Shown here piece by piece: positions 1 through 64,000 of a DNA stretch of 64,000 bases. A program made the translations under genes and the position numbers. Source of the stretch: Planotetraspora kaengkrachanensis (GTDB lineage: Bacteria > Actinomycetota > Actinomycetes > Streptosporangiales > Streptosporangiaceae); NCBI RefSeq assembly GCF_016862895.1, contig NZ_BONV01000019.1, positions 62,001-126,000 of the forward strand. The letters are read 5' to 3'. Below the pieces are notes generated by a model. It did not search any database. It was not told the DNA's origin and saw only the letters and a list, made by a program, of their open reading frames with translations. Each line of letters starts with the position of its first letter. The stretch's first letter is position 1.

Positions 1-1211
1 CCGACCTGTGGTTGTTCGTGACCACGGCCGCGCGGTACGCCGACGAGGTCCCGTGGAGCTTCCTGCGTACGGCCAGGGAGCGCAGCACGGCCCTCGCGGT
101 CATCCTCCAGCGGGCGCCGTCGGAGGCCCGCGCGCCCGTCACCGCCGATCTCACCCGGCTCCTCAGGGAGAACGGCCTCGGCGGAACGCCGCTGTTCGTC
201 GTCTCGGAGCTGGAGTTGCCGTCGGAGCACGCCCGGCTGCCCGCGCAGGCCGTGCAGCCGATCGCCACGTGGCTGGCCGGGCTGTCGGCCGACGCCAGGT
301 CCCGCTCCGCCGTGGTGCGGCGGACGTTGACGGGCGCGCTCGACAGCCTGGGCACCCGGGTGCCCGCCCTCGCCGACCGGGTCGACCGCCAGCGGGCCGG
401 GATAGCCGAGCTCCGCGCCGTGGCGGAGCGGGCCTACGACTCGGGGATGTCGGCGTTCGACGAGGGCATGCGCGACGGCCTGCTGCTCCGCGGCGAGGTG
501 CTGGCCCGCTGGCAGGACTTCGTCGGCACCGGGGACCTCATGCGATCTCTGGAGTCGCGCATCGGATGGTTGCGCGACCGCCTCACCGCGGTGTTCACCG
601 GGCGGCCCGCGCCGGCGAAGGAGCTGCGAACCGCGCTCGAGAGCGGGATCGAGTCGCTCGTACGCGCGAGCGCCGACGGCGCCGCGGAACGGGCAGTGGA
701 GTCGTGGCTGGCCATGCCCGCGGGCCGTGACCTGCTCGAGCGTTCCGGCGTCCGGATCAGCGGGCGGCTCGGCCGCGCCTCCCCTGACCTGCAGTCGCGG
801 GCGGCCACGGCCGTGCGGGCCTGGCAGGGCTACGTCCTCGACCTCGTCAGGTCGGAGGGCGCGGATCGGCGGACGACCGCACGCGCCGCGTCGTTCGGCG
901 TCAACAGCCTGGGCCTGCTGCTCATGCTGGCGGTGTTCACGTCCACCGGCGGGATCACCGGCATCGAGATCGGCATCGCGGGCGGCACCACCGTGCTGAG
1001 CCAGAAGTTGCTGGAGGCCATCTTCGGCGACCAGGCCGTGCGGACCCTGACGCAGAACGCGCGGGAGGACCTCCGCCACCGGGTGCGCGAGATCTTCGAT
1101 CTTGAGCAGGCCAGGTTCACCTCGCTGATCGACGGTCTCGGGCCCGCGGACGACACGGCCGCCCGCCTCAGGGAGGTAGTGAAGGCCGTACAGGAGAGAG
1201 GCGCCCTGTGA
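1..1211 (+). CDS. Dynamin-like GTPase, C-terminal part (5' end outside window)
   Basis: The frame is open from base 3, and the first residues (DLWLFVTTAARYADEVPW) are the part of a dynamin-family G domain that lies between the switch-II and G4 motifs. The P-loop is therefore upstream of the window, and the TTG at 12 is not the real start. About 400 residues remain. They are mostly long amphipathic helices, with a hydrophobic glycine-rich stretch near bases 895-1010 that could be a membrane paddle or transmembrane segment. The stop overlaps the GTG of the next GTPase gene by 4 nt, so the two are translationally coupled. Streptomyces has a neighbouring pair of dynamin-like proteins, DynA and DynB, acting at sporulation septa. 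By context this pair is a candidate equivalent, but that is inference. Confidence 0.85.
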   Translation, partial: DLWLFVTTAARYADEVPWSFLRTARERSTALAVILQRAPSEARAPVTADLTRLLRENGLGGTPLFVVSELELPSEHARLPAQAVQPIATWLAGLSADARSRSAVVRRTLTGALDSLGTRVPALADRVDRQRAGIAELRAVAERAYDSGMSAFDEGMRDGLLLRGEVLARWQDFVGTGDLMRSLESRIGWLRDRLTAVFTGRPAPAKELRTALESGIESLVRASADGAAERAVESWLAMPAGRDLLERSGVRISGRLGRASPDLQSRAATAVRAWQGYVLDLVRSEGADRRTTARAASFGVNSLGLLLMLAVFTSTGGITGIEIGIAGGTTVLSQKLLEAIFGDQAVRTLTQNAREDLRHRVREIFDLEQARFTSLIDGLGPADDTAARLREVVKAVQERGAL

Positions 1212-2782
1212 AGCTCCTGCGCGGCAAGACGGAGGCGTCCCTGGACGACCGGCTGGCGGCGCTCGCCGAGGCGGCGGACCTGGCCGAGGGACGGCTGGAC
1301 CAGGCCGAGGTCGACCGCGCCCGTGCCGTGGTCGACCGTGCGGGTGTACGGCGCAGCCTGTCGGTGGATCACACGGCGGTCGCCCTGGCGGGTGCGACGG
1401 GCAGCGGGAAGTCGTCGATCTTCAACGCCCTGGCAGGCACGGACCTGGCCGAGGTGGGCGCCACCCGGCCCACGACCTCGCAGGCGCAGGCCGCCCTCTG
1501 GAGCCCCGAGGGCTCGGGGCCGTTGCTCGACTGGCTCGGCGTGCCCCTGCGTCACGTGGTGGGGGAGGGCTCCGGGCTGATCCTGCTCGACCTGCCCGAC
1601 CACGACTCGATCGTGCTCTCCCACCGGCTGGAGGTCGACCGGCTCGTCGGCGTGGTCGACCTGCTCGTGTGGGTGCTCGACCCGCAGAAGTACGCCGACG
1701 CGGCCGTGCACGAGCGCTACCTCAAGGCGCTGGGCCGGCATCGCGACTCCATGCTCGTGGTGCTCAACCAGATCGACCGACTGCCCGAGCGGGCGGTCAG
1801 GCGCTGTCTCGACGACCTGCGCGGACTGCTGGCGGCCGACGGTCTCGAGGGGGTCCCGGTCCTCGGCGTCTCGGCCCGTACCGGTCAGGGGCTGCCCGAC
1901 CTGCGGGCCGCGCTCGACCGGAAGGTGTCCCGCCGTACGGCGTGGGCGGCGAGGCTGGCCGCCGACGTGGGCGCGGCGGCCGACGTCCTGTCGGAGACGG
2001 CGGGCGGGACCGTTTCCGCGCCCGTGCCGCAGGCCGCGCTGGTCCGCCCGTTGTCGAGGGCCCTGTCGGAGGCGGCGGCGGTGCCGCTGGTGGTGCGGTC
2101 GGTCGCCAAGTCGCACCGCCACCGCGCGGTCGCGGCGACGGGGTGGCCGGTGACCCGGTGGGTGCGCGGGCTTCGTCCGGATCCGCTCCGCCGCCTCCAT
2201 CTGGCGGGCAGGGGCCGTACGTCGTTGCCCGCGCCGACGGCCGTGCAGCTCACCATGGTCGACACGGCCGTGCGCGATGTGGGCGCCGCGGCGTCGGAGG
2301 GCCTGCCCGAACCCTGGGCCGCCGCCGTACGGCATTCGGCGCGGGCGCGGTCGGACGAGCTGGGAGACGCGCTCGACCGGGCGGTGGCCAGGGCCACGCT
2401 CGGCGCCTCGAAGAGACCGCGCTGGTGGCGGGTGATCGGGACGCTTCAGTGGCTGGTGACCGGGACGATGGCCGCCGGGGCGCTGTGGCTGCTCGTTCTG
2501 GCCGCCCTCGGCTACCTGCTGCTTCCGCGGCCGCCCACGCCCACGGTGGGACAGGCGTCCTGGCCCACCGTGCTGCTGCTCGGCGGCGCCGTGGCCGGGG
2601 TGCTCGTCGCCCTGCTCTCCCGGGTCGCCGCGTGGATCGGCGGACGGCGAAGGGCCCGCAAGGTGGCCAAGACCTTGCGGGCCGCCATCGACCGCGTGGG
2701 CGAGGAGCTCGTGGTCGTCCCCGCCTGTGAGGAGCAGAGCCGCTACGTGCGCTTCGTCGACCGGGTGGCGTCGGCCGGCTGA
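1208..2782 (+). CDS. YfjP-like membrane GTPase, partner of the dynamin-like protein
   Basis: A 524-residue P-loop GTPase. G1 is GATGSGKSS at residues 62-70, G3 is DLPDHDS near 130, and an NQID near 187 replaces NKxD. A long helical region follows, then two hydrophobic segments near residues 415-440 and 455-475 and a basic tail. The GTG start at 1208 overlaps the upstream stop, so the two GTPases form an operon. The fold is Era/YihA-like rather than classical dynamin. The C-terminal membrane anchor fits remodelling of the cell membrane or divisome together with its neighbour. Its 3' end overlaps the oppositely oriented SPFH gene by 40 bp. Confidence 0.85.
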   Translation: MKLLRGKTEASLDDRLAALAEAADLAEGRLDQAEVDRARAVVDRAGVRRSLSVDHTAVALAGATGSGKSSIFNALAGTDLAEVGATRPTTSQAQAALWSPEGSGPLLDWLGVPLRHVVGEGSGLILLDLPDHDSIVLSHRLEVDRLVGVVDLLVWVLDPQKYADAAVHERYLKALGRHRDSMLVVLNQIDRLPERAVRRCLDDLRGLLAADGLEGVPVLGVSARTGQGLPDLRAALDRKVSRRTAWAARLAADVGAAADVLSETAGGTVSAPVPQAALVRPLSRALSEAAAVPLVVRSVAKSHRHRAVAATGWPVTRWVRGLRPDPLRRLHLAGRGRTSLPAPTAVQLTMVDTAVRDVGAAASEGLPEPWAAAVRHSARARSDELGDALDRAVARATLGASKRPRWWRVIGTLQWLVTGTMAAGALWLLVLAALGYLLLPRPPTPTVGQASWPTVLLLGGAVAGVLVALLSRVAAWIGGRRRARKVAKTLRAAIDRVGEELVVVPACEEQSRYVRFVDRVASAG

Positions 2783-3852
2783 GCGTCGGGAAGCGCCGAG
2801 TCGGCAAGCGCGGACTCGGAGAGCGCGCCGAGGTCGGCGGAGCCTGGCCCGAGCTGGCGCGGACCGGTCGTCTCGCTGTCCTCGGCCGCGGCCTTGGCCT
2901 CGGCCGCGGCCTGCTCGGCCGCCGCGACGGCCTCGCTGCCGGCCCGGCTCGGCTCGCGCTCACGGGTGGCCGGGGACGCGGGCAACGCCTCGGTGAAGGC
3001 CTTGGAGATCCCCTGCAGGGCTCCCGTCACCTCACTCGGGATCACCCAGAACGTGTTGCCCTGCCCCTGGGCGAGCTGGGGAAGCACCTGGAGGTACTGG
3101 TAGGCGAGCAGCTTGGGGTCGGGGTCGTTGCGGTGGACGGCCTGGAACACCTCGTCGATCGCCTGGGACTGGCCCTCGGCCTTGAGGATCTGCGAGGTCC
3201 GCTCACCCTCGGCACGCAGGATCGCGCTCTGCTTCTCGCCCTCGGCGGTCAGGATGTTCGACTGCCGCTGGCCCTCGGCCGTGAGGATCGCGGCGCGCTT
3301 GTCCCGCTCGGCGCGCATCTGCTTCTCCATGGCCTCCTTGATCGACTTCGGCGGGTCGATCGCCTTGATCTCCACCCGGTTGACCCGGATGCCCCACTTC
3401 CCCGTCGCCTCGTCGAGCACGCCGCGCAGCTGGCTGTTGATGGTGTCGCGCGAGGTCAGCGTCGACTCCAGGTCCATGCCGCCGACGACGTTGCGGAGAG
3501 TGGTCACGGTGAGCTGCTCGACGCCCTGGATGAAGTTGGCGATCTCGTATTCGGCCGCTCTGGGATCGGTGACCTGGAAGTACAGGACCGTGTCGATGTC
3601 GACGACCAGGTTGTCCTCGGTGATCACTGGTTGCGGCTTGAACGACACGACCTGCTCGCGCAGGTCGATCAGCGGGCGGACCCGGTCGATGAAGGGCAGG
3701 ACGAAGTTCAGCCCGGGGGCCAGCGTCCTGGAGTAGCGCCCCAGGCGCTCGACGTTGGCGGCTCTGGCCTGCGGCACGATGCGAACCGTCCGCAGCACCG
3801 TGAACACCGCGAGGACGGCGACGACGATGAAGGCGATCAGGGCTGCGTCCAT
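2743..3852 (-). CDS. SPFH (stomatin/prohibitin/flotillin) membrane protein
   Basis: A 369-residue SPFH-domain protein. An N-terminal membrane anchor (residues 4-24) is followed by RIVPQARAANVERLGRY, the standard start of bacterial stomatins. The SPFH core ends near residue 190. A repetitive coiled coil follows (repeats of the type AEGEKQSAILRAEGERTSQI), then a poorly conserved acidic/Ala-rich tail. The start is ATG 3852, with GGGAG five bases upstream and only 2 nt after the nfeD stop; the frame is open further upstream but overlaps nfeD. Stomatin-NfeD pairs form membrane microdomain complexes that work with membrane proteases. That general role is family knowledge; the partner here is unknown. 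Confidence 0.92.
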   Translation of the reverse strand: MDAALIAFIVVAVLAVFTVLRTVRIVPQARAANVERLGRYSRTLAPGLNFVLPFIDRVRPLIDLREQVVSFKPQPVITEDNLVVDIDTVLYFQVTDPRAAEYEIANFIQGVEQLTVTTLRNVVGGMDLESTLTSRDTINSQLRGVLDEATGKWGIRVNRVEIKAIDPPKSIKEAMEKQMRAERDKRAAILTAEGQRQSNILTAEGEKQSAILRAEGERTSQILKAEGQSQAIDEVFQAVHRNDPDPKLLAYQYLQVLPQLAQGQGNTFWVIPSEVTGALQGISKAFTEALPASPATREREPSRAGSEAVAAAEQAAAEAKAAAEDSETTGPRQLGPGSADLGALSESALADSALPDAQPADATRSTKRT

Positions 3853-3854
3853 GC

Positions 3855-4286
3855 TCACTCCCGTGGATATACGAGGGCCGTGGCGCCCTCGATCTCGATG
3901 ACGTCCACCGTGGCCCCCGGTGGGATGACGAGCGTCTCGTCGTAGGCCCGCGCGGACCACTCCTCGCCGCCGATGCGGACCCGGCCGTCACGGCCGGTGA
4001 CCTCCCTGGTCACGTACGCGGGCTTGCCGACCAGCGCGGACACCCCGAAGCGCTGAGCCGGCGGCTGCCGGATGTGCCGCATGGCGATCGGCCGCACGCC
4101 GATGAGGCCGGCCCCGGCGGCCAGGACGAAGACGATGATCTGGAGAGCGGGCGGGAGGCCGACGGCGGCCACCCCCGCGGTGAGGAGCGCCGCGACGGAC
4201 AGGATCCCGAGCGCCGCGGTCAGCGTGAAGATCTCGGCGACGCCGAGCGCCGCGGCCAGGATGATCCAGATGATCCACGAGTCCAT
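3855..4286 (-). CDS. NfeD-like membrane protein
   Basis: A 143-residue NfeD-family protein. An N-terminal membrane region has about three helices within residues 4-65. A cytosolic OB-fold follows (GVSALVGKPAYVTREVTGRDG to the end) and carries the typical G.VRIGGEEWSARA motif. It is preceded by GGAGG at good spacing. It is translated just before the SPFH gene (2-nt gap), the standard nfeD-stomatin operon. The short form without the ClpP-like protease domain is usual in actinobacteria. Confidence 0.92.
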   Translation of the reverse strand: MDSWIIWIILAAALGVAEIFTLTAALGILSVAALLTAGVAAVGLPPALQIIVFVLAAGAGLIGVRPIAMRHIRQPPAQRFGVSALVGKPAYVTREVTGRDGRVRIGGEEWSARAYDETLVIPPGATVDVIEIEGATALVYPRE

Positions 4287-4464
4287 TGCCTCGCCTCCAT
4301 AGCAATGAACGGATTCCGATCGGGCAGGGTTCCTCCCTTTTACATTAACTCTGTATGGGAAGTCAGCCGCCCTGAGCCGGTTGTTGTGGGCGAATTGCCG
4401 AAATTTTCAGCATTTGTCCGTAACCGGATTGTCGGCCAATTCGCCGTCCATGACGTGGACGTAT
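4287..4464. other. Intergenic stretch upstream of the nfeD-SPFH operon
   Basis: About 180 bp of clearly lower GC than its surroundings, read on the minus strand as the leader of the nfeD operon. It contains an AAAGGGAGG stretch at about 4331-4340, too far from nfeD to be its ribosome-binding site. No open frame here continues the short lipoprotein that ends at 4465, so I see no L,D-transpeptidase catalytic domain. Confidence 0.5.
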
Positions 4465-4800
4465 TCAGCGCCGGGTTTCGAACCTGCCGTCGACCTGGGC
4501 GGCGACGCCGTCCTGCCCGGCGGCCACGGCGTTCACCACGTATTCGGTGCCGGGTGTGAGCGCCCGGGACGACCGCCACCTCGTGCGGGAGGCGTCGAAG
4601 GAGCCGGGGACGAGGTCACGCCCGGCGTAGGCCAGCACACTGGTCAGCCTCCCTCCGTCCGCCGTGACGGTGAGCCCGTGTTCCGTCGGGGCCGAGACCG
4701 TGTCCGGCGCCGGAGACATCGTGATCCGAGGAGCCGGAGGGACCACCCGCGCGCAGGCCGCCAGTAAGAGCAGGATCATGACCGCTGCCGTGTGCCGCAT
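4465..4800 (-). CDS. Small lipoprotein with a single Ig-like (L,D-transpeptidase type) domain
   Basis: A 111-residue protein with a short signal peptide and a lipobox L-A-A-C (residues 13-16), so it should be acylated at C16 and face outward. The rest (VTADGGRLTSVLAY... RTRWRSSRALTPGTEYVVNAVAA) matches the bacterial Ig-like domain that precedes the YkuD catalytic domain in mycobacterial-type L,D-transpeptidases. The catalytic domain, with its HGT/SHGC motifs, is absent. It could be a truncated transpeptidase or a stand-alone envelope binding protein. A TACTGT box ends six bases before the ATG, so the message may be leaderless. Confidence 0.75.
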   Translation of the reverse strand: MRHTAAVMILLLLAACARVVPPAPRITMSPAPDTVSAPTEHGLTVTADGGRLTSVLAYAGRDLVPGSFDASRTRWRSSRALTPGTEYVVNAVAAGQDGVAAQVDGRFETRR

Positions 4801-4836
4801 CGCCCCACAGTAGCGGCGGGTGACGACACGAACACA

Positions 4837-5937
4837 CTAGGTGGCCGGAAGGATCCTCCCCGACACCTCGCCCAGGCTGAGACCGCCCGGCGTGACGGCG
4901 GAGATGGTGACGATGTCGCCGTCCTCGAGGAAGGTCCTCTTCTCCCCGTTCCTGAGCTTGAGCGGCTCGGCTCCGTTCCAGGTCAGCTCGATGAGGGAAC
5001 CAGGCCGGCCGTCCGCGGACACGGTGCCGCTGGCGAACAGGTCGCCCGTCCGCAGCGACGCGCCGTTCACGGTCATGTGGGCGAGCATCTGGTCGGGCGT
5101 CCAGTACATGTGCCGGTACGGCGGCGCCGAGACCGGCTCCCCGTTGAGCTCGACGCCGAGCGTGAGGTCGAGGCCCCACGGGGCCGACCTCCTGAGGTAG
5201 GCGACCGGCTCCGGGTCCTGGGCCGGTCCCTCGACCCTGGCGTCCTCCAGCGCCTCGAGCGGAGTGATCCACGGCGAGATCGAGGTGGCGAACGACTTGC
5301 CGAGGAAGGGGCCGAGGGGGACGTACTCCCAGGACTGGATGTCCCGCGCGCTCCAGTCGTTGAGCGGGGTCACTCCGAAGACGTGGTCCTCGAAGGCGCC
5401 GGCCCGCTCGCCGAGCGCGGTGGGCACGCCGACGACGAACCCGAGTTCGGCCTCGATGTCGAGCTTCTCCGTCGGCCCGAACGACGGGCGCTGCCCGCAC
5501 GGCCGCCTGATCGGCGTGCCGGAGACCACCACCGTGCCCGCCCGCCCGTGGTAGCCCACGGGGAGATGCCGCCAGTTCGGCTTCAGCGGCTCCTCGTCCG
5601 GCCGGAACATCCGGCCGAGATTCGAGGCGTGTTCGAGGGAGGCGTAGAAGTCGACGTAGTCGGCCACCTCGATCGGCAGGTGGAGCGTCACGTCGCCGAG
5701 GGGGACGAGGTGCCGGGGGTCCCCGGACTCCGCCACCCGCCTGATGCGGGCCCGCGCCCGCGCCCACGCCGTACGGCCCAGCGCCATGAAGGCGTTGAGG
5801 GACGGCGAGGCGAAGACCGGGTCACCCAGGGCGGGGGCGAGGTCGAGGACGTGGTCCCCGATCCGCACGCCCACCCGTGGGGCCTGTCCGGGGCGGGAGA
5901 ACACGCCGTAGGGCAGGTTCTCCACGCCGAAGCTCAC
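4837..5937 (-). CDS. fahA: Fumarylacetoacetase
   Basis: A 366-residue FAH-family hydrolase that splits 4-fumarylacetoacetate into fumarate and acetoacetate, the last step of tyrosine/homogentisate breakdown. It has the N-terminal FAH domain (FGVENLPYGVFS...) and a catalytic domain with VGYHGRAGTVVVSGTPI, EAELGFVVGVP and NDWSARDIQSWEYVPLGPF, which carry the metal and substrate ligands. The start is GTG 5937, which overlaps the hmgA stop as GTGA; an ATG five codons upstream is also possible. It is co-transcribed downstream of hmgA. Confidence 0.95.
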   Translation of the reverse strand: MSFGVENLPYGVFSRPGQAPRVGVRIGDHVLDLAPALGDPVFASPSLNAFMALGRTAWARARARIRRVAESGDPRHLVPLGDVTLHLPIEVADYVDFYASLEHASNLGRMFRPDEEPLKPNWRHLPVGYHGRAGTVVVSGTPIRRPCGQRPSFGPTEKLDIEAELGFVVGVPTALGERAGAFEDHVFGVTPLNDWSARDIQSWEYVPLGPFLGKSFATSISPWITPLEALEDARVEGPAQDPEPVAYLRRSAPWGLDLTLGVELNGEPVSAPPYRHMYWTPDQMLAHMTVNGASLRTGDLFASGTVSADGRPGSLIELTWNGAEPLKLRNGEKRTFLEDGDIVTISAVTPGGLSLGEVSGRILPAT

Positions 5938-7106
5938 GTCCGCACCGCCCACGTCCAGGCGTAGCCGGGGTCCTCGCAGGCGAGGGCGGCCGGGCCGAGG
6001 TCGAGGGGGCGGAAGGTGTCGAGCATGACCGCCATCTCGCTGGTCGTGGACAGCCCCTTGCGCACGGCCTCGACGACGGCCTCGACCGCGCCGGGCTGGG
6101 GACCGTGGGTGAAGCCGGCCGGATGCAGCGACACCGAGCCGACGTCGATGCCCGAGCCCTTGCGTGCGGAGTAGTCGCCGCCCGCGTAGAACATGAACTC
6201 GTCGGAGTCGACGTTGTGGTGGTTGTAGGGGATCGGCACGGCCTCCGGGTGGAAGTCGAGCGGCCGGGGGCAGAACGAGCAGATCACGAAGCCCGGGCCT
6301 TCGAACGTCTGGTGGACCGGCGGCGGCGCGTGGGTGCGCTTCACGATGGGCTCGAAGTCACGGATGTTGAAGACGTACGGGTAGAGGCAGCCGTCCCAGC
6401 CCACCACGTCGAAGGGGTGGTTGGCGTAGGTCAGCCTGGTCAGCCCGCCGCGCGTGCGGACCAGGACGGCGACCTCCTCGCCGTCCACGAGCAGCGGCTC
6501 GGTCGGCGCGCGCAGGTCGCGCTCGGAGTAGGGGGCGTGCTCGAGGAACTGGCCGTACTGGGACAGGTAGCGCTTCGGCGGGCGGATGTGGCCCGCGGCC
6601 TCGATCACGAGCGCGGTCACCGGGCCGTCGGGCACCCAGCGGTGGATCGCCCCGGTCGGCACGACGATGTAGTCGCCTTCGCCGACCTCCATGGCACCGT
6701 AGGCGGACTCGAAGCGCGCCCGTCCGCTCGCGATGTACACGCACTCGTCCCCCATCGAGTCGCGGTACAGCTCGCTGGGCGCGCTGGTCGCGGCGTACGA
6801 GATGCGGACGTCGGAGTTGCCCGCGAGCAGCAGGCGACCGGACACAAGGTCGCCGTCAGGACGCAGGTCCTGCGTGCGGAAGTGGCGCGGAGACAGCGGG
6901 AGGTTCGGGTTGAGCCCCTGGGCGCCCTGGTCGACGGCCTCCGCCTTGACGATCGCCGTGGGCGCGTAGCGGTGGTAGAGCAGCGAGGAGTCGGACGAGA
7001 AGCCCTCCTCGCCCATCAGTTCCTCCTGATAGAGCCCTCCGTCGGGCCTGCGGAACTGCACATGACGCTTGTCCGGTACCTCGCCGACGACGCGGTAGTA
7101 CGGCAT
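5934..7106 (-). CDS. hmgA: Homogentisate 1,2-dioxygenase
   Basis: A 390-residue cupin-type non-haem iron dioxygenase that opens the ring of homogentisate to 4-maleylacetoacetate. It begins MPYYRVVGEVPDKRHVQFR, as in actinobacterial homologues. The C-terminal half holds the iron-site region (HHNVDSDEFMFY, SVSLHPAGFTHGPQPG). The ATG has GGAGGG six bases upstream. It is the first gene of the hmgA-fahA operon; maleylacetoacetate isomerase is not in the window. Two palindromes sit just upstream of the ribosome-binding site, and an IclR gene precedes it on the same strand. Confidence 0.96.
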   Translation of the reverse strand: MPYYRVVGEVPDKRHVQFRRPDGGLYQEELMGEEGFSSDSSLLYHRYAPTAIVKAEAVDQGAQGLNPNLPLSPRHFRTQDLRPDGDLVSGRLLLAGNSDVRISYAATSAPSELYRDSMGDECVYIASGRARFESAYGAMEVGEGDYIVVPTGAIHRWVPDGPVTALVIEAAGHIRPPKRYLSQYGQFLEHAPYSERDLRAPTEPLLVDGEEVAVLVRTRGGLTRLTYANHPFDVVGWDGCLYPYVFNIRDFEPIVKRTHAPPPVHQTFEGPGFVICSFCPRPLDFHPEAVPIPYNHHNVDSDEFMFYAGGDYSARKGSGIDVGSVSLHPAGFTHGPQPGAVEAVVEAVRKGLSTTSEMAVMLDTFRPLDLGPAALACEDPGYAWTWAVRT

Positions 7107-7120
7107 GGCGACCCTCCATG

Positions 7121-7144
7121 TCCGAATATCGGACGCATGCGTCC
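7121..7144. promoter_or_regulatory. Overlapping palindromes upstream of hmgA (candidate operator)
   Basis: TCCGA-ATA-TCGGA (7121-7133) runs directly into the perfect 14-bp palindrome GGACGCATGCGTCC (7131-7144), just upstream of the hmgA ribosome-binding site. This suits a repressor or activator site, most simply for the adjacent IclR protein. Confidence 0.6.
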
Positions 7145-7193
7145 TCTATACGTACGACGATCCGCCAATGTGCACCAGATGTCAAACCGCTGC

Positions 7194-7862
7194 CTATGGT
7201 GAAAAATCGGTCCGTTTCGGATGGGCGAGTGCGGCCGCGACGTCATCGGCGGCGGCGAGCACGAGAGGGCCGACCGCGTCCACGTCCAGGTCGCTGAAGG
7301 TCACCACGCCCACCGAGGCCTCCAGCCCGGCGAGCCCCCGGACGGGCGCGGCGAGGCCACGGGCGCCCTCCTGGAGCTGGTCTCTCGTCAGATGCAGCGG
7401 CGGCTCCAGGCTGCCCGACCGGAGCGCCAGGAGGGCCAGCCCGGCCGCGCCGCGCGTCAGCGGGTGCCGCGAGCCCTCGCGGTAGGCCACGTGGAAGTCC
7501 GTCCAGGACGGCTCCACCACGGCGACGGCCAGGCCGTCGTCGCCCTCTGCCACGGTCAGATGGGCCGTCGCGCCCGCCCGCTCGGCCAGTGTCCGCAACG
7601 CGGGCAGCGCGGCGGCGCGCAGCAGCGGCTGCACGGCCTGGGCGAGGGTGAGGACGCCGAACCCCAGATGCACCCGCCCCTCCGCGTCGCGGCGGGCGAA
7701 ACCCTCCTCCTGGAGGGTGGTGAGCAGCCGGTACACGGCAGGCCGGCTGAGGCCGAGCTCGTGGGCGAGTTCGGTGGGCGTGTGGCCCCCGTGGCCGTCC
7801 GCGAGCAGCCGGAGCAGCCGTAACCCCCGTTCCAGCGTCTGTGCCGACTCGGCCGTCATCAT
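7194..7862 (-). CDS. IclR-family transcriptional regulator
   Basis: A 222-residue protein with an N-terminal winged helix (ALERGLRLLRLLAD... TPTELAHELGLSRPAVYRLLTTLQEEGF) and an IclR-type effector domain (GLAVAVVEPSWTDFHVAYREGSRHPLTRGAAG). It lies 87 bp upstream of hmgA on the same strand and is the likely regulator of homogentisate catabolism; IclR proteins commonly control aromatic acid degradation. Its own upstream region shares a strong inverted repeat with the divergent ATPase gene, which allows autoregulation. Confidence 0.9.
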   Translation of the reverse strand: MMTAESAQTLERGLRLLRLLADGHGGHTPTELAHELGLSRPAVYRLLTTLQEEGFARRDAEGRVHLGFGVLTLAQAVQPLLRAAALPALRTLAERAGATAHLTVAEGDDGLAVAVVEPSWTDFHVAYREGSRHPLTRGAAGLALLALRSGSLEPPLHLTRDQLQEGARGLAAPVRGLAGLEASVGVVTFSDLDVDAVGPLVLAAADDVAAALAHPKRTDFSP

Positions 7863-7915
7863 GTTCCCGATCGTCGAGCGGGTGGATGGACCCAGGATTC
7901 AATGCTACCTACGCC

Positions 7916-7942
7916 CTACGTAGCCTACATGCGATGTAGGTT
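7916..7942. promoter_or_regulatory. Divergent control region between iclR and the ATPase gene
   Basis: CTACGTAG (7916-7923) is followed by CCTACAT-GCG-ATGTAGG (7924-7940), a perfect 7-bp-arm inverted repeat. TAGGTT (7937-7942) is a -10-like box that ends six bases before the GTG of the ATPase gene, which has no ribosome-binding site. The repeat thus covers the -10 box of a probable leaderless promoter. Confidence 0.6.
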
Positions 7943-7948
7943 TACTCC

Positions 7949-9328
7949 GTGGGCTTCGTCAATCGTGTCCAGGAGCTCGCCGCTCTCGAAGAGTGGTGGG
8001 CTCAGCCGTATCCGCGCCCGGCCCTGATCTCGGGACGGAGGCGCGTGGGGAAGACGGCGCTGATCCGCCGGTTCGCCGAGGGCCGCAGGCTCGTCTTCTA
8101 CACCGGAGCAGGCAGCGCGCCGACGTTCGAGCTGGCGCAGCTCTCCCGAGAGGTGGCGGCGGCGCTGCCGGGCGGGCTGCGGCAGCTCGAGGTGTCGCCG
8201 TACCGGGACTGGTATGACGCGTTCGAGCATCTCGCCTCCCAGGCGGAGCGGGATCCCCTGCTGCTGGTCCTGGACGAGTTCCCCGAGCTGACCGCGATGT
8301 CTCCGGATCTGCCGGGCATCATGCGCGCGGTCCTGGACCGGATCCAGGGACGGACGAAGCTGCGCATCCTGTTGAGCGGATCCTCGGTCCGGGCGATGTG
8401 GGAGATGCAGGAGTACCGGGCTCCGCTTTACGGCCGTTTCGACCTGGCGATGCAGCTCCACCCGTTCCGCCCGCATGAGGCGGCGCTGATGTTGCCGAAG
8501 CTGTCCCCGGAAGATCGGGCCATGGTCTACGGGATCGTCGGAGGGGTGCCGCTCTACCTCTCGCTCTGGGACCAGGACGGCTCGATCGAGGACAATCTGC
8601 GCCGTCTGGCGGTGCGCCCGTCGGCGCCTCTCTACAACGAAGGCCGGCTGATTCTGGCCACCGAGTTGGGGGCCGGTCATCAGCCGGCGGCGGTTCTGGA
8701 CGCGATCGCGGCAGGCAGGACCCGTTTCCAGGAGATCGCCGATGCCGTGGGGACCGATCCAACGCGCACGCTGGAGCGGCTCATCGAGCTGCGGCTGGTC
8801 GAGCGTCTGATCCCCGTGACCGAGGATGAGAGGAAATCGAGGCGGAGGATCTACCGCATCGCCGACAACTTCCTCGGCTTCTATCTCGGCCCCCTGATGC
8901 GCAACAGATCGAAGATCGAGATCGGCCTGGGCGACACGGTGCTGCCCGTCATCGCCGAAGGGCTCGACGACCACATGGGAGCCGTCTATGAGGACGCGTT
9001 CCGAGACCATCTGCGCCGTCGCGCGCCGGAGATCGATCCGCAGGTCGTCGCAGTCGGCCCCTGGTGGGAGGCGGACGGTCAGAACCAGATCGACGCGGTC
9101 GTCCTGCGCGGCCGCGCCCGCGAACCGGTTCTGGCCGGCGAGTCGAAATGGGCCAGGTCGGTGTCCGCCCCGCGGATCATGGCGAAGCTGTCCGCCAAGG
9201 CCGCTCGTCTCGTGCCGGATCCCGAAGGAATTCGGTACGCGATCTGCGCGCGGACCGAGGTGACACACGCGGATCCGAGGCTCATGGCGGTGACGGCCGC
9301 GGACATTTTCGCTCCCGAAGGAGGCTGA
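7949..9328 (+). CDS. P-loop ATPase with DUF234-type nuclease-like C-terminus
   Basis: A 459-residue protein of the archaeal-type ATPase_2/DUF234 group. Walker A is GRRRVGKT (residues 29-36), and a Walker B-like LLLVLDEFPEL lies near residue 110. A winged-helix region follows (ILDAIAAGRTRFQEIADAVG). The C-terminal domain reads WWEADGQNQIDAVVL...VLAGESKWA, a layout that matches the D...ExK core of PD-(D/E)XK nucleases. The predicted role is nucleotide-dependent and DNA-related. The cellular job of this family is not well established; some members lie in mobile or defence contexts, but nothing around this one shows that. The GTG start appears leaderless. Its stop is one base before the next start, so the two genes may be co-transcribed. 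Confidence 0.85.
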   Translation: MGFVNRVQELAALEEWWAQPYPRPALISGRRRVGKTALIRRFAEGRRLVFYTGAGSAPTFELAQLSREVAAALPGGLRQLEVSPYRDWYDAFEHLASQAERDPLLLVLDEFPELTAMSPDLPGIMRAVLDRIQGRTKLRILLSGSSVRAMWEMQEYRAPLYGRFDLAMQLHPFRPHEAALMLPKLSPEDRAMVYGIVGGVPLYLSLWDQDGSIEDNLRRLAVRPSAPLYNEGRLILATELGAGHQPAAVLDAIAAGRTRFQEIADAVGTDPTRTLERLIELRLVERLIPVTEDERKSRRRIYRIADNFLGFYLGPLMRNRSKIEIGLGDTVLPVIAEGLDDHMGAVYEDAFRDHLRRRAPEIDPQVVAVGPWWEADGQNQIDAVVLRGRAREPVLAGESKWARSVSAPRIMAKLSAKAARLVPDPEGIRYAICARTEVTHADPRLMAVTAADIFAPEGG

Positions 9329-9329
9329 G

Positions 9330-10463
9330 ATGAAGTCGGTGATCGTGGTCGGGGCGGGCGTCTGGGGCCTGTCGTTGTCGTTACGGCTGGCCGAGACCGG
9401 TTGGCGGGTGACCCTGGTCGAGCAGTACGCGCCCGGCCACGTCCGTCAGGCGAGCGCGGGCCACACGCGACTGCTGCGCAGCTCGCACGGGTCGGACGAG
9501 TGGTACGCGCGGATGGCCTGGCGGGCCAGGGAGGCCTGGCTGCGGCTCGGTGAGCGGGCGGGTGAGGAACTGCTCGTCGAGTCGGGACTGATGTGGTTCG
9601 CCTATCAGGAGGACGGCTGGGAGAGCAGAAGCGCCCAGGTCCTGAAAAATCTAGAAATCCCGCATGGGCTGCTCGAACCCGAGAAGGCCGGTCGCCGGTT
9701 CCCCTCCTTCCGGGGAGACGATCTGGCCTTCGTCCTGTGGGAGCCGAAGGCGGGCGTCCTCAGAGCCCGGGAGGCCACGCTGGCGGTCGCCAGGCTCGCG
9801 CGGGCCGCCGGGGTCACCTTCGTCCGCGCCAGGGCCGTGCCGTACGGCGAGCGGACGGGCGTGGTGGCCGACGGCGAGGTGCTGACCGCGGACCGGGTCG
9901 TGTGGGCGTGCGGCGCCTGGCTGCCCGGTCTGTTCGACGTGCCGATGACGATCACCAGACAGGACACGTTCCACTTCGCCGTCCCCCGCGACTGGACGTC
10001 GCCGCCGCTGCCGGCCTTCTGCGACTTCGACCTGTCGGCCTACGGGCACGGCGACATCGGCGGGGCCGGCATGAAGGTCACCAGCGACGCCGAGGGCGAG
10101 CCGTACGACCCGGAGACCGGGAGCCGGCAGGTGACGGCGGCCGGCGAGGAACTCGCGCGGGACTACCTCGGCCGCCGGTTCCCCGCGCTCGCCGGCGCAC
10201 CGGTTCTGTTCAGCCAGGTCTGCCAGTACGCACTGACCGCCGACGCCGAGTGGATCATCGCGGAGGCGGCCGACGGGGTCTGGCTGCTCGGCGGCGATTC
10301 CGGGCATGGCTTCAAGCACGCCCCGGCTCTGGCCGAGTACGTCGCCGACGTGGTGGACGGCCTGGCCGAACCCGATCGGAGGTTCGGCCTGCACGAGCGG
10401 GTGCCCGCCCGGGGGCTCAGGACGAGCGGCTCTCCAGCCACACGCCGAACTCCTTCAGGTTGA
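9330..10463 (+). CDS. FAD-dependent amine oxidase (sarcosine oxidase/MSOX-like)
   Basis: A 377-residue DAO-superfamily enzyme with an N-terminal dinucleotide-binding motif (GAGVWGLS) and a family-typical GHTRLLRSSHG segment. SQVCQYALTADAEWII has a cysteine where monomeric sarcosine oxidase binds FAD covalently, and GGDSGHGFKHAPALAEYVAD is the C-terminal flavin loop. It should oxidise a secondary amine or N-methyl amino acid, releasing hydrogen peroxide; the substrate cannot be read from sequence. GGAGG lies inside the 3' end of the preceding ATPase gene. The last 16 codons or so run antisense to the EF-hand gene and look unconserved, so the C-terminus may be a recent extension. Confidence 0.9.
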   Translation: MKSVIVVGAGVWGLSLSLRLAETGWRVTLVEQYAPGHVRQASAGHTRLLRSSHGSDEWYARMAWRAREAWLRLGERAGEELLVESGLMWFAYQEDGWESRSAQVLKNLEIPHGLLEPEKAGRRFPSFRGDDLAFVLWEPKAGVLRAREATLAVARLARAAGVTFVRARAVPYGERTGVVADGEVLTADRVVWACGAWLPGLFDVPMTITRQDTFHFAVPRDWTSPPLPAFCDFDLSAYGHGDIGGAGMKVTSDAEGEPYDPETGSRQVTAAGEELARDYLGRRFPALAGAPVLFSQVCQYALTADAEWIIAEAADGVWLLGGDSGHGFKHAPALAEYVADVVDGLAEPDRRFGLHERVPARGLRTSGSPATRRTPSG

Positions 10464-10626
10464 TCCGGCCGTCGCCGTCGGCGTCAACCTTGGCGATCGC
10501 ATCCTCGGCGCCGTCGGCGGTGATCGGCTGGCCGAGCACGTCCATGAGCCGGACCAGTTCGGCGGCCGAGATCAGACCGTCGTTGTCGCCGTCGATGAAG
10601 GCAAATGTCGTGGTGTAGTCGCTCAT
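10417..10626 (-). CDS. EF-hand calcium-binding protein
   Basis: A 69-residue protein with two canonical EF-hand loops, DGDNDGLISAAE (residues 12-23) and DADGDGRINLKE (48-59). All the acidic ligands and the position-12 glutamates are present, so it should bind two calcium ions. It resembles the small CabD-type EF-hand proteins of Streptomyces. It is preceded by GGAGGAC. It overlaps the 3' end of the oxidase gene tail-to-tail by 47 bp. Confidence 0.9.
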   Translation of the reverse strand: MSDYTTTFAFIDGDNDGLISAAELVRLMDVLGQPITADGAEDAIAKVDADGDGRINLKEFGVWLESRSS

Positions 10627-10701
10627 GTCGTCCTCCTGGGGGATTGGCGCACAGCACCCTAGCCGATCAAGGCCTTCTCCTCAGGTCGTAGCCTGGAACT
10701 T

Positions 10702-11397
10702 GTGGGTGAACCTTCGCCGCGCGGGACGACGTCCCGCATCCTCGTCGTCGACGACGAGCCGCAGATTCTCCGCGCGCTGCGGATCAACCTCGCCGCGCGC
10801 CGTTACGAGGTCGAGGTCGCGCCCGACGGGAGCGCCGCCCTCAGGCTGGCGGCCGAGTGGCATCCCGACCTCGTCGTCCTCGATCTCGGCCTGCCGGACA
10901 TGGACGGCGTCGACGTCATCCACGGGCTGCGCGGCTGGACCAGCGTCCCGATCATCGTGCTGTCCGGGCGGCCGGGGAGCTCCGACAAGGTCGACGCCCT
11001 CGACGCCGGCGCCGACGACTACGTCACCAAGCCGTTCGGGGTCGACGAACTGCTGGCGCGGATCCGGGCGGTGACCCGGCGCACCGAACCCAAGGAGACC
11101 GGGGAGTCGAAGGTGCTGCTCGGCGATCTGGAGATCGACCTGGCCAACAAGACGATCTCCAGTGGCGTACGGCTGACGCCGACGGAATGGCACCTGCTGG
11201 AGATCCTCCTGCGCAACCCGGGCAAGCTCATCAGCCAGCGCCATCTGCTGACCCAGGTGTGGGGTCCCGCGTACCTGAAGGAGACCAACTACCTGCGGCA
11301 GTACATGGCGCAGTTGCGCCGCAAGCTGGAGCCCAATCCCGGCCGCCCGGAGCATCTGCTGACCGAGCCGGGGATGGGCTACCGCTTCCAGCCGTAG
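10702..11397 (+). CDS. OmpR/KdpE-like response regulator (orphan here)
   Basis: A 231-residue response regulator. The receiver has an acidic pair near residue 18, phosphoacceptor D61 in VVLDLGLPDMDG, and K in DYVTKPF. The C-terminal winged helix (VRLTPTEWHLLEILLRNPGKLISQRHLLTQVWG) matches the KdpE branch. No KdpD or kdpFABC gene is in the window, so its kinase is unknown; two histidine kinases here (23.5 and 35.8 kb) lack regulators. TAGCCT ends seven bases before the GTG and there is no ribosome-binding site, which suggests a leaderless start. Confidence 0.9.
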   Translation: MGEPSPRGTTSRILVVDDEPQILRALRINLAARRYEVEVAPDGSAALRLAAEWHPDLVVLDLGLPDMDGVDVIHGLRGWTSVPIIVLSGRPGSSDKVDALDAGADDYVTKPFGVDELLARIRAVTRRTEPKETGESKVLLGDLEIDLANKTISSGVRLTPTEWHLLEILLRNPGKLISQRHLLTQVWGPAYLKETNYLRQYMAQLRRKLEPNPGRPEHLLTEPGMGYRFQP

Positions 11398-11419
11398 GCG
11401 CCTTTCTGAGGCGTCACTC

Positions 11420-12400
11420 TCACCCCAGAAGGCGCTCCAGCTCCTCCACGCCCAGGGTGCCGGGCGCCAGCCGTTCGCGGGCGAACCGGTCGGACTCCCG
11501 CTGGAGCACGAGGTTGACCGGGGTCGGCACGCCATGCAGACGGCCGAGCAGCACGATCTCCCCGTTGAGGTAACCGGTCTCGATCGAGCCCGTGCTCCTG
11601 GCCAGGCTCTGCCATGAGGACCCTCCGCCGCGGGAGACGCCGTCCAGGGGAGCGACCTCGACCGAGTCCCCCCGCGTCGCCCGCTCCTCCTCCCGGGAGG
11701 CGTACGGGATGCCGGCGGCGTCGAGGACGGCGCGGCCCTCCTCGTAGGCCCGCTGGATGATCTTCTGCCGGCCGTCCGCGTGGCCGCAGAGCGCGTCGAC
11801 GGCGTTTCCGAGGTTGGTCAGCAGCTTGGCGTACTTCCAGCGCATGACGTCGGCGACGGCGAAACCGGCGAAGTTGCTCGCGCTGAGGTCGGCCGCGATC
11901 CGCTCGGCGGTTCCGTCCACACCCTGGGGATAACGCCCGACCGGAAGCATCCCGGACAGCGGCCTGCCGTACGACGCGACGATCCCGGGTTCGAGATGCA
12001 GCGCTGGCATCCACACGCACATGCCGTAGACCTGGGCGAACCGGCGCAGGGCGATCCGCTCGTTCTCCACGGCGTTCTGCGCGCAGACGAGCGGCAGCCG
12101 TTCCGCGGCCCGGCCGCCCCCGTCGACCGGCGCGTCCGCCCACGCGTCGAGGGCGGCCGCCGTGTCCTGGGTCTTGGTCGCCAGGACGAGCACGTCGTCG
12201 CCGCCGAGCCGTACGGGCCCGTCCGCGACCGGCACCGGCAGACGGTCCTCACCCTCGGGGGTGATCAGGCGCAGCCCGCCGTCACGTAAGGCCTCGTGGT
12301 GTGCGCCGCGCGCGACCAGGAGGACGTCGTGGCCGCTCTGGAAGAGCCGGCCGCCGATGGTCCCCCCGATGGCGCCGGCGCCGATGATGACGTATCGCAC
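11420..12400 (-). CDS. Ketopantoate reductase-family oxidoreductase (PanE/ApbA-like)
   Basis: A 326-residue NAD(P)H-dependent 2-oxo-acid reductase-fold protein with an N-terminal Rossmann motif (RYVIIGAGAIGGTIGGRLF). The C-terminal ApbA domain has the catalytic-lysine segment MRWKYAKLLTNLGNAVDAL. The start is set at GTG 12400, right before the Rossmann strand; the frame upstream is open but unlike the family. Reduction of ketopantoate for pantothenate/CoA is the type reaction. Many actinobacterial paralogues are uncharacterised and no other pan gene is near, so the exact substrate is open. Confidence 0.85.
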   Translation of the reverse strand: MRYVIIGAGAIGGTIGGRLFQSGHDVLLVARGAHHEALRDGGLRLITPEGEDRLPVPVADGPVRLGGDDVLVLATKTQDTAAALDAWADAPVDGGGRAAERLPLVCAQNAVENERIALRRFAQVYGMCVWMPALHLEPGIVASYGRPLSGMLPVGRYPQGVDGTAERIAADLSASNFAGFAVADVMRWKYAKLLTNLGNAVDALCGHADGRQKIIQRAYEEGRAVLDAAGIPYASREEERATRGDSVEVAPLDGVSRGGGSSWQSLARSTGSIETGYLNGEIVLLGRLHGVPTPVNLVLQRESDRFARERLAPGTLGVEELERLLG

Positions 12401-12508
12401 CGCTCGATCCTGGCATGTGGCGCCGGGGCGGGGTTCCAGCAGGTCCCGGGAACGAATATGCTGCGAGCAATTCACTTTCGCGCGCGTCACACCGGAGGAC
12501 ACAGGCCC

Positions 12509-12601
12509 ATGTACAAGGAGTTTCTCGGCGAGGTCGTCGTTTGGCTGATCCCGGTCGTCATCCTTGTCGGACTTGCGTACCTGATCACCCAGCCCGCCTA
12601 G
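12509..12601 (+). CDS. Small single-pass membrane peptide (30 aa)
   Basis: A 30-codon frame from ATG 12509 to TAG 12601, preceded by GGAGGAC (12494-12500). The peptide begins MYKEFLGEVVVW and continues with a hydrophobic helix (LIPVVILVGLAYLI) to a short polar end, QPA. That is the layout of a one-pass membrane microprotein. The ribosome-binding site, the clean hydrophobic helix and its placement between convergent genes support real translation. I recognise no family. Confidence 0.55.
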   Translation: MYKEFLGEVVVWLIPVVILVGLAYLITQPA

Positions 12602-12631
12602 CCGTTTCCCGGAAGGCCCCGGCCGCGCCTG

Positions 12632-12853
12632 TCAGCCGTCCGCGGAGTCCTTGGCCTCCCAGCGCAGCAGGTCTCCCGGCTGGCATTCCAGCACGTCGCA
12701 GAGTGCGGCGAGCGTCGTGAAGCGCACCGCCTTGGCGCGGCCGTTCTTGAGCACCGCCAGGTTGGCGGGCGTGATCCCGACGCGGTCCGCGAGGTCGCCC
12801 ACGGACATCTTCCGTTTGGCGAGCATCACGTCGATGTCGACGACGATCGGCAT
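12632..12853 (-). CDS. Short Cro/C1-type HTH regulator
   Basis: A 73-residue YozG-like helix-turn-helix protein (MLAKRKMSVGDLADRVGITPANLAVLKNGRAKAVRFTTL...). Its ATG overlaps the TGA of the upstream DUF2975 gene by one base, so the two are coupled. HTH/DUF2975 pairs are common in Gram-positives. The regulator probably represses the pair, and the palindrome at 13378-13392 is the candidate site. Confidence 0.9.
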   Translation of the reverse strand: MPIVVDIDVMLAKRKMSVGDLADRVGITPANLAVLKNGRAKAVRFTTLAALCDVLECQPGDLLRWEAKDSADG

Positions 12854-13344
12854 CAGATCACCTCGTCAAGCTCGGCCTGCATCTGCGCGGCCTCGACGTC
12901 GCGCGCGACGGCCTGGGCGAGCAGCATCCGCAGCACGAGCACGATGAGTGCGACCCCCAGGATGGCCACGCCGATCCCGCCCATGATGACGGTGACGCCC
13001 GGGTCGTCCCGCTGGCCCGGCGCATTGAAGGCCGTGACCGCGAACCACACGAGGGCGGCCGCCACGATCGCGCCGATCACGCCGTCCACGTACCGGAAGG
13101 CGGCGTGGGAGAACACGGTTCCGCGTCGCACCATCGTCACCAGCCGCCATACGCAGACCAGGGCGACCTGCACCGACACCATGCCCAGGATCGTGATCAC
13201 GCGCAGCGGGGTCAGCGGGAGCGACCCGTCCTCCGGGTCGCTCCCACTGACCAACGCCCACACCATCCCTGCCTGTACGAACACGGTGCCGGTGAGCACC
13301 ACCGCGAGCACGGCGCGCAGCGCGAGCACTGTCAGTCTGCCCAT
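12853..13344 (-). CDS. DUF2975 membrane protein
   Basis: A 163-residue protein with four hydrophobic segments: near residues 8-30, 48-68, 85-107 and 120-142. The loop motif VSVQVALVCVWRLVTMVRRGTVFSHAAFRYVDGVI is typical of DUF2975. The function of the family is unknown. It is the first gene of a two-gene unit with the HTH protein. Confidence 0.88.
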   Translation of the reverse strand: MGRLTVLALRAVLAVVLTGTVFVQAGMVWALVSGSDPEDGSLPLTPLRVITILGMVSVQVALVCVWRLVTMVRRGTVFSHAAFRYVDGVIGAIVAAALVWFAVTAFNAPGQRDDPGVTVIMGGIGVAILGVALIVLVLRMLLAQAVARDVEAAQMQAELDEVI

Positions 13345-13377
13345 CGCATCTCCTTCGATCGAGTCACGATGGAAATG

Positions 13378-13392
13378 TATCGAAATTCGATA
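13378..13392. promoter_or_regulatory. Palindromic operator upstream of DUF2975/HTH
   Basis: TATCGAA-A-TTCGATA, a perfect 7-bp-arm palindrome, lies 34 bp upstream of the DUF2975 start in an AT-rich island. Position and symmetry fit autorepression by the HTH protein. Confidence 0.6.
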
Positions 13393-13411
13393 GGTGCGGC
13401 AAGCTGGGGTG

Positions 13412-13972
13412 TCAGTTCGCCGGCAGCAGCCCGTCGATGATCGTCTGCTCCATCAGCCGATAGGTCGTGTCCAGGTCCTCGGGGAGTCCGAAGCCTCCGG
13501 CGACCTCAAGCGCGGCGAAGCCGTGCACGGCCGCCCGCAGGCAGCGTGCTGAGTGGAGGACGGCCTCGCCCTCGAGTCCGCACCCGCGCAACACGGCGAG
13601 GACGACCTCCATCAGCCGCCTGCCGGACTCTTCGAGCGCGGGATGCTGCAGCGGGGCCGGGGGCATGGCCGCGTAGCGGGCCGGGTGGTCCACGGCGTAG
13701 CGACGCCACACCCGCATCAGCGCCGTGACGGCATCGGGGCCGCTGCGGCCCATCACGGCGGCGCCCACCAGTTCCGTCATCTCCTCCATGACCCGGCGCG
13801 CGATCAGCGTGCGCAACTCCTCGAGGTTCCGCACGTGCTTGTAGAGGGACGGCGTGGCCACGCCGGTGCGGGTGGCGACCGCGGACAGCGTGAGAGCCTC
13901 CGGTCCCTGTTCGTCGACGATGGTGAGCGCGGCGTCGACGACGGCGGCCGGGGACAGACCCGCTCTAGGCAC
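13412..13972 (-). CDS. TetR-family transcriptional regulator
   Basis: A 186-residue regulator with an N-terminal TetR HTH (SPAAVVDAALTIVDEQGPEALTLSAVATRTGVATPSLYKHVRNLEEL) and a C-terminal domain of the WHG/TetR_C type (LRAAVHGFAALEVAGGFGLPEDLDTTYRLMEQTIIDGL). It overlaps the 3' end of the hydrolase gene by 8 bp and is its second operon gene. The operator at 14796-14810 is the probable target. Confidence 0.92.
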   Translation of the reverse strand: MPRAGLSPAAVVDAALTIVDEQGPEALTLSAVATRTGVATPSLYKHVRNLEELRTLIARRVMEEMTELVGAAVMGRSGPDAVTALMRVWRRYAVDHPARYAAMPPAPLQHPALEESGRRLMEVVLAVLRGCGLEGEAVLHSARCLRAAVHGFAALEVAGGFGLPEDLDTTYRLMEQTIIDGLLPAN

Positions 13973-14786
13973 TGACGGTCTCCAGGAGGAACTGGCGGAT
14001 CGCCTCGGCGGTCGCCCCGGGCATGTCCTGGTAAGGGTAGTGTCCCGATCCCTCGATCATCGCCAGCCTGGCGGCCGGGGCCATCAGGTCGACCGCCATG
14101 CGGGCCTCCTCCTCCGGATCGGGGAAGTCGGGGTCCCGGGTGCCCATCATGATCAGCACCGGGCGGTGCACGTCTCCGGCGCGCTCGGTCCAGCGGACCT
14201 CGGTCGGCTCGATGACTCCCCGGGTCGCCGCCATCCTGCCGGGCTCCGCGAGCACGGCCCTGAGGCGGCGCACGTGGTCGCCGAGGTCCGCGGGCTTCGT
14301 GTTCGGGAACAGCGTCCTGTAATAGACGCCCCACAGCCGGGGGCTGCGCAGGACCAGGCCCTGGGCCGCCCGCATGAAGAAGTTGAGCTGGGCGTCGCGG
14401 ACGAACGGACTGATCAGCACCGCGCCCGCGACGTCGCCGGGGGAGTCGGCCGCGGCCCAGGTCACCGCCGCCGTGCTGGAGGAACTGCCGACCAGTACGG
14501 CCGGGCCGCCGAGGTGGCGCACCAGGGCGAGCAGGTCGCCCGCGACGTGCTCGGGGGCGTACGACGGCCAGTCGGCGCTCGACTCACCGTGTCCGCGCAC
14601 GTCGACGACGGCGACCCGGTACCCCGCCTCGGTCAGGCGCGGCGTCAGGTGCCGGTAGGCGGCGCGGGTGTCGCCCATGCCGTGCGCGCACACCACGAGA
14701 AGGCCGTCCTGAGGTCCGTCGACGCTGTAGGCGAGCCGCCCTCCGGGCAGATCGAGGAACTCCGTGTCACCCTTGCTAACGTTCAT
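13965..14786 (-). CDS. Alpha/beta hydrolase
   Basis: A 273-residue alpha/beta-hydrolase-fold enzyme with an oxyanion region (VVCAHGMGDTRAAYRHL), a nucleophile elbow VGSSSST with the central serine, acid-region sequence (VLIMMGTRDPDFPDPEEEA) and catalytic histidine in MIEGSGHYPYQDMP. The substrate is unknown. It heads an operon with the TetR gene. TAGCTT ends seven bases before the ATG and no ribosome-binding site is present, so the transcript is probably leaderless. Confidence 0.9.
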   Translation of the reverse strand: MNVSKGDTEFLDLPGGRLAYSVDGPQDGLLVVCAHGMGDTRAAYRHLTPRLTEAGYRVAVVDVRGHGESSADWPSYAPEHVAGDLLALVRHLGGPAVLVGSSSSTAAVTWAAADSPGDVAGAVLISPFVRDAQLNFFMRAAQGLVLRSPRLWGVYYRTLFPNTKPADLGDHVRRLRAVLAEPGRMAATRGVIEPTEVRWTERAGDVHRPVLIMMGTRDPDFPDPEEEARMAVDLMAPAARLAMIEGSGHYPYQDMPGATAEAIRQFLLETVSA

Positions 14787-14793
14787 AGCTGAA

Positions 14794-14823
14794 AAGCTAA
14801 AGTGTTTAGCCTACGAGTGTCAA
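14794..14823 (-). promoter_or_regulatory. Promoter and TetR-type operator of the hydrolase-TetR operon
   Basis: On the minus strand, -35 TTGACA (14823-14818) and -10 TAGCTT (14799-14794) are separated by 18 bp. The spacer holds GCTAAA-GTG-TTTAGC (14796-14810 on the plus strand), a perfect 6-bp-arm inverted repeat. A repressor there would block RNA polymerase directly. Confidence 0.7.
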
Positions 14824-14844
14824 CCGCCAGATCAATACCGGTTC

Positions 14845-14873
14845 TTGACGTCTTGGGAGTCGGGCCGTATGCA
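14845..14873 (+). promoter_or_regulatory. Promoter of the APC permease gene
   Basis: TTGACG (14845-14850), a 17-bp spacer and TATGCA (14868-14873), about 35 bp upstream of the permease start. Confidence 0.45.
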
Positions 14874-14906
14874 CGGCGCTCAGTAGCGTTTCGTGATGTG
14901 GCGGCC

Positions 14907-16802
<1,896 letters not shown>

Positions 16803-16895
16803 CTCAAGACCTTGACGCGGGCTTGGCCCTATGGCGTCCGCCGCCGTGTTTACCCTGGCCATAGAGGCACGGGATCTTGTCACGGGGAGGCCTCC

Positions 16896-17480
16896 ATGGT
16901 CGGCATGACATCTGTGGCCCTGCTCGCCGTACTGGGGACGACGATCGCCGTGCCCGCCGCCGGGACGCCACCGCCGTCGCCGTCGGGCTCGAAGGTGAGC
17001 GCCGTGATCAAGGACGTGCACGGCCAGTCCGTCGGGACGCTCCAGATCGAGGACAACGGCAGCGGCAAATCCCTGGTCACCATCGCGGTCGCCGGCCTGT
17101 CCCCGGGCTTCCACGGGCTGCACATCCACAGCAGGGGCGTCTGCGACGCCAAGTCGATCGATCCCACCACGGGCAGCCCGTTCTTCAACGCGGGCCCGCA
17201 CCTGGGCGAGGGCGACCATCCGAACCACACGGGCGACCTGCCGAACCTCCTGGTGGGAGAGGACGGGATCGCCGGGGCCAGCTATGTGACGAACCGTTTC
17301 GTCGTCAGGCAGCTGCTCACCCGGCAGGGCACCGCGGTCGTCATCCATTCGAAGCCGGACAACATGGCCAACATCCCCGCCCGATACCGGTCCGACGGGA
17401 AGACGGGCCCGGACGCCGAGACGCTGAAGGCGGGAGACTCCGGTGTCCGGACCGCCTGCGGCGTCATCGGGAGCCGCTAG
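16896..17480 (+). CDS. sodC: Secreted Cu/Zn superoxide dismutase
   Basis: A 194-residue SodC. A signal peptide (residues 1-26) precedes a Pro/Ser linker and the SOD domain. The copper/zinc ligands are in order: HGLHIH (H73, H76, H78; the last two are H-I-H copper ligands), the zinc loop GPHLGEGDHPNHTGDLPNL and the late copper ligand VVIHSKPDN. Two cysteines (SRGVCD and TACGVI) can form the structural disulfide. The start is ATG 16896 with GGAGG five bases upstream. It removes extracytoplasmic superoxide. An inverted repeat CTATGGC/GCCATAG (16829-16864) lies upstream. Confidence 0.93.
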   Translation: MVGMTSVALLAVLGTTIAVPAAGTPPPSPSGSKVSAVIKDVHGQSVGTLQIEDNGSGKSLVTIAVAGLSPGFHGLHIHSRGVCDAKSIDPTTGSPFFNAGPHLGEGDHPNHTGDLPNLLVGEDGIAGASYVTNRFVVRQLLTRQGTAVVIHSKPDNMANIPARYRSDGKTGPDAETLKAGDSGVRTACGVIGSR

Positions 17481-17504
17481 GCGCGCTTCCCTGCCGGACG
17501 TGAG

Positions 17505-17545
17505 GTTTCCCGCCCCCGGCTGGTGGGAGGCCGGGGGCGGGAAAC
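17505..17545. terminator. Bidirectional terminator between sodC and the SH3 gene
   Basis: A perfect 16-bp stem, GTTTCCCGCCCCCGGC (17505-17520) with its complement at 17530-17545 and a 9-base loop, between two convergent genes. Confidence 0.8.
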
Positions 17546-17593
17546 GCGGGGTGGATGGTCTGGAGGACTTCGGATGGACCGGAGGTCGTCGGC

Positions 17594-18208
17594 CTACTTC
17601 TTCAGGTAGCGGGACGAGGCCCAGCCAGGCTGCCCGTCGGAGGTCGTCACGGCGACCCAACCGCGCCACGCGCTGCACGCGCCGGCGAAGCGGCCGTCGG
17701 CCTGGTCGAGCGTTCCGATCCGCTCGTAGGTGAGGCCCGGCCCCTTCCTCACCTGGAGGTCGCCGCCCTTGCGCAGGTTGGCGACCCGGTAGCTGCAGGA
17801 GAGCGCCGGACGCCGGATGAGCGAGGGGTGGGGAGTGGGGATCCGGTACAGGTAGCCGGCGGAGGCCCAGCCGAGCCTGCCTGAGGAGGACGTCAGCGCC
17901 ACCCAGCCGCGAGTGACGCCGCATGCTCCGAGGAAGCGGCCGTCGGCCGTCGTGAGCTCCCCGATCGGCCGGTAGCGCAGGCCCGGTCCCTGCCTGACGT
18001 TGAGGAAGCTCGACGGGCGGACCTTGACCACCTGATAGGTGCACGACATGGGCGGCCGGTACGGCTCGTGCACCGGCTTGACGACGGGCACGGCGGCCGG
18101 TTCGTCGATGGGCTTGGTGGCGCCCATGGCGGGCGCGGAAGCGATCACGAGCACCCCCGCGGTGGCGCACAGGGTCAGGGCGGGGATGATCCGCTTGACG
18201 ATTGCCAC
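17594..18208 (-). CDS. Secreted protein with two bacterial SH3 domains
   Basis: A 204-residue exported protein. The signal peptide (VKRIIPALTLCATAGVLVIASAPAMGA) is followed by two SH3b repeats near residues 55-125 and 135-204. Each has the RxGPGLxYxxIG...DGRFxGACxxxRGWVAxTxSxGxxGWAS pattern and one cysteine pair, probably a disulfide. SH3b domains of this kind bind cell wall. No catalytic domain is present, so it is likely a wall-associated or inhibitor/adaptor protein. The start is GTG 18208 with GGGAG five bases upstream. Confidence 0.85.
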   Translation of the reverse strand: MAIVKRIIPALTLCATAGVLVIASAPAMGATKPIDEPAAVPVVKPVHEPYRPPMSCTYQVVKVRPSSFLNVRQGPGLRYRPIGELTTADGRFLGACGVTRGWVALTSSSGRLGWASAGYLYRIPTPHPSLIRRPALSCSYRVANLRKGGDLQVRKGPGLTYERIGTLDQADGRFAGACSAWRGWVAVTTSDGQPGWASSRYLKK

Positions 18209-18240
18209 GGTGGCTCCCTTCGGACGCGTTGTCACTCTCG

Positions 18241-18269
18241 GTTGTAACCAGTTACTCTCTGTTTACAAC
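18241..18269. promoter_or_regulatory. Inverted repeat upstream of the SH3 protein gene
   Basis: GTTGTAA (18241-18247) and TTACAAC (18263-18269) form 7-bp arms around 15 bases, with GTAAC-CA-GTTAC (18244-18255) nested inside. It lies 33 bp upstream of the gene in a local AT-rich island, so it is probably a regulator site or part of the promoter. In the remaining ~215 bp up to 18483 I saw no confident feature. Confidence 0.45.
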
Positions 18270-18483
18270 GCCAGGACGTCCACGCGGGATTTCTTTACCG
18301 TTAAATGGCGAGCGAGTAGCGGAATGTCCTCGATGGTCATGGTTCTCGATGGCTCTTTTCTTTGCAGGTCGTGGCGTTTCCCGGGACCGCACCCGGGGGG
18401 ATCCAGACAGCGGGCGACGCCCAAGAAGCGGTCAAGAAGATCTCCACGGGGTGGCCGCCGCGTATTCGAGGAGTGGTTGCGAC

Positions 18484-19710
18484 ATGTCCTCAGCCGACTG
18501 GACCCGGGCAGTGGCGACGATGTTGCCGCCGGGGTTGCCGCCGGGGTTGCCGACGACGATGCCGCCGGTGTCGGAGCGGACCTGGACGGCTGTGCTCCTG
18601 GTCGGCGCCTCCACCGTCGCCGGCGCCTGGCTGGCCCGGCGCAACTCCCGGCGGTTGACCGCATGGCTGGCGGTCACGTCGGCGTTGATGCTGGTCACGG
18701 CCCTCGCCGATCTGCTGCCCGACGCCTGGAGCGACGCGGTCGCCTGCGGCGTCCCCCTGTGGGCCGTGGGACTCGCGGCGGCCTTCGGCTTCCTGATGAT
18801 CACGCACCACAGCCGCAAGTCCTGCGCCTGCGACCTGGAAACCACACGGCCGCACGCCGCCGAGCACGCCCCCGGGCGGCATCGCCGTGTGCGCGGCATG
18901 GTCGGCGCGGCCGTCTTCGGCGGACTCGAGACCGCGGCAGCGCTCACTCTGCACCGGGCGATCGAGGGAGCCACCCTGGCGTTGAACGCCACCCTCGTCG
19001 TGGTGATCGCGCTGATGGTCCATTCGGCCAGCGAGGGGCTGGCCCTGGCCGCGCTGCTCGACGTGGGCGGGCAGCGCCTCACCCCGTGGCTGGTCGTGGC
19101 CTGCGTGAGCCCGGCCGTCGGAGTGCTCGCCGCGACCGTGAGCCCGCTTCCCGGCCAGGTGGTGCCGATCCTGCTGGGCATGGTGACGGGAGTCGCGGTG
19201 CGTACGGCCATCGCCGGCATGCACCACGCCGCCAGCAGGCACGAGCGGGTGATCGTGTCCAAACGCCATCTGGACGTCGCCGCGGCGATCGTCGTGACCG
19301 GCGGCGTCGTCCTCGTGGGCGCCTACGGCGTGCGGACCCATCGCGACAACGACGGCCACCCGCCGGCGAGCGCCCTGGGCACGCCGGCGGCCGCCGCCAC
19401 CTCCACGCCCGCCGCCTCTCCCACGGCCACGTCGTCCCCGATGACCCGTGCGGACCTCGGCACGGCCGTGGCGTCCGGCCGGATGAGCCTCGCCGACGTG
19501 CTCCGCGACGACGGCGGCGTGGCCGGACGGGTCGGAGTCCTGTGGGTCCTGCGGCACCTGCCCGACTACGGGTCGGCCCGGTCCGCCGCCCTGCTCGCCG
19601 CCATCGGCGTCGACCGCAGGAGTCAGGTCGACGACCTAGACTCCCGCGAGCGCAGCGCGCTGATCAAGGCGTTCCCCCGCTCGACGGTGGTCCCGCGGCG
19701 CAGTCCCTAG
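18484..19710 (+). CDS. ZIP-like metal transporter fused to an actinobacterial IHF-like (H2TH) domain
   Basis: A 408-residue protein. Residues about 35-285 form a membrane domain with ZIP signatures: LPDAW near 79, HRAIEG (H157, E161) and HSASEG (H180, E184), equivalent to the paired metal-site helices of ZIP transporters. A cytosolic HHSRKSCAC loop could also bind metal. After a final helix (AAAIVVTGGVVLVGAYG) and an Ala/Thr/Pro linker, residues 320-408 read SGRMSLADVLRDD...VLWVLRHLPDYGSARSAALLAAIGVDRR...LDSRERSALIKAF. This follows the helix-two-turn-helix fold of actinobacterial IHF, although several DNA-contacting basic residues are replaced by Asp. The start is ATG 18484 with GAGGAG upstream. 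Its stop overlaps that of the convergent oxidase gene. Confidence 0.8.
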   Translation: MSSADWTRAVATMLPPGLPPGLPTTMPPVSERTWTAVLLVGASTVAGAWLARRNSRRLTAWLAVTSALMLVTALADLLPDAWSDAVACGVPLWAVGLAAAFGFLMITHHSRKSCACDLETTRPHAAEHAPGRHRRVRGMVGAAVFGGLETAAALTLHRAIEGATLALNATLVVVIALMVHSASEGLALAALLDVGGQRLTPWLVVACVSPAVGVLAATVSPLPGQVVPILLGMVTGVAVRTAIAGMHHAASRHERVIVSKRHLDVAAAIVVTGGVVLVGAYGVRTHRDNDGHPPASALGTPAAAATSTPAASPTATSSPMTRADLGTAVASGRMSLADVLRDDGGVAGRVGVLWVLRHLPDYGSARSAALLAAIGVDRRSQVDDLDSRERSALIKAFPRSTVVPRRSP

Positions 19711-21641
19711 CCGCCGTGGGCGCCGTGGAACGGCGTGGTGACGCCTTCGTACGCCAGGTGGAGCGCCATGCCCTGGTCGGCGTGGATGAGGTTGTGGCAG
19801 TGGTTCATCCACAGACCGGGATTGGTGGCGCGGAAGGCGACCGTCCAGACCTCGCCGGGCTGGAGGTCGAAGGTGTCCAGCCACAAGGGGCTGCCGGTCG
19901 GCGCCCGCCCGTCGCGCGAGAGCACCAGGACGCGATGCCCGTGCAGGTGCCACGGATGGATGTCGCGGCTCCGGTTGACCACGGTGAGCAGCACGAGGTC
20001 CCCCTCCGACACGATCTCGGTCGGGATCGACGGGAACGCGTGGCCGTTGACCGTGTACGCGTACAACGGCCGGCCCCCGGCCAGGGAAAGGCCGCGGTCG
20101 AGCACGAGGGTGAATCGGCGGTCGAACGTGTCCGCCGCGGTGAACGGCGTCGCGGCCGGCGTGCCGTACGTCGTGAGGTCCAGGTCGGGCCACGACTTCG
20201 TGTCCTCCGTCGCCGCCGCGGCGGAGGCCTGCCGCGTGAGCCGTACGGACGGGGTGCGGTCGTCGGTCGTCAGCACCACGTCGCGGCCGGCCGGCATGGT
20301 GAAGGCGAGGTCGTACCGGCCGCCCGCCGGAAGGCGCAGAGCCGTCCGGTCGAGCTCGCCCGGGCCGTTCAGGTCGATGCCGTCGACGGCGACCAGCCGG
20401 TACGGCGTGCCGGACAGGGTGAACCGGTGCGGGGTGTTGTCGGTGTTGACCAGGCGCAGCCGTACCGGTGTGCCCGGAGACACGCGACGGTCGATGGGCT
20501 GGTCGTGGTCGCCGACGACCGTTTCGCCGCCGAACGTGTGGACGGGGAGGGTCAGATCGACGCCTGGTGACGGCGGCCCGACGACCAGCATGCCGTACAG
20601 GCCCATCCTGACACCGAGGTCGGAGACCTCGTGGGTGTGGTACCAGAAGGTTCCCTGCCGGTCGGCGAGGAACCGGTAGACGAACTCCTGTCCGGGGAGG
20701 ACCGCCTCCTGGGTGAGCCCCGGCACGCCGTCCTCACCGGCGGGGACGTCGTAGCCGTGCCAGTGCAGGGTCACCCCCGACCTGATGTCGGTGTTGCGGA
20801 GCCGTACCTCGACGAGATCCCCCACGTCCGCCGTGATCGGCGGGCCGGGGACCTGCCCGTTGAAGGTCCACGCGGCGACCTTCCGCCCGGAGGACAGCGT
20901 GATGGTGGTGGTGCCGGCGGAGAGCGTGTAGCGGCGGACGGCGCCGCCCTTCGCGGGCGTGTCCGGCCCGCGTAACGAGGTCACCGGCCGGCCCGCCGGT
21001 GTCACCGGGGAGGCGGCCGCCATCGCGAGGTGCCCCATCCCGCTGTGGCTCAGGACATGATCGCGGCCGTCGTCCATCGTGGGGGAGGGGAAGAAGGCGA
21101 GACCCGTTCCGGCCAGGCCGATCACGACAGTGATCGTCACGGCCACCTTCGGTGACCTGCCGGGACCCGCGACGATCCGCCAGGTCACCAGCATGGCGGC
21201 GGCGACCGCGGCCACGGTGACCAGGGCGGTGCTCGCAGTCGCGGGGTAGCCCAGCAGCAACGTGCCGGCCAGACCGCCCGCCGCCGCGTATCCCGCGCCC
21301 AGCAGCGACACGACGACGGCGGGCGATCCGGCGGCGCCGTCGTCCGACGGGGAACGGACCGCCCGGCCCAGCCGGGGCCCCGCCAGAGCGGTCGCGGCCG
21401 CCCCCGCGATCAGAAGCAGCGGCAGGGCGACCGTGACCTTCTCCTGTGCGAACCACCAGCCGGCGGAGGCGAGCCCGAGCACGACGCCCGTGCGAGCCAG
21501 CGAGACGAGCACCGCCGCCGCGAGGAGGGCCAGCGCCGTCCTGGGGCGGCGGGACGCGGCCGCCACGCCGGCTCCCAGCCATGTCGCAGCGGCGAGCACC
21601 GAGGCGAGCAGGTCGAGCGTCATGAGCAGGGCGGTGGTCAT
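19707..21641 (-). CDS. Membrane-anchored multicopper oxidase
   Basis: A 644-residue multicopper oxidase. An unusual N-terminal membrane region of about five or six helices (residues 1-190) precedes a short linker and the cupredoxin domains. All copper motifs are present: HWHG (293-296), HTH (335-337), HPWHLHGH (562-569) and HCHNLIHADQGM (614-625). The axial position is methionine. It should oxidise metal ions or phenolics with oxygen outside the cell. The start is ATG 21641, coupled to the upstream DUF6220 gene through an ATGA overlap. Its 3' end meets the ZIP-like gene. Confidence 0.92.
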   Translation of the reverse strand: MTTALLMTLDLLASVLAAATWLGAGVAAASRRPRTALALLAAAVLVSLARTGVVLGLASAGWWFAQEKVTVALPLLLIAGAAATALAGPRLGRAVRSPSDDGAAGSPAVVVSLLGAGYAAAGGLAGTLLLGYPATASTALVTVAAVAAAMLVTWRIVAGPGRSPKVAVTITVVIGLAGTGLAFFPSPTMDDGRDHVLSHSGMGHLAMAAASPVTPAGRPVTSLRGPDTPAKGGAVRRYTLSAGTTTITLSSGRKVAAWTFNGQVPGPPITADVGDLVEVRLRNTDIRSGVTLHWHGYDVPAGEDGVPGLTQEAVLPGQEFVYRFLADRQGTFWYHTHEVSDLGVRMGLYGMLVVGPPSPGVDLTLPVHTFGGETVVGDHDQPIDRRVSPGTPVRLRLVNTDNTPHRFTLSGTPYRLVAVDGIDLNGPGELDRTALRLPAGGRYDLAFTMPAGRDVVLTTDDRTPSVRLTRQASAAAATEDTKSWPDLDLTTYGTPAATPFTAADTFDRRFTLVLDRGLSLAGGRPLYAYTVNGHAFPSIPTEIVSEGDLVLLTVVNRSRDIHPWHLHGHRVLVLSRDGRAPTGSPLWLDTFDLQPGEVWTVAFRATNPGLWMNHCHNLIHADQGMALHLAYEGVTTPFHGAHGG

Positions 21642-22084
21642 GACGCGTGCGCCGCCGCGCTCTTCGCGTCGTCCGCGGGCGTGCCCATGGCGAGCCGCCG
21701 GGCCTGCCGGAACACCATGGCGGAGACCATCGCGATCGCCATGCCGTTGATCGCGTGCAGCCCGAGGACCGCGAGCGAGGCGGGTGTGGTGTTGCCGGAA
21801 CTGTCGTTCAGGGCATCGCCCAGCGCGATGATCAGAACCTGAACGATGATCAGTCCGAGCGGCAGGATGGTGAGGCCGATCGTGCGGCCGGGCGCCTTGG
21901 AGAGCGCGGCGGCCACGGTGGCGAGCAGCGAGACGATCGGGATGATCATCATGCCGTTCATGCTGTGCAGTGCGAACGAGCCGTCGTCCTGCGGCTTGTC
22001 GAACGCGCCGACCGCCGCGAGGTACCACTGCACCACGACGGCGGCCAGCAGCAGGCCGGCCAGCCCGAGATAGACCTTGCGCAA
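21638..22084 (-). CDS. Four-helix membrane protein (DUF6220-like)
   Basis: A 148-residue integral membrane protein with helices near residues 5-25, 45-64, 70-90 and 105-125. It carries conserved-looking H-x-M-N-G motifs (LHSMNGMMIIP and LHAINGMAIAM), whose paired histidines could bind haem or metal. It is translationally coupled to the multicopper oxidase and probably supports it, as an electron or copper partner or an assembly factor. The function of the family is unknown. Confidence 0.8.
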   Translation of the reverse strand: MRKVYLGLAGLLLAAVVVQWYLAAVGAFDKPQDDGSFALHSMNGMMIIPIVSLLATVAAALSKAPGRTIGLTILPLGLIIVQVLIIALGDALNDSSGNTTPASLAVLGLHAINGMAIAMVSAMVFRQARRLAMGTPADDAKSAAAHAS

Positions 22085-22235
22085 GGCGTGCTCCCTTCCA
22101 TGTGGACCAACAGTGGCGATGGTGTCCCGGCATGGGTCGCCCCGTCGTCCGCCGCCCGGCGACTCGTCGCCTACGGCCCAAGGAGTACGCCCTCCCCCTC
22201 AGCTACTCCCCAAGGGTTCCCCGAGGGTTCCCGGT

Positions 22236-22263
22236 GGTTCCCCCGGGAACGCCCGGGGGAACC
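22236..22263. terminator. Strong hairpin, possible terminator
   Basis: A perfect 12-bp stem, GGTTCCCCCGGG/CCCGGGGGAACC, around AACG. No clear U-tract. It lies in the gene-free stretch between the DUF6220 and STAS genes and could end minus-strand transcripts from the STAS gene. Confidence 0.45.
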
Positions 22264-22271
22264 CCCAGGGC

Positions 22272-22370
22272 GTGATCATGCACAGCTACTCCCCGGGGCG
22301 TGATCATGTACAGGATCGCCCGCGCGCCGTCCGGCCTGCGGAAACACCATCCGTGATCATGCACGGATTC
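22272..22370. repeat. Inverted copies of the GTGCATGATCAC element
   Basis: Three reverse-orientation copies of the core are seen: GTGATCATGCACAG (22272-22285), GTGATCATGTACAG (22300-22313) and a long copy at 22332-22370. The long copy matches the reverse complement of the 53-bp tandem unit at 37 of 39 positions. With the array at 22521-22752 this gives opposing orientations. Confidence 0.8.
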
Positions 22371-22520
22371 TGGAAAATGCCGTGGGACCTGCGAGGACGC
22401 CGTTCGTGATCAGGCAATGGGCGATGGCGTCGGGGGCATGAGGCGTTCGCCGGTCGGGTGGGGGACGCGTGTCGTGCATGATCGCGCACGACAGTCCGCC
22501 AGGTGGCGTCGACGACGGCC

Positions 22521-22752
22521 GAATCTGTGCATGATCACGGATGGTGTTTGCGCAGGCCGTGCCATACGGCGCCGAATCTGTGCATGGTCACGGATGGTGT
22601 TTGCGCAGGCTGTGCCGTACGGGGCCGAATCTGTGCATGATCACGGATGGTGTTTGCGCAGGCTGTGCCGTACGGGGCCGAATCTGTGCATGATCACACC
22701 CGGGGTTTGGGCAGGTGGGCGGGCATGCGGGCGAGCCTGTGCATGATCACGG
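22521..22752 (+). repeat. 53-bp tandem repeat array, about 4.4 copies
   Basis: Units begin exactly at 22521, 22574, 22627, 22680 and 22733 (the last one partial). Each starts GAATCTGTGCATGATCACGG or a close variant. The core GTGCATGATCAC is a near-palindrome around TGATCA. Copies 2 and 3 differ by one base; copy 4 diverges after its first 18 bases. The final core contains the stop codon of the STAS gene. No convincing coding frame. The rest of 22085-22520 holds the inverted copies, the hairpin, and GTCGTGC/GCACGAC arms at 22471-22492. Confidence 0.9.
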
Positions 22753-23100
22753 CGGGGGGGTGGGGGCGGAGGCGAGGGCGTCGTCGAGGGTGGGGTAGAT
22801 GGGCAGCCGCCCGGACAGGCCCAGGATGTGGAACAGGCGCTGGATGTTGGGCAGCAACCCGCAGACGATCACCCGGTCGCCGCGGCCGAGCCGGGCGTAG
22901 GCGTCGAGGATGACGCGCAGCCCCGCGCTGTCGAGGAAGCGGAGTTCGGTGAGGTCGAAGACCAGCCGGTTCACCGGACGGTCGAGGAGTTCGTCCACCT
23001 GGGCGCGGAACGCGGGCTCGGTGATGATGTCGATCTCCCCGCTGACGGAGACGACCGTGAACGGAGGGCGCGTCTCGACGGTCACGCGGAAGTCGCTCAT
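22747..23100 (-). CDS. STAS-domain anti-sigma factor antagonist
   Basis: A 117-residue single STAS domain of the SpoIIAA/RsbV type, with the phosphorylatable serine in FLDSAGL (S58). Such proteins release a sigma factor by binding its anti-sigma kinase when unphosphorylated. The start is ATG 23100 with GGAG six bases upstream; an earlier in-frame ATG has none. No anti-sigma kinase or sigma gene is adjacent. A paralogue with the same register is at 45649-45993. Its stop codon lies inside the last 53-bp repeat. Confidence 0.88.
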   Translation of the reverse strand: MSDFRVTVETRPPFTVVSVSGEIDIITEPAFRAQVDELLDRPVNRLVFDLTELRFLDSAGLRVILDAYARLGRGDRVIVCGLLPNIQRLFHILGLSGRLPIYPTLDDALASAPTPPP

Positions 23101-23524
23101 ATACATCTCCGCAGCAGGCAGGAATTCAGGCGGTGCGTCGAACGTAGTAGCTACCACACCCAGATCACAGCCGATCAACGCGGACACGGACGAGCACCGT
23201 CGCGGTTCGCTATCGATACTGGAACGGTTCTTTTACTTGAACCAATCCAGTTTGTTGTTACAATCGGTAGGTATCCGTTGACCAGTGTCCGGTATTCGAG
23301 CAGATGAACGCACCCGGCATCCAAGCCGGTCGATGCGAGGGCGGGTCGAAGCCGCCGAGGCTCCTCCGGTTTCCGGAGGGCGACGACTCCTGTTGCCCGC
23401 GACACATATGCGGTGAGGCCGTCGAGGCAGACGGCGTTCTCGGCCGCCCATCACCACCACTCCCTCCCGAGAGTGGGGCGCGTGGCAACAGCATACAGTA
23501 TGCAATAATCAAGGAGGAGAGACG
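23101..23524. promoter_or_regulatory. Divergent control region between STAS gene and histidine kinase
   Basis: About 420 bp without a gene. A plus-strand promoter candidate is TTGAAC (23237-23242), 16 bp, TACAAT (23259-23264), which would give a leader of roughly 250 nt for the kinase. GGTTC/GAACC arms at 23226-23243 overlap the -35. GCATAC-A-GTATGC (23491-23503) is a perfect short palindrome just upstream of the kinase ribosome-binding site AGGAGGAG. I found no convincing small gene here. Confidence 0.5.
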
Positions 23525-24911
<1,387 letters not shown>

Positions 24912-24937
<26 letters not shown>

Positions 24938-26789
24938 CCCGCGACGCCCCGGCTGTGTCCTCCGTCGGCGTCGGGATGATCACCTTCATGCACGTCCCGC
25001 CGCCCGGCGGGCTGGAGATGTCCATGGCGCCGTTGAGCACCTCGACGCGGTCGCGCAGGCCGATGAGCCCCGAGCCCCGTGCGGGGTCGGCGCCGCCGAT
25101 CCCGTCGTCGCGTACGGACAGGAGAAGGCGGGACTCCTCGATCATGAGATCGACGTGCACGGTCGAGGCCTTGGAGTGCTTGGTCACGTTCGTCAGCGCC
25201 TCGGACACGATGTAGTACACGGTCACCTCGATGCGCTCGGCCAGGCGCCGGGGGGCGCTCACGTTCAGCTCGACCGGTACGGCGGAGCGGCGCGCGAGAG
25301 TGCGCAGAGCGGGGGCGAGCCCGCCTCTGGACATGATCACGGGATGCAGGCCGCGCGACAGCTCCTGAAGATCCTCGACGACGCCGGAAAGCTCCTCGGA
25401 CGCGCCGGCCAACTGCTCCTTGAGCTCCGTCATGTCCGGCGAGGCGGTGGCCTCCGCCGCGCGAAGCCGTAGCCCGAGAGAGATGAGCCGCTGCTGAGTC
25501 CCGTCGTGCAGATCACGCTCGATTCTGCGGCGGGTCTCGTCGGAGGCCGCCACCACGCGGGCGCGTGAGGCGGTGAGCTGCTGGCGCATCTGGGCGTTCG
25601 CGATGGCGGTCGCGATGAGTTCGGTGAACTCGAGCATGTGCGCCTCCACGCTGGACGGCAGGTCGGGCTCGACGGACAGGGCGACCGTCGCGCCCCACAG
25701 CCGCCCCTCGGCGACGATCGGTATGCCGATCCCCGAATTGATCCCCTGCTGCCTGACCTGGGCGCAGAGACCGCCGGAAGCGGTGGCGTAGTCCGTCATC
25801 CGAGCCAGTCGCCGGGTCCGGTAGACCATGCCGGCCACACTCGGTTCGTCGACGGGCCAGCTTGTCCCGCCAGAGATCAGGAACTCGGGCCCGCGAGCGC
25901 TCCACGTGCCCACCACGTGGATCCTCCCGTCGAGGTCGAACCGGGTTATCGCCGTGTTCTCGACCTTCAGCACCCTGCCCATCTCGTCGGCGACGGCTAC
26001 GAAGAGCTCCTCCGGAGCCACCCGGTGGGCGACCAACGTCGCGACGCGGCGCAGCGCGGCCTGCTCGTCGGCGACCCGTTGGAGCTCGTCGTGACTGGTC
26101 TTCAGGGCCCTGGCCGTCGTCTCGCGGTCGAGTGCCGCACACAGCAGCGCGTCGAGCGAGCGCGGAAGGCCGTCGAGAACACGCTGGAACACCGGCTCGG
26201 GGAAGTCCGCGGGGACGGCCACTCTGCCGATCGTCCTGTCGTGATCCCTGAGCTCTGTGACGGTGCGCAGGCGATCGTCCGCGGACGGCTCCAGCTCGAT
26301 CATCAAACCGGGTGCCGCCAGTTCGACGGCGAGCCGGTCGGAGGCCGTACGCAGGGCCGCGCGGCAGTCTTCCCCGTTCAGCAGGACGCGGGCGAGTTCC
26401 GCCGCCAGGGCCGCCTCCTGGCGGCGCCTTTCGGCTTCGACGGCCGCCGAGCGGGCGAGAGCCGCGAAGCATCCGGACAACAACGCGACGACGAGGAAGA
26501 CGGCGAGGGCCACCCACTCGGGACCGGTGTCGATCTTCATGACGTGGAAATAGCCGAAAGCCAGTGCGCTGACCAGCGCGGTCAGCGTGCCGAGCCCCCA
26601 CCCCCATACGACCGAGACCGCCAGAACACCCGGCAAGTAAACTAGCCCCAGGGAACTCGGTGGCGCGATCTTCGTCAGCGGATAAGCGACAAGGGTCTCC
26701 ACCGCGACCAGCAAGGCGCCCGTCAGTATCCCCGGCATGAGGGGTGGGCGCGCTGGGCGTAGCAACGACGACAACAGTCGTGCGCGCAC
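24912..26789 (-). CDS. DUF4118/GAF sensor histidine kinase (NarL-type partner)
   Basis: A 625-residue kinase. Residues about 17-115 form a KdpD-like DUF4118 membrane region with three or four helices. A coiled linker, a GAF domain (about residues 250-400), HisKA_3 with H428 in ERDLHDGTQQRL, and an HATPase domain (SEALTNVTKHSKA, DDGIGGADP) follow. The divergent NarL-type regulator gene is the obvious partner. A TATATT box ends eight bases before the GTG at 26789 with no ribosome-binding site, so the start may be leaderless; an in-frame ATG at 26738 is the alternative. Confidence 0.88.
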
Positions 26790-26908
26790 AGTTACTGAAT
26801 ATACTCGGGCTCCGCCCGGGGAGATCGGGCGGGCACCCGCTCCGGCGCCGTCCGCGATCGCCCTCGTGGCACCGCCCGATGAGGGGTGGCAGACCGGTGC
26901 GAGACGAA

Positions 26909-27571
26909 ATGGTGGAGCCCTCCCGGACGCGGATAGCGCTTGCGGACGATGACGTCCTGCTCCGCGAGGGACTGGTGAGTCTCCTGGAGCGTTCGGGGTT
27001 CGAGGTCGTCGGTCAGGCGGGAGACGGCCCCGAGCTGATCGACATCGTCGGCAAGCACGATCCCGATGTGGTCATCGTCGACATCCGGATGCCGCCGGAC
27101 CACTCGACCGAAGGGCTCGAGGCGGCGAAGACGATCAGGGAGGAGTTCCCGCGGACGGGAATCCTCCTGCTGTCGGCGCATGTCGAGGTGGAGCAGGCGA
27201 TGGAGTTGCTCGCCGCGGGCCACCGGATCGGCTACCTCCTCAAGAGCCGGGTGACGGCGATCGCGGACTTCATCGAGACGATCCAGCGGATCGTCGCCGG
27301 AGGTTCGGTCGTCGATCCCCTGCTGGTGCGCGAGCTCTTCGCGGCGCGGCACAGGAACGACCCGCTGGAGCAGCTCACCGAGCGTGAGCGCGAGGTGCTC
27401 GCCCTGATGGCCGAAGGCCGGTCGAACGCCGGCATCGCCCACAGGTTGTGGATCACTGAGGGCACCGTCGAGAAGCACGTGCGCAGCATCATGGCGCGGA
27501 TGCGGCTGCCGGAGACGCCGGACGACCATCGCCGGGTTCTCGCGGTGATCACCTTCCTCGACTCCCGTTAG
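26909..27571 (+). CDS. NarL/LuxR-type response regulator
   Basis: A 220-residue regulator with a receiver (acidic residues ADDD near 12, phosphoacceptor D58 in VVIVDIRMPP, K in YLLKSR) and a LuxR-type HTH (LTEREREVLALMAEGRSNAGIAHRLWITEGTVEKHVRSIM). It is divergent from the GAF kinase and very likely its partner. The start is uncertain: ATG 26909, GTG 26897 and ATG 26879 are all in frame, and 26909 puts a normal-length N-terminus before the receiver. Confidence 0.88.
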   Translation: MVEPSRTRIALADDDVLLREGLVSLLERSGFEVVGQAGDGPELIDIVGKHDPDVVIVDIRMPPDHSTEGLEAAKTIREEFPRTGILLLSAHVEVEQAMELLAAGHRIGYLLKSRVTAIADFIETIQRIVAGGSVVDPLLVRELFAARHRNDPLEQLTEREREVLALMAEGRSNAGIAHRLWITEGTVEKHVRSIMARMRLPETPDDHRRVLAVITFLDSR

Positions 27572-28022
27572 GTCCGGGGTGGTTCTTGCCGCGGGCCTTC
27601 CAGAAGACGGACCCGTCGCGCGGGTTCCCGTCGGGTGACGCCCCGTCCGGGGGCAGTTCGGCGGCCTGGACGATCTCGTTGATCGCCCTGCCCGACAACC
27701 GCGCCTTGGGCAGGAAGGCGATCGCCGGACTCGCCGTGATGACGTCCGTCAGGTCTCCCTCGGCGTAGGTGGAGATCAGGATGACCTTCGACGTCCCGGC
27801 GGATGCTCCTTCGGCCAGGTCTCTGGCGAGGTCCAGGCCGGAGTCCTCGCCGAGGCTGATGTCGACCAGCGAAACGTCCGGGCGCAGCGCCGCCGCCTGC
27901 CTGATGGCGTCGGCCCGGGTCGACGCCACGCCGACGACCTCGATTCCCTCGCGGCCCAGCACATCGCATGCGACCTCGAGGAAGTGGTCGTTGTCATCGA
28001 CGATCAGGCAGCGCAGGGCCAT
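27549..28022 (-). CDS. Receiver-only response regulator
   Basis: A 157-residue CheY-like protein with D9/D10, phosphoacceptor D54 in VSLVDISLGEDSG, a conserved T/S and lysine in FLPKARLSG, and no DNA-binding domain. The C-terminal 35 residues are disordered and rich in Pro/Gly/Asp. It overlaps the NarL-type gene tail-to-tail by 23 bp. It could be a phosphate sink or relay for the neighbouring kinases. The start is ATG 28022, with a weak ribosome-binding site. Confidence 0.85.
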   Translation of the reverse strand: MALRCLIVDDNDHFLEVACDVLGREGIEVVGVASTRADAIRQAAALRPDVSLVDISLGEDSGLDLARDLAEGASAGTSKVILISTYAEGDLTDVITASPAIAFLPKARLSGRAINEIVQAAELPPDGASPDGNPRDGSVFWKARGKNHPGPNGSRGR

Positions 28023-28183
28023 GAATCCAGCATCGCCGTAAGGAGCCGCCCGGGCATTGCAGCTAACGGTAATGCCGAATGTTCCGCTGGCCTGTGTGAT
28101 GGATGGCGGCTGGCACCGAAGACGGCCGGCCGCGCGGACGGCATCGTGGTCCGGGTAAGCCCACATCGCAGCTGGAGGGCCCC

Positions 28184-28279
28184 ATGGCACGGCAGATCCG
28201 CATCCGCAGGCCGAGAAGGCCGGTGGCCAGGCTCGCCCTGGATCTGCGCACCCCGAAGGGCAGGCTCCTGCCGTACTGA
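28184..28279 (+). CDS. Small basic peptide (31 aa)
   Basis: A 31-codon frame from ATG 28184 to TGA 28277-28279, with GGAGGG four bases upstream. The N-terminal half is very basic (MARQIRIRRPRRPVAR), followed by LALDLRTPKG and an aromatic end. It stops 3 bp before the convergent Lrp gene. The strong ribosome-binding site argues for translation. It could contact nucleic acid or be a leader peptide. No family recognised. Confidence 0.5.
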   Translation: MARQIRIRRPRRPVARLALDLRTPKGRLLPY

Positions 28280-28282
28280 TCG

Positions 28283-28744
28283 CTACCGGGCCGAGCCGGG
28301 ATCGGAGACGTCCAGCGGCCGTTCGAAGAACGTCTCCAGTACGACGATGGTCTGGGTGCCGGTGACACCGTCGACGTCGAACACGCGGCGCAGCACGGCC
28401 TGCAGATGCTCCGGGGTCGAGGCGCGGATCTTGACCAGGAGCGACGCGGAACCGGCGATGACGTGGGCCTCCTGGATCTCGGGGATGGCCGCGAGGGCGT
28501 CACGGGTCGGCGGGTCGCCCATCCACACGTTGGCCTGCAGCATGACGAACGCGAGCACGCCGCGGTCGACGGCGGCCGGGTCGACGTCGACGGTGGTGCG
28601 CCGGATGACCCCGCGTTCGCGCAACTTGCGAACCCGCTCGTGAGCCGATCCCGCCGACAACCCCACCGCTTTGCCGAGATCCGCGTACGCCTGCGTGGCG
28701 TCGGCCTGCAACGCCGCCAGCAGGGCCCGGTCTGTGCCGTCCAC
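28283..28744 (-). CDS. Lrp/AsnC-family transcriptional regulator
   Basis: A 153-residue regulator with an N-terminal HTH (DRALLAALQADATQAYADLGKAVGLSAGSAHERVRKLRERGVI) and a RAM ligand-binding domain (VLAFVMLQANVWMG... EAHVIAGSASLLVKIRASTPEHLQAVLRRVFDVDGVTGTQTIVVLETFFER). The start is GTG 28744 with GGAGG upstream. It is divergent from the SMP-30 gene and is its likely regulator; inverted repeats between them are the candidate sites. Confidence 0.92.
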   Translation of the reverse strand: MDGTDRALLAALQADATQAYADLGKAVGLSAGSAHERVRKLRERGVIRRTTVDVDPAAVDRGVLAFVMLQANVWMGDPPTRDALAAIPEIQEAHVIAGSASLLVKIRASTPEHLQAVLRRVFDVDGVTGTQTIVVLETFFERPLDVSDPGSAR

Positions 28745-28772
28745 CGCACCTCCACTGCTCGAACGTGAACTA

Positions 28773-28805
28773 GTCAATCTGGTAATTGACCATACTACAT
28801 ATGGT
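28773..28805. promoter_or_regulatory. Inverted repeats between Lrp and SMP-30 genes
   Basis: GTCAAT-CTGGTA-ATTGAC (28773-28790) is followed by ACCATA-CTACA-TATGGT (28789-28805). Both are perfect 6-bp-arm inverted repeats in an AT-rich island, arranged like sites for an oligomeric Lrp-type regulator. Confidence 0.6.
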
Positions 28806-28855
28806 AATGCTAGCGTTTCGTCGAACAGTAATCGGCTCACTCTGAGGAGCTCGCG

Positions 28856-29788
28856 ATGGCTGAGACCATCCCCGCCCAGTTCCAGGTGCTCGACGAACGC
28901 TTCCGGTACATCGACGGCGACTTCGTCCTCGAACGGCTGCACACCGGCTCGCGCAAGACCGAGGGCCCGGCGTACTTCCCGGCAGGGCGCTACCTGGTGT
29001 GGAGCGACATCCCCAACGACCGGCTCCTGCGCTGGGACGAGACCACCGGCGCCGTCGGGGTCTTCCGCCACGGCTCCGGTCATGCCAACGGCAACACCGT
29101 GGACAGGCAGGGCCGGCTCATCACCTGCGAGCAGGGCAACAGGCGCGTCACCCGCACCGAACACGACGGCACCGTCACCGTGCTGGCCGACCGGTACCAG
29201 GGCAGGCGCCTCAACAGCCCCAACGACGTGGTCGTCCGCGCTGACGGCACGATCTGGTTCACCGACCCGATCTACGGCATCGTCAGCGACTACGAGGGCA
29301 ACAAGGGTGACTGTGAGTTCGGCGGCGCCTGTTACGTGTTCCGCCTCGACCCGGCCACGAACGACCTACGAGTGGTCGCCGACGACTTCTGCCGACCCAA
29401 CGGACTTGCCTTCGCGCCCGACGAACAGCGGTTGTACATCGCCGACACCCGGCAGGAGCCCAGCCACATCCGCGCCTTCGACGTCTCCGACGAGGGCGAC
29501 CTGACCGGCGGGAAGATCTTCGCCGAATGCGACCACGGACGCTTCGACGGTCTCCGGGTGGACGACGCCGGACGGGTCTGGGCCGCCGCCTGGGACGGGG
29601 TGCACTGCTTCGACACGGACGGCACGCTCATCAGAAAGCTCCTGCTGCCGGAACCGGTCGCGAACCTCACCTTCGGCGGCCCCAAGCGCAATCACCTCTT
29701 CATCACCGCGGGGACCAGCGTGTACACGATTCGGGTCACCGTCAACGGCGCCCGCTATCCCCAGACGGCCGGAATCGGGCGGTCATGA
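28856..29788 (+). CDS. SMP-30/gluconolactonase-family lactonase
   Basis: A 310-residue six-bladed beta-propeller hydrolase. The metal ligands are visible: Glu in TEGPAYFP, Asn in LNSPNDVVV and the Asn/Asp of FCRPNGLAFAPDEQRLYIADT. It probably opens a sugar lactone such as gluconolactone. The ATG has GAGGAG upstream. Its stop overlaps a following ATG as ATGA, which once coupled it to the gene now reduced to a nadE remnant. Confidence 0.92.
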   Translation: MAETIPAQFQVLDERFRYIDGDFVLERLHTGSRKTEGPAYFPAGRYLVWSDIPNDRLLRWDETTGAVGVFRHGSGHANGNTVDRQGRLITCEQGNRRVTRTEHDGTVTVLADRYQGRRLNSPNDVVVRADGTIWFTDPIYGIVSDYEGNKGDCEFGGACYVFRLDPATNDLRVVADDFCRPNGLAFAPDEQRLYIADTRQEPSHIRAFDVSDEGDLTGGKIFAECDHGRFDGLRVDDAGRVWAAAWDGVHCFDTDGTLIRKLLLPEPVANLTFGGPKRNHLFITAGTSVYTIRVTVNGARYPQTAGIGRS

Positions 29789-30238
29789 ACGACGTCACGA
29801 CCACCGAGCCGGCCCGGCAGTCCATCGCCCGCGAACAGGCAGCGGATGATCGCCCAGTACGCCGTCGCCGGAGCGTTCGGCGGGCTGGTCGTCGGCACCG
29901 ATCACGCTGCCGAGGCGGTCACCGGATTCTTCACCAAACACGGAGACGGCGCCGCCGACGTCATACCGCTGGCGGGTCTGACCAAGCGGCGCGTACGCGC
30001 GATCGCCCACGCGCTGGGCATGCCGGACACGTTGATCCACAAGACGCCCACCGCGGACCTCGAATCCCTCCGCCCCGGCAGGCCCGACGAGGAGGTGTTC
30101 GGCTTCACCTACGACGACATCGACGACTTCCTCGAAGGCCGTGCCGTCGAGGAGGCCGTCTCACAGGCGATCCTCGACCGGTATCAGGCGACCGCCCACA
30201 AACGCCGGATGCCGATGCCCCCCGGTATGCGAGGTTAG
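29785..30238 (+). pseudogene. nadE: Remnant of ammonia-dependent NAD synthetase (nadE), 5' half missing
   Basis: From about 29834 to the stop at 30238, one frame encodes the C-terminal half of NadE ([64 protein letters not shown]). The N-terminal ATP pyrophosphatase loop (SGGxDS) and about 150 residues are absent. Upstream, an ATG at 29785 coupled to the SMP-30 stop opens a different frame that only gives Arg-rich nonsense after about 20 codons. An internal deletion that also shifted the frame is the simplest reading. A 130-residue product from ATG 29846 could still be made but cannot be a working synthetase. Confidence 0.8.
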
Positions 30239-30549
30239 GTCGTGTCCGCCTCGCTCCCGTCCGGAACCCCCCGGGCGGGCAGCGGGATGCGCAGGGACAC
30301 GGTCCCGCGCAGGTCGAGCCACACGCTCTCGGGGCCGCGGACGAGGCGGAGCACGACCTCGTCACAGGCGGGGCAGCGCGCCACCAACCCCGGGGCCGGG
30401 CCGTACACCCGCAGCGAGGCGACCGGTCCGGTGAGGCCGCAGTGGACGCACTGGCCCGCGGCCGCCGTGACGTCGACGGCGAAGATCTCGCGCAGCGGGC
30501 CGGCCAGGGCGTTGCCGTCCTGGTAGGAGTCCTGAGCGGGTTCGGTCAT
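30235..30549 (-). CDS. DUF6510 zinc-ribbon protein
   Basis: A 104-residue protein with CVHC and CPAC pairs (residues about 34-37 and 59-62) that should bind one zinc. It is the last gene of a three-gene unit with a flavoreductase and a molybdopterin oxidoreductase, 1 nt after the reductase stop. Such DUF6510 proteins accompany these two enzymes in related actinomycetes; their role is unknown. Confidence 0.8.
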
Positions 30550-30550
30550 G

Positions 30551-31282
30551 TCACCCTCCGGTGGGGCCGAATCGTTCGGTCTTGATCGCGCGGGCGTCGT
30601 GGCCCATGGCGAGCAGGATGTCGGAGGCCGTCTCGACGAAGCCGGTCGGCCCGCAGATGTAGCAGGCGGGCGTGAAGTCCGCCGGCCAGCCGCCGCTGTT
30701 CAGGTCGGCCACGGTGAGCCGGCCGGGCGGACGGGTCCACCCGTCGGGGACGGCGCGGGTGTAGAGGTAGGTCACGTCCAGGCCGGGGTCCGGCCGGCGC
30801 AACTCCTGCGCGTAATAGCGTTCGCCCGGCTCGCGCAGCGAGTAGACGAGGCGGAACGGGGTGCGGCTGCCCGCCTGACGGCGAGCCCGGATCATGGCCA
30901 TCAGCGGGACGATCCCCGAACCGCCGGCGACCAGCAGCACGGGCGCGGTGCCGTCGGGCCGCCACACGAACCAGCCACCCACGGGCCCGCGGATCTCGAC
31001 CTCGTCGCCTACGGCGAGTTCCTCGGTCAGGTACGGCGAGACCTCGCCGTCGGACACCCGCTGGACGGTCAGCTCGACCCGTTCGCCGTCGGCGGGAGCG
31101 GCGATGGAGTAGCTGCGCTGGGTGCTGTAGCCGTCTTCGGCGGTCAGCCGTACGTCCACGTGCTGGCCCGCCAGGTGCCCGGGCCAGTCGGGAATCTGGA
31201 GCACCAGAGTGCGCGCGCTCGGGGTCTCGTCACGGATCTCGACCAGCCTGGCGATGCGCCAGACCAGTCTGCGGCCGTTCAA
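30551..31282 (-). CDS. Ferredoxin-NADP reductase-type FAD/NAD(P)H oxidoreductase
   Basis: A 243-residue FNR-fold enzyme. The FAD-binding barrel has QRSYSIAAP, and the NAD(P) domain has LLVAGGSGIVPLMAMIRAR and YICGPTGFVE near the end. There is no [2Fe-2S] domain, so its acceptor must be a separate protein; the coupled molybdoenzyme is the obvious candidate. The start is most likely TTG 31282, overlapping the upstream stop (TTGA). That start is unusual, and the exact N-terminus is uncertain by a few residues. Confidence 0.88.
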   Translation of the reverse strand: MNGRRLVWRIARLVEIRDETPSARTLVLQIPDWPGHLAGQHVDVRLTAEDGYSTQRSYSIAAPADGERVELTVQRVSDGEVSPYLTEELAVGDEVEIRGPVGGWFVWRPDGTAPVLLVAGGSGIVPLMAMIRARRQAGSRTPFRLVYSLREPGERYYAQELRRPDPGLDVTYLYTRAVPDGWTRPPGRLTVADLNSGGWPADFTPACYICGPTGFVETASDILLAMGHDARAIKTERFGPTGG

Positions 31283-31878
31283 TCTCCCTGGTAGCGCTGC
31301 TCGCGCCACGGGTCGCCGTAGTTGTGGTAGCCGGCCGTCTCCCAGAATCCCGGCCAGTCCTCGTTCAGGAGCCGGATGCCCTGCACCCATTTCGCGGACT
31401 TCCACAGGTAGAGGTGGGGGACCAGGAGCCGGGCCGGGCCGCCGTGCGCGGCGGCGAGTTCCTCACCGTCGAACTGGTAGACGATCCACGCCTTGCCGTC
31501 GAGCAGGTCCTCGACGGGGAGGTTCGTCGTGTAACCGCCGTAGGAGTACACGAGGGCGTACTCGGCGCTCGACTCGACGTCGGCGAACAGGGTGTCCAGG
31601 GACACCCCCTTCCAGGCGGTGCCGAGCTTCGACCACTTGGTGACGCAGTGGAGGTCGACGGTCGGGGTCTCGCTGGGCAGGGCCATCAGCTCCTGCCACG
31701 ACCAGCGGTGTGTCCTCCCGTCCTCGGTGTCGATGGCGAACTCCCAGCGATCCAGCGGGATCCTCGGAGTCGGCCCGGCCGACAGGACGGGGAAGTCGTG
31801 AACCAGGTACTGGCCGGGTGGCAGCTTGACGCCCTCGTCCCTCGGCCTGCCGCGGAAACCGCGCGAAACAAATCCCAT
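31279..31878 (-). CDS. Sulfite-oxidase-type molybdopterin oxidoreductase (cytosolic)
   Basis: A 199-residue member of the sulfite oxidase/YedY fold. The molybdenum-ligating cysteine is in DLHCVTKWS, and the cofactor pocket includes GYTTNLPVEDL and HGGPARLLVPHLYLWKSAKWVQGI. It has no signal peptide or Tat motif, unlike MsrP/YedY, so it should be cytosolic and take electrons from the coupled flavoreductase. The start is ATG 31878 with GGAGG upstream. The substrate is unknown. Confidence 0.9.
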   Translation of the reverse strand: MGFVSRGFRGRPRDEGVKLPPGQYLVHDFPVLSAGPTPRIPLDRWEFAIDTEDGRTHRWSWQELMALPSETPTVDLHCVTKWSKLGTAWKGVSLDTLFADVESSAEYALVYSYGGYTTNLPVEDLLDGKAWIVYQFDGEELAAAHGGPARLLVPHLYLWKSAKWVQGIRLLNEDWPGFWETAGYHNYGDPWREQRYQGD

Positions 31879-31920
31879 TTGTACCTCCAGGCGCCACATT
31901 ATCGAGTGGCCGGAAAAGGG

Positions 31921-31957
31921 AGGAGACCCGGCGTGGAGATTCACGCCGGGTCCTCCT
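31921..31957 (-). terminator. Terminator of the nucleotidase gene
   Basis: A stem of about 15 bp with one bulge (arms 31921-31935 and 31942-31957) starts 12 bases after the nucleotidase stop. On the minus strand it is followed by CCCTTTTCC. Confidence 0.75.
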
Positions 31958-31969
31958 ACGGGGTGTGGC

Positions 31970-33757
31970 TCAGAAGACCGGAACGCCCTCGCGCACGAGC
32001 TTCCAGTTGGGTTCAGCGAAGGTGGCGGGGTCGATGGTGCCGGACGCCGTGGCGTACTCGATCAGCGCCTGACGGATCTCCACCTGGGCGTTGTAGACCA
32101 CGGGAGCCGTCGTCACTCCCGGGAAGCCGCCGCCGCCCGACTGCCGGTAGTTGTTGATCGCGACCACGAACTGCTGGTCGGCGGCGACCGGCTGCCCCTG
32201 GTAGGACAGGCCGACGATGCGCTCGCCCACCGGCTTGGAGATGTCGATGTCGTACGTCACCCCGGACAACTGGTCGTAGTTGTAATCAGGGGTGCCGCCG
32301 GCGTTGGTGAGGGTACTGAGGTCGATCGGCGCACCCGGGGCGACCTGGTTGAAGTACCTGGCGGAGTACTCCAGGTAGTCCTTGACCTGGGCGCCGGTCA
32401 GCTTGATCCCCAGCAGGGTGTTGTCGTAGACGTACAGGCCGGCCATGTCGCGCACGCTCACCGGACCCGCGGGGAAGACCGCGCTGCGGCTGAACGGAGC
32501 GGCGATCGACAACACCGGCAGGGACGCGTCGGGCGTGCCCGCGACGGCCTTGCCGACCAGGTCGGTCTGGACCTTCTGGATGTAGTCGAGGATCGGGGTG
32601 TCCTTGTACGGAGACTCCGCGGCGGACAGCTGCTCCTTCGACTGGGCGATCACCTGGTTGACGTACGCCACGGTCTTGTCGTGCTGGTCCTTCATGAGCG
32701 CGACGATCTTGGGGTCCTCGGGGACCGTGTTGGTGTTCAACGTGGTGGACGACTTGCCCGAGACGGCCCATTTGCCGCGCTGCTTGGTGAGGGTGAAGTC
32801 GACCACCGACAGGCGCTGGCCCCACCGGCCCGGCTCGGTCAGCAGCACCTGCTGCCCGGTGGCCTTGTTGGTCACGAACCGCTGCGGCACGTCGTTGTGG
32901 GCGTGCCCGAACAGGACGGCGTCGATTCCCGGCACCTGCTCGGCGACCATGGCCGAGGCGTTCTCCACCGGGAGGTCGGAGCCGTAGGACGACATGCCGT
33001 TGTCGCCGGCGTGAGCGGTGACGAGCACCACGTCGGCGCCGAGGCCGCGGATGACCGGCACCCACTTCTTCGCGGTCGCGACCAGGTCGAGGAACTTCAG
33101 CTTGCCCTCGACGTTGCCCTTGTCCCAGATCGCGATGCCCGGGTTGGTGAGCCCGAGGACGCCGACCTTGATCGGCTTTTCGCCCTTGACCTTCATCGTC
33201 TTGATGATGAAGGGCTGGTACGCCGGGAGGCCCGTCCTGGCCGACACCGCGTTGGCCCCGAGTACGGGGGCCTTCATCTGGTCGATCCACTTGGCCAGCA
33301 GGGGCAGGCCGTAGTTGAACTCGTGGTTGCCCAGCGTGACCGCGTCGTATCCGATGGCGTTCATCGCCTTGGCCATCGGGTGGGTCCTGCCGGTCTCGGT
33401 GACCGGCTCGACCTTCGCGTAGTAGTAGTCGAGCGGGGTGCCCTGGATGGTGTCGCCGGAGTCGAACAACAACGTGTGGTCGGCGCCGCGGTCGGCGCGG
33501 ATCTGCTTGACCAGGGTGGAGACCTTCGCCAGGCCGACGTCGTTGTGCGCGCTGTCGTCGTACTCGGCGTTCTTGAAGTAATCCCAGTTGACGGCGTTTC
33601 CGTGGATGTCGGAGCTGGCCATGACGGTGACCTTCACCGAGTGGCCGGAGGATGAGTGGCCGGAAGACGCGGTGGCGGGGGCGCTGGGGGCCAGGAGACC
33701 GATCGCCGTAACGGTGGCGGCGATGACGGCCGGGACCTTGCCGATCTTGGAGGACAT
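31970..33757 (-). CDS. Secreted 5'-nucleotidase / 2',3'-cyclic phosphodiesterase family enzyme
   Basis: A 595-residue UshA/CpdB-type metallophosphoesterase. A signal peptide (residues 1-31) precedes the catalytic domain, with dimetal motifs SSDIHG, FDSGDTIQG, LGNHEFNYG, VTAHAGDNG and FGHAHND. The C-terminal 5'-nucleotidase domain includes YVYDNTLLGIKLTGAQVKDYLEYSARYF and NNYRQSGGGGFPG. Together these fit removal of phosphate from extracellular nucleotides or cyclic nucleotides. It is a single-gene unit with its own terminator. Confidence 0.92.
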   Translation of the reverse strand: MSSKIGKVPAVIAATVTAIGLLAPSAPATASSGHSSSGHSVKVTVMASSDIHGNAVNWDYFKNAEYDDSAHNDVGLAKVSTLVKQIRADRGADHTLLFDSGDTIQGTPLDYYYAKVEPVTETGRTHPMAKAMNAIGYDAVTLGNHEFNYGLPLLAKWIDQMKAPVLGANAVSARTGLPAYQPFIIKTMKVKGEKPIKVGVLGLTNPGIAIWDKGNVEGKLKFLDLVATAKKWVPVIRGLGADVVLVTAHAGDNGMSSYGSDLPVENASAMVAEQVPGIDAVLFGHAHNDVPQRFVTNKATGQQVLLTEPGRWGQRLSVVDFTLTKQRGKWAVSGKSSTTLNTNTVPEDPKIVALMKDQHDKTVAYVNQVIAQSKEQLSAAESPYKDTPILDYIQKVQTDLVGKAVAGTPDASLPVLSIAAPFSRSAVFPAGPVSVRDMAGLYVYDNTLLGIKLTGAQVKDYLEYSARYFNQVAPGAPIDLSTLTNAGGTPDYNYDQLSGVTYDIDISKPVGERIVGLSYQGQPVAADQQFVVAINNYRQSGGGGFPGVTTAPVVYNAQVEIRQALIEYATASGTIDPATFAEPNWKLVREGVPVF

Positions 33758-33781
33758 TCCTGTGACGCTAACGACGGGATG

Positions 33782-34708
33782 TCACCGCGGCGTCACAGAA
33801 TTCTTAACCGGACATGGAGCTCTCATGTCAGAGCGATCGGGCTGGGAGCTCCCGGCTTCGTACTCACTGGACCTCGCCCACTTGGCGAGGAGTTGGAGGG
33901 CGTTCCCGGACGGCGAGTCGGGATCGTCGGTGTAGATCAGCAACATCTGGTCGGCGTCCCCGGGGAGGGTGAGCGCCTGGTATCCGAGCGTGAATTCGCC
34001 GACGGCCGGGTGCCGGTAGCGCTTGGTCCCTGAGATGCGCTCGAGCACGTGGTGTTCGTCCCAGATTCGCCGGAAGTCCTCGCTGTGCAGGCAGAGTTCC
34101 CTGGTCAGATCATGGAGCCCCGGGTCGTGCGGATACCTGCCGATGGAGAAGCGCAGCATGGCGGTGGCGTCGGCCGCCACGATCTCCCAGTCGAGGTGGA
34201 GCTCCCTGGACGCCGGATCCAGGAAGACGAATCTGGCCAGGTTGCGTTCGCGCGCCGACATGGTCTCGAAGCCCACCATCAAGGCACGGAACATCAGATT
34301 GGCGGCCAGGATGTCCGTACGAAGGCCGATCACGGCCGCCGGGATGTCGGCGTGCTCCAGGGTGCCGAGCAGGATGTGGGTCTCCTGGCGCACGCGTTGA
34401 GGGGGAAGCGTCCCGCAGCGGCTCGGGACGCAGATCGGGTTGGCGAGATCGAACAGGTGTTCGCGCTCGGTCTCGCCGAGTTGGAGTGCGCGGGCGATGG
34501 CGTCGAGCACCACGGGAGAGGCGTTCTTGCTGCGGCCCTGTTCCAGCCGGGTGTAGTAGTCGACGCTGACGCCGGCGAGTTGGGCGAGTTCCTCGCGCCG
34601 CAGCCCGGGGACGCGCCTGTGTCCCCGAACGGCCAGCCCGACGCTCTTCGGATCGACGCGGGCCCGGCGTGAGCGGAGAAAGTCCCCCAGCTTCACGAGG
34701 CGGTCCAT
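33782..34708 (-). CDS. MmyB-type HTH regulator, copy 1
   Basis: A 308-residue Xre-type regulator. The N-terminal HTH (PGLRREELAQLAGVSVDYYTRLEQGRSKNAS) is followed by an MmyB-like ligand-binding domain. It is a tandem paralogue of the next gene and begins with the same MDRLVKLGDFLRSRRAR. The start has no ribosome-binding site; a CATACT box ends six bases before the ATG, as in the paralogue. The C-terminal 25 residues have no counterpart in copy 2. Its target is unknown. Confidence 0.9.
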   Translation of the reverse strand: MDRLVKLGDFLRSRRARVDPKSVGLAVRGHRRVPGLRREELAQLAGVSVDYYTRLEQGRSKNASPVVLDAIARALQLGETEREHLFDLANPICVPSRCGTLPPQRVRQETHILLGTLEHADIPAAVIGLRTDILAANLMFRALMVGFETMSARERNLARFVFLDPASRELHLDWEIVAADATAMLRFSIGRYPHDPGLHDLTRELCLHSEDFRRIWDEHHVLERISGTKRYRHPAVGEFTLGYQALTLPGDADQMLLIYTDDPDSPSGNALQLLAKWARSSEYEAGSSQPDRSDMRAPCPVKNSVTPR

Positions 34709-34729
34709 GCGTCCAGTATGTGCTTTACG

Positions 34730-35596
34730 TCACTTTTGGTCGTTGTGAGGGGGGTAGCCGGACATCGCCCACTTGACGAGCAGGTCCAAAGCGGAGGCGG
34801 ACGGAGACCCCCTGGTGGCCGTGCAGACGCACAGGAACTGCTCGGACTCCTCGGGGAGCCGCAGGAACTGGTAGGTCACAGACATGTCCCCGACGATCGG
34901 ATGGTGGAAGCCCTTCCTTCCCGACGTCCGTTCGTGGACGTGGTGCGCGGCCCAGACCCGCCTGAATTCCTCGTCGCCGAGCAGTTCCTCGATCAGCTCG
35001 TTGAGTTTCGGTTCGCCGGGATGCCTGCCGAGGGCGAAGCGGAGCACCGCGGTGAGGTCGGCCGCCACGTGTTCCCAGTCGCTGTACAACTCGCGTGCGC
35101 TCGGGTCCAGGAAGCAGAACCTCGCCAGGTTTCTGTCCCGGACCGGTCTGTCGTCCGACCACATCAGCAGGGCCCGGTACGGCCGGTTGGCGATCAGGAC
35201 GTCCAGGCACCGGCTGAGCACGCACGCGGGGACCCCGGCGTGCTCCAGGGTGTCCAGTAGTTCGTAGGTGGCGGGCGGCACCTGCTGCCTGGATCCCGGA
35301 TGATCACGGACGGGGTGAAGAATGGGGCTGGCCAGCGCGAACAGGTGATCGCGCTCGGTCTCGTTGAGCCGGAGCGCGCGGGCGATGGCGTCGAGCACCG
35401 TGGCAGAGGCGTTCTTGCTGCGGCCCTGTTCCAGCCGGGTGTAGTACTCGACGCTGACGCCGGCGAGCCGTGCCAGTTCCTCACGCCGCAGTCCGGGGAC
35501 GCGCCGACGTCCCTGAGCCGCCGTTTCCCCCTCGACGGGCTGGAGGCGGGCTCGGCGTGAGCGGAGGAAGTCCCCCAGCTTCACGAGGCGGTCCAT
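34730..35596 (-). CDS. MmyB-type HTH regulator, copy 2
   Basis: A 288-residue paralogue of the gene at 33782, with the same HTH (VPGLRREELARLAGVSVEYYTRLEQGRSKNAS) and MmyB-like domain. The ligand region differs more, which suggests different small molecules. It is predicted leaderless (CATAAT six bases before ATG). It is divergent from the sensorless kinase. A GGATGATCACGG at about 35297-35308 resembles the 53-bp array core but is normal coding sequence here. Confidence 0.9.
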   Translation of the reverse strand: MDRLVKLGDFLRSRRARLQPVEGETAAQGRRRVPGLRREELARLAGVSVEYYTRLEQGRSKNASATVLDAIARALRLNETERDHLFALASPILHPVRDHPGSRQQVPPATYELLDTLEHAGVPACVLSRCLDVLIANRPYRALLMWSDDRPVRDRNLARFCFLDPSARELYSDWEHVAADLTAVLRFALGRHPGEPKLNELIEELLGDEEFRRVWAAHHVHERTSGRKGFHHPIVGDMSVTYQFLRLPEESEQFLCVCTATRGSPSASALDLLVKWAMSGYPPHNDQK

Positions 35597-35754
35597 TTGT
35601 CCATTATGTGCCCTATATCACTGTTCGGGGCTCAGGGTGGCCCTGCTGGTCCGTGTCTGGACAGGGCCTGTTCAGCGCCACCATGTGCCGTCCGAGAGTG
35701 GTTTTCTGGAAAGTGGCGAATGGCCGACCATCCCGATCAAGGAAGGAATTACCG

Positions 35755-36750
35755 ATGACCGGCTCGATCCCACCGTCCGACCGTGAGACCGCGGCCGTCG
35801 ACACACCTCGGGAGTCGTCGCCGACCGAGTTGCAGTGCCGGTTCGCCTCCGACGCCGCACACGAGTTGTGCACGCCGGTCGCGGCGCTGCGCGTCGAACT
35901 GGAAGAGGCCCGGCTTCACCCGGATCAGACCGACCTGTGCGAACTCCTTGATCGCGCGCTGGGGAACGTCGACCGCCTGCAGACGATCGTGACCGATCTG
36001 CTGACGCTCGCGCGGGCCCAGTCCGCCGCACCCATCGACCGTCAGCGTTTCGATCTGGCCCACCTGGTCGGCCTCGAGGTCTCGAGGTACGGCAACCGCT
36101 ATGGGACGCCCGTGCTCCTCGAGACGCTGGGCGACGCCGGGGTCGTCGTCGACGCCGACCGCTTCCAGGTCCGGCGAGTGGTGGCGATCCTGCTGGACAA
36201 CGCCTACCGCCACGCCAGAAGCTCGATCCGCATCCAGGTGCGGTGGGACGGCCAGGCGGCCGAGCTGTCCGTCACCGACGACGGCCAGGGCGTGGACGCC
36301 GCGGACCGGGAACGGATCTTCGAACCGTTCGCCCGGCTCGACGCCGCCCGGGACCGCCGCAAGGGCGGGGCAGGGCTGGGTCTGTCGATCGCCAGGGAGA
36401 TCGTCAGGGCGCACGGGGGGACCTTGGGGCTGGACGGCACCGCTCAGGACGGCGCCCGCTTCGTCGCCCGGCTCCCCGCGGCCGGGCCCGCCGCGGAGGA
36501 GCAGCGCTCCGCATGCCCGGAGGCGACCCGGCTCGCGACCCCGCCGCAGCAGTGGATCAGCGCGTTGTCTGAGAGCGAACCCGCGAACCGCCTGGAGCGC
36601 GGCATCGAGGATCTCCTCGGCGCCCGGGTCCGGAGTCGATGGGGATACAGGTGCGCGCTGCCGGTGCGTCACACACGTGAACGCATGACCGTCCGCCGGC
36701 ACTTCGCGGGGGGAATCCGCCGTTCTCCCACCCGGCCCCTCCCGCGCTGA
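35755..36750 (+). CDS. Sensorless cytosolic histidine kinase (orphan)
   Basis: A 331-residue kinase made only of HisKA (H36 in SDAAHELCTPVAALRVELEEARLHP) and HATPase (DNAYRHARSS, VTDDGQGVDAADRERIFEPFARLD, GGAGLGLSIAREIV). A roughly 85-residue tail resembles no domain and ends Arg/Pro-rich. No membrane or HAMP region is present. The core is closely similar to the membrane kinase at 23525, so this looks like a duplicate that lost its sensor. No response regulator is adjacent. The start is ATG 35755 with GGAAGG upstream. Confidence 0.87.
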   Translation: MTGSIPPSDRETAAVDTPRESSPTELQCRFASDAAHELCTPVAALRVELEEARLHPDQTDLCELLDRALGNVDRLQTIVTDLLTLARAQSAAPIDRQRFDLAHLVGLEVSRYGNRYGTPVLLETLGDAGVVVDADRFQVRRVVAILLDNAYRHARSSIRIQVRWDGQAAELSVTDDGQGVDAADRERIFEPFARLDAARDRRKGGAGLGLSIAREIVRAHGGTLGLDGTAQDGARFVARLPAAGPAAEEQRSACPEATRLATPPQQWISALSESEPANRLERGIEDLLGARVRSRWGYRCALPVRHTRERMTVRRHFAGGIRRSPTRPLPR

Positions 36751-36800
36751 CAGCGCAGGCGCCCCGCGCCGCCCGGCGAGGGCCGCGGCCTGCTACAGCG

Positions 36801-36832
36801 GAAGCCCGCGCCGCATGAGCGGCGCGGGCTTC
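36801..36832. terminator. Bidirectional terminator
   Basis: A perfect 14-bp stem, GAAGCCCGCGCCGC/GCGGCGCGGGCTTC, around ATGA, between the convergent kinase and beta-helix genes. Confidence 0.85.
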
Positions 36833-36853
36833 GCCATGAGCTTGCGACCTCCC

Positions 36854-39130
36854 TTACGGGAAGTCGACCAACGGGGACTCGAGATGCGACGAGTTGGCCG
36901 CGGCACCGGTGTTGTTGATGATGCGGCTGATCGTTCCCGTGCCGCCGAGCGAGACGGTGATCAAGCTGTGGAACTTCACGTTGGGCGTGTTCGGTACCTC
37001 GAAGGAACGGGCCTCGACCACGCTGGGGTTCACGTTGAAGTAGGCGTAGCTGCCGAGCCCCCAGGCCTCGTGGCCGGTGACCGAGTTGCCCACCTTGTAG
37101 GCCGCCCAGCCCTGGGTGGAGCCGTTCATCCAGGCCGACTGGTTGGGCGGGTCGTAGGGAAGCTCGTTCTGGAAGAAGTACGTCCTGCCGCCGTTGCCGT
37201 TCCAGATCACCTGGTACTTCTGGTAGTGCTCGACGAACAGGCCGTACATCGTGACGTTGTCGCCGTTGACGACCAGCCCGGTGTCGGCGGGGTTGACCGT
37301 CCAGCCGACCGTGCCGGGGTGCGAGGTGTCCGAGTGGTCGGCCCGCCACAGCCACATGTGGTCGCCGATCACGTCGCGGCTGTTGATCACGAGGCTCTGG
37401 GTGGCCTTGCCCGCGATGGGGCCGCCGATCCGGAAGAACACGTCGTGCAGCGACGTCGGGTTGGCCGCGTGGCTCTGCGTCGAACCGGCCGGGCCGACCT
37501 GCATCAGCAGCGGCGAGTTGGTCGTGCCCGCCTCGATGAGGATGCCGGCGACCTTCACCCCGTCGACGTCCGCGACCGACATGGCCATGACGCCGTTGTC
37601 GGCCTGGAGCGTGGCCAGTCCGAGACCGAGCACCACCGTGTTCGCCCGGGTCACTCTGATCGTGTCGGTGAGGTGGTAGATGCCCGGGGTGAACAGCAGG
37701 TTCTTGCCCTGGGCGAGCGCGGCGTTGATCTCGGCGGCCGAGTTGCCGGGCTTGGCGATGAAGAACTGGTCGATTGGGATCGAGGAGCCCGCGGACGTCC
37801 CCGAGGTCCAGGTCGCGCCCTGGGCGTTGGACCGCAGCGCGGGCACGAAGACCTGGTAGGCGCCCGCCTGGTCGACGTAGAGGAACGGCTTCTCCCGCAC
37901 CACCGGCGTCGTGCCGACCGTGGTGTAGGACGGGTTGGGGAAGGTGGTCGCGGGCGCGCCGGTCACGCCGGCGAACACGATGTTCCAGTTCTCGCCGGCC
38001 CAGCTGCCGATCTGGGAGTTGCGCGTCAGCCACTGCTGCTGGCTGCCGGAGTTGACCTGACCGTCGATCTTCGAGTCGGAGATCCAGCCGCCGCTCGACC
38101 AGCCTCCGTCGTCGAGCCTGAGGTTGCCCCGCACGTGCATCCGCCGGTACGGCGCCGCCTGTGAGACGGCCCACCTGTCGGTGCCGGACGGGGGGTTCAC
38201 CGAGAGGTTCTCGGCGCCGCGCCAGAAGTTCTGGGTCGCGTTGCCCTGGAACCAGTCGGCCTCGACGTGCACGCCTCCGTTGATGGTCACGTTGTCGGGG
38301 GACATGCCGAGACCGAGGACCTGGGTGTAGAAGCCCACGTTCACGTCGACGTTGTACGAGCCGGGCCGGAACAGCAGCGCGTAGCGGTTGTCGCCGAACT
38401 GGTTGGACTGCTGCTGGCCGAACACGGAGTTGAGCCTGCTCTGGATGGTCGAGGCGGGCATCGAAGGGTCGAAGACGAAGACGTTCGGCCCGAGGTCGGG
38501 GGTGCCGGGGGGTGGTGGGGGAGTCGAGGGGGTGCCCATGGTGAAACTCTGCGCCGCCGTCCCGTTGCAGGTGTACTGCCCGAGCTGGACGCTGTCCGCG
38601 GTGGAGGCGGCGGGCACGTCCAGGCACTTGCCGCTGAATCGGTTGACGAAGTGGTAGGAGCCGCCGGCCTCCTCGACGGGCAGCCACTGCTGGTTGTTGC
38701 CGCCCGAGTAGCTCCACAGCTGGATGGGGGCGTTGTCGGCGGCGGAGACGTCCTTGACGTCCCACGACTGGGCGGTGTTGACGCTCACGTTGACGCGGTA
38801 GTAGCCGCCGCTCGTCGCCTGGAACTGCCACAGCTGGGCGCCGGTGCCGTTGCAGGCGTACTGCTGGACGGCCGTGCCGTTGGCGGTCGCGGCGGCCCGC
38901 GCGTCCACGCACTTGCCGCTGCCGATGTTGACAACCGTTGTGAAGCCGGACGGCGGGGCGGCCGCCTTCGCGGCGGCGGCAGCGGTCGCCGTGCCGGTCG
39001 CCGCCCCCGCGCTCGGGGCCGCCGCGAGTGTCAGGGCGGAGGCGGCCAGAGCCGCCAGGGCCGGGATGAAGAGCCGGCGCCGCCGGGGAGGGGGAGGGAT
39101 GAGGCCGGTGTCGTCGCGTCCCAGAGTCAA
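36854..39130 (-). CDS. Secreted ricin-type lectin plus right-handed beta-helix protein
   Basis: A 758-residue exported protein. The signal peptide (RRRRLFIPALAALAASALTLAAAPSAGA) precedes a ricin B-type carbohydrate-binding module (residues about 60-200, repeats SGKCVDARAAA, SGKCLDVPAAS with Q-x-W motifs). After a Pro linker comes a roughly 540-residue domain (VFVFDPSMPASTIQSRLNSVF... DDGGWSSGGWISDSKIDGQ) of the pectate-lyase-like/GH55-like beta-helix superfamily. Homologues have often been mislabelled adenylyl cyclase. It probably acts on a beta-glucan or other polysaccharide. The start is TTG 39130 with GAGGAG upstream. Confidence 0.82.
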   Translation of the reverse strand: MTLGRDDTGLIPPPPRRRRLFIPALAALAASALTLAAAPSAGAATGTATAAAAAKAAAPPSGFTTVVNIGSGKCVDARAAATANGTAVQQYACNGTGAQLWQFQATSGGYYRVNVSVNTAQSWDVKDVSAADNAPIQLWSYSGGNNQQWLPVEEAGGSYHFVNRFSGKCLDVPAASTADSVQLGQYTCNGTAAQSFTMGTPSTPPPPPGTPDLGPNVFVFDPSMPASTIQSRLNSVFGQQQSNQFGDNRYALLFRPGSYNVDVNVGFYTQVLGLGMSPDNVTINGGVHVEADWFQGNATQNFWRGAENLSVNPPSGTDRWAVSQAAPYRRMHVRGNLRLDDGGWSSGGWISDSKIDGQVNSGSQQQWLTRNSQIGSWAGENWNIVFAGVTGAPATTFPNPSYTTVGTTPVVREKPFLYVDQAGAYQVFVPALRSNAQGATWTSGTSAGSSIPIDQFFIAKPGNSAAEINAALAQGKNLLFTPGIYHLTDTIRVTRANTVVLGLGLATLQADNGVMAMSVADVDGVKVAGILIEAGTTNSPLLMQVGPAGSTQSHAANPTSLHDVFFRIGGPIAGKATQSLVINSRDVIGDHMWLWRADHSDTSHPGTVGWTVNPADTGLVVNGDNVTMYGLFVEHYQKYQVIWNGNGGRTYFFQNELPYDPPNQSAWMNGSTQGWAAYKVGNSVTGHEAWGLGSYAYFNVNPSVVEARSFEVPNTPNVKFHSLITVSLGGTGTISRIINNTGAAANSSHLESPLVDFP

Positions 39131-39355
39131 AGGATCTCCTCTTGCCGCGGTACGCCCCGCAGTCCGGTGCGCACATGGCGGACGTCGTGCTTCGCCCGTC
39201 CGCGGGACGGCAGGAGACGCCCGGGGACGGGTGCGGTCGGTGAAGCCTTCTTGAGTCGTGAAGCCCTCTGAAAGGCAGGCGAATCACCGCCCGGGTGCGC
39301 CGTCCGGGCGGGCGGAGACGGCGGCGCCCGGCTTGTGGCCAGGCCGCCGCCGGGA

Positions 39356-39384
39356 AACGTATTACTGTAAAGTTTCTTTGTCAA
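39356..39384 (-). promoter_or_regulatory. Promoter of the beta-helix protein gene
   Basis: Minus-strand -35 TTGACA (39384-39379), 17-bp spacer and -10 TACGTT (39361-39356), giving a leader of about 220 nt. The spacer holds AAAG-TTT-CTTT (39369-39379), a short inverted repeat that could be a carbohydrate-responsive operator. Confidence 0.6.
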
Positions 39385-39454
39385 TAGGTCTGTCAAGTCC
39401 CTGTGACAAGCGGTTCCGGTGTCCGGCTGGCGATCACGACGGGGATTTCCGGTG

Positions 39455-40270
39455 TCAGTTGTGGTCGAGCCAGTCGAACAGCCGCCGCGTGCCGACGCAG
39501 AACGTGGCGACGTGCTCGTTGCGATGTCGCCGCTTGCGCGTGCCGTTGACCGCGCCCTTCTCGATGAGATCCATGATCCCCTCGGACAACGCCTCGGTGT
39601 GCACGCCCAGGTCGTGGTGGTCCTCGAGCGCGGACAGCAGCGCGTTGGGTATCCGCCCGACCCCGACCTGGAGGCAGGCCCCGTCGGGGATCCGCCCGGC
39701 GATGTGGCGCGCGATCACGAGATCGCGCTCGTCCGGTGTGGCGGGCGGCACCTCGAGCAGCGGCAGGTCGGAGGAGCACCACCCGGCCAACTGGCTGACG
39801 TGGAGCCGGTTCTCGCCCAGGGTGTGCGGCATGTTCGGGTTGATCTCGACGAAGAACGGGATCTCGCCGATGAACGAGGCCGTGTAGTCGGCGCTGGTGC
39901 CCAGGCTGACGTACCCGTTCCTGTCCGGCGGGCTGACCATGGCCAGTGCGATCGTGCACCTGGTCGAGCGCCGCATCAGCAGGGCCGCCTCGCTGAAGTG
40001 CGTGGGGACCAGCTCGACCTGGCCCGCCCAGTACGCCCGGCGGGAACCCGGGCCGAGGAAGTAGTCGACGTGACGCAGATGATCGCCGAACTCCCCGCGG
40101 ATGTAGGCCCGCTCCCGGTAGGGGTCCATCCGGTGGATCCGCACACCGTCGAGCCGGTCGGCGTTCGCTTCCAGGGTGTCGAGCAGCGTGACCGGCTCGC
40201 CGAGCCCGATGGGCACGATCACGTCCGCGCCGGGCGGGATGTGGCCGAGCACGTCGGCGGCGGCGTTCAC
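39455..40270 (-). pseudogene. Acetyl-CoA hydrolase/CoA-transferase family gene, 3'-truncated
   Basis: A 271-residue product with the N-terminal domain and part of the C-terminal domain of 4-hydroxybutyrate-type CoA transferases (HFSEAALLMRRSTRCTIA, LQVGVGRIPNALLSALEDHHDLGVHTEALSEGIMDLIEKG). It stops at FDWLDHN, where family members continue for about 150 residues that include the GxGGQxDF motif. No frame downstream restores them. GTG start overlapping the upstream lyase stop (GTGA). The activity is probably lost; a deletion next to the beta-helix gene promoter is the simplest cause. Confidence 0.72.
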
Positions 40271-41037
40271 GGCCCCTCCTCGGCGAGCAGGCGGTGGGCG
40301 AGCTCCAGCCGCGGTGCGTCGATCATCTGGCCGTCGACGCGTACGGCCCCGCCGCCCGCGGCGGCCTCGACCACCCGGCGTGCCCAGTCGAGCTCGGCGT
40401 CGGTTATGGAGAACGCCTGGTTGACCGGTTCGACCTGGCGCGGGTGCACGCACAGCTTGCCGGCGAAGCCGAGCCGCCGGGCCCGCCGCGCGTCGGAGGC
40501 CGTCAGCGCCGGATCGGACAGGTCGGTGGTCACCCCGTCGAGGGGCGGTGCGAGCTCGTGGGCCCGGGAGACGACCACCAGGCGGGAGCGTGCGTACAGC
40601 AGGTCGTCGTCCGTGGCCCCGATGTCGAGGGAGAAGTCGACGTTGCCGAAGGCCAGCCGTACGGTGTCGGGATGCGCGGCGATGAGCGCGGCGTTCTCGA
40701 GCCCGAGAGCCGTCTCGACGAGCGCGACCGCGGGGACGCCGAGCCCGTCCAGGTCCTCCGGGCTCTCCGCCTTGGGCAGGAACACCCCCAGCAGGCCGGG
40801 ACGGCCGGTGATCGCGGCCATGTCGTCGTCGTGCCACACGGTGTCCACGCCGTTGACCCGCACGTAGGCCCCGTGCCAGCCCAGCGCGTCCGCGACGGCG
40901 GCCCGGGCCGCCTCCTTGTTCTGCGGGGCGACGGCGTCCTCGAGATCGAGGATGCCGACGTCCGCGCCGCTCGCCGCGGCCTTGGCGAACCGGTCCGGCC
41001 GGTCGCCGGGCGTGAACAGCCAGGAACGCACTCTCAT
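40267..41037 (-). CDS. HpcH/HpaI-family CoA-ester lyase (CitE-like)
   Basis: A 256-residue TIM-barrel lyase of the citrate lyase beta/malyl-CoA lyase group, with RSWLFTPGDRPDRFAKAAASGAD, DLEDAVAPQNKEAAR (metal-binding acid), a VRVNG strand and FGNVDFSLDIGA. It likely cleaves or forms a malyl-CoA-type ester. It is coupled to the MaoC gene upstream (ATGA overlap) and the CoA transferase downstream. Together they suggest breakdown of a branched or hydroxylated dicarboxylic acyl-CoA; the exact acid is unknown. Confidence 0.9.
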   Translation of the reverse strand: MRVRSWLFTPGDRPDRFAKAAASGADVGILDLEDAVAPQNKEAARAAVADALGWHGAYVRVNGVDTVWHDDDMAAITGRPGLLGVFLPKAESPEDLDGLGVPAVALVETALGLENAALIAAHPDTVRLAFGNVDFSLDIGATDDDLLYARSRLVVVSRAHELAPPLDGVTTDLSDPALTASDARRARRLGFAGKLCVHPRQVEPVNQAFSITDAELDWARRVVEAAAGGGAVRVDGQMIDAPRLELAHRLLAEEGP

Positions 41038-41579
41038 GATCGATCCACCGCCCGGCGCGCCCGCTCGTCCCAGACGGGGCGCACGGCCGTCACGTCGGGG
41101 CCGTGGCCGCGCCGGTAGACCATCATCGTCCGGTCGAAGACGATGACGATCTCACCGCGCTGGTTGAACCCGACGGTGCGGACGGTCACGATCCCCACGC
41201 TCGGGCGCGACCCCGACGCGCGGAGCCTGAGCACCTCCGACTGTGAATAGATCGTGTCGCCCTCGAACACCGGATGCGGCAGCCGCACCTTGTCCCAGCC
41301 GAGGTTGGCCATGACGTGCTGCGACACGTCTGTCACGCTCTGGCCGGTGACCAGTGCCAGGGTGAACGTCGAGTCCACCAGCCTCCGGCCGAACTCGGTC
41401 TGCGCGGCGTAGTGGGCGTCGAAGTGGACCGGCATCGTGTTCTGGGTCAGGAGCGTCGTCCACACGTTGTCGGTGGCGGTGATCGTGCGCCCCAGCGGGT
41501 GCCGGTAGACGTCCCCGACCGCGAAGTCCTCGAAGTACCTGCCCGACCACGAGACCTTCTCCGTGGCTTCGGTGGCCAT
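41034..41579 (-). CDS. MaoC-family dehydratase
   Basis: A 181-residue hot-dog-fold hydratase with the MaoC pattern SGRYFEDFAVGDVYRHPLGRTIT and DAHYAAQTEFGRRLVDSTFTLALVTG (catalytic Asp/His region), closest in layout to mesaconyl-CoA hydratase-type MaoC proteins. It is the first gene of the operon with the CitE-like lyase. The start is ATG 41579; the frame upstream is open but unconserved. Confidence 0.88.
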   Translation of the reverse strand: MATEATEKVSWSGRYFEDFAVGDVYRHPLGRTITATDNVWTTLLTQNTMPVHFDAHYAAQTEFGRRLVDSTFTLALVTGQSVTDVSQHVMANLGWDKVRLPHPVFEGDTIYSQSEVLRLRASGSRPSVGIVTVRTVGFNQRGEIVIVFDRTMMVYRRGHGPDVTAVRPVWDERARRAVDRS

Positions 41580-41674
41580 GTCGTGTGCCCTTCCCTCGGC
41601 GGCGTTCCTCTCTTCCAGTCTCCGCGCACGTGTTTCGGGTGGTTCGCGCCGGGTTACCGCCGACTCTTCTGTCG

Positions 41675-41689
41675 ATACATCGGATGTAT
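41675..41689. promoter_or_regulatory. Inverted repeat upstream of the MaoC-lyase operon
   Basis: ATACAT-CGG-ATGTAT, perfect 6-bp arms, about 95 bp upstream of the MaoC start. Its TACAT-N3-ATGTA core matches the repeat in front of the ATPase/iclR pair at 7924-7940. Confidence 0.55.
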
Positions 41690-41787
41690 TTTTTGACCAG
41701 TGTTCATAACTGCTTGCTGCCTCTGGACGAAATCCGCCCAGATAGCTGGCCGTAGCCCAACAAATGCCCGATTTCGGCTGGTCAATT

Positions 41788-41833
41788 GGGCGTCTGAACA
41801 TCTCTTGACGCCCTCAGACATCCAATGTTAACT
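41788..41833 (+). promoter_or_regulatory. Promoter and operator of the GH95-like gene
   Basis: TTGACG (41805-41810), 17 bp, TTAACT (41828-41833). GGGCGTC/GACGCCC arms (41788-41813) overlap the -35. The leader to the gene at 42121 is about 280 nt, and I see no other gene in 41834-42120. Confidence 0.55.
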
Positions 41834-42120
41834 ACGCGTAACAGTCTGCAGCTGTGATGGGTGCGACTGGTCCGGACCTCGTGTCCGTGCCGGATCGCAC
41901 CGGTCTTCGCTGCGCAGGGGGGCGGTGAAACCGCCGCCACCGGTCGCCGATCACCGGTGGCGGAGGCGGAGCCGTCCCCCTGCCAGTTTCGCGTCCTCCG
42001 CACCCCTGGTGATCTTGGTGATCTCGGCGTGGGTGAGGCGTGCGATCGATCGAGGTGCGGCCAGGCGAGGCCGCTGCCCAGGTGGCGTCACAGCAGCAGC
42101 GAGTAAGGGAGATCATGTAG

Positions 42121-45100
42121 ATGAGGTTGCTGCGTTCCCTTTCCTTATTACTTCTCGCCGGTTCCCTCGCGGCGGGTGGCCTGGCCGCGCCGGCGCAGGC
42201 CTCGACCACCGACTCGGCATTCGACCAGACGGCGGGGACGCTCAAGGTCGACTACGCGAGCTACCTGTCCAAGCACGACATCGTCTACAACCGGCCCAAC
42301 ACCAACCCGTTGTACGGCCTGACCGTGGGCAACGGCCGTACGGGCGCCATGGTGTGGAACCAGAACGGGCTGACGATGCAGGTGTCGGGCGTCGACCTGT
42401 CCGAGCAGTCGGCGTATGCGGCCGGGTCGGCGAACCTGTACACGATCCCGGGCATGGACACCGGCTACTCGACCTACCAGCAGCGGCTCTCGCTCTATGA
42501 CGGAACCCTGACCACCAAGTACGACTCCAACCGCACGGTCACGATCATGGGATCGCCCAACTCCGAGGTCATGGGCATCCACGTGGACGACAGCCGCGGC
42601 GGCGTCTCGAGCGTGGCGTTCGACCTGAGCATGTGGGACCCGGCGACCGTCACCAACATGGCCGACGTGCCCGACCTGAACACGTGGAAGACCATCTCGA
42701 CGTTCTCCGACGCCAACGTCGCCGGCTTCAGCCGCGGCCAGACCGATGCCAACGGTTTCGGGTACACGATGGCGGCCACCGTGGAGGGCGCGAACTTCAC
42801 CACGCAGGTCGTGGACGGGCGGAAGGTGCGGCTGAACATCACGCCGACCTCCAGCTACACGATCTGGCTCACGGCGGCGAGCAGGATCAACGCTCCCAAC
42901 CGCGACTCGGTGACGCAGGCGCGCAACCAACTCTCCTCGGTCAAGGCGACCGGCTACGCCACGACGTTCAACAACTACAAGAACTTCTGGCACTCGTTCT
43001 GGAACAAGTCGTTCGTCCAGTACTCCAACGGCTCAAAGGACGCCGACTACCTGGAGAACGTCTACTACCTGAGCACGTACATGATCGCCGCGGCGGGCTT
43101 CGGCAACTATCCGGCGCACTTCATCAACGGCGTCTTCCGTGCGACTCAGGACCAGAGCAAGTGGAGCAACGCGTACTGGTACTGGAACCAGCGCGACGTC
43201 TATCTGTCCTTCCTGGCCTCCAACCATCCGGACCTGATCGACCGGCACAACAACCTCTACAGCCGTAACTACAACGCGCTGAAGTCGTACACGCAGACGC
43301 GGTACGGCGTGGACGGGCTGTGGGTGCCGGAGACCATGGGCTGGGACGGCAACGCGCGCGGCACGACCGGCAGCGACTACACCAAGAACATCCTGTCGAC
43401 CGGCTACGAGGCCGCCTACAGCATGTACATGCGGTACCGCTACACCAACGACGCCACCTATCTGCAGAACGTCGCCTACCCGTTCATGCGGGAGACCGCG
43501 AAGTTCTACTCGGCCATGTTGTCCTACGACAGCGCGACCAACACGTACTACATGGCCAACTCCAACTCGCACGAGACGTACTGGAACGTCAAGAACGCGA
43601 TCACCGACCTGGCCGCCGTGCGCAGCATCTTCCCGCTGACCATCCAGGTCAGCCAGCAGCTCGGCGTCGACGCGGGGCTCCGGTCGACCTGGCAGAACGT
43701 GCTCGACCACCTCACGCCGTACGTCGTGTCGAACGGCGCCTACCAGCCGCACCAGCCGCCGATCTCGCAGACCCGCAACGGCGAGAACGTCTCGTCCGAG
43801 CTGATCTGGCCGTACGACCTGACCGGCATCGGCTATTCCGACTACCAGACCGCGGTGAACACGTGGAACCAGCGGCCGTTCCCGTACGGCAACGTGTGGG
43901 CCAACGACGCCGTCCAGGCCGCCCGGCTGGGCCTCGGCGACCAGGCGTACAACGGCATGAAGACGATGCTGCAGAAGTACCAGAACTACCCGAACGGCAT
44001 GACCAACAACACCAACGGCGTCTTCGAGTACCTGGGTGTGCACCTGACGGCTCTGAACGAGACGCTGCTGCAGAGCTACAACGACAAGATCCGCGTGTTC
44101 CCCGCCGTGCCGTCCGACTCGTCGTTCGTCGGGAAGTTCACCCTCCTGGCCAAGGACGGCTTCCTCGTCAGCTCCGAGCGCGAGGCCGGCGAGATCAAGT
44201 ACGTCGGGCTCAAGAGCCAGTACGGCAAGCAGGCGACGGTCGTCAACCCCTGGGGCACCCAGCAGGTCCGGGTCCGCAGGACGTCCGACAACGCGATCAT
44301 CACGACCAGTTCGAGTGGCGAGGTCACCTTCCCGACCGCGGCGAACACGGTCTATGTCGTGGAGCGCACGGCCAAGCCGCTCAGCTCGTACACCTCGACC
44401 ACGCTGACCGGCACGGCCAACCAGGGTGTCAAGACCCTGAGCGGCACCGCGTCCGCCCTCGGCACCGCGGCCCAGACGGCGAACTCGCTGATCAACGACA
44501 CCGAGCTGACGTACGACTCGAACTGGTACCAGACCACGTCCCGGGGTTACGGCGACTACAACGACGACACCCACCACACCAACACCGTCGGCGCGACCGC
44601 CACGTACACCTTCACCGGGACCGGCATCGACTACCTGTCCGAGCGCAACGGCGACATGGGCAACGTCGACGTCTACATCGACAACGTCCTCCAGACCAAC
44701 GTCAACCTCAACGTGTCCGGCGGCCGACAGGTCCAGCAGGTCGTGTTCAGCAAGACCGGGCTGTCCAACGGCCAGCACACCCTGAAGATCGTCAACAAAT
44801 CGACGGCGGTCGGCATGGTCGACGCCGTGCGCGTCACCAGCGGCTCCTCGGGTGCCGGGACGGTCAGCCTGCGCTCCCGGGCCAACAACCTGTACGTCAC
44901 CGCGCCCAGCGGTTCGCCGCTGATCGCGAACCAGACGGCCATCGGGACGAGCGAGCAGTTCGAACGGGTCAACCTCGGCAACGGCAACATCGCCCTGCGG
45001 GCCAGGAGCAACAACCAGTTCGTGACCGCTGAGAACGCCGGAGCCGCCGCGCTGATCGCCAACCGGCCGTCGGCGGGATCGTGGGAGACGTTCCAGCTGA

Positions 45101-45243
45101 TCAACAACTCGGACGGGTCGGTCAGCCTCAGGGCGACGGTGAACAACAAGCTCGTCTGCGCGGAAGGTGGCGGCGCACAGCCGTTGATCGCCAACCGTGA
45201 TGCCGTCGGCCCCTGGGAGTCGTTCGACCTGATCACCAACTGA
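42121..45243 (+). CDS. Secreted GH95-like glycoside hydrolase with CBM-like and fascin-like domains
   Basis: A 1040-residue exported enzyme. A signal peptide (residues 1-27) precedes the beta-sandwich and (alpha/alpha)6 barrel of the GH95-like group (NTNPLYGLTVGNGRTGAMVW; GVDGLWVPETMGWDGNARGT; ANSNSHETYWNVKNAITDLAAVR), ending near residue 750. A jelly-roll-like module (residues about 755-910; YTFTGTGIDYLSERNGDMGNVDVYIDN) and three fascin-like repeats (SLRSRANNLYVTA, ALRARSNNQFVTAE, SLRATVNNKLVCAE) follow. GH95 enzymes are alpha-fucosidases or alpha-galactosidases, so the substrate is probably a plant polysaccharide. The ribosome-binding site is GGGAG at 10 bases. Confidence 0.85.
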   Translation: MRLLRSLSLLLLAGSLAAGGLAAPAQASTTDSAFDQTAGTLKVDYASYLSKHDIVYNRPNTNPLYGLTVGNGRTGAMVWNQNGLTMQVSGVDLSEQSAYAAGSANLYTIPGMDTGYSTYQQRLSLYDGTLTTKYDSNRTVTIMGSPNSEVMGIHVDDSRGGVSSVAFDLSMWDPATVTNMADVPDLNTWKTISTFSDANVAGFSRGQTDANGFGYTMAATVEGANFTTQVVDGRKVRLNITPTSSYTIWLTAASRINAPNRDSVTQARNQLSSVKATGYATTFNNYKNFWHSFWNKSFVQYSNGSKDADYLENVYYLSTYMIAAAGFGNYPAHFINGVFRATQDQSKWSNAYWYWNQRDVYLSFLASNHPDLIDRHNNLYSRNYNALKSYTQTRYGVDGLWVPETMGWDGNARGTTGSDYTKNILSTGYEAAYSMYMRYRYTNDATYLQNVAYPFMRETAKFYSAMLSYDSATNTYYMANSNSHETYWNVKNAITDLAAVRSIFPLTIQVSQQLGVDAGLRSTWQNVLDHLTPYVVSNGAYQPHQPPISQTRNGENVSSELIWPYDLTGIGYSDYQTAVNTWNQRPFPYGNVWANDAVQAARLGLGDQAYNGMKTMLQKYQNYPNGMTNNTNGVFEYLGVHLTALNETLLQSYNDKIRVFPAVPSDSSFVGKFTLLAKDGFLVSSEREAGEIKYVGLKSQYGKQATVVNPWGTQQVRVRRTSDNAIITTSSSGEVTFPTAANTVYVVERTAKPLSSYTSTTLTGTANQGVKTLSGTASALGTAAQTANSLINDTELTYDSNWYQTTSRGYGDYNDDTHHTNTVGATATYTFTGTGIDYLSERNGDMGNVDVYIDNVLQTNVNLNVSGGRQVQQVVFSKTGLSNGQHTLKIVNKSTAVGMVDAVRVTSGSSGAGTVSLRSRANNLYVTAPSGSPLIANQTAIGTSEQFERVNLGNGNIALRARSNNQFVTAENAGAAALIANRPSAGSWETFQLINNSDGSVSLRATVNNKLVCAEGGGAQPLIANRDAVGPWESFDLITN

Positions 45244-45306
45244 ATCCGCTTCAGGCCGGGTCCGGGCGGTCCGGGCCGACGCTGCGGTGGCCGGCGGGCG
45301 ATTCGG

Positions 45307-45437
45307 GGCGCCGGTGATTCTGGGCGGCCCGGTGTTTAGCGGCGCCGGTGTTTAGCGGCGCCGGTGTTTAGCGGCGCCGGTGTTTAGCGGCGCCGGTGTT
45401 TAGGGGCGGCCAGTGTTTAGGGGCGGCCGGTGATTCG
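45307..45437 (+). repeat. 16-bp minisatellite downstream of the GH95-like gene
   Basis: Unit GGCGCCGGTGTTTAGC, with four near-exact copies at 45341-45404 and degenerate copies on both sides (45325-45340, 45405-45421, 45422-45437). Each full unit carries a stop, so it is not coding. It runs into the terminator hairpin. Confidence 0.9.
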
Positions 45438-45472
45438 GGCCTTCGGGCCGGGATCACCGGCCGTCCGGTTTT
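45425..45472 (+). terminator. Terminator after the GH95-like gene
   Basis: The outer stem GGCCGGTGAT/ATCACCGGCC (45425-45434 and 45453-45462) encloses GGGCC-TTC-GGGCC, followed by GGTTTTC. It is about 180 bp past the stop. Confidence 0.7.
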
Positions 45473-45566
45473 CGGGGGACCACATCTCGAAGGCGCGAGA
45501 CCTGCCGTACCCGAGCCGGGGCTTCATGGGAGTCGGACGTCCAGGACAACGCGCCATGCCTTGGGA

Positions 45567-45640
45567 CGTGGTGGGTCGGGCGTGGTGGGTCGGGTGGACA
45601 TGGTGGGTCGGGTGGACGTGGTGGGTCGGGCGTTTGGACG
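45567..45640 (+). repeat. G-rich 18-bp repeat
   Basis: Three to four copies of GTGGTGGGTCGGGTGGAC and variants just past the 3' end of the second STAS gene. G-runs on the plus strand could form a quadruplex. Confidence 0.8.
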
Positions 45641-45648
45641 CGGCGCGT

Positions 45649-45993
45649 CTAGGCGTCCGGGTGCAGCAGCGCGTCCGAACAGTCGGCATAAATGGTGATC
45701 TCTTCAGAAAGACCGAGGGCGTCGAAGACCTTCTTGATCCGTGGAGACAGGCCGCAGACCGCCACACGGTGTCCCCGGCCAAGACGGACATAGGTGTCAA
45801 AGATGATTTGAAGCCCCGTACTGTCGAGGAACTCCACGTCGCTGAGGTCGAAGAGCAGCCGCGCCGTCGGATGGTCGAGGATCGTTTCGACCCGTCTGCG
45901 CAGCTCCGGTTCTGTTGCTATGTCGAGCTCGCCGCTCACATTGATGATGGTGAAGGGCGGGTGAAGCTCGGTCGAGACGCGGAAGTCGTTCAC
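45649..45993 (-). CDS. STAS-domain anti-sigma factor antagonist, second copy
   Basis: A 114-residue single STAS domain with the phosphorylatable serine in FLDSTGL (S58), in the same register as the protein at 22747-23100 (shared DFRV..E..PPFT and RLGRG.RVAVCGL). It presumably opposes an anti-sigma kinase encoded elsewhere. The start is set at GTG 45993, with GGAGG eight bases upstream; a GTG three codons earlier abuts the ribosome-binding site. Confidence 0.88.
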   Translation of the reverse strand: MNDFRVSTELHPPFTIINVSGELDIATEPELRRRVETILDHPTARLLFDLSDVEFLDSTGLQIIFDTYVRLGRGHRVAVCGLSPRIKKVFDALGLSEEITIYADCSDALLHPDA

Positions 45994-46216
45994 TCGGCTC
46001 ACCTCCGTCGCGTCGCGAAGATGGTGTCCCTTGTCCCCGGGTTGGTGTCCCTCGGGCGATGTCCCTCAAATGGTGACCCTATGAAACAGCAGCCTAGGTC
46101 TGGCATACCTGGGATTCGATTCGAGGTCCCCAAACGGGGGACGTGGTGCTGATCGACTCGCTGCGGACGCGTGGCTACAGGGGGGTTGGGCGGCTGTGAT
46201 TGCGCAGTGTGACCAC

Positions 46217-46245
46217 TTGCATCGATCGTGTGTTCGATATATGGT
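46217..46245 (+). promoter_or_regulatory. Promoter with probable LexA (SOS) box upstream of the DUF222-HNH gene
   Basis: TCGATCGTGTGTTCGA (46222-46237) matches the actinobacterial SOS box TCGAAC-N4-GTTCGA at 11 of 12 specified bases. It sits between -35 TTGCAT (46217-46222) and -10 TATGGT (46240-46245; 17-bp spacer), where LexA would block transcription. The gene starts about 145 bp downstream. In 46003-46216 I see nothing else. Confidence 0.65.
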
Positions 46246-46393
46246 TGAGCCAGTCGTTACAGATGAGCTTTGTTGGCGGGCCGCTGTGCCGTACGCCGCG
46301 TGATGAAGTCGTCGATGCCTGCAGAGAAGGTCCCGGTCCGGGCGGCCGGGAAGTCGCAGTCCGTCGTTTCATCTCCGGCGAGGGAGGCTCCCC

Positions 46394-49147
46394 GTGTACG
46401 GCTGGTCCCAAGGGTGTGCGCAGCCTTCTGCCTCGCTTGCCGCGGTGCCCATCTCCTCTCCGCCCTCGTCGGAGCCCTTGCCCTTGCCCTCGTCCTCGCC
46501 AGAGGCTTTGGTTTCGGCTGCTTCGCACCCGCCGACTTCGCACCCGTCTGCTTTGCCCCCGTCTGCTTCGCGCCCGTCTGCTTCGCACCCGTCTGCTTTG
46601 CCCCCGTCTGCTTCGCGCCCGTCTGCTTCGCACCCGCCGACTTCGCACCCGTCTACTTCTGCGCCCTCGTCATCCGGCGCCCCATCTTCACCATGTACTT
46701 CTGACGCATCTGCCGGATCAGGTTGGCTGTCGTCGGCGTGTCCGGGGCTGGGCGGCGGTGACGGCACGCGTCCCATTCCGCTCCCGGAAGGCCTGGCCGA
46801 GACGCCGGCCGGTGCCGAGTTGAGCGCGATGTTGACGAAGATCGACGTCGCCCAGGTGTCGGGGTTCGATGCCGTCGAGGTGGTGAAAGCGGCGTATCGG
46901 CAGTTGTGTCACGAGCGGGCGCGTTTCCTTCAGGCGGTGCTGGAGGTGGGCCTGAGGGAGCCGTTGTCTGGTGGTGCGGTGCGCCGGTTGCAGGTGCCGG
47001 ACGAGTTCGGTCCCGATGAGGTTCGGGCGGCCCTGGTCTGGTCGCGGCGGCGGTCGGACGCGACGTTCGAGCGGGCGTGGGACGTGCATCGCCGGTTGCC
47101 CCTGCTGGGGGAGGAGATGCTGGCCGGGCGGCTTGATGAGCCGCGGGCAGAGGCGTTCGTCCGCTGGACGGCCGGTCTGACCGGCGAACAGGCGGCTCGA
47201 GTCTGCGAACTCCTGCTGCCCCAGGCGCCTGGATGGACGGTCGGAGAGCTGGTCGAGCAGATTCAGCGACTCGTGCTGGCGATCGATCCGCAGTGGGCCG
47301 AGAAGCGATATCGGGAGGCGGTGCGGCGTCGCCGAGTGATCGGCGTTCGGCAGGAGGACGGAACCGCGACGGTGTCGGGGCTGGACCTCCCCATGGACAG
47401 GGCGGCGGCCGGGTGCGAGCGAATCGACGAGTTGGCACGCGCCTGCAAGCGTGCGGGCGACGATCGGCCCATTGATCACATTCGGGTCGACCTGTTCCTG
47501 GGATCGCTGGACGGGTCGTTCGAAGGGTTGACCGACGAGCAGGTGGTCGCTCATGTGCTGGCCCATCCGTTCGTCGACCCGCCCCCTCCCGTCGCCCCGG
47601 ACCCGGATATTCCACGCTCGGCTGGAAACGCGAATCATGCGCGCACCGCCGGAGCACGACGCGGAGCAAGGCGCGCCAAGCGAGGCGGAGCCGAACCGGC
47701 CAGTCCCACCACCGGGCACGACGCCGGGCACGACGCCGGGCACGACGCCGGAGACGACATCGGTCCCGAGAGGCGGAGCGAGAGTCGGCCCTCGAACCAT
47801 GCAGAGGTGGCACCTCAGAGGCGCGCGGAGCGGGATTCGGAGGAAGACGTCGTCGGCGTAGCCGGATCCGACCCTGCCGATGAGGATGGTTCCGATGAAA
47901 TAGGTCCACGATTCGACGGCGCCGATAGTGACGACAACGACAACGACAACGACGACAACGACGGCGGCGTCGGGACCTGCGGAGGCGGCATCGCGCCGAG
48001 CAGCCCGCCGGGCTGCGGGCCGTACCCAGCATCGGCGAGCCGATCCGATCCGGAGTCGGTGGAGCGGAACGAGCGACCACATCCCCACCAACAAGCGGAT
48101 CCAGCTCTTGATGCGATTCACGGCGCGGACCGTGACGACGGCCACCCACCCGGCGGCAGGACCACGGCGAAGGGGTGGGCGGTCGGTGAGGTGCGGGTTG
48201 AACTGACGACTCTTCTCGGGCTGGACGAGCATCCGGCCGAATTGCCTGGATGGGGGCTTGTCCATGCGGGCCTGGCGCGCCGCATCGTGGCCGGAATGGC
48301 AGCAGGGGAGTGGCGGTTCGCGATCTGCTCCGACGACGGACGACTCTCACTCGCTGGGCTGACTCGTCACCGACCAGTCGCCATGCGCGCACGTCCGACG
48401 CGCGACAGTCGGCGTGGCGGAATCGTGGAACTGCAGATCACTCAGCAGACACTGGACGACCTGGTTCGGCGTGCAACGGAGTTCGGCGCATGGGCCGGCG
48501 TCCTCGTCGATCTCGCCCGGCAGAGCGCCGAGTCGAACGCGATAGACGACGACACTCGATCACGTGGGCGAGGCAGAGGACAGGAACGAGGGCTCGTGCG
48601 GGGAGACCCGCCGTCTGGCAGGGATCGGAGGCAGGCGGACGCGACCTTGCGGCGATACCTCCAAATTCGCGGACGGGTCTGTTCCCGGCCGGGCTGCCGC
48701 GTGCCCGCGACCAAGACCGACCAGGATCACGTCATCGAGTGGGCGGCTGGGGGAGCCAGTGACGAAGACAATCTGCACCTGGCCTGCCGGCACGACCATC
48801 GGGCCAAGCACCAGGGCCGCTGGCTCGTCACCATGCCCGAACCTGGACTCGTCGTCTGGACCAGCCCCCTCGGCCATGACTACCCCTCACGGCTACCGCC
48901 GATCATGTCCGCGTTGCCCCGGCCCGAGCCTCGCGACTGGCCTGACACACCGATGGAGGTCATGGGCGATGACGAAGCCCCGATCATGGCAGCCGAACGG
49001 AAGCCGGAAGCGTGCCCGAGTCGTCCCGAGGCCGATCCCGTCTCCGAGGGGCAAGACGATAAGCGAGTCGGTGAGCGAAGCATCAGCTGGAACGAGGCGC
49101 CTGAGGGCGGGGCGGCCTCCTTGTTGTGGGACGCGCCGCCGTTCTGA
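46394..49147 (+). CDS. DUF222 / HNH endonuclease (13E12-type) protein
   Basis: A 917-residue protein. Residues 1-120 are a low-complexity Pro/Ser/Ala tail encoded by a minisatellite. The DUF222 domain (residues about 130-420: SAMLTKIDVAQVSGFDAVEVVKAAYRQL, DEPRAEAFVRWT) is followed by a long acidic disordered insert with G-H-D-A and D-N-D repeats (about 435-560). A second conserved part ends in a C-terminal HNH nuclease domain (CSRPGC near 763-768, DQDHVIEW, DNLHLACRHDHRAKH). The GTG start has AGGGAGG upstream. Relatives in mycobacteria (13E12 family) include SOS-regulated genes. Family function is unproven, probably DNA cleavage in repair or mobility. Confidence 0.88.
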   Translation: MYGWSQGCAQPSASLAAVPISSPPSSEPLPLPSSSPEALVSAASHPPTSHPSALPPSASRPSASHPSALPPSASRPSASHPPTSHPSTSAPSSSGAPSSPCTSDASAGSGWLSSACPGLGGGDGTRPIPLPEGLAETPAGAELSAMLTKIDVAQVSGFDAVEVVKAAYRQLCHERARFLQAVLEVGLREPLSGGAVRRLQVPDEFGPDEVRAALVWSRRRSDATFERAWDVHRRLPLLGEEMLAGRLDEPRAEAFVRWTAGLTGEQAARVCELLLPQAPGWTVGELVEQIQRLVLAIDPQWAEKRYREAVRRRRVIGVRQEDGTATVSGLDLPMDRAAAGCERIDELARACKRAGDDRPIDHIRVDLFLGSLDGSFEGLTDEQVVAHVLAHPFVDPPPPVAPDPDIPRSAGNANHARTAGARRGARRAKRGGAEPASPTTGHDAGHDAGHDAGDDIGPERRSESRPSNHAEVAPQRRAERDSEEDVVGVAGSDPADEDGSDEIGPRFDGADSDDNDNDNDDNDGGVGTCGGGIAPSSPPGCGPYPASASRSDPESVERNERPHPHQQADPALDAIHGADRDDGHPPGGRTTAKGWAVGEVRVELTTLLGLDEHPAELPGWGLVHAGLARRIVAGMAAGEWRFAICSDDGRLSLAGLTRHRPVAMRARPTRDSRRGGIVELQITQQTLDDLVRRATEFGAWAGVLVDLARQSAESNAIDDDTRSRGRGRGQERGLVRGDPPSGRDRRQADATLRRYLQIRGRVCSRPGCRVPATKTDQDHVIEWAAGGASDEDNLHLACRHDHRAKHQGRWLVTMPEPGLVVWTSPLGHDYPSRLPPIMSALPRPEPRDWPDTPMEVMGDDEAPIMAAERKPEACPSRPEADPVSEGQDDKRVGERSISWNEAPEGGAASLLWDAPPF
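46515..46660 (+). repeat. 15-bp coding minisatellite in the HNH gene
   Basis: Eight or more units of the type CCCGTCTGCTTCGCA, with a 45-bp higher-order unit copied twice, encode the S-A-S-H-P / S-A-L-P-P repeat near the N-terminus. All units are multiples of 3, so the frame is kept. Confidence 0.85.
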
Positions 49148-49268
49148 GCGTGCGTTGTTCCGATTTCGCGCCGACCTGGAGGTGGTGCTGGTTGTGCCGA
49201 CGGTTCGTGCACGGTGGTGGCCGAGCGCCGCCACCGGAACCAGATGCGATGTCCGGCCGCCGATGTGG

Positions 49269-49306
49269 CACACCGTGTGCGGCACACCGTGTGAGGAGAT
49301 CCTCAC
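49269..49306. promoter_or_regulatory. Palindromes upstream of the cobalamin operon promoter
   Basis: CACACCGTGTG occurs twice, at 49269-49279 and 49283-49293 (14-bp step). It runs into GTGAGGA-GA-TCCTCAC (49291-49306), which ends 4 bp before the -35 box. They could be a regulator site or a terminator-like structure for the HNH gene. The remainder of 49148-49268 has no feature I can name. Confidence 0.5.
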
Positions 49307-49310
49307 ATGG

Positions 49311-49339
49311 TTGACGCGATCGGGAGGAAACGGTACGTT
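49311..49339 (+). promoter_or_regulatory. Promoter of the cobaltochelatase-cobO operon
   Basis: TTGACG (49311-49316), 17-bp spacer, TACGTT (49334-49339), directly before the cobalamin riboswitch. Confidence 0.65.
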
Positions 49340-49340
49340 C

Positions 49341-49450
49341 CGGTAGGTTTTGCGGTTGTCCAGGGGAAATCCGGTGAGATGCCGGTGCGGACGCGCCACT
49401 GTATCCGGGACATCGATCCCGGGAGCCAGGTCGCTTGGCTGCCGCGGCCT
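49341..49450 (+). ncRNA. Cobalamin riboswitch (plus strand)
   Basis: It contains the conserved cobalamin-riboswitch landmarks in order: GGGGAAATCCGGTGAGATGC (49363-49382), GCCACTGTATCCGGG and GGGAGCCAGGTC (B12-box region, 49421-49432). It lies between the promoter and the chelatase gene, so adenosylcobalamin should turn this operon down. The exact ends are approximate. The roughly 130 bases to the start probably hold the expression platform. Confidence 0.88.
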
Positions 49451-49583
49451 CATGTCGTGGGACGCGTCATCCCTGAGGAGGATTTGCCGTGAGTCACCGT
49501 GCCGTTCTCCCGAGCTGACGAGTCTCCCGAGCTGACAAGGTCCGCTCCCTCGCGGATCGCCAGGTCAACCGGAGGGCAACTCC

Positions 49584-51935
49584 TTGATCGTCACCTACCC
49601 GTTCAGCGCGGTCGTCGGCCTCGACGACTTGAAACTGGCGCTGGTGCTCAACGCCGTATCCCCCCGGGTGGGCGGTGTGCTCGTTCGCGGAGAGAAGGGC
49701 ACCGCCAAGTCGACCATCGTCCGTGCACTGGCCGCGCAACTGCCGGGAGTCGCGGTGGTCGGCGGATGCCGTTTCTCCTGCGATCCGGCCGCGCCTGATC
49801 CGCAGTGCCCGGACGGCCCGCACGAGCCGGGAAGCGCGTCGGCGCACCGCCCCGCGGCGCTGGTGGAGCTTCCGGTCGGCGCCTCAGAAGATCGGCTCGT
49901 CGGCTCGCTCGACCTGGAACGAGCGCTGACCGAAGGAGTGAAGGCCTTCGAGCCCGGCCTGCTCGCCGCCGCCCACAGGGGCGTGCTCTACGTGGACGAG
50001 GTCAACCTCCTTCACGACCATCTGGTCGACCTGCTGCTCGACGCCGCGGCGCTGGGGACCTGCTACGTCGAGCGTGAGTCCGTTTCGGTACGGCATGCGG
50101 CCAGGTTCCTGCTGGTGGGCACCATGAATCCGGAGGAGGGGGAGCTGCGGCCGCAACTTCTCGACCGGTTCGGGCTGACCGTCGAGGTGAAGGCCTCGCG
50201 CGATCCTCGGGAACGGGCAGAGGTGGTACGGCGACGCCTCTCCTACGACGCCGACCCCGAAGGATTCGCCGCGCGCTGGACCGCCGAGGAGGCGGCGCTG
50301 GCGAGCAGGATCGCCGAGGCGAGGATGCGGCTGGGAAGGGTGCGACTGCCCGACGCCCGGCTGCGGCAGATCGCCACCGTTTGCGCGGGATTCGAGGTCG
50401 ACGGCCTCCGGGCCGACCTCGTCACGGCCAACGCCGCCATCGCGCACGCCGCCTGGCAGGGTCGTGACGTGGTCACGACGGAGGACGTCCGCGCCGCCGC
50501 CCGGCTGTCGCTGCCGCATCGCCGTCGCCGCGACCCCTTCGACGCGCCGGGGCTGGACGAGTCGCTCCTGGAAGAACTGCTGGCCCAGTCGGCGGAGGAC
50601 GACGATCCCGACGACCCCGATGGGGGTGGGCGCTCTCCCGGCGACGACGACGGCCCCGATGGCGCTCCGGATGCGGGCGACCAGACCACGCCCGACGATC
50701 GCTCGGCGACGGCCGACCAGGCGGGCGAGACGAAGAACCCGCAGGACGGCGGGGACACTGGCGACAGGCCACGCGACGAATCGCGCGCCGACGGGGCCGA
50801 GGATGACGCGACCCGAGAGGACCAGGCGCGCAAAGCCCGAGAGGACCAGGCGTCCAACGCTCGGGACGGCGAAGCCGGCGACGACAAGGAGTCCCGGGAC
50901 GCCTCACCTTCCGATCAGGACGGTGGCGTGGGGCAGATCGCCGTGGCGGGCAGGCCGTACAAGGTGCCGATCATGAAGGTGCCGGGCATCGGAGACGGTG
51001 CGTCGGGGAGACGGTCGCGGGCGCGCACACCGCACGGCCGCACCACGGGCTCCCGCGCACCCGGGGGCCGGCTGAGTTCGGTTCATCTGACGGGCACGTT
51101 GCTCGCCGCCGCGCCGTACCAGCGAGAGCGCGGCAGGACCGGGCCCGGGCTCGTGATTCGCGACGGCGACCTGCGCGAAGCCGTACGTGAGGGCAGAGAG
51201 GGCAACCTCGTGCTGTTCGTCGTCGATGCCAGTGGATCCATGGCGGCGCGCAAGCGGATGACGGCGGTCAAGACGGCGGTGCTGAGCCTGCTGCTCGACG
51301 CCTACCAGCGGCGCGACAAGGTCGGGCTCGTGACGTTCCGCGGGTCCGCCGCCCACCTGGCCCTGCCGCCGACCTCGTCGGTGGAGGCGGGCGCGGCGCG
51401 GCTCCGCTCGCTTCCTACCGGCGGGCGTACGCCGCTGGCCGAGGGACTGACACGGGCGGCCGAGGTCCTGCGGGTCGAGCGGCTGCGCGACGCCTCGCGC
51501 AGGCCGCTGCTGATTGTGGTGACCGACGGGCGCGCCACGTCCGGTGGCGACGTCGAACGGGCCGCCGGGCTGCTCAAGGGGGTGGCGAGCGTGGTCGTCG
51601 ACTGCGAGACCGGTCCCGTACGGCTCGGCCTGGCGAGGCGGCTCGCGTTCCAGATGCGAGCCCAGACCGTCCCTCTCGACTCGATGGCGGACCTCGGCGC
51701 CCTGGTGCGCGAGTACCGGGGTGACAAGCGAGACAACCGCGACATCCGGCCCGGCGGCCGCGACCACCGGCCCGATAACCGCGACAACAAGCCCGGCGGC
51801 CGGCCCGACACAGGAGCCGGCGCGAGGACCGGAGGCAGGACCGCCACCGGAGCCGCCGCCAGGACCGGCGGCAGGACCGGCGGCAGGGTCAGTGATCGGA
51901 CCGCCGACGGGCGTGACTACAGGAAGGCGATCTGA
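49584..51935 (+). CDS. Cobaltochelatase/magnesium-chelatase-like fused ChlI-ChlD subunit
   Basis: A 783-residue protein. The N-terminal AAA+ domain has Walker A GEKGTAKST (residues 36-44), Walker B VLYVDEVNLL and the sensor TMNPEEGELRPQLLDRFGL. A highly acidic Asp/Gly-rich linker (about 335-460) precedes a C-terminal von Willebrand A domain with a MIDAS motif (D548-A-S-G-S, plus VTDGRA). A 70-residue Arg/Gly/Asp repeat tail follows. With CobN it should insert cobalt into hydrogenobyrinate diamide; fused ChlI/D proteins take the place of CobS/CobT in actinobacteria. TTG start with GGAGGG at seven bases. First gene after the riboswitch. Confidence 0.9.
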   Translation: MIVTYPFSAVVGLDDLKLALVLNAVSPRVGGVLVRGEKGTAKSTIVRALAAQLPGVAVVGGCRFSCDPAAPDPQCPDGPHEPGSASAHRPAALVELPVGASEDRLVGSLDLERALTEGVKAFEPGLLAAAHRGVLYVDEVNLLHDHLVDLLLDAAALGTCYVERESVSVRHAARFLLVGTMNPEEGELRPQLLDRFGLTVEVKASRDPRERAEVVRRRLSYDADPEGFAARWTAEEAALASRIAEARMRLGRVRLPDARLRQIATVCAGFEVDGLRADLVTANAAIAHAAWQGRDVVTTEDVRAAARLSLPHRRRRDPFDAPGLDESLLEELLAQSAEDDDPDDPDGGGRSPGDDDGPDGAPDAGDQTTPDDRSATADQAGETKNPQDGGDTGDRPRDESRADGAEDDATREDQARKAREDQASNARDGEAGDDKESRDASPSDQDGGVGQIAVAGRPYKVPIMKVPGIGDGASGRRSRARTPHGRTTGSRAPGGRLSSVHLTGTLLAAAPYQRERGRTGPGLVIRDGDLREAVREGREGNLVLFVVDASGSMAARKRMTAVKTAVLSLLLDAYQRRDKVGLVTFRGSAAHLALPPTSSVEAGAARLRSLPTGGRTPLAEGLTRAAEVLRVERLRDASRRPLLIVVTDGRATSGGDVERAAGLLKGVASVVVDCETGPVRLGLARRLAFQMRAQTVPLDSMADLGALVREYRGDKRDNRDIRPGGRDHRPDNRDNKPGGRPDTGAGARTGGRTATGAAARTGGRTGGRVSDRTADGRDYRKAI

Positions 51936-51936
51936 G

Positions 51937-52539
51937 ATGCCGCAGGGCAAGCCGGCCAGCGTCCCCGACGACGGCCTCACCACACGGCAGCGGCGCACCC
52001 GGCCGCTGCTGATGGTCCACACCGGTCCCGGCAAGGGCAAGTCGACGGCGGCGTTCGGCATGGCCCTGCGCGCCTGGAACCAGGGGTGGCCGATCGGCGT
52101 GTTCCAGTTCGTGAAGTCGGCCAAGTGGCGTATCGGCGAGGAGCGCGCGCTCACGGTGCTGGGCGCGTCCGGCGAAGGCGGCCCGGTGACCTGGCACAAG
52201 ATGGGCGAGGGCTGGTCGTGGATCCAGCGTCCCGGCAGCGAGGAGGATCACGCCGCCGACGCCCGCGAGGGCTGGGAACAGATCAAGCGTGACCTCGCCG
52301 CGGAGACCTACCGGTTCTACGTGCTCGACGAGTTCACCTATCCCCTCAAGTGGGGCTGGCTCGACCTGGACGACGTGCTGGAGACGCTCGCCGCCAGGCC
52401 GGGCAGCCAGCACGTCGTCATCACCGGCAGGGACGCCCCGGACGGGCTCATCGAGGCGGCCGACCTGGTGACCGAGATGGGCAAGGTCCGCCACCCGATG
52501 GACGCCGGCCAGAAGGGCCAGAAGGGCATCGAATGGTAG
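51937..52539 (+). CDS. cobO: Cob(I)alamin adenosyltransferase, CobO/CobA type
   Basis: A 200-residue P-loop enzyme with Walker A GPGKGKST (residues 30-37), VFQFVKSAKWRIGEE and LDEFTYPLKWGWLD (Walker B region), ending with the family-typical GQKGIEW. It transfers adenosine from ATP to the cobalt of the corrin ring. It begins 1 nt after the chelatase stop, so it shares the riboswitch. Confidence 0.95.
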   Translation: MPQGKPASVPDDGLTTRQRRTRPLLMVHTGPGKGKSTAAFGMALRAWNQGWPIGVFQFVKSAKWRIGEERALTVLGASGEGGPVTWHKMGEGWSWIQRPGSEEDHAADAREGWEQIKRDLAAETYRFYVLDEFTYPLKWGWLDLDDVLETLAARPGSQHVVITGRDAPDGLIEAADLVTEMGKVRHPMDAGQKGQKGIEW

Positions 52540-52568
52540 GCAGGCAGTGACTGCCAGGGCCCCTGGGG

Positions 52569-55500
52569 TCAGGCCGAGCCGCCGTCCTCCAGGTCTCCCT
52601 CCGTCTTGAGGTAGACCTCCTGGAGGCCGCGCAGGATCTCCGGATCCGGGTGCTCCCACATGCCGCGCTCGGCCGCCTCGAGCAGGCGCTCGGCGATCCC
52701 GTGCAGCGCCCACGGGTTCGACTTGGCCATGAACGCCTGGTTCTCCGGGTCGAGCACGTACGACTCGGTCAGCTTGTCGTACATCCAGTCGGCGATCACG
52801 CCGGTCGTGGCGTCGTAGCCGAACAGGTAGTCGACGGTCGCGGCCAGTTCGAACGCGCCCTTGTACCCGTGCCTGCGCATCGCGGCCAGCCAGTTGGGGT
52901 TGACGACCCTGGCGCGGAAGACGCGCGAGGTCTCCTCGGACAGGGTCCGCGTGCGGACCGCGTCCGGGCGGGTGCTGTCGCCGACGTAGGCGGCGGGAGC
53001 CGTACCGGTGAGGGCGCGGACCGTGGCGACCATGCCGCCGTGGTACTGGAAGTAGTCGTCGGAGTCCGCGATGTCGTGCTCGCGGGTGTCGACGTTCTTG
53101 GCGGCCACGGCGATCCGCCGGTAGGCGCTCTCCATGTCGGTCCGCGCGGGGACGCCGTCGAGGTCGCGGCCGTAGGCGAAGCCGCCCCAGACGGCGTACA
53201 CCTCGGCGAGGTCGGCGTCGTCACGCCAGTTGCCGCTCTCGATGAGAGGCAGCAGCCCGGCGCCGTACGCCCCCGGGCGGGACCCGAAGATCCGCATAGT
53301 GGCTCTGCGGGAGTCGCCGTGCGCCGCCTGGTCGGCGGTGACATGAGCGCGGACGTAGTTGTCCTCGTCGGCCTCCTCGAGCGCGGCGACCATCCGCACG
53401 GCGTCGTCGAGCATCGCGACCACGTGCGGGAACGCGTCGCGGAAGAAGCCGCTGATCCGGACGGTGACGTCGATGCGGGGACGGCCGAGTTCCTCGAGCG
53501 GGATCGGTTCGAGCCGGGTCACCCGGCGCGAGGCCTCGTCCCATTCGGGGCGGACTCCGAGCAGCGCGAGCACCTCGGCGACGTCGTCTCCGGCGGTCCG
53601 CATCGCGCTGGTCCCCCAGACGGACAGGCCGACCGAGCGCGGCCAGTCGCCCGTGTCCGCGCGGTAGCGCTCGAGCAGCGACTCGGCCATCGCCTGGCCG
53701 GTCTCCCAGGCCAGCCTGCTGGGCACGGCCCGGGGGTCGACCGAGTAGAAGTTCCTGCCGGTCGGCAGCACGTTGATCAGTCCACGGAGCGGGGAGCCGC
53801 TCGGGCCCGCCGGGACGTAGCCGCCGTTCAGGGCGTGGAGGACGTGGTCGAGCTCGTCGGTGGTGCGCGCAAGCCGCGGCACCACCTCGGTGGCGGCGAA
53901 CGTCAGAACCTGTTCGACGAGCTCCCGGCGGGCACCGGAAGCCCCGCTGTCGAGGGCGGGGCTGTCAGGGGCCGTGCGGTCGGGGGCGGGGCTGTCAGGG
54001 GCCGTGCGGTCGGGGGCGGTGCTGTCAGGGGCCTCGCTGCCATGGGGCGACCCGGCCGTTCCGGCGAGGACCGCCGCGGTGACGTCGCGGACAGCGGCCG
54101 GTTCCCAGCCGCGCTCCTCCATCCCCTCGACCAGGGCCCGGGCCAGCGTCTCGGCCCGGTCGACGTTCGCCAGTCCCTCGCTGCCGTCCTCGGCCAGGCC
54201 GAGCGCCTCGCGCAGGCCGGGCAGGGTCTGCCTGCCCGCCCACATCTGCCGGGCGCGCAACATCGCCAGAACCAGGTCGACGCGGACCTTCCCGACCGGC
54301 GCCTCACCGAGGACGTGGAGACCATCGCGGATCTGCGCGTCCTTGACCTCACAGAGCCAGCCGTCGACGTGCAGCAGGAAGTCGTCGAACTCGGTGTCGT
54401 GCGGACGGTCCTCCAGCCCCAGGTCGTGGTCGAGCCTCGCCGCCTGGATCAGCGTCCAGATCTGTGCCCGGATCGCCGGAAGCTTGGCCGGGTCCATCGC
54501 GGCGATCGAGGCGTGCTCGTCCAGGAGCTGTTCGAGTCGCGCGATGTCGCCGTACGTCTCCGCGCGGGCCATCGGCGGCACCATGTGGTCCACCAGCACG
54601 GCGTGCGTACGGCGTTTGGCCTGCGTGCCCTCACCGGGGTCGTTCACGAGGAACGGGTAGACCAGCGGCAGGTCGCCGAGCGCCGCGTCGGGGCCGCACG
54701 CCGCGGACATGCCGGCCGACTTGCCGGGCAGCCACTCCAGGTTGCCGTGCTTGCCGACGTGCACCATCGCGTGGGCGCCGAAGTCCGCGGCCAGCCAGCG
54801 GTACGCCGCCAGGTAGTGGTGGCTCGGCGGCAGGTCGGGGTCGTGGTAGATGGCGATCGGGTTCTCGCCGAAGCCACGCGGCGGCTGCACCATCACCACC
54901 AGGTTGCCCGCCCGCAGCGCGGCCAGCACGATCTCTCCGTCAGGGTCGCGGGACCTGTCGACGAACAGCTCGCCCGGCGGCGGCCCCCAGTGGCGCTCCA
55001 TCCCCTCGCGGAGGTCGTCAGGCAGCGTGTCGTACCACTCGCGGTAGGACGCCGCCGAGATGCGCACGGGGTTGCCAGCGAGTTGCTCCTCGGTCAGCCA
55101 GTCCTGGTCCTGGCCGCCCGCGGCGATGAGGGCGTGGATCAGCGCGTCGCCGTCCTGGTCGGCCACGCCGGGCAGTCCCTCGCCCAGGTCGTAGCCCGCC
55201 TCGCCGAGCCTGGCCAGCAGTTTGACCGTGCTCGCCGGGGTGTCCAGGCCCACCGCGTTGCCGACGCGCGAGTGCTTCGTCGGATAGGCCGAGAGCATGA
55301 CCACGAGCCTGCGCTCCGCCGGCGGTACGTGCCTGAGCAGGCCGTGCCGTACGGCGATGCCGGCGACGCGTGCGGCGCGCTCGGGGTCGGCGACGTAGAC
55401 GGTGAGCCCGTCGGCGTCGACCTCCTTGAACGAGAACGGGACCGTGATGATCCGGCCGTCGAACTCGGGGATGGCCACCTGGGAGGCCGCGTCGAGCGGG

Positions 55501-56417
55501 GAGAGCCCGTCGTCGTTCTCGTCCCATGCCTGCCTGCTGGTGGTCAGGCAGAGTCCCTGCAGGATCGGCACGTCCAGGTCGGCGAGCGCGCCGACGTCCC
55601 AGGCCTCGTCGTCGCCGCCCGCCGAGGCGGTGGCCGGCCGCGATCCGCCGGCGGCGAGCACCGTGACCACCAGCGCGTCGGCGGTGCGGAGGGTCTCGAA
55701 CAGGTCGGGCTCGGCCGTGCGGAGCGAGGAGCAGAAGACGGGCAGCGCCTGGCCGCCCGCGTCCTCGACGGCCTGGCAGAGCGTCTCGACGAAGCCGGTG
55801 TTGCCGGCCATGTGATGCGCGCGGTAGTAGAGCACGCCGATGACGGGACCTTCCGTACGGCGCGGCGTGCGTACCAGCGGACCCCAGGTCGGCGTGGCGG
55901 CGGGCGGCGCGAAGCCGCGGCCGGTGAGCAGGACCGTGTCCGAGAGGAAGGCGTGCAGTTCGGCGAGGTTGGCGGGCCCGCCGTGGGCCAGGTAGGCATG
56001 GGCCTCGGCGCAGGTCCCCGCGCTGACCGTGGACAGCTCCATCAACTCGGCGTCGGGCGCCTGCTCGCCGCCGAGGACGACCACCGGTCGCGGCCCGGCC
56101 AGCAGGGCGTCGATGCCCTCTTCCCAGGCCCTGCGCCCCCCGAGCAGCCGGACGACGACGAGATCGGTGCCTTCGACCAGCTCGGGCAGGTCGTCGGCGA
56201 CCAGCCTGGCCGGGTTGCCGAGGCGGTAGGACGCCCCACTCGCCCGGGCGCTGAGCAGGTCGGTGTCGGACGTCGACAACAACAGGACGGTCGGCACGGA
56301 AGTCGACGGCGTGGTGCCGGACGGCACGGAGTTCGACGGCGTGGAGTTCGACGGCGTGGAGTTCGACGGCGTGGAGTTGGTCGGCATCGAGCTGGAGCTG
56401 GACGGCTCAGGGCGCAC
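52569..56417 (-). CDS. cobN: Cobaltochelatase large subunit CobN
   Basis: A 1282-residue CobN/magnesium-chelatase H-type protein. Family landmarks include MVHVGKHGNLEWLPGKSAGMS, YPFLVNDPGEGTQAKRRTHAVLVDHMVPP, RRATMRIFGSRPGAYGAG and YKGAFELAATVDYLFGYDATTGVIADWMYD. It binds the corrinoid and, with the AAA+ subunit, inserts cobalt. Two disordered expansions are not family features: an S/T/P/N-rich N-terminus (residues 5-40) and an A-P-D-S/R-T insert near residue 800. GTG start 56417 has GGGAGG at seven bases, so the extension is translated. It is controlled by its own upstream riboswitch. Confidence 0.95.
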   Translation of the reverse strand: MRPEPSSSSSMPTNSTPSNSTPSNSTPSNSVPSGTTPSTSVPTVLLLSTSDTDLLSARASGASYRLGNPARLVADDLPELVEGTDLVVVRLLGGRRAWEEGIDALLAGPRPVVVLGGEQAPDAELMELSTVSAGTCAEAHAYLAHGGPANLAELHAFLSDTVLLTGRGFAPPAATPTWGPLVRTPRRTEGPVIGVLYYRAHHMAGNTGFVETLCQAVEDAGGQALPVFCSSLRTAEPDLFETLRTADALVVTVLAAGGSRPATASAGGDDEAWDVGALADLDVPILQGLCLTTSRQAWDENDDGLSPLDAASQVAIPEFDGRIITVPFSFKEVDADGLTVYVADPERAARVAGIAVRHGLLRHVPPAERRLVVMLSAYPTKHSRVGNAVGLDTPASTVKLLARLGEAGYDLGEGLPGVADQDGDALIHALIAAGGQDQDWLTEEQLAGNPVRISAASYREWYDTLPDDLREGMERHWGPPPGELFVDRSRDPDGEIVLAALRAGNLVVMVQPPRGFGENPIAIYHDPDLPPSHHYLAAYRWLAADFGAHAMVHVGKHGNLEWLPGKSAGMSAACGPDAALGDLPLVYPFLVNDPGEGTQAKRRTHAVLVDHMVPPMARAETYGDIARLEQLLDEHASIAAMDPAKLPAIRAQIWTLIQAARLDHDLGLEDRPHDTEFDDFLLHVDGWLCEVKDAQIRDGLHVLGEAPVGKVRVDLVLAMLRARQMWAGRQTLPGLREALGLAEDGSEGLANVDRAETLARALVEGMEERGWEPAAVRDVTAAVLAGTAGSPHGSEAPDSTAPDRTAPDSPAPDRTAPDSPALDSGASGARRELVEQVLTFAATEVVPRLARTTDELDHVLHALNGGYVPAGPSGSPLRGLINVLPTGRNFYSVDPRAVPSRLAWETGQAMAESLLERYRADTGDWPRSVGLSVWGTSAMRTAGDDVAEVLALLGVRPEWDEASRRVTRLEPIPLEELGRPRIDVTVRISGFFRDAFPHVVAMLDDAVRMVAALEEADEDNYVRAHVTADQAAHGDSRRATMRIFGSRPGAYGAGLLPLIESGNWRDDADLAEVYAVWGGFAYGRDLDGVPARTDMESAYRRIAVAAKNVDTREHDIADSDDYFQYHGGMVATVRALTGTAPAAYVGDSTRPDAVRTRTLSEETSRVFRARVVNPNWLAAMRRHGYKGAFELAATVDYLFGYDATTGVIADWMYDKLTESYVLDPENQAFMAKSNPWALHGIAERLLEAAERGMWEHPDPEILRGLQEVYLKTEGDLEDGGSA
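53945..54035 (-). repeat. In-frame repeat inside cobN
   Basis: A 15/30-bp unit encoding A-P-D-S-T / A-P-D-R-T is repeated about five times between two conserved parts of CobN. The frame is kept. Confidence 0.8.
56317..56395 (-). repeat. 15-bp minisatellite at the 5' end of cobN
   Basis: On the plus strand GGAGTTCGACGGCGT and close variants occur four to five times in a row. They encode the N-S-T-P-S repeat of the CobN N-terminus. Confidence 0.85.
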
Positions 56418-56460
56418 GGAGGTTCCTCCCTCGGGGTCCTCGCCCCGGTCGTGGGTGTCG

Positions 56461-56607
56461 CGACGGCAGGAGTCTCCTGGCTCCCAGATCGACGCTCACC
56501 CCGGCCTTCCCGTCCGAAGCCGGACCGTGGCCCGCGATGGGGGTCGCTCCCTGGTCACAGTGGCGGGACCGCGCCGGCTTCGCACCGGCTTCCTCCCTGT
56601 GCCGTCG
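56461..56607 (-). ncRNA. Cobalamin riboswitch (minus strand, cobN)
   Basis: Read on the minus strand it has GGAAGCCGGTGCGAAGCCGG, a GCCACTGTGACC segment (core, plus-strand 56550-56595) and GGGAGCCAGGAGACTC (plus-strand about 56470-56485), the cobalamin-riboswitch landmarks. It lies about 45 nt upstream of the cobN start. Ends approximate. Confidence 0.88.
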
Positions 56608-56653
56608 TCTCCGATGAGACTACGGCAGCCGGATGGAATGCAATAACTGGCGT

Positions 56654-56669
56654 TAACATCCTGTTCGTG
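56654..56669 (+). promoter_or_regulatory. Leaderless promoter box of cobG
   Basis: TAACAT (56654-56659) ends seven bases before the GTG at 56667, and no ribosome-binding site is present. Unlike its divergent neighbour cobN, cobG therefore seems to lack a riboswitch. Confidence 0.45.
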
Positions 56670-58112
56670 GCGATTGGCGACTTTTCCGGACGTGCGCACC
56701 TCGACGCATGCCCGGGTGCGCTGCAGGTCCATACCGCCGCCGACGGCGGTCTCGCCCGGGTCCGCGTGCCCGGCGGTGCCGTTTCGGCCGCCCAACTGCG
56801 CGAGCTGGCCGCCTGCGCGGCCGAGCTGGGCTCGGGCGTCATCGAGCTGACCTCGCGGGCGAACGTCCAGGTGCGCGGGCTCGACTCCGCGCCGGCCTTC
56901 GCTGAGCGCATGGCCGCCGCCGGGCTCCTGCCGTCCGAGACGCACGAACGTGTGCGCAACATCATCGCCTCACCGTTCTCCGGCCGGTCCGGCTCGACCC
57001 TGCTCGACGTGCGTCCGCTGGTCGCGGAGCTGGACCGGGCCCTGTGCGCCCGCCCTCGCCTCGCGGAGCTGTCCGGGCGCTTCCTGTTCGCTCTGGACGA
57101 CGGCACCGGCGACGTCGACGAACTCGGCGCCGACGTCGCGCTCCTCGCCCGGTCGCGTAGTGCCCGGTCGCGTACGGCCCGGTCGCGTGCGGCATGGACG
57201 GTGCTGCTCGCAGGTGTGGAGGCCGGAACAGTCCCGGCGACCGGTGACGCGGCCGGTCCGGTGGCTGGTAACGCGGCCGGTCCGGTGGCTGGTGGCGCGG
57301 CCGGTTACGCGGCTGGTCCGGTCGGCGTCATGGTGGCCGCCGCGGAGGCGTTCCTGGACGAGAGGGCCGCCCAGGGCGGCACCGCGTGGCGTGTCTCCGA
57401 TCTCGAGGACGGCCCCGCCCGAGTGGCCACCCGTCTGCACCTCGACTCGGCCACTGCGGACAGCTCCGCGCCCGTCCCCGTACGGACGACAGCGGGTGTG
57501 CGGAGACCGAGGCTCGTTGAGCAGACGGACGGACGCGTCGCGCTGGAGGTCGTGGTGCCGCTCGGCAGGTTGTCCGCCGCCCAGGCGCTTCTTCTCGCCG
57601 ACGCGGCGGGGGGCGAGGCTCCATCGGTACGGCTGACGCCGTGGCGGACGGTCGTCGTCCCGGATCTGACCCGCGCCGAGGCGGGCCATTGGACCCCGAT
57701 TCTCACCCGGGCCGGTCTGGTCGCCGACCCGTCGTCCCCCTGGGCCGGCGTGAGCGCCTGCACCGGGACGCCCGGCTGCGCCAAGTCGCTCGCCGACGTC
57801 CAGGCGGACGCGGCGCTGGAGGCGGACGAGGCCGTGCACGCACGAGGGGTGCCCGTGCACTGGGCCGGTTGCGAGCGCCGCTGCGGACGGCCACGCGGAC
57901 GGGTGGTCGAGGTCGTGGCGACCGGCACGGGATACCGGGTCGAGCTCGACGGCGACCGCCGCACGTGCTCGGGCCCCGACGAGGTGGCCGCCGCCGTTGC
58001 CGCGTTCAGTACGGCCGGCTCGACCACGGCCGGCTCGACCACGGCCGGCGAAGACCCAGCCGCATCCAGTGAGGCCGTGTCGAGCGTGCCCGCAGCCAGA
58101 GGGGAAAAGTGA
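56667..58112 (+). CDS. cobG: Precorrin-3B synthase (CobG-like)
   Basis: A 481-residue nitrite/sulfite-reductase-fold protein. The two ferredoxin-like half-domains begin [17 protein letters not shown] and [13 protein letters not shown]. The 4Fe-4S/sirohaem cysteines are C365 and C371 ([11 protein letters not shown]) and C402 and C406 (GCERRCG). It hydroxylates precorrin-3A with oxygen, the ring-contraction preparatory step of the aerobic route. It carries three disordered repeat expansions (A-R-S-R-T near 162-176, A-A-G-P-V-A-G near 192-220, T-T-A-G-S near 450). It overlaps cobH by 4 nt. Confidence 0.9.
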
Positions 58113-58729
58113 CCGACTACGTACGCGACGGCGCCGAGATCTACCGCCGGTCGTTCGCCACGATACGCGCAGAGACCGACCTCACCGGGATGCCGCCGGA
58201 TGTGGCCCAGGTGGCCGTGCGCATGGTGCACGCCTGCGGCATGACGGACCTGGTCGACGACCTCGGCTGGTCGCCGGCCGTCGTGGCGTCCGCGCGGGCG
58301 GCGCTGCGCGGCGGTGCGCCGATTCTGTGCGACGCGGCGATGGTCGCCTCCGGCGTGACGCGGCGGCGGCTCCCGGCGGACAACGACGTGGTGTGCACGC
58401 TCGGCGACCCGCGCGTTCCCGAGCTCGCCGAGCGACTCGGCACCACCCGCAGCGCCGCGGCGCTGGAGTTGTGGGGCGACCGGCTCGGCGGCGCGGTCGT
58501 CGCGATCGGCAACGCGCCGACGGCGCTGTTCCGTCTCCTGGAGCTGATCGCCGAGGGGGCGCCGCGGCCGGCCGCCGTGCTGGGCATCCCGGTGGGCTTC
58601 ATCGGAGCGGCGGAGTCCAAGCAGGCGCTGGCGGACAGCGATCTGGAGTTTCTGGTGGTCCACGGCCGCAGGGGCGGCAGCGCGATGGTGGCGGCGGCGG
58701 TCAACGCCATCGCGAGCGAGCAGGAGTGA
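58109..58729 (+). CDS. cobH: Precorrin-8X methylmutase
   Basis: A 206-residue CobH/CbiC-family mutase that moves the C11 methyl to C12, making hydrogenobyrinate. The catalytic histidine is H41 in VRMVHACGM, with AMVASGV and [16 protein letters not shown] downstream. GTG start overlapping the cobG stop (GTGA). Confidence 0.95.
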
Positions 58730-58734
58730 ACGCG

Positions 58735-60234
58735 ATGACAGGTCGGCTCTACGGCGTCGGGCTCGGTCCGGGAGACCCCGAATTGGTGACGGTGAAGGCG
58801 GCCCGCCTGATCGGCGAGGCCGACGTGATCGCCTACCACAGCGCCCGTCACGGGCGGAGCATCGCCCGCTCGATCGCCCTGTCGTACATGCGGGACGGCC
58901 AGGTCGAGGAGCTCCTGCAATACCCCCTGACCACCGAGACCACCGACCACCCGGGCGGCTACCAGGGCGCGCTCGACGACTTCTACGCCGTCTGCGCGCA
59001 GAGGCTGGCCGTGCACCTCGACGCGGGCAGGACCGTCGTCGTGCTGTGCGAGGGGGATCCGCTCTTCTACGGGTCGTACATGCACATGCACAAGCGGCTC
59101 GCGCACCGTTACCCGACCGAGGTGGTGCCCGGTGTCACCTCCGTCAGCGGGGCGTCGGCGGTGCTCGGCCGTCCGCTGGTGGAACGGGACGAGATCCTGA
59201 CCGTTCTGCCGGGGACGCTCCCCGCCGACGTGCTGGCGGACAAGCTGCGCAACACGGACTCGGCGGCGGTGCTCAAGCTGGGCCGTACGTTCGAGAAGGT
59301 CCGTGACGCGCTCGCGGAGGCCGGGCGGCTCGACGAGGCGTGGTACGTCGAGCGGGCCACGACGAAGGGCCAGCGGGTCGCCCCGCTGAAGGACGTGGAC
59401 CCCTCCGAGGTCCCCTACTTCTCGCTCGCGCTCATCCCGAGTCCGGCCGAGCGGACCTTCGTGCCCGAGCACGCCGGGCGGCAGGAACAGTCCGGGCAGG
59501 TCACCGTCATCGGGCTCGGACCCGCGGGGCGTCCGTGGCTCACCCCGGAGGCGCAGGAGGCCCTCGCGGACGCGACCGACCTCGTCGGATACGGCCCCTA
59601 CGTCGACAGGGTGCCGCAGAACCCCCGGCAGCGCCGTCACCGCACCGACAACCGGGTGGAGGCCGAGCGGGCCAGGCACGCGCTGGAGATGGCGCTCGGC
59701 GGCGCGCGGGTGGCGGTGGTGTCCTCGGGCGACCCCGGGGTCTTCGCCATGGCCAGCGCGGTGCTGGAGCAGGCCGGCGAGGAGAGGTACGCCGGGGTGC
59801 CCGTGCGGATCGTGCCGGGGCTCACCGCGGCGCAGGCGGTGGCCAGCAGGGCGGGGGCGCCGCTCGGCCACGACTACTGCGTGTTGTCGCTGTCGGACAT
59901 CCTCAAGCCGTGGGAGGTCGTCGCCGACCGCATCACGGCGGCGGCGAAGTCCGACATGGTGCTCGCCGTCTACAACCCGGCCTCGCGCAACCGCGCCTGG
60001 CAGGTGGGAGCCGCGCGGGACCTGCTGCTCGAGCACCGCGACCCGGGGACGCCCGTGGTCGTCGGACGTGACGTCGGCGGGCCGGAGGAGAGCATCACGA
60101 TCACCACGCTGGGCGAGCTGGACCCGTCGGCCGTCGACATGCGGTGCCTGCTGCTCGTCGGATCCTCGACGACGCGGGTGGTCGAACGTGAGGGCGGCCC
60201 CGTGGTCTACACACCGCGCCGCTACCCGTCGTGA
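58735..60234 (+). CDS. cobIJ: Fused precorrin-2 C20-methyltransferase / precorrin-3B C17-methyltransferase
   Basis: A 499-residue fusion of two SAM-dependent tetrapyrrole methylases. CobI occupies residues 1-245 (LYGVGLGPGDPELVTVKAARL; LCEGDPLFYGSYMHMH). CobJ occupies about 255-499 (VTVIGLGPAGRPWLTPEAQEAL; VVSSGDPGVFAMASAVLE; VYNPASRNR). It catalyses the C20 methylation and then the C17 methylation with ring contraction. The same fusion is known in mycobacteria. The start is ATG 58735 with AGGAG nine bases upstream. It overlaps cobK tail-to-tail by 13 bp. Confidence 0.95.
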   Translation: MTGRLYGVGLGPGDPELVTVKAARLIGEADVIAYHSARHGRSIARSIALSYMRDGQVEELLQYPLTTETTDHPGGYQGALDDFYAVCAQRLAVHLDAGRTVVVLCEGDPLFYGSYMHMHKRLAHRYPTEVVPGVTSVSGASAVLGRPLVERDEILTVLPGTLPADVLADKLRNTDSAAVLKLGRTFEKVRDALAEAGRLDEAWYVERATTKGQRVAPLKDVDPSEVPYFSLALIPSPAERTFVPEHAGRQEQSGQVTVIGLGPAGRPWLTPEAQEALADATDLVGYGPYVDRVPQNPRQRRHRTDNRVEAERARHALEMALGGARVAVVSSGDPGVFAMASAVLEQAGEERYAGVPVRIVPGLTAAQAVASRAGAPLGHDYCVLSLSDILKPWEVVADRITAAAKSDMVLAVYNPASRNRAWQVGAARDLLLEHRDPGTPVVVGRDVGGPEESITITTLGELDPSAVDMRCLLLVGSSTTRVVEREGGPVVYTPRRYPS

Positions 60235-60980
60235 CGCCGGTCCGCCGCCAGGCCGCCGAGCCATTCGACGACCGCGTCGGGCGTGGTCACGAGCCGTACG
60301 CCGCCGGGCGGCGCCGGCCGGTCCACCATGACCACGGGCAGACCGAGCTCCCTGGCGGCGACGAGCTTCGCGGTGGTCATCGAGCCTCCGCTGTCCTTGG
60401 TCACCAGCACGTCGAGCCGGTGGTCCTCGATGAGGGCGCGCTCGCCCTCCACGGTGTACGGGCCGCGGGCGAGCAGGATCCGCACATTGCCGGGGATCGG
60501 GGGTTCCGGCGGGTCCACGGAACGCGCGAGGAACCACAGGCCGTCGAGCGCCGCGAAGACAGGCAGGCTCCTGCGTCCCGTCGTGAGGAACACCCTCCGG
60601 CCGAGCGAGGGCAGCAGGTCCGCCGCCGCGTTCAGGGAGGCGACGCGATGCCAGGAGTCGCCGGGCTCCTCCGTCCAGCCTGGGCGGCGCAACACGAGCA
60701 GGGGAACGCCGGTGCGCCGCGCCACCTCGGCCGCCGACGCGCTCATCCGCGCGGCGAACGGGTGGGTCGCGTCGACGAGGGCGTCGATCGCGTTGCCGTG
60801 GATCCAGGCCGCGAGGCCGTCGGGCCCGCCGAAGCCGCCCTCGTGCACCTCGCCGACCGGCAGGCGCGGATTGCTCACCCGACCGGCGAGCGACGACACC
60901 ACGTGGACGTCCGGCCGGGGGTCGAGCACGGCGGCCAGCGCCCGCGCCTCTGCGGTCCCGCCCAGGATCAGCACCCGCAT
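60222..60980 (-). CDS. cobK: Precorrin-6A reductase
   Basis: A 252-residue CobK/CbiJ-family reductase with the N-terminal nucleotide-binding motif RVLILGGTAEARALA, DATHPFAARMSASAAE and VTKDSGGSMTTAKLVAARELGLPVVMV near the end. It reduces precorrin-6A to 6B with NADPH. It is convergent with cobIJ and divergent from cbiD across a 41-bp gap. Confidence 0.94.
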   Translation of the reverse strand: MRVLILGGTAEARALAAVLDPRPDVHVVSSLAGRVSNPRLPVGEVHEGGFGGPDGLAAWIHGNAIDALVDATHPFAARMSASAAEVARRTGVPLLVLRRPGWTEEPGDSWHRVASLNAAADLLPSLGRRVFLTTGRRSLPVFAALDGLWFLARSVDPPEPPIPGNVRILLARGPYTVEGERALIEDHRLDVLVTKDSGGSMTTAKLVAARELGLPVVMVDRPAPPGGVRLVTTPDAVVEWLGGLAADRRHDG

Positions 60981-61021
60981 GCCGTGTCCCCTTCCGTCCT
61001 GCCGACCATGCGATCCGTCCG

Positions 61022-62104
61022 ATGAGCGCCCCGCTGCGTCACGGCTGGACCACCGGCGCCTGCGCGACCGCCGCCACCACCGCGGCCTATACGGCGCTGC
61101 TCACCGGCGAGTTCCCCGACCCGGTGACGATCACGCTGCCCAAGGACCGCACGCCCGCCTTCGCGCTCGCGCGCGAGACGCTCGGCGACGGCTTCGCCAC
61201 GGCCTCGATCGTGAAGGACGCGGGCGACGACCCCGACGTGACGCACGGCGCGCTGATCTCGTCGTCCGTACGGCCCGGCCCTCCGGGAAGCGGCGTCACC
61301 TTCGTCGCCGGACCGGGCGTCGGCACGGTCACCAAGCCCGGCCTGCCGCTCGACGTGGGCGAGCCGGCCATCAACCCGGTGCCGCGCCGCATGATGCGTG
61401 AGCACGTCGCAGAGGTCGCGGCGGCGCACGGCGGCGGCGGCGACCTCGTGGTCGAGATCTCGGTGGAGAACGGCGAGGAGCTGGCCCGCCACACGTGGAA
61501 CCCGAGGCTCGGCATCCTCGGCGGGCTGTCGATCCTCGGGACGACCGGAGTGGTCGTGCCCTACTCGTGCTCGGCCTGGATCGACTCCATCAGACGCGGG
61601 GTCGACGTCGCCAGGGCCGCCGGGCACGTCCACGTGGCCGGATGCACCGGCAGCACCTCGGAGCGCGTCGCGGCCGGGCTGTACGGCCTGCCGGACGACG
61701 CGCTGCTCGACATGGGCGACTTCGCGGGAGCACTGCTGAAGTACCTGCGCCGCCACCCCGTGCCGCGGCTCACGATCGCGGGCGGCGTCGGCAAGCTCTC
61801 CAAACTGGCCGACGGCCACCTCGACCTGCACTCGGGCCGCTCCCAGGTCAACCCCGACCTGCTCGCGAGGCTCGTGCTCGACGCGGGAGGCGCGGCCGGG
61901 CTCGTGGAGAGCGTCCGCGAGGCCAACACCGCGCTGCACGCGCTGCGGCTGTGCCAGGAGGCCGGGCTGCCGCTGGGCGACCTGGTCGCCGAGGGGGCAC
62001 GGGCCACGGCGGTCGAGGTGCTGCGGGAGGCTCCGGTCGAGGTCGACATCGTGGTCATCGACCGGGCCGGCGTGATCGTGGGACGGGCGGGCGGCCGCTC
62101 CTGA
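61022..62104 (+). CDS. cbiD: Cobalt-precorrin-5B C1-methyltransferase
   Basis: A 360-residue CbiD. It begins LRHGWTTGACATAAT and has NPRLGILGGLSILGTTGVVVPYSCSAWIDSI and a C-terminal region with TIAGGVGKLSKLADGHLDLHSG. It methylates C1 of the corrin ring. CbiD belongs to the anaerobic route, whereas CobG, CobN and CobH-M here are of the aerobic type. In this set it takes the place of CobF, a mix also seen in other actinobacteria. Confidence 0.95.
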   Translation: MSAPLRHGWTTGACATAATTAAYTALLTGEFPDPVTITLPKDRTPAFALARETLGDGFATASIVKDAGDDPDVTHGALISSSVRPGPPGSGVTFVAGPGVGTVTKPGLPLDVGEPAINPVPRRMMREHVAEVAAAHGGGGDLVVEISVENGEELARHTWNPRLGILGGLSILGTTGVVVPYSCSAWIDSIRRGVDVARAAGHVHVAGCTGSTSERVAAGLYGLPDDALLDMGDFAGALLKYLRRHPVPRLTIAGGVGKLSKLADGHLDLHSGRSQVNPDLLARLVLDAGGAAGLVESVREANTALHALRLCQEAGLPLGDLVAEGARATAVEVLREAPVEVDIVVIDRAGVIVGRAGGRS

Positions 62105-62112
62105 CGCTACCG

Positions 62113-62856
62113 TCACGACCGGCGGCGGCCGGGCGAGTAGAGGTGGCTGTCGGGGAACTCCGACGCCGCCAGCACCCGCCCCACCACGATGACCGCCGTG
62201 CGCCTGATCCCTGCCTGCCGTACCTGGTCGGTGATGTCCGCGAGCGTGCCCCGGAGGATCACCTCGTCGTCGCGGCTCGCCCGGGCCACGACGGCGACGG
62301 GACAGCCCGCGCCGTACGAGGGCAGGAGCTCCGCGACGACCTCCTCGACGCGCTGGACGGCCAGGTGCAGCACCATGGTCGCGGTGCTCGCCGACAACGT
62401 CCCGAGGTCCTCGCCCTCCGGCATCGGCGTCGCCCGCGCGGACGTTCGCGTGAGGATGACCGTCTGGCCAACGCCGGGGACGGTGAGCTCGCGGCCCAGC
62501 GAGGCGGCCGCCGCGGCGAAGGCGGGCACTCCAGGCACCACGTCGTAGGGGATGTCCAGCAGGTCGAGCCGGCGCATCTGCTCGGCCACGGCGCTGAACA
62601 CCGAAGGGTCGCCCGAGTGCAGGCGCGCCACGTCCAGCCCCGCCTCGTGCGCGGCGGTCATCTCGGCGATGATCTCGTCGAGCGTCAGGTCGGCCGTGTC
62701 GACGAGCCGGGCGTCCCCGGGGCAGGAGTCGAGCAGCTCACGGGGGACCAGCGACCCCGCGTAGAGGCAGACGGGCGACGACTCCAGCACGCGCAGCCCG
62801 CGTAACGTGATGAGGTCGGCCGCTCCCGGGCCCGCGCCGACGAAGTGCACCGTCAT
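62113..62856 (-). CDS. cobM: Precorrin-4 C11-methyltransferase
   Basis: A 247-residue SAM-dependent tetrapyrrole methylase (VHFVGAGPGAADLITLRGLRVL; ARLHSGDPSVFSAVAEQMRRLD; ILTRTSARATPMPEGEDL; VVARASRDDEVILRGTL). It adds the C11 methyl group. Its ATG overlaps the cobL stop (ATGA), and it is convergent with cbiD, 8 nt apart. Confidence 0.95.
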   Translation of the reverse strand: MTVHFVGAGPGAADLITLRGLRVLESSPVCLYAGSLVPRELLDSCPGDARLVDTADLTLDEIIAEMTAAHEAGLDVARLHSGDPSVFSAVAEQMRRLDLLDIPYDVVPGVPAFAAAAASLGRELTVPGVGQTVILTRTSARATPMPEGEDLGTLSASTATMVLHLAVQRVEEVVAELLPSYGAGCPVAVVARASRDDEVILRGTLADITDQVRQAGIRRTAVIVVGRVLAASEFPDSHLYSPGRRRS

Positions 62857-64000
62857 GGGGAATCTCCTTCGACCAGGGATTCGGGCACGGATTTGACCGC
62901 GGACCAGACGGTCACCGGCATCATCGCCCGCCATCCGGTGAAGCCGCCGACCGGAGAGGCCCGCTGCACCGAGAGGCGCACCAGGTCGCCGCCGAGCCTG
63001 CCGTACCACTGCCCGACGACGGCCTCGGACTCCAGGGTGACCGCGTTCGCGACGAGCCGACCGCCGGGCCGTAGCGCCGCCCAGCACGCCTCGACGACTC
63101 CGGGCACGGTGACGCCGCCGCCGACGAACACCGCGTCGGGCGAGGGCAGGCCCGCCAGCGCAGCCGGGGCATACCCGTCCACCACGCGCAGCCCGGGCAC
63201 GCCCAGCGTCTCCGCGTTGCGGCGGATCCGTTCGCCGCGGTCGGGCCTGCCCTCGACGGCGACAGCCGTACAGGACGGGTGGGTCCGCATCCATTCGATC
63301 GCGATGCTTCCCGCGCCCGCGCCGACGTCCCACAACAGTTCGCCGGGAAGGGGAGCGAGCCTGGAGAGGCTGACCGCCCGCACCTCGCGCTTGGTGAGCT
63401 GCCCGTCGTGCTCGTACGCCTCGTCGGGCAGGCCGGGAACCAGGGCTGACGGCCGGGTGCCCGGGTCGGCCGCGCATTCGACACCGATCACGTTGAGCGC
63501 CGGGGAGTCGGAGTGCGGCCACCGGGACGCGACGCCGTCCTGCCGCGACTCGGCCGCCGAGCCCAGATCGGCCAGGACCGTCATGCCGCTCGCGCCGTAG
63601 CCTCGCGCGGTCAGGAGCGCGGCCACCTGTGCGGGGCCGTCGCCGTCCGCGCTGAGCACGAGGACGCGCCGCCCGGGCGAGACGGCCGCGCTCACGGCGG
63701 CGAGCGGTCGGCCGACGAGGCTCACGACCTCGACCTGCTCGACGGGCCAGCCCAGCCTCGCGCAGGCCAGGGAGAGCGACGACAGGTGGGGCAGCACGCG
63801 CAGCCGCTCGGGACCGAGCAGGCGCACCAGCGTCGAGCCGATGCCGAAGAACATCGGGTCACCGCTCGCGAGGACGCAGACGGCCCTGGCGGCGTGCGCC
63901 TCCATCAGCCTCGGCAGGGCGGGCAGGAGGGGGGACGGCCAGATGATCCGCTCGGCGGTGACGCCGGGCACCTCAGGGATCAGATCGAGCTGCCTGGAGC
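62853..64000 (-). CDS. cobL: Precorrin-6Y C5,15-methyltransferase (decarboxylating), N-terminus outside window
   Basis: At least 381 residues of CobL; the frame is open to the window edge, so the true start is upstream. The N-terminal CobE-like methylase is seen from LIPEVPGVTAERIIWPSPLLPALP and VCVLASGDPMFFGIGSTL. The C-terminal CbiT-like methylase has LTKREVRAVSLSRLAPLPGELLWDVGAGAGSIAIEWMR and VFVGGGVTVPGVVEACW. It methylates C5 and C15 and decarboxylates the C12 acetate. First visible gene of the cobL-cobM unit. Confidence 0.94.
   Translation of the reverse strand, partial: SRQLDLIPEVPGVTAERIIWPSPLLPALPRLMEAHAARAVCVLASGDPMFFGIGSTLVRLLGPERLRVLPHLSSLSLACARLGWPVEQVEVVSLVGRPLAAVSAAVSPGRRVLVLSADGDGPAQVAALLTARGYGASGMTVLADLGSAAESRQDGVASRWPHSDSPALNVIGVECAADPGTRPSALVPGLPDEAYEHDGQLTKREVRAVSLSRLAPLPGELLWDVGAGAGSIAIEWMRTHPSCTAVAVEGRPDRGERIRRNAETLGVPGLRVVDGYAPAALAGLPSPDAVFVGGGVTVPGVVEACWAALRPGGRLVANAVTLESEAVVGQWYGRLGGDLVRLSVQRASPVGGFTGWRAMMPVTVWSAVKSVPESLVEGDSP

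Follow-up and report, generated by a model that had tools for sequence, protein, structure and literature searches.

Transporters of the ZIP (SLC39) family typically have both termini outside the membrane, as described in PMC9278863, where BbZIP is given an additional N-terminal helix that makes its arrangement in/out, with the C-terminus outside; ZIP4 is likewise drawn with both termini extracellular (PMC9727157). Most ZIPs contain a second metal site, M2, whose loss lowers transport only modestly, so that M2 is no requirement for membership (PMC11549095). In ZIP4, removal of the extracellular domain is reported by one source to lower Vmax by 70-80% (PMC4915132) and by another to leave Km and Vmax similar (PMC9727157), and its role is thus debated even there. 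The former source also states that a large extracellular ZIP domain exists only in vertebrates (PMC4915132). No paper on a fusion between a ZIP and actinobacterial integration host factor (mIHF/sIHF) was found in our literature search, which covered some of the open-licence papers; the earlier note likewise knew of no described transporter-IHF fusion.

The window, that is, the whole 64-kb stretch of DNA analysed here, comes from contig C19, part of a genome of 8.77 Mb, and carries such a fusion (Table 1). Its nearest named relatives are in Planotetraspora phitsanulokensis (89% identity over the best segment) and P. mira (82%). The frame is open without a break from the ATG at 18484 to the TAG at 19710, which confirms the earlier note's account of one gene holding both halves. 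A frameshift between the halves, or a misassembly, is rejected, the same fusion having been fetched as 49 genes from 30 genomes. After an N-terminus of about 30 residues, where the structure model shows no N-terminal domain, the predicted helices span residues 31-53, 58-88, 92-114, 133-167, 171-195, 199-219, 226-251 and 260-290. In the C-terminal domain, LPDYGSARSAALLAAIG corresponds to residues 359-375 and RERSALIKAF to residues 388-397.

Table 1. Features of the fused gene (window positions, with what each assignment rests on).
Feature	Position	Strand	Basis
Whole gene, ZIP transporter fused to an actinobacterial-IHF-like domain	18484..19710	+	408 aa + stop; sequence, profiles, model, structure comparison
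Ribosome-binding-site-like GAGGAG, ten bases 5' of ATG	18468..18473	+	Sequence; also in sister loci L033, L034
ZIP membrane part, residues 31-290	18574..19353	+	Eight long model helices; BbZIP structure match; Pfam Zip in 42/45 members
TM3-TM4 loop, residues 115-132	18826..18879	+	Basic-rich in family; predicted cytoplasmic; H128 in 68/69 rows
HRAIEG, TM4 metal motif, residues 157-162	18952..18969	+	R158 in 69/69 rows; BbZIP H177/N178/E181 equivalence by motif only
HSASEG, TM5 metal motif, residues 180-185	19021..19038	+	H180, S181, E184 in 69/69 rows; BbZIP equivalence by motif only
Pro/Ala/Thr-rich linker, residues 291-319	19354..19440	+	Low model confidence; length 20-129 residues among 45 members of A1
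Actinobacterial-IHF-like H2TH domain, residues 320-397	19441..19674	+	Profiles, model, structure comparison
Counterpart of canonical mIHF turn LPGVGKVRAK, residues 359-368	19558..19587	+	Basic positions 364, 366, 368 unconserved in fused family

The naming of both halves, proposed earlier from the letters alone (ZIP-like for residues 1-310, mIHF/sIHF-like for residues 320-408), is borne out by profiles and structure. PF02535 matches the window protein weakly (E 0.0033, 17.1 bits, against a cut-off of 35.1) and 42 of 45 family members at E <= 0.01, the best at 6.8e-11; these 45 form alignment A1, i.e., the 49 fused proteins less L015, L049, L053 and L054. The structure prediction of the full protein, which the earlier note had called for together with a profile search of the C-terminus, gives eight helices with the BbZIP fold for the membrane part and the sIHF/mIHF fold for the C-terminus. 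In the PDB, the sequence profile of the family reaches no BbZIP chain at E values up to 10. As for the metal sites, the M1 ligands mapped by motif are H157 and E161 in 68 of 69 aligned rows and H180 and E184 in all 69. The M2 pattern is absent by the same mapping, R158 and S181 standing in 69/69 rows where Asn and Asp would be expected. Family match, modelled fold and M1 ligands thus assign the protein to the ZIPs, minus the M2 site.

For the C-terminus, the profile search returns actino_IHF NF041260 over residues 310-397 (E 1.2e-8; 35.3 bits, under the 60-bit cut-off), and PF22525 matches the isolated C-terminus at E 4.6e-4 (16.2-20.6 bits, under its 27-bit cut-off). In the family at large, actino_IHF matches 40 of the 45 members (best 2.4e-16), and there are profile matches to mIHF (6tob, E 6.3e-12) and sIHF (4itq, E 1.2e-8). 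By sequence and modelled fold the domain is a homologue of actinobacterial IHF, one that scores below the curated cut-offs and lacks the basic turn GVGKVRAK.

On which side of the membrane does this domain lie? With loop borders drawn by the author from hydropathy, Lys+Arg averages 3.5 (TM1-2), 6.2 (TM3-4), 1.7 (TM5-6) and 4.9 (TM7-8) in the loops predicted to be cytoplasmic, none of which is at zero in any row of A1, and 0.4 (TM2-3), 0.0 (TM4-5) and 0.3 (TM6-7) in the outer loops. The N-terminal tail averages 0.6 and the first 15 residues past TM8 1.3, together with 2.1 acidic residues. This positive-inside pattern and the usual ZIP topology predict that both ends, and hence the H2TH domain, are outside the membrane, which would keep the domain out of reach of the chromosome. 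It counts against such a placement that the topology derives from sequence and homology, and that the linker contains 8% Arg (beside 20% Pro, 18% Ala and 9% Thr over the 45 members). The reading we favour, with a probability of roughly 0.55, is that of a divalent-metal ZIP importer with an extracytoplasmic H2TH accessory domain that acts on uptake, ZIP4-like in its working; from the fold, the M1 residues and the loop charges we infer both transport activity and the outward location of an accessory domain.

The surface of the domain has changed with respect to mIHF. Positions 364, 366, 368 and 383 (window numbering) are the invariant basic positions of canonical mIHF, here not equated with DNA contacts: among 27 canonical proteins, Lys364, Arg366 and Arg383 occur in all 27, while 26 have Lys at position 368 and one has Arg. 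Alignment A2 comprises 39 fused domains (L053 and L054 are included; L015, L049, L013, L024, L045, L047, L062 and the loop-deleted L064, L067 and L068 are excluded), in which the commonest letters are P13 A7 S6 R4 at 364, R9 E8 D7 K3 at 366, A14 R5 T4 D3 at 368 and G27 A8 D3 S1 at 383. Acidic residues had been noticed at several of the basic positions (VDDLD); this is true of the window copy and its closest relative, and family-wide the replacements are mostly neutral or mixed. The turn is shorter by seven residues in L064, L067 and L068 and by three in L014, L015 and L037.

Beside canonical mIHF or apart from it, several family genomes encode a further mIHF-like paralogue that is soluble and has a turn of the LPGYGPAK type (L079, L084, L087, L089, L075, L088). 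In these six proteins the letters are P6 at 364, K5 R1 at 366, A5 S1 at 368 and G6 at 383, so that three of the four basic positions had gone before the fusion, and 366 alone was given up after it (basic in 6/6 soluble paralogues vs 12/39 fused domains). Since most of the loss predates the fusion, that loss alone is no argument for extracellular life, and the idea that the turn was lost because of the outside location is weakened. Fused domains and soluble paralogues have R342 (33/39 fused) and R390 (38/39 fused) in common. T347 (26/39), W354 (22/39) and D384 (29/39) are mostly kept in the fused domains and in neither the paralogues nor canonical mIHF, a pattern that suggests a new contact surface.

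It is conceivable, though we hold it unlikely, that the outer domain retains polyanion affinity and anchors the transporter to extracellular DNA or anionic wall polymers. Its descent from a DNA-binding family and a mean net charge of +3.3 over the 39 fused rows (soluble paralogues +4.3, canonical mIHF +5.6) speak for such an anchor. However, the charge ranges from -1 to +15, some domains not being basic (a slightly different domain cut over 45 fused rows gives a mean of +2.2 and a range of -2 to +14), the basic positions of the turn are unconserved, and the turn itself is shortened in some members.

The fusion recurs in the family of the window. At E <= 0.001, 255 of 297 genomes match, many over the C-terminal part only, as mIHF-type proteins would. 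The survey of genomes keeping both halves in one gene, proposed in the earlier note, covered 68 fetched ZIP genes in 44 genomes. The domain is present in 49 of these genes and missing from 19, and 30 of the genomes contain at least one fused gene; hits in G172, G083 and G109, a second copy in G162, two in G607 and one in G615 were left unfetched. Fused and unfused paralogues coexist in the same genomes, two fused and one unfused in that of the window. Further afield, a sample of 296 genomes of the phylum matches at E <= 1e-12 only in the window's own genome. The 50 matches in an order sample of 297 genomes all come from the window's family, and the sample tells little about other families, the unmatched rows shown belonging to the same one. 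A six-frame profile search beside 21 loci (the 19 unfused genes, L071 and the distant homologue L073), many with flanks of 1.5 kb only, found no hidden domain in other frames. In L074:3995-4516 (-) and L076:3959-5263 (-), fused-type domains are preceded by little or no ZIP part, perhaps as remnants of deleted fused genes. In a search of the phylum for other mIHF-domain fusions, PF22525 matches 137 of 149 genomes, with frames judged by length only; one frame in G308 has 726 residues.

Two trees bear on the origin of the fusion. On the ZIP tree, built by a quick method from 70 rows (49 fused, 19 unfused and 2 outgroups), domain presence and absence need about 11 state changes, at least six of them forced by starred branches. 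In the domain tree, made from 54 rows and 91 columns with 9 of the 27 canonical mIHFs, the 39 fused domains are united in one clade (SH-aLRT 88), which groups with two soluble mIHF-like paralogues (97) within the larger set of six and apart from canonical mIHF (100). Both trees fit a single capture, from a soluble mIHF-like paralogue, with several losses later on; the shortness of the domain keeps the support moderate. The 19 of 68 fetched genes without it, together with the 11 or so changes, indicate that the domain is dispensable in many lineages.

Could the domain be a decaying passenger, presently with no role beyond sparing the transporter harm? Repeated loss would agree with this, as would the unfused paralogues that persist beside fused ones, the window's own genome included. 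Substitution rates were compared in 21 related, non-independent pairs, one of which is undefined (four non-synonymous changes against none that is synonymous). In the 20 defined pairs, dN/dS of the domain lies between 0.05 and 0.74, with four pairs at 0.62-0.74, and exceeds that of the ZIP part (0.09-0.34) in 15/20, which speaks for a passenger; it is nevertheless below 0.4 in 15/20, the domain is intact in 49 genes, and its core as well as T347, W354 and D384 are kept in most of the 39 rows. In the linker, dN/dS exceeds that of the domain in 15/20 pairs. The domain is under constraint, weaker than that of the transporter, and a passenger with no present role is improbable.

The earlier note had suggested that the domain may bind a protein or a different nucleic acid and, depending on metal, hold it at the membrane. 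Such a tether needs a cytoplasmic C-terminus and draws on the homology to DNA-binding sIHF/mIHF, but the loop charges of the 45 members and the usual ZIP topology place the C-terminus outside, and the basic turn, invariant in the 27 canonical mIHFs, is unconserved in the 39 fused domains and partly deleted in some members. A tether of DNA or another nucleic acid is therefore very unlikely on topology; of the original proposal, binding of a protein or other ligand may yet hold.

The neighbouring genes add a context to the transporter. Among 41 loci (38 whose flanks reach up to 4 kb, together with L033, L034 and L082; Pfam identities checked for examples), 19 hold a CDF zinc-efflux relative, 17 an ArsR relative and 36 a DivIVA-domain gene; ten control loci hold none of the three. 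The CDF and ArsR neighbours, present at related loci and absent from controls, were counted for a zinc context, and zinc is probably the substrate. A search for a Zur box with a 15-base consensus gave no support (best match at most 11/15, in 13 of 73 stretches, with one 11 in 30 shorter control loci), and is a weak test. In L057:1624-2916 (-), one frame combines matches to cation efflux and its dimerisation domain with one to an ArsR-type HTH, and is a possible CDF-ArsR fusion.

Leaving out the window gene, a DivIVA-domain gene lies on the strand of the ZIP gene at 55 of 68 ZIP loci and on the opposite strand at none; the same-strand cases comprise 37/48 fused and 17/19 unfused genes and L071. 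It is upstream in 38 and downstream in 17, a rough split, and L028 and L071 are dubious, the frame traced there overlapping with the ZIP gene itself. Of the 13 loci without such a gene, ten have flanks of only 1.5 kb, and two of these ten have longer copies (L033, L034) that are likewise devoid of DivIVA. Examples of the pairing are L036:5305-5967 (-), L038:5026-5838 (-), L064:5081-5401 (+) and L082:3016-3750 (+). The N-terminus of the DivIVA-domain partners is often His-rich; as far as their uncertain starts allow, 42 of 53 contain at least five His and 17 of 53 an HxHxH-type motif. No paper on a DivIVA-ZIP gene pair was found in the literature search, which again covered some of the open-licence papers. 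That a cytoplasmic C-terminus binds the paired DivIVA-domain protein, as the same-strand pairing might suggest, is highly improbable, considering that domain-less ZIP genes are also paired (17/19), that the window clade has the domain where no DivIVA gene was found, and that the predicted topology is outward.

The window copy itself differs from this pattern. Its neighbours encode an SH3_3 protein, a Cu/Zn SodC, a multicopper oxidase and a DUF6220 protein, the first three of which also adjoin the ZIP gene in both sister loci. No CDF or ArsR neighbour is found at this copy, and no DivIVA-type gene anywhere in the 64-kb window, which counts against the favoured reading of a zinc importer with an outer domain; the other copies of the same genome, on C14 (fused) and C2 (unfused), both have a DivIVA neighbour. 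At 18236-18280, between the SH3_3 and ZIP genes, there is GGTTGTAACCAGTTACTCTCTGTTTACAAC, a possible operator most of which is also present in L033 and L034. The stop codons of the ZIP (+) and multicopper oxidase (-) genes overlap tail to tail at 19707-19710. A 666-residue membrane-protein-like frame at 14802-16799 (+) matches no Pfam family at E <= 0.001.

Taken as a history, the importer with an accessory domain would go back to the capture of a soluble mIHF-like gene by a ZIP gene, an event placed in the window's own family. The captured domain would hang by a flexible linker off the outer end of TM8, where it may contact the ZIP dimer, an envelope protein or the wall from outside, and such contact could tune metal uptake, stability or placement of the importer. 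We consider it somewhat better than an even bet that a nucleoid-associated protein was captured once and became an extracytoplasmic accessory domain, with the ZIP core and its DivIVA pair in the wider family hinting at spatially organised zinc uptake. If so, the family would offer a clear example of a DNA-architectural domain put to new use across the membrane from DNA. The natural fused and unfused pairs in the same genomes open the effect of an outer domain on a ZIP to testing, and the DivIVA pairing hints that metal uptake may be tied to polar or septal organisation.

How does the family compare with known systems? With respect to BbZIP and the GufA/ZupT side of the ZIPs, it adds a folded C-terminal domain and has, by motif, Arg and Ser in place of the second-site residues N178 and D208. 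Unlike mIHF/sIHF (NF041260, PF22525), its domain is fused to a membrane protein and predicted to be outside, and both the first basic helix and the GVGKVRAK turn are absent. Closest to it in the domain tree are the soluble mIHF-like paralogues, which share Pro364, Ala368 and Gly383 with it but stand alone at about 100 residues. The likeness to ZIP4 and the LIV-1 ZIPs consists in a folded extracellular accessory domain, here predicted. Theirs is N-terminal and made of HRD and PAL-motif parts, as described in PMC4915132, whereas the present one is C-terminal, H2TH and bacterial; lacking an N-terminal extracellular domain with a PAL motif, the protein is no LIV-1 member, and the resemblance would be one of working only, unrelated by descent. 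A bacterial ZIP family thus seems to own a folded outer domain, from another source and at another terminus than that of ZIP4.
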